The notes below the pieces were generated by a model. The model was given only the letters and a program-made list of their open reading frames with translations. It did no database searches and was not told the origin of the DNA. 12,123 nt of DNA from Clostridia bacterium (GTDB taxonomy: Bacteria; Bacillota; Clostridia; Christensenellales; CAG-1252), in contig JAFZZX010000143.1 in NCBI GenBank assembly GCA_017615515.1, forward strand, positions 1-12,123, written 5' to 3'. Position numbers and translations under genes: made by a program. Of this stretch, positions 1-12,123 are shown one piece after another; position 1 is the first letter of the stretch, and each line of letters opens with the position of its first letter.

Positions 1-1197
1 GTCGAACGGCTTTGCCTTGCTGTTGATGTTGATCGGCATACCACGGTCGTAAACCTTATCGGAGATTGCGAACGTCGAGTCGTCGTTGTTCGCCGTGCCG
101 ACGAACCACATATTTTCGGGAAGACGGAAACGACCTTTTTCAACGTGCTTCGGGTCGGACGGCCATCCGCTCGGGACGAGGTCAACGATCCACTGGTCGC
201 GGCTCGGCATTTCGAGAATGGAGAGCATTTCCGCGAAGTAGTACTCGACACGAGCGATGTTCATTTCGTCGAGGACGGTCAAATACACGTCTTCGTTGTA
301 AGTCGCGTCGTACATCGCCTTCAACACCTCGGTCTCGTTGAACCTCTTGGTAAATTCGTTGAAGTATCCGAAGATTTCGGTTCTGTCACGCCAGGACGGC
401 TGCACGGACGCGATGGTCGTCGGGTTGTCGATAAAGTGTCCGATACATTCGGGAAGTGACGTTTTACCTGTACCGGAAATACCCTGCAGGATAATGAGGC
501 GCGTCGTAGCCAAACTGGCGAAGAACAATCGTATGATCTTTGGTTCGTAATACAGTTTACGCCACGGTCTCTGCGGGTTGTTCGCCGCGTAGTTTCGGAA
601 GGTGTCGCAGATCTCCTCGAGCGAGACTTCCTTGTTGAACTCGGTATGGCGTTGCGAGCCTTCTTCCGCATAGGTCACGTCAACTTCGGTCAGCTTGTAG
701 AAACGGCTCTCGCCCTCTTTCTTCTGGCTCGAAGTATCTTCGCCTTCGTTGCCTTCCAAGACGTCGTAGCCTTGATAGCCGATCTTGAGACCGAGGATGC
801 GGTCCTTTTCGCGCGTGAGTTTGACGATTTGATTCTTCAAGTTGCCGATCTCGTCGACGAGGTCCTGGTTGAGGACGCGGCTGCCGAAGAGCCTTTTAAA
901 GAAACGAACCAAGAAATAAATGCCGACGATCAAAACGGCAAGCAGAGCAAGCATCACGAGGATCACGATCGCCCACGCGCCGATCCATTGTCCGGTGCTC
1001 ATCTGCGACGCACCTTCCAGCGCCTTGTAATGCGCGACGACCTCCATGTACTGGTCGACCGCAAAGAGCTGGCGCAGCGCGCCGATCACGCCGCCGTAGT
1101 AGGTCTTACCGCTTATGCCGCTCGGTTGCGTATAGAGTAGCCCGAGGAAGCCGAAGAAGAATACCTGCAAAAAATCTCTGATAAACTCCGTAAACAT
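1..1197 (-). CDS. Membrane-anchored McrB-like AAA+ ATPase (3' end outside window)
   Basis: An open frame of 399 codons runs from ATG at 1197 to the left edge, so the C-terminus is missing. Seen: two hydrophobic stretches, a short one at residues 5-22 and a strong transmembrane helix at about 71-97, then a probable coiled coil (112-135), then an AAA+ core. The core has Walker A GISGTGKT (239-246), Walker B YLTVLDEMN (305-313), a sensor-1-like GTANND (367-372) and an arginine-finger-like DR (384-385). The linking stretch SWRDRTEIFGYFNEFTKRF and the NIARVEYYFAEMLSILE stretch after Walker B are typical of the McrB/MoxR-like branch of AAA+ proteins. Inference: the ATPase faces the cytoplasm, tethered to the membrane, rather than being a soluble restriction GTPase. 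It follows the signal peptidase gene after 75 bases and is probably cotranscribed. The Shine-Dalgarno is weak (AGG 8 bases before ATG); an in-frame TAG lies four codons upstream, which fixes the start. No partner (McrC or other) is visible before the edge. Confidence 0.88.
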   Translation of the reverse strand, partial: MFTEFIRDFLQVFFFGFLGLLYTQPSGISGKTYYGGVIGALRQLFAVDQYMEVVAHYKALEGASQMSTGQWIGAWAIVILVMLALLAVLIVGIYFLVRFFKRLFGSRVLNQDLVDEIGNLKNQIVKLTREKDRILGLKIGYQGYDVLEGNEGEDTSSQKKEGESRFYKLTEVDVTYAEEGSQRHTEFNKEVSLEEICDTFRNYAANNPQRPWRKLYYEPKIIRLFFASLATTRLIILQGISGTGKTSLPECIGHFIDNPTTIASVQPSWRDRTEIFGYFNEFTKRFNETEVLKAMYDATYNEDVYLTVLDEMNIARVEYYFAEMLSILEMPSRDQWIVDLVPSGWPSDPKHVEKGRFRLPENMWFVGTANNDDSTFAISDKVYDRGMPININSKAKPFD

Positions 1198-1272
1198 AGT
1201 TCGTACCTATCCTTTCTCCCTTTTTCGTGAGGGGCGAATACGCCCGACCCGATCCCGCGCGCAGGGATCTCC
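1198..1272 (-). other. Spacer with two small hairpins between peptidase and ATPase genes
   Basis: The 75 bases between the signal peptidase stop and the ATPase start hold two inverted repeats: GATCCC/GGGATC with a 7-base loop (1251-1269) and GGGCG/CGCCC with a 4-base loop (1232-1245). Neither is followed by a T tract on the minus strand, so they do not look like an intrinsic terminator. They could partly uncouple or stabilise the downstream ATPase message; this is inference. Confidence 0.45.
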
Positions 1273-2148
1273 CTATTCCGATTCTCCGTCGTGCGGCGTA
1301 TCGTCTTTCGCCGCCGCTTGGCTCTTCAGATACTCCTCAATCGCTCTCCTCTTGATCTCCTCTTCGTCGATCGAAGCGAGCGCCGCCTGCTTGGCTTGTT
1401 CCGCCGCCACCGCGTTGGCCTTCTTCATCCTGCCCTCGATCACGATCTGCGCGACCAAATAGATGTTGTAAAGCAACAACAGTCCGAGCGGGATGATGAT
1501 CACGTAAATGAAGTTGTAACCGCTACGCACCCAAGTCAAGGCGTATCCCAACTTGTTGATATGGAACGAGTAGACCGCCTGCACGCTGCCCGCGACTTTC
1601 AACGTACTATCGAGCGGCGCGTTGGGATTGTCACCCTGCGTCCTATACTTGCGTACGCCGTCCACGATCTCAACCTTCACGATTCTGTGGGTGTTGAGCT
1701 CGCGTTCGCCGTCCTTCATAAACTCGAAAGTGATGACGTCGCCGACTTCATAGTCGTCCTCTGCGTGCGGGCCCGTCGCAAACACGAGCGCGCCGGCGGG
1801 GAATCCTTTGTAGACCACGCCGTCGATCTCCCTCTCGCCATCCATAGAATCGGACAAAACGGGCAGGAGCTTTAATCCCGCGGAGGACACTTCGCCCTGC
1901 TTCGGGTTCATGATCATCGCAATGGTCAGAATGAGAGCGACCACGACGAGCAAGATCTGCACGCCCAAAAGAATACCGTTCAAGATCTTCTTTTTCTTGG
2001 TCATCGGCTTGTCGCCTTTTTTGTCATTTGCCCCCTTCTGCTCCGTCGAGGCGTCCGCCACGGGTGCTTCGACGGCCGTCGAGGACGTTTCCGTGACATC
2101 TTCGGTCGGCAGAGCGGTTTCTGCTTTCAATTGTTCTTTCTCTTCCAT
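1273..2148 (-). CDS. sipW: SipW-type signal peptidase I with long cytoplasmic tails
   Basis: A 291-residue membrane peptidase of family S26B (ER/SipW type), which removes signal peptides on the outer face of the membrane. Seen in order: a charged, Thr/Glu/Ala-rich N-terminal extension (1-54), transmembrane helix 1 (about 56-80), the catalytic block VLSDSM with nucleophile Ser101, the block LNTHRI with His154 in the place of lysine (the S26B hallmark), the conserved TQGDNPNAP block (170-178), transmembrane helix 2 (about 213-237), and a charged Ala/Glu-rich tail (238-291) that may form a coiled coil. SipW-family enzymes are usually about 190 residues; the extra length lies in both cytoplasmic ends. 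Start chosen at ATG 2148 because AGGGAG (2155-2160) sits 6 bases upstream; the frame stays open to 2346 but that extension is Arg-rich and lies inside the preceding gene. Its stop-to-start gap from the TasA-like gene is 11 bases, so it is the likely processor of that protein. Confidence 0.9.
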   Translation of the reverse strand: MEEKEQLKAETALPTEDVTETSSTAVEAPVADASTEQKGANDKKGDKPMTKKKKILNGILLGVQILLVVVALILTIAMIMNPKQGEVSSAGLKLLPVLSDSMDGEREIDGVVYKGFPAGALVFATGPHAEDDYEVGDVITFEFMKDGERELNTHRIVKVEIVDGVRKYRTQGDNPNAPLDSTLKVAGSVQAVYSFHINKLGYALTWVRSGYNFIYVIIIPLGLLLLYNIYLVAQIVIEGRMKKANAVAAEQAKQAALASIDEEEIKRRAIEEYLKSQAAAKDDTPHDGESE

Positions 2149-2159
2149 TTTTTTCTCCC

Positions 2160-3101
2160 TTACATCGAACCTGTTGCGAATTCTACGGCAAGCTTCACCT
2201 GTCCGCCGAGGATATCGTCGACACATTGCGGGTCTTGTCCTTCGAGCCAGATAACGATGGTATATTTGATAACTTCTCCGACGTTCAGCGGATAGAGTTC
2301 GCTGTTCACGACGTAACCGTCGCCCAGGAACGCCTTGGTCATCCAAACGCCGTCTTCGCGAATATCCGCGGGATCGAATTCGAACTTCTCGTAATCGATC
2401 ATTCCCTGCGGCTTATACGCGGTGAGCATGCCGCCGGGCGGCACCACTTCTTCCAAGATGGGATTGCCTTGCTCGTCCGTCAAGGTGTTGCCTTCGGCGT
2501 CGCACTTCGGCGCGGCGTAGACGCTGATCTCGCCGTAATTCTCGTCGTCAGGCGGTTCGACATCCTTGATCACGAGAATGCGGATCGCCTTTTCCATTCC
2601 CTTCATCGCGCGATCGAGCGTGATGATCTCGCGATAGGAGATCGCTTCGTTTCCGGTGTTTTTAAGGAAGAACGAGGTCGCGATGAAATAGTCCTCCGTG
2701 CCTTCTCCCTTATACACGCCGTCCGTGGAATAGATGTCCAACAATTTGTGATCCAAATAGTTGCAAAGCGTGCTGTTGTCCATATTCTTCGGCGCCGAAA
2801 CGTCGAGCACGCTGGTCGGATTGGTAAAGTCGTAGTCCTTGGACAAAGACAGCCACGCCGTGCCGGTGTGCGAGACCGAAACGCGGAAGTTGCTCTCGTC
2901 CACGAACTGCATGATCGCATAGGTAATGCCCGCAAGCAAAGAAACGATCAATAGGAAAAGGAGCAGGATGATGATGAGCGTTCTCCTGCGCGACTGCCTA
3001 CGCACCCGCTTGTTCTTGATGATATATTCGTTCTCTTTGCGGAGTTCCTCTTGGATCTGCTCCGCCGAGACCTTGTCTATATTATCACCTTGCTTCGCCA
3101 T
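2160..3101 (-). CDS. TasA/camelysin-like secreted or membrane protein, probable SipW substrate
   Basis: A 313-residue protein with a hydrophilic basic N-terminus (1-40), one hydrophobic segment (41-63) ending GITYA, and then an extracytoplasmic domain. The form 'hydrophobic run then TYA' followed by a short acidic linker and an NF.V strand is the pattern of SipW-dependent signal sequences; cleavage after Ala62 is my guess. The body has features of the TasA/CalY beta-sandwich type: FFLKNTGNEAISYR (144-157) and, near the end, the block YTIVIWLEGQDPQC (280-293) followed by GGQVKLAVEF. Sequence identity to real TasA is low, so family membership is a motif judgement. The ATG overlaps the stop of the upstream gene by 17 bases, with AAGGTGA (3108-3114) 6 bases before it, which implies translational coupling. 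The 40-residue basic cytoplasmic head is longer than in ordinary secreted SipW substrates, so it may remain membrane-tethered if uncleaved. Confidence 0.75.
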   Translation of the reverse strand: MAKQGDNIDKVSAEQIQEELRKENEYIIKNKRVRRQSRRRTLIIILLLFLLIVSLLAGITYAIMQFVDESNFRVSVSHTGTAWLSLSKDYDFTNPTSVLDVSAPKNMDNSTLCNYLDHKLLDIYSTDGVYKGEGTEDYFIATSFFLKNTGNEAISYREIITLDRAMKGMEKAIRILVIKDVEPPDDENYGEISVYAAPKCDAEGNTLTDEQGNPILEEVVPPGGMLTAYKPQGMIDYEKFEFDPADIREDGVWMTKAFLGDGYVVNSELYPLNVGEVIKYTIVIWLEGQDPQCVDDILGGQVKLAVEFATGSM

Positions 3102-5853
3102 CTTTCTTCACCTTAGGCACCGGCTTTATGTTGGTCAGCGCCAGATTGATCAGTCGCATCGGGCGCGCAACCGCATCGCCCTGTATTACCTTTACGCCGT
3201 GATCGAGCAAAATACGAGCGTCTTCCTTATGCTCGCAGTTGATGGAAGTCGTCACGATATTCTGCACGTCGGCATAGCCCGTTATCATATCGAGATGGGC
3301 AAGACGCTTCTCGCTGTTGCCGTCGTAGTACCTCGCGTCCAATCTCAAATAATCGAAATCGTATTCCGTGAGCACGCGCATGCTCGCGCTCTCCGCATTA
3401 TCTATCATGATCAGCGCGCCTTGTGATTTCAGCGTGTTGATCGCGCTGATACCCACAAAGCCGACCGCCTCGAGCATCGCGCAGTCAAAAGCCAGGATCA
3501 AATTGCCGTGTTCGGTCTTCATTCTGTCCACGAGCTTGGTCAAGGTCTCCTGCTTCAGCAATAAGCGGCAGCTGATCTTGGTCGCGAACCGCACGTCGGG
3601 ATTCTCGTTGCAATTCTTGACGATCTCGTCGAGAGCAAAGAAGTTCAACTCCTCGATACGGGTGCTGCTCTCCGCCATCGCGAAATACTCCTGCGGGATC
3701 ATCTTGCCGAGGAACTTGTCGTTCAGGACCTGCTGCACGTTGAGGTACTGCACCGCGCCGTCCTCGTTGATCGCCGCGTCGTAGAAATAGACGATCGGAG
3801 AGGCGAGCGCCACGCCCGCGTTCATCGTCTTCGCCTTGCTGCGTTGCAGTTCCAATAGGTCGCGCGCGGTCAAGCCGTCTTCGGCGGAATATCCCTTCGG
3901 CACGCCCCAGGCGTCCTTGAGCCCCATCTGCGAGCGCAGATGCTCGGTCAATTCGCCGTAAATATCTACGTACTCGTCGCCTTCGTGCGCGACGCGCGGC
4001 TTATCCTCTTCGCCCTTGAAGACGCCGTTTTTAATGTACGGATACTTCTCCGCGTAGGGGACGTACGCATAGCGCTTGTTGCGTTCGAGAGAATACTTCT
4101 TGACCAATTCGTCGATCAGTTTTAGGGCGAGTTGGCGATCCTTCTCGGTCGCGATCTTCATCATCAAAAGGGTGCCTTCGTAGCCGGGCTGATCGAAAGC
4201 GTCCTTGTGTTTATACTTCTTGGTCGAATAGTCTGCGGGATCCAGCGCAAGGTAAAGCCTGACGCAGTCGCCGACGACGGTCATCCTGGCGATGATCCTC
4301 TTTTGCAGCTTAAAGTTCTCGTTCTTGACGGTCATCTCCGCACGCGTGCCCTTGTACGAGAGGATCTCGTTCTTGAGCTTGCTGTATAGGAGTTTGATCG
4401 TATTGGTGGTCTGGTGGAGCTTGTTGTCGAGCGTCAAGGGCAGGATCACGAGAGGCTCTTCTTTCACCTCTTCTTCCACGACCTCGGGCTCGGGCTCTTC
4501 GGACAGACCCGCCGCTCTGCGCTCCTCGGCGCGCTTCTCGCGCAAGAGCGCTTGTTCGTCCTTCTCCTCGAAGGCGAGCATCTTGCCCTTCTTGTCGAGG
4601 ACGGCGTCCTCACGACGCGGGAAAGCGGGCAGATAATCTTCCGACACAGGATTCTCCAAACGGTTTACGCCGAGCGCGCCCATCATGATCGCAAGCAACT
4701 CGGTCGCGATCGCGAATTCGTCGTCGTTGCGCACGCGGATCAGCATCTTCGCGTCTTCGAAATCCACCGCGGTCTTATCCGCCTGTTTGTACCTTTCTAC
4801 GTCGAACTCCTCGGGGTTCAGCGCGAAATAAATGCGCGTAAATCCGGCGATGGACACGCGGGCGACGGTTTCTTTGCCGCGACGGAACACCTCGGTCGCG
4901 CTCTGCATCTCCGCCTTCACGCCCTCGTAGGCGAGCAGTTCGTTCTTCAGCTTGTTGTAATAACGACGTTCACGGGTATCCGCAAGGATCAGCTTGTTCT
5001 CCAAACTGCGCTTTAAGATCGCCTTGCCGTCGTCGTCCAGGAGTTCGCCCTTCTCGTTGTAGACCGGCTCCTTGTTCTTCTTCTCTTCCTTTTCTTTCTC
5101 TTTCTGCTCAAGCAGCTCGGTGCCCTCTTCCGCGAGGGTCTCCGCGTTGTCTTTGATCTTCTCGAGGAGCTCTTGGCGCGCGGCGAAATCCTCACCGTAG
5201 ACGTAGTCGTCCAACTCGCCTTCCTCTTGGAATGCGCGGAGATACTCTTCGTCCATCACGAAGGGCGCTTCTTCCCCCTCGGCAGGCTCGACGGATTCTG
5301 CGGGCGCGGGCTCGGCGGGTGTGGGCTCTTGCGGCACGACGGGTCCCGCCCAATCGTCGTCGGCAACGATCGCCGCGGCGATCTCGTCCACGGACGGCTC
5401 GGTTCCTTCCGTTGCGGGCTCCGCTTCGGCACTTTCGCTCGGCTCTTCGACGGATACGGGTTCGGCAGCAGCCTCTTCGGCGGGCGCTACGGTCTCTTCG
5501 ACAGGCGCCTCGGGCGACGCGGGCTCAACGACTTCTTCGACGACGGGGTCCGCGCTCGGCTCGTCGTTCGCGGGGGCTTCTTCCATAGCGTCATCGATAG
5601 GCTCTTCCGCAGACACGGAAACAGGGGCGACGGGGCTCTCCTCCGTCACCGGTTCCGCCTGCTCGGCAGGGCTCTCTTCGGGCGCGACTTCCGTCGTGGT
5701 TTCAACGGAAGAATCCGTGAGAGGGGCTTCCTCTTTCACGGTCTCGGGGTCTATGCTTTCCGTTGCGCCGTTTAAGGACTCTTCCGCGATCTCGGGTTTC
5801 CCCTCGACGACGTCTTCATCCTTCTTCTTGCCAAAGCGCCATTTGATAGCCAA
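3085..5853 (-). CDS. Large acidic protein: two repeat modules plus degenerate EAL domain
   Basis: A 922-residue cytosolic protein (no signal or membrane helix). Seen in order, numbered from the TTG start: Glu/Pro/Ala-rich acidic low-complexity region (11-200); charged, probably helical stretch (222-262); module A (283-396); charged linker; module B (475-591); and a C-terminal domain (about 676-901). Modules A and B are diverged copies of each other, sharing L.NKL, Y.KLKNE.L.Y.G..AEM, R.Y.AL.P and YK..D. The C-terminal domain follows the EAL phosphodiesterase fold pattern: MIPQEYFAMAESS matches the 'IP..F..lAE' segment, then LILAFDCAML, ALIMIDNAESAS in place of the DDFGTGYS loop, FDYLRLDARYY, and GVKVIQGDAVARP matching the terminal 'G....QG....P'. 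The EAL triad itself and the second Asp of the DD pair are absent, so c-di-GMP hydrolysis is unlikely; a binding or scaffold role is inference. Start: TTG at 5853 has GGGAGG (5859-5864) 5 bases upstream; the frame is open to 6060 but that part has no comparable site. Confidence 0.85.
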   Translation of the reverse strand: MAIKWRFGKKKDEDVVEGKPEIAEESLNGATESIDPETVKEEAPLTDSSVETTTEVAPEESPAEQAEPVTEESPVAPVSVSAEEPIDDAMEEAPANDEPSADPVVEEVVEPASPEAPVEETVAPAEEAAAEPVSVEEPSESAEAEPATEGTEPSVDEIAAAIVADDDWAGPVVPQEPTPAEPAPAESVEPAEGEEAPFVMDEEYLRAFQEEGELDDYVYGEDFAARQELLEKIKDNAETLAEEGTELLEQKEKEKEEKKNKEPVYNEKGELLDDDGKAILKRSLENKLILADTRERRYYNKLKNELLAYEGVKAEMQSATEVFRRGKETVARVSIAGFTRIYFALNPEEFDVERYKQADKTAVDFEDAKMLIRVRNDDEFAIATELLAIMMGALGVNRLENPVSEDYLPAFPRREDAVLDKKGKMLAFEEKDEQALLREKRAEERRAAGLSEEPEPEVVEEEVKEEPLVILPLTLDNKLHQTTNTIKLLYSKLKNEILSYKGTRAEMTVKNENFKLQKRIIARMTVVGDCVRLYLALDPADYSTKKYKHKDAFDQPGYEGTLLMMKIATEKDRQLALKLIDELVKKYSLERNKRYAYVPYAEKYPYIKNGVFKGEEDKPRVAHEGDEYVDIYGELTEHLRSQMGLKDAWGVPKGYSAEDGLTARDLLELQRSKAKTMNAGVALASPIVYFYDAAINEDGAVQYLNVQQVLNDKFLGKMIPQEYFAMAESSTRIEELNFFALDEIVKNCNENPDVRFATKISCRLLLKQETLTKLVDRMKTEHGNLILAFDCAMLEAVGFVGISAINTLKSQGALIMIDNAESASMRVLTEYDFDYLRLDARYYDGNSEKRLAHLDMITGYADVQNIVTTSINCEHKEDARILLDHGVKVIQGDAVARPMRLINLALTNIKPVPKVKKDGEAR
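3151..3828 (-). other. Degenerate EAL-like domain of the large acidic protein
   Basis: Residues about 676-901 of the large protein. The order of conserved EAL-fold segments is kept, but catalytic metal ligands are altered: no EAL(L/R) signature after the first strand, DN instead of DD, and TTSINCE where active enzymes have an AEGVE-like loop. This matches the pattern of catalytically inactive EAL domains that act as nucleotide sensors or protein-binding modules. Confidence 0.72.
4081..4431 (-). repeat. Module B (second copy of internal protein repeat)
   Basis: Residues 475-591 of the large acidic protein. It begins LDNKLHQ and contains YSKLKNEILSYKG, RLYLALDPADY and KYKHKD. From memory, the LKNE.LSYK / LYLALDP pattern recurs in uncharacterised Firmicute proteins; I cannot name a family for it. 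It aligns along its length with module A. Confidence 0.75.
4666..5007 (-). repeat. Module A (first copy of internal protein repeat)
   Basis: Residues 283-396 of the large acidic protein. It begins LENKLIL and contains YNKLKNELLAYEG, RIYFALNPEEF and RYKQAD, aligning with module B over about 110 residues at clearly reduced identity. The two copies are separated by a 78-residue charged linker. Confidence 0.75.
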
Positions 5854-5858
5854 AATAA

Positions 5859-5864
5859 CCTCCC
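5859..5864 (-). promoter_or_regulatory. Ribosome binding site deciding a TTG start
   Basis: GGGAGG on the minus strand, 5 bases before TTG at 5853. No ATG or GTG in frame has a comparable site, and no in-frame ATG follows until far into the acidic region, so this site fixes the start of the large acidic protein. Confidence 0.8.
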
Positions 5865-5873
5865 GTTGTCGGT

Positions 5874-5923
5874 CATAAAAGTCCGCCGTAAACGCCAAAA
5901 GAATGGCGTTGGCGCACTTTATG
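5874..5923 (-). promoter_or_regulatory. Long leader hairpin just upstream of the operon's first start
   Basis: In the minus-strand transcript the 50 bases fold on paper into one hairpin: outer arm CATAAAGTGCGCC with GGCGGACTTTTATG (one G-G mismatch and one bulged base), a TAC bulge, then inner arm AACGCCA with TGGCGTT around a TTCTTT loop. It ends 9 bases before the GGGAGG site. No U tract follows, so it is not a terminator; a translational control element or ligand-binding leader is possible. I do not recognise a known riboswitch class here. Confidence 0.55.
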
Positions 5924-5972
5924 CATCGCACTTGCCTATCGATCGAGCGACCCTCTCCTCGTTTTTCCTCGA

Positions 5973-5988
5973 AAAAATGCGCATTTTT
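5973..5988. repeat. 16-base perfect palindrome in the operon leader
   Basis: AAAAATGCGCATTTTT reads the same on both strands. It lies about 120 bases upstream of the TTG start, within the predicted leader. It could be a protein-binding site or a weak RNA hairpin; the AT-rich arms make chance likely. Confidence 0.45.
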
Positions 5989-6037
5989 GCGATAATTTCG
6001 GTGCAACAGAGAAAAGGACATACCCTTTCGTTTATTC

Positions 6038-6046
6038 ATTATATCA
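6038..6046 (-). promoter_or_regulatory. Extended -10 promoter candidate for the left operon
   Basis: On the minus strand TGATATAAT is a perfect TGN-TATAAT extended -10 element. The hexamer 17 bases upstream (CTTAAT, 6061-6066) is a poor -35, as is common for extended -10 promoters. Transcription would begin near 6031, giving a leader of about 178 bases. Confidence 0.6.
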
Positions 6047-6069
6047 TATAATTGCGGCAAATTAAGAAA

Positions 6070-6087
6070 TATTAAGAATTCTTAATA
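6070..6087. promoter_or_regulatory. 18-base perfect palindrome, likely operator
   Basis: TATTAAGAATTCTTAATA is a perfect dyad. A further half-site, ATTAAGAA, lies next to it at 6061-6068. It sits just upstream of the extended -10 promoter's -35 position and downstream of the second candidate promoter at 6113-6141, the classic places for an activator or repressor site. The binding protein is unknown. Confidence 0.55.
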
Positions 6088-6112
6088 ATTGGACAGTTGG
6101 GAAAAACTTCCT

Positions 6113-6141
6113 ATTTTTCGGACATTTTTATTTTTTGTCAA
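6113..6141 (-). promoter_or_regulatory. Second candidate promoter for the left operon
   Basis: On the minus strand TTGACA (6136-6141, perfect -35) is followed after 17 bases by AAAAAT (6113-6118), a 4/6 match to the -10 consensus. The palindrome lies about 20-40 bases downstream of the expected start site, so a protein bound there could block this promoter. Confidence 0.4.
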
Positions 6142-6198
6142 GCGAGCCTTACCTCAACGCATTCATCTTTATGACAATTTGATACGTTTTCGCGGGAC

Positions 6199-6227
6199 TT
6201 GCCTTTTCGGGAATAATCTGCTACAAT
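6199..6227 (+). promoter_or_regulatory. Sigma-A type promoter of the plus-strand membrane protein gene
   Basis: TTGCCT (6199-6204), a 17-base spacer and TACAAT (6222-6227), with TG one base before the -10 (extended -10). The expected start is near 6234, giving a leader of about 23 bases with AAGGAG (6244-6249) 7 bases before the ATG. Confidence 0.8.
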
Positions 6228-6256
6228 AATAACACATAGGGAAAAGGAGTATTATT

Positions 6257-6847
6257 ATGACTTTTTACGATGACATAACGGACAACGAAAGCAAGGAAGA
6301 GGTCTCTCCCGCCGAATCGACGGAACCGACCGATCCGCCTGCCGAAAAACCGATCGAAAACGACGCCAAGGTCGAACCCGCAAACGAACCTGCGAGCGAA
6401 CCCGCACCCGAAACGGACGCGGGAACCCCCGCGCCGACCGCGGGCAGACTAGTCGCCAAGGGCAGTGGCAACAAAAGCTATCGCACCGGCACCAAAATCG
6501 CGGCGTTCATCTTCTTTATCATAACGGCGGGAATCTTCGCGCTGTACGAGTATCTTGCGTTCACCTTCCTCTATCTGCCGCTGATGGAGTCGATCGATAA
6601 CCTCGGCGAAGCCTTCGCGGCGATCTTCGCCTATATCTTCGGCTTGATCTACACCCTGATCTTCGCGGTCGCGCAACTGCCTGCGAATATCGTTACGATC
6701 ATCCTATTCAAGAGGCTCCGCGGCAAGTCGGACAAGAAGTGGGAAAACGTCCTCTTCACCGTCTTCTTCGCCCTTGCGATCGTGATGCTGCTCGTAACCG
6801 TCATTTCCACCCTGCTGTTCTTCGGCATGAGCGCTTTGGGCGGCTGA
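6257..6847 (+). CDS. Small multi-pass membrane protein with acidic Pro-rich head, function unknown
   Basis: A 196-residue protein I do not recognise. Seen: an N-terminal hydrophilic region (1-78), rich in Glu, Pro, Ala and Thr with EPA-like repeats, probably disordered and cytoplasmic; then hydrophobic segments at about 81-107, 118-150 (one long or two short helices) and 164-190. The loop FKRLRGKSDKKWEN (151-164) is positively charged and so probably cytoplasmic. There are no cysteines and no obvious catalytic residues. It has its own promoter and Shine-Dalgarno and ends in a strong terminator, so it is a monocistronic unit. It is divergent from the left operon and shares with it the habit of acidic Pro/Glu/Ala-rich cytoplasmic tails, which hints at, but does not prove, a related role. 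Alternative: a generic stress or envelope membrane protein unrelated to its neighbours. Confidence 0.85.
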   Translation: MTFYDDITDNESKEEVSPAESTEPTDPPAEKPIENDAKVEPANEPASEPAPETDAGTPAPTAGRLVAKGSGNKSYRTGTKIAAFIFFIITAGIFALYEYLAFTFLYLPLMESIDNLGEAFAAIFAYIFGLIYTLIFAVAQLPANIVTIILFKRLRGKSDKKWENVLFTVFFALAIVMLLVTVISTLLFFGMSALGG

Positions 6848-6874
6848 GAAACACAACCGAATCTTTGCGATTTC

Positions 6875-6911
6875 AAAAAAGCAGATGAGATATACGCGCA
6901 TCTGCTTTTTT
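6875..6911. terminator. Bidirectional intrinsic terminator after the membrane protein gene
   Basis: A perfect 13-base stem: AAAAAAGCAGATG (6875-6887) and CATCTGCTTTTTT (6899-6911), with an 11-base loop. The T tract on the plus strand ends the membrane protein gene 27 bases after its stop. The A tract on the left arm makes it symmetrical, so it can also stop minus-strand read-through from the ribosomal operon. Confidence 0.9.
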
Positions 6912-6970
6912 GTTCCGGCTCCGTTTTGCGTTTGGAAAGGGTGTATTATTCGGAGCGAAGCGACCCACAA

Positions 6971-6998
6971 TTCCACTTTCCACTTTCCACTTTCCACA
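6971..6998. repeat. Tandem heptamer TTCCACT, four copies
   Basis: Three exact TTCCACT units followed by TTCCACA. It lies in the non-coding convergent spacer just after GGAGCGAAGCGACCC. Similar short heptamer runs occur, as I recall, in intergenic repeats of gut Clostridia, but I cannot verify this. Copy number may vary by slippage. Confidence 0.85.
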
Positions 6999-7050
6999 TT
7001 AATAAGATAGACGCTCGTCTTCGCTCGCTCTAGTGCTAACGCACGCAACC

Positions 7051-7075
7051 TTGACGATTGCAGGCAATGCGTCAA
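7051..7075. repeat. Imperfect inverted repeat in the convergent spacer
   Basis: TTGACGATTGC and GCAATGCGTCAA pair over 11 bases with one bulged G and almost no loop. It lies at the distal edge of the duplicated block and may mark the end of a small intergenic element. Confidence 0.55.
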
Positions 7076-7082
7076 AAATCTT

Positions 7083-7255
7083 GCTCGGAGAAGTACGTAG
7101 CGACGAGGCGCAACGAAAAAATCACGCAGGCGCGAACGCGCCATTGGGGTCCCCGCTATATTGAAAACATTGTGGGGTATAGGCGCGTACTTGTCGTACG
7201 TAACTGCGGGATTATGAGTTGGAACAAAGTCAATGCGCGTTTATACGAGCTCGAT
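7083..7255 (-). repeat. Degenerate second copy of the rplQ 3' end and terminator
   Basis: This block repeats, in the same order, elements that follow rplQ: TTATACGAGCTCGAT (7241-7255; identical to 7417-7431, the rplQ stop and last codons), the 29-base arm at 7181-7209 (27 of 29 bases match 7355-7383), GCAGGCGCG (7126-7134; matches 7353-7361) and GCTCGGAGAAG (7083-7093; matches 7310-7320). The offset is 174-176 bases at one end and 227 at the other, the difference being a 53-base insertion. A residual terminator stem (AATC.CGCAG/CTGCG.GATT with a T run) survives. Confidence 0.75.
7128..7187. repeat. 53-base insertion flanked by 7-base direct repeats
   Basis: AGGCGCG occurs at 7128-7134 and 7181-7187, bracketing 46 bases that are absent from the parallel unit at 7339-7395. 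The insert holds GGGGTCCCC (7146-7154) and a CCCC...GGGG inverted arrangement. This looks like a target-site duplication around a very small element, or a replication-slippage product. Confidence 0.5.
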
Positions 7256-7338
7256 AAAAGAGCTCGGAGAATGGGCAAATACGAATGCTCCAAAACAAAA
7301 CGACATCGAGCTCGGAGAAGCGTGCAGATGCGCGGCTC

Positions 7339-7395
7339 GACAAAAAAACACCGCAGGCGCGTACTTCTTGTACGTAACTGCGGTGTTGTTTTGTC
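7339..7395 (-). terminator. Intrinsic terminator of the ribosomal protein operon
   Basis: Minus strand: ACACCGCAG pairs with CTGCGGTGT, with an inner CGTAC/GTACG stem, followed by seven T (7342-7348). Flanking GACAAAA/TTTTGTC extends the stem. It begins 21 bases after the rplQ stop codon. A weaker T run on the other strand may make it bidirectional. Confidence 0.9.
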
Positions 7396-7416
7396 AGAAA
7401 CAAAGCAGATGTGCGC

Positions 7417-7926
7417 TTATACGAGCTCGATGATTGCCATTTCGGCGGCATCACCCCTACGCTGCCCCAAACGGAGAATGCGGGTATAGCCGCCCCCCTG
7501 GGTCTGCTTGTCGTTGCGCTCCTTGTAGCGAGGAGCATACTCGTTAAAGAGCTTCTCGATCAAAGGATGCTTCAAATCCTTGGTCCTCGCGGCATAAGCG
7601 CTCTTGCTCTCGTTCTCGCCCTTGATCTCTTGGAGATCGTAGAGCGACGCCATGAGCTTACGCCTTGCGGCGAGCTTCTTCGGACCGTCGTTGGTGAAGG
7701 TCAGGGCGACCTTCTCGTTCTTCAGGTTCACCTTCTCCTTCGTGACGGTAACGGTGTCGTCATACGCCTTGATCGCGATGGTGATATACTTGTCCGCCAA
7801 GCGGCTGATCTCCTTCGCGCGATCGAACGTGGTCTCGATCTTGCCGTACCACAACAGCGCAGAGACCTGTCCTTTCAGCAATGCCACGCGCTGGTCTGCG
7901 CGTCTTCCCAATTTTCTTCTATTCAT
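7417..7926 (-). CDS. rplQ: 50S ribosomal protein bL17, long form
   Basis: bL17 sits on the outer face of the large subunit near the polypeptide exit. The 169-residue product has the family N-terminus (RKLGR..DQR..LL, then GKIETT..RAKE) and the diagnostic C-terminus GGYTRILRLGQRRGDAAEMA. It is longer than the usual 115-130 residues: extra sequence lies roughly at 55-82 and 98-119 (including NDGPKKLAARR and ESKSAYAARTKD). From memory such long forms exist in some Clostridia, so it is lineage-specific rather than damaged. GGAGG precedes the ATG, 11 bases after the rpoA stop. It is the last gene of the operon. Confidence 0.96.
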   Translation of the reverse strand: MNRRKLGRRADQRVALLKGQVSALLWYGKIETTFDRAKEISRLADKYITIAIKAYDDTVTVTKEKVNLKNEKVALTFTNDGPKKLAARRKLMASLYDLQEIKGENESKSAYAARTKDLKHPLIEKLFNEYAPRYKERNDKQTQGGGYTRILRLGQRRGDAAEMAIIELV

Positions 7927-7937
7927 TTTCTGCCTCC

Positions 7938-8900
7938 CTATTGTTCGTCGTTATTGCGGAGAGCGAGACCGAGCTCTTCGAGCTTCTTCTTCACTTCGTC
8001 CAGCGACTTCTGACCGAGGTTACGCACTTTCAACATTTCCGCCTCGGATTTCTCTATCAATTCACGCACCACGTGGATGCCCGCTCTCTTCAGGCAATTG
8101 TACGAACGAACGGACAGGTCAAGCTGCTCGATCGGCGTCTCGAGATGGGTCGCGGCGGGATCGGGTTCGTCATTCTGCATAATGTCCATCTTGGGCACGT
8201 CTTCGCAGAGATTGATGAAGAGCGTAGCGTGCTTATCCAGGATCGCCGCAGCGAGAGAGAGGGTCTTCTTCGCAGAGGTGGTGCCGTTCGTCTTGACGTT
8301 CAGCACGAGTCTGTCGTAGTTGATGTCCTGCCCAACACGAGCGTCTTCCACCGCATAGCTAGCGGAAAGGACGGGGGTGAAGATGCTGTCGACGGGAATG
8401 TAGCCGATCGGTTGATCGGGGATCTTGTTCTTATCCGCGCCGACGTAGCCTCTGCCGCTCATCACGGTGATCTCCATATCGAGAGAACCGCCTTCGTTGA
8501 TCGTGCAGATATGATGATCTTCGTTCACGACCGCGAGGCTCAGACCGCATTCGATATCCTTACCGGTCACTTCGCCCGGCTCGCTCTTGCGAATGCGAAC
8601 GACCGCTCTTTCGCCATCCTCCAAGGGGCTCTTCTCCATAAAGGCGAGACCCTTGATATTCAGAATGATGTCCACCACGTCCTCGACGACGTTCGGGATC
8701 GTGGAGAACTCGTGCATCACGCCCTCGATCTTCACGCCGACGGCCGCCGCACCGGGAAGGTCGGACAGCAGCATCCTGCGCATAGCGTTGCCGAGCGTGG
8801 TACCGAGACCTTTCTCCAACGGTTCGACGGTGATGGTCGCGACGGATCCGTCCGCGTTTTCCGTAACGGTGATTTGCGGTGCCTTGATTTTAATATTCAT
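7938..8900 (-). CDS. rpoA: DNA-directed RNA polymerase subunit alpha
   Basis: A 320-residue alpha subunit, which nucleates RNA polymerase assembly and contacts promoter UP elements and activators. The N-terminal domain (about 1-230) shows VEPLEKGLGTTLGNAMRRMLLSDLPG, the alpha dimerisation and beta/beta' contact region, and the C-terminal domain (about 250-312) shows PIEQLDLSVRSYNCLKRAGI and VRNLGQKSLDEVKKKLEELGL, the DNA-binding helix-hairpin-helix unit. Length is normal. AAGGAGG precedes the ATG. It lies 16 bases after rpsD and 11 before rplQ, the expected place for coordinated supply of polymerase and ribosomal proteins. Confidence 0.98.
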   Translation of the reverse strand: MNIKIKAPQITVTENADGSVATITVEPLEKGLGTTLGNAMRRMLLSDLPGAAAVGVKIEGVMHEFSTIPNVVEDVVDIILNIKGLAFMEKSPLEDGERAVVRIRKSEPGEVTGKDIECGLSLAVVNEDHHICTINEGGSLDMEITVMSGRGYVGADKNKIPDQPIGYIPVDSIFTPVLSASYAVEDARVGQDINYDRLVLNVKTNGTTSAKKTLSLAAAILDKHATLFINLCEDVPKMDIMQNDEPDPAATHLETPIEQLDLSVRSYNCLKRAGIHVVRELIEKSEAEMLKVRNLGQKSLDEVKKKLEELGLALRNNDEQ

Positions 8901-8916
8901 AATATTCCTCCTTGTC

Positions 8917-9573
8917 TTACTTGGAGTACAACTCTACGATCATGTGCTCCTTGATTCTGAGGTCGATATCCTCGCGCTTCGGCAATTCAAGCACCTTGCC
9001 CGAAAGGGTGGTCTTGTCAAACTCCAGCCATTGAGGGACGTCGGTCTTCGCGCCGACTTCCTTTACCGACTCAAACAGTTTTTTGCCCTGCTTACTTTCC
9101 TTGACCGCGATCACGTCGCCGGGGGAAACGAGATAAGAGGGAATATTAACGTTCTTGCCATTCACGGTGACGTGTCCGTGGTTGACGATCTGTCTCGCCT
9201 GCGCTCTGCTGTCGCCGATGCCGAGACGATACACCACGTTGTCGAGCCTGCGCTCAAGCAGGATCAACATATTTTCACCGGTAATGCCCTTCATACGCTC
9301 CGCTTTCCTATGATACATACGGAACTGCTTTTCCAAAAGTCCGTACGCTCTCTTGGTCTTCTGCTTTTCACGCAGCTGGAGCGCGTAATCCGAGATCTTT
9401 CTCCTGCCGGTCTTCGCGGGGCCGGGAGGATTCTTGCGACCTTTGTCCAAGGGGCAAAGGTTTCTGCCTTGCGTGCCGTCGGCGGCGATGTTGTAGCATC
9501 TCGCGCCCTTGAGGTACAATTTTTCGCCCTCTCTTCTGCACAGGCGACAATCGGGTCCTGTATATTTAGCCAT
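8917..9573 (-). CDS. rpsD: 30S ribosomal protein uS4
   Basis: uS4 binds 16S rRNA early in 30S assembly and often acts as a translational repressor of its own operon. The 218-residue product has the N-terminal zinc-type region (Cys9, Cys12, Cys26, Cys40), the [15 protein letters not shown] segment, and the S4 RNA-binding domain at about 109-170 ([32 protein letters not shown]). The gap between the third and fourth cysteines is 13 residues, where a classic zinc form has 4, so that loop carries an insertion. GGAGG lies upstream of the ATG. Having rpsD inside this operon, rather than elsewhere, is a clostridial trait. Confidence 0.97.
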
Positions 9574-9584
9574 TTTTCTACCTC

Positions 9585-9977
9585 CTACAGTCTTCTACGC
9601 TTGGGCGGACGGCAACCGTTGTGCGGGATGGGCGAAACGTCCAAGATAGACGTGACCGCGATGTCCGCGTTTTGGAGAGCGCGCACGGCGGACTCTCTGC
9701 CTTGACCAGGGCCCTTGACGAAGACGTCCACGGACTTCAAGCCGTGTTCTTTCGCCGCCTTGGCGGCATCTTCCATGACCATCTGCGCCGCATAGGGAGT
9801 GCTCTTCTTGCTGCCGCGCAGTCCGAGCTTGCCCGAACTGGACGCGCTGATCGCATTGCCCCGCGTGTCGGTGATCGTAACGATCGTATTATTGAAGGAA
9901 CATTGAATGTGCGCTTGACCTCTGTCAACGCGGATAATGTCCTTACGCTTTTTGGTAACACCTTTCTTAACTGCCAT
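9585..9977 (-). CDS. rpsK: 30S ribosomal protein uS11
   Basis: uS11 lies on the platform of the 30S subunit near the E site. The 130-residue product is of normal length and shows the family blocks [53 protein letters not shown] and the terminal [18 protein letters not shown]. The NAISASSSG segment differs from the more common 'ISW.S.G' form. AAGGAGG precedes the ATG. Confidence 0.98.
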
Positions 9978-9991
9978 AACGATAGCCCTCC

Positions 9992-10360
9992 TTATTTCTT
10001 AGAACGGCCGACGGTGCGCTTCGGACCTTTGCGGGTACGAGCGTTCCTCTTGCTGCTTTGCCCTCTGACCGGCAGTCCCTTTCTGTGACGGACGCCGCGA
10101 TAGCAGCCGATCTCGCGCAGTCTCTTGATGTTCATATCGATCTCGCGCTTGAGATCGCCTTCAACGTGAAGATTCTTTTCGATGTAATCTCTGAGTTTCG
10201 CCACGTCGCTCTCTGCCAAATCTTTCACCCTGATATCAGGGCTGATCCCTGTCTCTGCCAAGATCTTGCGCGAAGTCGCGAGACCTATTCCGAAGATATA
10301 GGTCAACCCGATCTCGAGCCTCTTCTCTCTCGGCAAATCTACACCGGAAATACGAGCCAT
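9992..10360 (-). CDS. rpsM: 30S ribosomal protein uS13
   Basis: uS13 in the head of the small subunit contacts the P-site tRNA and forms bridges to the large subunit. The 122-residue product begins [14 protein letters not shown], contains the helix-two-turn-helix region ([14 protein letters not shown]), and ends with the basic tail [32 protein letters not shown] sits 6 bases before the ATG. It is the first gene after the AT-rich spacer that separates it from rpmJ. Confidence 0.98.
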
Positions 10361-10483
10361 TAATTTACCTCCATTTTATTGTTTGTGTTATCTTGTTTTT
10401 GTATCTTATTTACCCGTTCGGGAGGACGAAATGTGATTTGGAATGAGATCGTCCAGCCGCCCCCGACCGAATAAAGGATGCTC
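10361..10483 (-). other. AT-rich spacer between rpmJ and rpsM
   Basis: The 123 bases are long for this operon, where other gaps are 7-16 bases. The minus strand holds a GGACGA/TCGTCC inverted repeat with a wide loop (between about 10420 and 10460) followed by an AT-rich run before the rpsM ribosome binding site. I find no convincing promoter or terminator. It could be a regulatory leader for rpsM-rplQ. Confidence 0.4.
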
Positions 10484-10600
10484 TTAGCCTTGCACCTGCT
10501 TGTGACTCTTGCTCTTGGAGCAGATCACCATCACTTTGCCGTGACGCTTGATGATCTTGCACTTGTCGCACATAGGTTTTACCGACGGTCTGACTTTCAT
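10484..10600 (-). CDS. rpmJ: 50S ribosomal protein bL36
   Basis: A 38-residue protein that completes the large subunit. It begins [15 protein letters not shown] and has the zinc ligands of the cysteine-containing form: Cys11, Cys14, Cys27 and His33. GGAGG precedes the ATG, 13 bases after the infA stop. It is short but in its expected operon place and fully conserved in pattern. Confidence 0.97.
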
Positions 10601-10613
10601 AATATAACCTCCA

Positions 10614-10838
10614 TTAGTTCTTATCTCTCCAAACGATGCGACCTTTGGTCAGATCGTAAGGGCTGATCTCCACTTTTACCGAATCGCCTTCGATGATCTT
10701 GATGCTCTTGATGCGCATCTTTCCCGAGGGATAGGCGATGATCTGCGCGCCGCTCTTCTCAAGCTCTACTCTGTAGGATTGATAAGGCAACACTTCAATG
10801 ACTTTTCCTTGAACCTCAATTACGTCGTCCTTTGACAA
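10614..10838 (-). CDS. infA: Translation initiation factor IF-1
   Basis: IF-1 binds the 30S A site during initiation. The 74-residue product has the OB-fold family pattern: [18 protein letters not shown] at the start, [15 protein letters not shown] in the middle and [14 protein letters not shown] at the end. The middle strand reads [10 protein letters not shown] where the common form reads roughly 'ILAHISGK'. The start codon is TTG at 10838; AAGGAGGT (10844-10851), overlapping the stop of the preceding gene, supports it. An ATG at this spacing is absent. Confidence 0.96.
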
Positions 10839-10843
10839 AACAG

Positions 10844-10851
10844 ACCTCCTT
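10844..10851 (-). promoter_or_regulatory. Strong ribosome binding site for the TTG start of infA
   Basis: AAGGAGGT on the minus strand, 5 bases before TTG at 10838, overlapping the stop codon of the KOW gene. The strong site offsets the weak start codon. Confidence 0.8.
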
Positions 10852-11122
10852 ATTTGCCCGAGTAAACTCGGAGCGCGCTCTTGATTTCGCTGTCGAAGAC
10901 TTGCTTTCCTTCAAGGAGCTTGTCCCCGATGACCTGGTTCCTATCGCCGCCGGAATCGAGATGTTTGACGTTCTTTCGCTTCGGCGCGGCAACGGTCTTT
11001 TCTTCCCCGTTCGCCACGTAAGCGAATCCTTTATCGTCGAACCTTACTATTATATAACATTTCCCGCAGTCTCGTCCAGCCTTTGAGTACACTATACTGC
11101 CAACGAATAGTTCTTTTTGCAT
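10850..11122 (-). CDS. KOW-domain RNA-binding protein (L14e/L6e/L27e-like)
   Basis: A 90-residue protein of the type often annotated as 'KOW domain-containing' or 'L14e-like' in Clostridia. Seen: the KOW strand pair FVGSIVYSKAGRDCGKCYIIV (about 6-26) and the typical PKRKNVKHL (47-55), followed by a charged tail. Its place between map and infA is the usual one in this group. Likely role: an RNA-binding protein associated with translation; no direct function is established that I can name. AGGGTGA before the ATG overlaps the map stop. Confidence 0.9.
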   Translation of the reverse strand: MQKELFVGSIVYSKAGRDCGKCYIIVRFDDKGFAYVANGEEKTVAAPKRKNVKHLDSGGDRNQVIGDKLLEGKQVFDSEIKSALRVYSGK

Positions 11123-11130
11123 AAGTCACC

Positions 11131-11877
11131 CTATATGGTCAGGATCTCGATCCCGTCGTCCCACACGGCCACGGTATTCTCGTAGTGTGCGGACGGGGAA
11201 TGATCCCGCGTGCGAACCGTCCAGCCGTCTCTCTCGGTATATACGTCGTACCGCCCGAGATTGATCATCGGCTCGACCGCAATGGTCATGCCGGGACGCA
11301 AACGAATGCCTCTGCCTTTCTCACCGTAATTCGGGACTGCCGGATCCTCGTGCATCTCTCTGCCGATCCCGTGTCCCGTCAAGGCTCTGACGACCGAATA
11401 GCCGCGTCCCTCGACGAGCGCTTGGATCGCGCCGGAGATGTCCCCGATGCGGTCGCCCGCTTTGATCCCTTTGATCCCCTCGAAGAAGGCGTCTTCCGCC
11501 GCTTGTACGAGGTCGAGCTTCTCCTTCGAGACCTTGCCGATCGGGAAGGTGCGCGCGCTGTCGCCGTGATAGCCGTCTATCGTAGCGCACAGGTCCACGC
11601 CCACGATCTGCCCCTCTTCGATATAGGTCTTCGGAGAAGGGATCCCGTGTACGACCACGTCGTCGATCGAGATACAGGTGCTCGCGGGGTATCCTTCGTA
11701 GCCGAGGCAGGAAGGGTATGCCCCTCTGCTCTCAATGTACTCTCTGACCCATCTGTCCACTTCCGCCGTCGAGACGCCCGCTTTGATGCGATCACGCACC
11801 ATCAGCAAGGTGTCGCGCACGATCAGGTTCGCTTTGCGCATCACCCTGACTTCGTCGGGGGTTTTCAGATAAATCAT
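11131..11877 (-). CDS. map: Type I methionine aminopeptidase
   Basis: Removes the initiator methionine from nascent proteins in the cytosol using a two-metal centre. The 248-residue length is normal for type Ia enzymes lacking an N-terminal zinc extension. The five metal ligands are present: Asp95, Asp106, His169, Glu202 and Glu233, with the catalytic-site His77 in VVVHGIP. The ATG overlaps the adk stop by 4 bases (ATGA), implying translational coupling, and the gap to the KOW gene is 8 bases. Confidence 0.98.
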
Positions 11878-12123
11878 TTCAACACCTTCAGAATATCCGC
11901 ATAGACCGCTTCGATGCCCTGCGATCCGTCCACGTCCTTCAAGAGTCCCTCTTTACGGTAGTAGTCGATCAAGGGTGCGGTCTCCTTATGGTACACTTCC
12001 AACCTGCTCTTGACCGTTTCTTCCTTGTCGTCCTCGCGCTGGTACAGCTCGCCGCCGCACTTTGCGCAGGTGGTCTTTCCGTTCAAGAAAGCGACGTTGT
12101 AGGTTTCGCCGCAACGGCACATA
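11874..12123 (-). CDS. adk: Adenylate kinase, C-terminal part (5' end outside window)
   Basis: Interconverts ATP+AMP and 2 ADP. Only the last 82 residues are visible; the ATG at 12122 is internal, since the family's P-loop and AMP site lie upstream. Seen: part of the LID domain, with CRCGETYNV and [14 protein letters not shown] (four cysteines, zinc-type LID), and the C-terminal helix region [19 protein letters not shown] with the conserved arginine of RLEVY. The first cysteine pair is C-x-C in place of the usual C-x2-C. The stop overlaps the map start. Confidence 0.95.

What the first reader, a model, noticed from the sequence alone, without database searches (positions are those of the whole stretch)
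1..5853. Candidate surface-assembly operon: EAL-like scaffold, TasA-like protein, SipW peptidase, membrane AAA+ ATPase
Four minus-strand genes, the first three overlapping or nearly so, combine parts not usually described together: a degenerate EAL protein with duplicated modules, a single-pass TasA-like protein, its likely SipW peptidase, and a membrane-tethered McrB-like ATPase. TasA and SipW pairs make extracellular fibres in Bacillus; adding an ATPase and an inactive c-di-GMP-fold protein suggests regulated export or assembly of a surface structure. The order and spacing are seen; the joint function is inference.
Basis: partly seen in the sequence, partly recalled or inferred. Interest (0 to 1): 0.75.

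Follow-up and report, generated by a model that had tools for sequence, protein, structure and literature searches.

The report
Likely motor-linked surface-fibre operon (CoCoPALM)
A gut-type bacterium carries a conserved set of genes that looks like a membrane motor, related to a DNA-restriction motor, beside protein-cutting enzymes and fibre-like surface proteins; the set has been named in print, but I found no test of what it does.

Summary
Window 1-5853 (minus strand) encodes a degenerate EAL-fold protein with two copies of an unnamed module, a single-pass protein whose predicted fold is nearest TasA, a SipW-class signal peptidase, and a membrane-tethered McrB-like AAA+ NTPase cut by the contig end. 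Unbroken relatives continue with an McrC/DUF2357-like partner without a nuclease match and a second SipW. In 80 named loci the NTPase has its McrC-like partner in 79 and a SipW in 77. The set fits CoCoPALM, named in a few sentences by Bell et al. 2024; I found no test of its function. Additions: the anchored TasA-fold protein (55 of 62 loci with enough upstream sequence), secreted proteins with an A-W-F signal motif (63 of 80), a degenerate EAL protein (41 of 62), slow NTPase evolution, and decoupling from c-di-GMP: no GGDEF and no other EAL was detected in this 77%-complete genome, and among 13 genus genomes GGDEF occurs only in the three with an extra, higher-scoring EAL copy. Best reading: an NTP-driven machine that processes and assembles TasA-type surface fibres. 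Membership is well supported; mechanism is inference.

The parts
3085..5853 (-). EAL-fold scaffold protein, about 922 aa: acidic low-complexity N-terminus, two copies of an unnamed module, degenerate EAL domain
4666..5010 (-). first copy of the duplicated module
   Evidence: the copies were seeds of both profiles; they also match each other directly, E 2.3e-19
4087..4431 (-). second copy of the duplicated module
   Evidence: PADLOC PDC-S18 E 3.8e-4 over scanned residues 468-581
3160..3765 (-). EAL domain keeping 3 of 11 canonical positions
2160..3101 (-). single-pass protein with basic cytosolic tail, one TM helix and a TasA-type beta-sandwich (313 aa)
2925..2981 (-). TM segment of the TasA-like protein (residues 41-59)
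   Evidence: hydropathy; helix 13-66 in the model
1273..2148 (-). SipW-class (ER-type) signal peptidase I with SDSM and NTHRIV motifs and two TM regions (291 aa)
   Evidence: meaning of the motifs recalled
1..1197 (-). McrB-like AAA+ NTPase with N-terminal TM segment and a following charged helix-like stretch, cut by the contig end (399 of about 540 aa)
913..969 (-). TM segment of the NTPase (residues 77-95)
   Evidence: hydropathy

Best explanation
This is the first part of a CoCoPALM operon. Shown: gene set, order and conservation; an McrB-like NTPase; a partner of the McrC family without a nuclease match; SipW-class peptidases with catalytic motifs; a predicted TasA-type fold for the anchored protein; loss of most EAL catalytic positions; no detected GGDEF in this incomplete genome. 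Inferred: the locus is chromosomal and inherited vertically in its genus; the NTPase forms a ring at the inner face of the membrane, held by its TM stalk; the McrC-like protein inserts into the ring and stimulates hydrolysis, as McrC does for McrB; the EAL-fold protein with its duplicated modules is a cytosolic scaffold, formerly a c-di-GMP receptor or enzyme; SipW cuts secreted subunits; and the anchored TasA-fold protein, whose tail faces the motor and which shares a C-terminal signature with the secreted subunits, is the base or nucleator (a TapA-like role) on which a surface fibre is built. NTP hydrolysis would gate or drive release and polymerisation.
Confidence: 0.6

Rival explanations
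1. A membrane-sited anti-phage defence system: the McrBC-related motor senses infection and the peptidases and surface proteins are effectors or decoys.
For: Kinship with McrBC and CoCoNuT; PADLOC candidate PDC-M26A match E 1e-36; fast-changing surface parts.
Against: No nuclease match in the partner; NTPase as conserved as RpsD, and RplQ five or six ORFs before the NTPase in all three genus loci tested; NTPase orthologue in 11 of 13 genus genomes, the window's own included and one only as a fragment, unlike patchy defence islands.
Confidence: 0.15
2. An envelope quality-control or secretion-processing machine: the AAA+ ring extracts or sorts membrane proteins and SipW enzymes cut them; the TasA-fold protein is a sensor, not a fibre base.
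For: The TasA-fold protein is anchored with a cytosolic tail; AAA+ rings often remodel proteins (recalled); the genus loci L077-L079 hold no A-W-F protein in reach.
Against: A-W-F proteins accompany 63 of 80 loci; the TasA fibre is first in both fold comparisons, though narrowly.
Confidence: 0.15
3. A c-di-GMP-controlled fibre system, in the manner of LapD or FimX (recalled), acting through the EAL protein in this genome.
For: Second-copy loci L060 and L067 keep all 11 canonical EAL positions, in genomes with GGDEF.
Against: This genome: 0 GGDEF matches, and the only EAL match is this one, with 3 of 11 positions kept; 26 of the 38 named carrier genomes searched have no GGDEF match.
Confidence: 0.05

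Closest known systems
[quoted passage not shown] 2024, eLife 13:RP94800 (PMC11090510)
   Same: NxD McrB-like NTPase with TM and coiled-coil helices, McrC homologue usually with coiled coil, linked signal-peptidase family proteins (section 7)
   Different: That main text gives a few sentences and holds none of the words SipW or EAL or TasA, camelysin, biofilm, extracellular; the anchored TasA-fold protein, secreted subunits and EAL protein are additions here. Its Supplementary file 1 was not available to me and may list them.
tapA-sipW-tasA operon of Bacillus subtilis; sipW-tasA and calY of B. cereus
   Same: SipW peptidase beside a TasA-fold protein; predicted fold nearest TasA
   Different: The two papers looked into do not hold the word ATPase; no sequence match to TasA; the anchored protein has a long cytosolic tail; NTPase, McrC-like partner and EAL protein added
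McrBC type IV restriction (E. coli, T. gammatolerans)
   Different: No nuclease match in the partner, no DNA-recognition domain match, N-x-D-D/E signature, membrane anchor
CoCoNuT systems
   Same: N-x-D signature, coiled coils, McrC homologues that often lack an active nuclease (section 7)
   Different: No HEPN or other nuclease match among the operon genes scanned; SipW and surface proteins instead
Degenerate EAL receptors such as LapD and FimX (recalled)
   Same: EAL fold without catalysis beside a surface-structure system
   Different: Binding positions are lost too, and no GGDEF was detected in this genome

Membership tests
CoCoPALM | McrB-like NTPase with NxD signature | tested here: met
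   GTANNDDST in window; GTxNxDxxT in 80 of 80 NTPase ORFs over 400 aa. Caveat: these read N-x-D-D and so also fit NxxD as a string, and HMMER aligns them to E. coli McrB without a gap; remoter relatives L073 and L074 read N-R-D-E, which fits only NxD. GTP versus ATP not testable.
CoCoPALM | NTPase fused to FtsB-like TM and coiled-coil helices | tested here: inconclusive
   TM segment 77-95 followed by a charged helix-like stretch; kinship to FtsB not tested
CoCoPALM | McrC/DUF2357 homologue in the operon, usually with coiled coil | tested here: met
   79 of 80 loci by my profile; PF09823 over the cut-off in two of two short homologues, none in the long L061 protein; McrC fold. The gene lies past the window's end; seen on C125 of the same assembly and in relatives
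CoCoPALM | linked signal-peptidase family proteins | tested here: met
   SipW class in window; 77 of 80 loci
TasA/camelysin family (window TasA-like protein) | sequence match to the family | tested here: not met
   No TasA match in Pfam or PDB sequences; a TapA model at E 0.034 only
TasA/camelysin family (window TasA-like protein) | jelly-roll beta-sandwich like TasA | tested here: inconclusive
SipW-class signal peptidase I | ER-type Ser/His signal peptidase I | tested here: met
   TIGR02228 just over its cut-off, SDSM and NTHRIV; the narrower Bacillus SipW model NF046067 is under its cut-off
c-di-GMP phosphodiesterase (EAL) | catalytic and binding residues | tested here: not met
   3 of 11 canonical positions kept; the list of positions is recalled, not from a call
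McrBC type IV restriction | PD-(D/E)xK nuclease in McrC | tested here: inconclusive
   L061:1380-4016 matches no nuclease family in Pfam or NCBIfam, but it was not modelled and such nucleases diverge widely; the modelled short homologue has no room for one

The most novel reading that the evidence does not exclude
A restriction-type motor was repurposed into an NTP-powered fibre-assembly machine of Gram-positive gut bacteria, a pilus system distinct from sortase, type IV and self-assembling TasA fibres. It began with c-di-GMP control through an EAL protein, and in this lineage the EAL protein became a scaffold after the c-di-GMP network was lost.
Probability: 0.4. Interest if true: 0.85.

Novelty: new variant of a known kind. 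Interest (0 to 1): 0.62.

Why it matters
If right, a motor family known from DNA restriction drives the building of surface fibres in many uncultured gut Clostridia, giving them an unrecognised way to adhere or form biofilm. It gives the named but little-described CoCoPALM group a concrete parts list and a testable order of events, and a clear case of an EAL protein kept where its second-messenger network is not detected.

Tried and rejected
Active c-di-GMP control in this genome: rejected. Classic McrBC restriction: not favoured, no nuclease match. No RNA family or tRNA match in the window. NCBIfam and Pfam scans of 50 sampled proteins (48 or so surface candidates from 49 loci plus the window's; 26 of the 76 sampled were left out, among them non-secreted neighbours) gave almost no family names; one BsaA SipW-dependent match, E 0.0075. 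Foldseek on the McrC-like model listed TolC, kinesin and capping-protein chance matches; the second look by VIA-align found McrC. The partner's sequence profile against PDB found only coiled-coil and other chance matches. My first SipW serine pattern was too narrow (52 of 126) and was replaced (Ser 120, His 120, both 119 of 122); that second set also dropped ORFs that were cut or 450 aa and longer, and its His pattern is very loose. The A-W-F pattern is recalled and loose. The first module profile had copies from the window, L067 and L070 as seeds, so I repeated it with the window copies alone. GGDEF was searched in 38 of the 80 named carriers only. Several unnamed and named loci are the same contigs (for example L057 and L077), so they are not counted twice as support. 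Whether the NTPase relatives in L068 and L070-L074 belong to the group was not settled; most of those stretches show no SipW.

Full report
What is there. The window is contig C75:1-12123 of a 1.12 Mb, 208-contig assembly, 77% complete. To the right stands the rplQ-rpoA-rpsD ribosomal cluster (named by me from the sequences), with a plus-strand membrane protein at 6257-6847 between.

What lies beyond the left end. Unbroken relatives continue with an 877-878 aa partner and a second SipW (L057, L059). Contig C125 of the same assembly (L061) starts inside the same NTPase and carries the partner at 1380-4016, a second SipW at 4043-4822 and an ABC transporter nearest MacB at 4949-8431. Its 963 bp overlap with the window is only 94.1% identical, so it is a close allele and not proven to be the same molecule.

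Census. Of these 80: McrC-like partner 79, at least one SipW 77, two or more SipW 39, anchored TasA-fold protein 63. Of the three without SipW, L084 and L134 have under 350 bases upstream; L155 has room and none. Of the 62 with at least 4 kb upstream: SipW 61, anchored TasA-fold protein 55, EAL 41. Proteins whose N-terminus carries an A-W-F type signal pattern stand near 63 of 80 NTPases (165 genes) against 0 of 90 minus-strand ORFs of the same loci. By eye they share a C-terminal W-x-E/D-G signature with the anchored class. In the window's genus such proteins exist away from the operon, in G002, G003, G004, G005, G008 and G010, several with a nearly identical signal sequence and differing mature parts; none was found in this incomplete genome.

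The EAL protein and c-di-GMP. Pfam EAL was met in the window and in L088, the two EAL proteins scanned with Pfam; elsewhere the label is from my profile. The window's EAL domain keeps 3 of 11 canonical positions; L060 and L067 keep 11 (the list of positions is recalled). None of the 42 EAL-labelled ORFs in the 80 named loci fits all seven motif patterns, though some (L111, L125) keep several positions. This genome has no GGDEF match and no other EAL match. Among 13 genus genomes GGDEF occurs in three, G002, G003 and G005, and these are the ones with a higher-scoring EAL copy near a second NTPase locus; residues were checked in two of those copies (L060 of G002, L067 of G005). One GGDEF match in each of the three lies in that same EAL protein; the others are elsewhere. 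Of 38 named carrier genomes searched, 26 have no GGDEF match. Two carriers rich in GGDEF, those of L149 (41 matches) and L156 (47), still have a degenerate EAL copy in the operon, so loss of GGDEF is not the only route. The genomes are related and not independent.

Conservation. Against three genus loci (L077-L079) the NTPase is 88-92% identical, RpsD 88-90%, RpoA 79-90%, RplQ 78-80%, the EAL protein 68-70%, the TasA-fold protein 55-72%, SipW1 38-55%; RplQ lies five or six ORFs before the NTPase in all three. A slow motor with fast surface parts fits a housekeeping machine with an exposed product. A module profile made from the window's two copies alone finds the McrC-like proteins of L070, L060 and L067 (E 8.6e-38 to 1.8e-24), a hint that the EAL and McrC-like proteins work together.

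Mechanism (inferred). By analogy with McrBC, where McrC's finger plugs the hexamer and stimulates hydrolysis one site at a time (PMC7680126, passages), the McrC-like protein activates a membrane-held ring. By analogy with TasA, cut by SipW and assembled by donor-strand exchange with TapA as likely nucleator (PMC9674648, passages), secreted subunits are cut by SipW and polymerise on the anchored protein. The step linking NTP hydrolysis to assembly is a guess.

Literature. The word CoCoPALM was listed for ten papers, of which PMC11090510 (outline, passages and section 7 seen) and its preprint PMC10542128 (listing only) concern this; the other eight are unrelated by title. SipW, TasA and McrB occur together in one paper, unrelated by title; two further searches listed no description of the joint system. 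Subscription papers and supplementary files were not searched.

Verdict. A real, conserved and, as far as I could find, untested system: a CoCoPALM member with further conserved parts. Membership is well supported; fibre assembly by an NTP motor is the best guess, about 0.6.

Noticed in passing
window 4087-4431 and 4666-5010; L060, L064, L067, L070, L080-L082: A module of about 115 aa with no Pfam match recurs in EAL proteins of this genus and a few others, in McrC-like proteins of other loci and in an L080 protein without EAL; PADLOC PDC-S18 models match it weakly.
   Followed up: partly
window 6257-6847: Plus-strand 196 aa protein with acidic N-terminus and several TM segments between the operon and rplQ; one relative among the first 20 fetched stretches, in L057.
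   Followed up: no
G000 C75 against C125 (L061:1-963): Overlapping ends only 94.1% identical, suggesting mixed strains in the assembly.
   Followed up: partly
L060, L067, G003:C135: Second NTPase locus in three genus genomes; in L060 and L067 it reads SipW - NTPase - McrC-like - SipW - intact EAL.
   Followed up: partly
L157-L162, L168: Orphan genes, several sharing nearly the same signal sequence ending ATYAWFTSN with differing mature parts, away from the operon; one has an in-frame TAG.
   Followed up: partly
L113:13835-21508 and similar genes in 12 loci: Very large proteins, mostly over 2000 aa, directly after the McrC-like gene; the one scanned has a Peptidase_M26_N match, E 1.2e-7.
   Followed up: no
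L061:4949-8431, L059:6255-9644: MacB-like ABC transporter after the second SipW in two genus genomes, not in L057.
   Followed up: no
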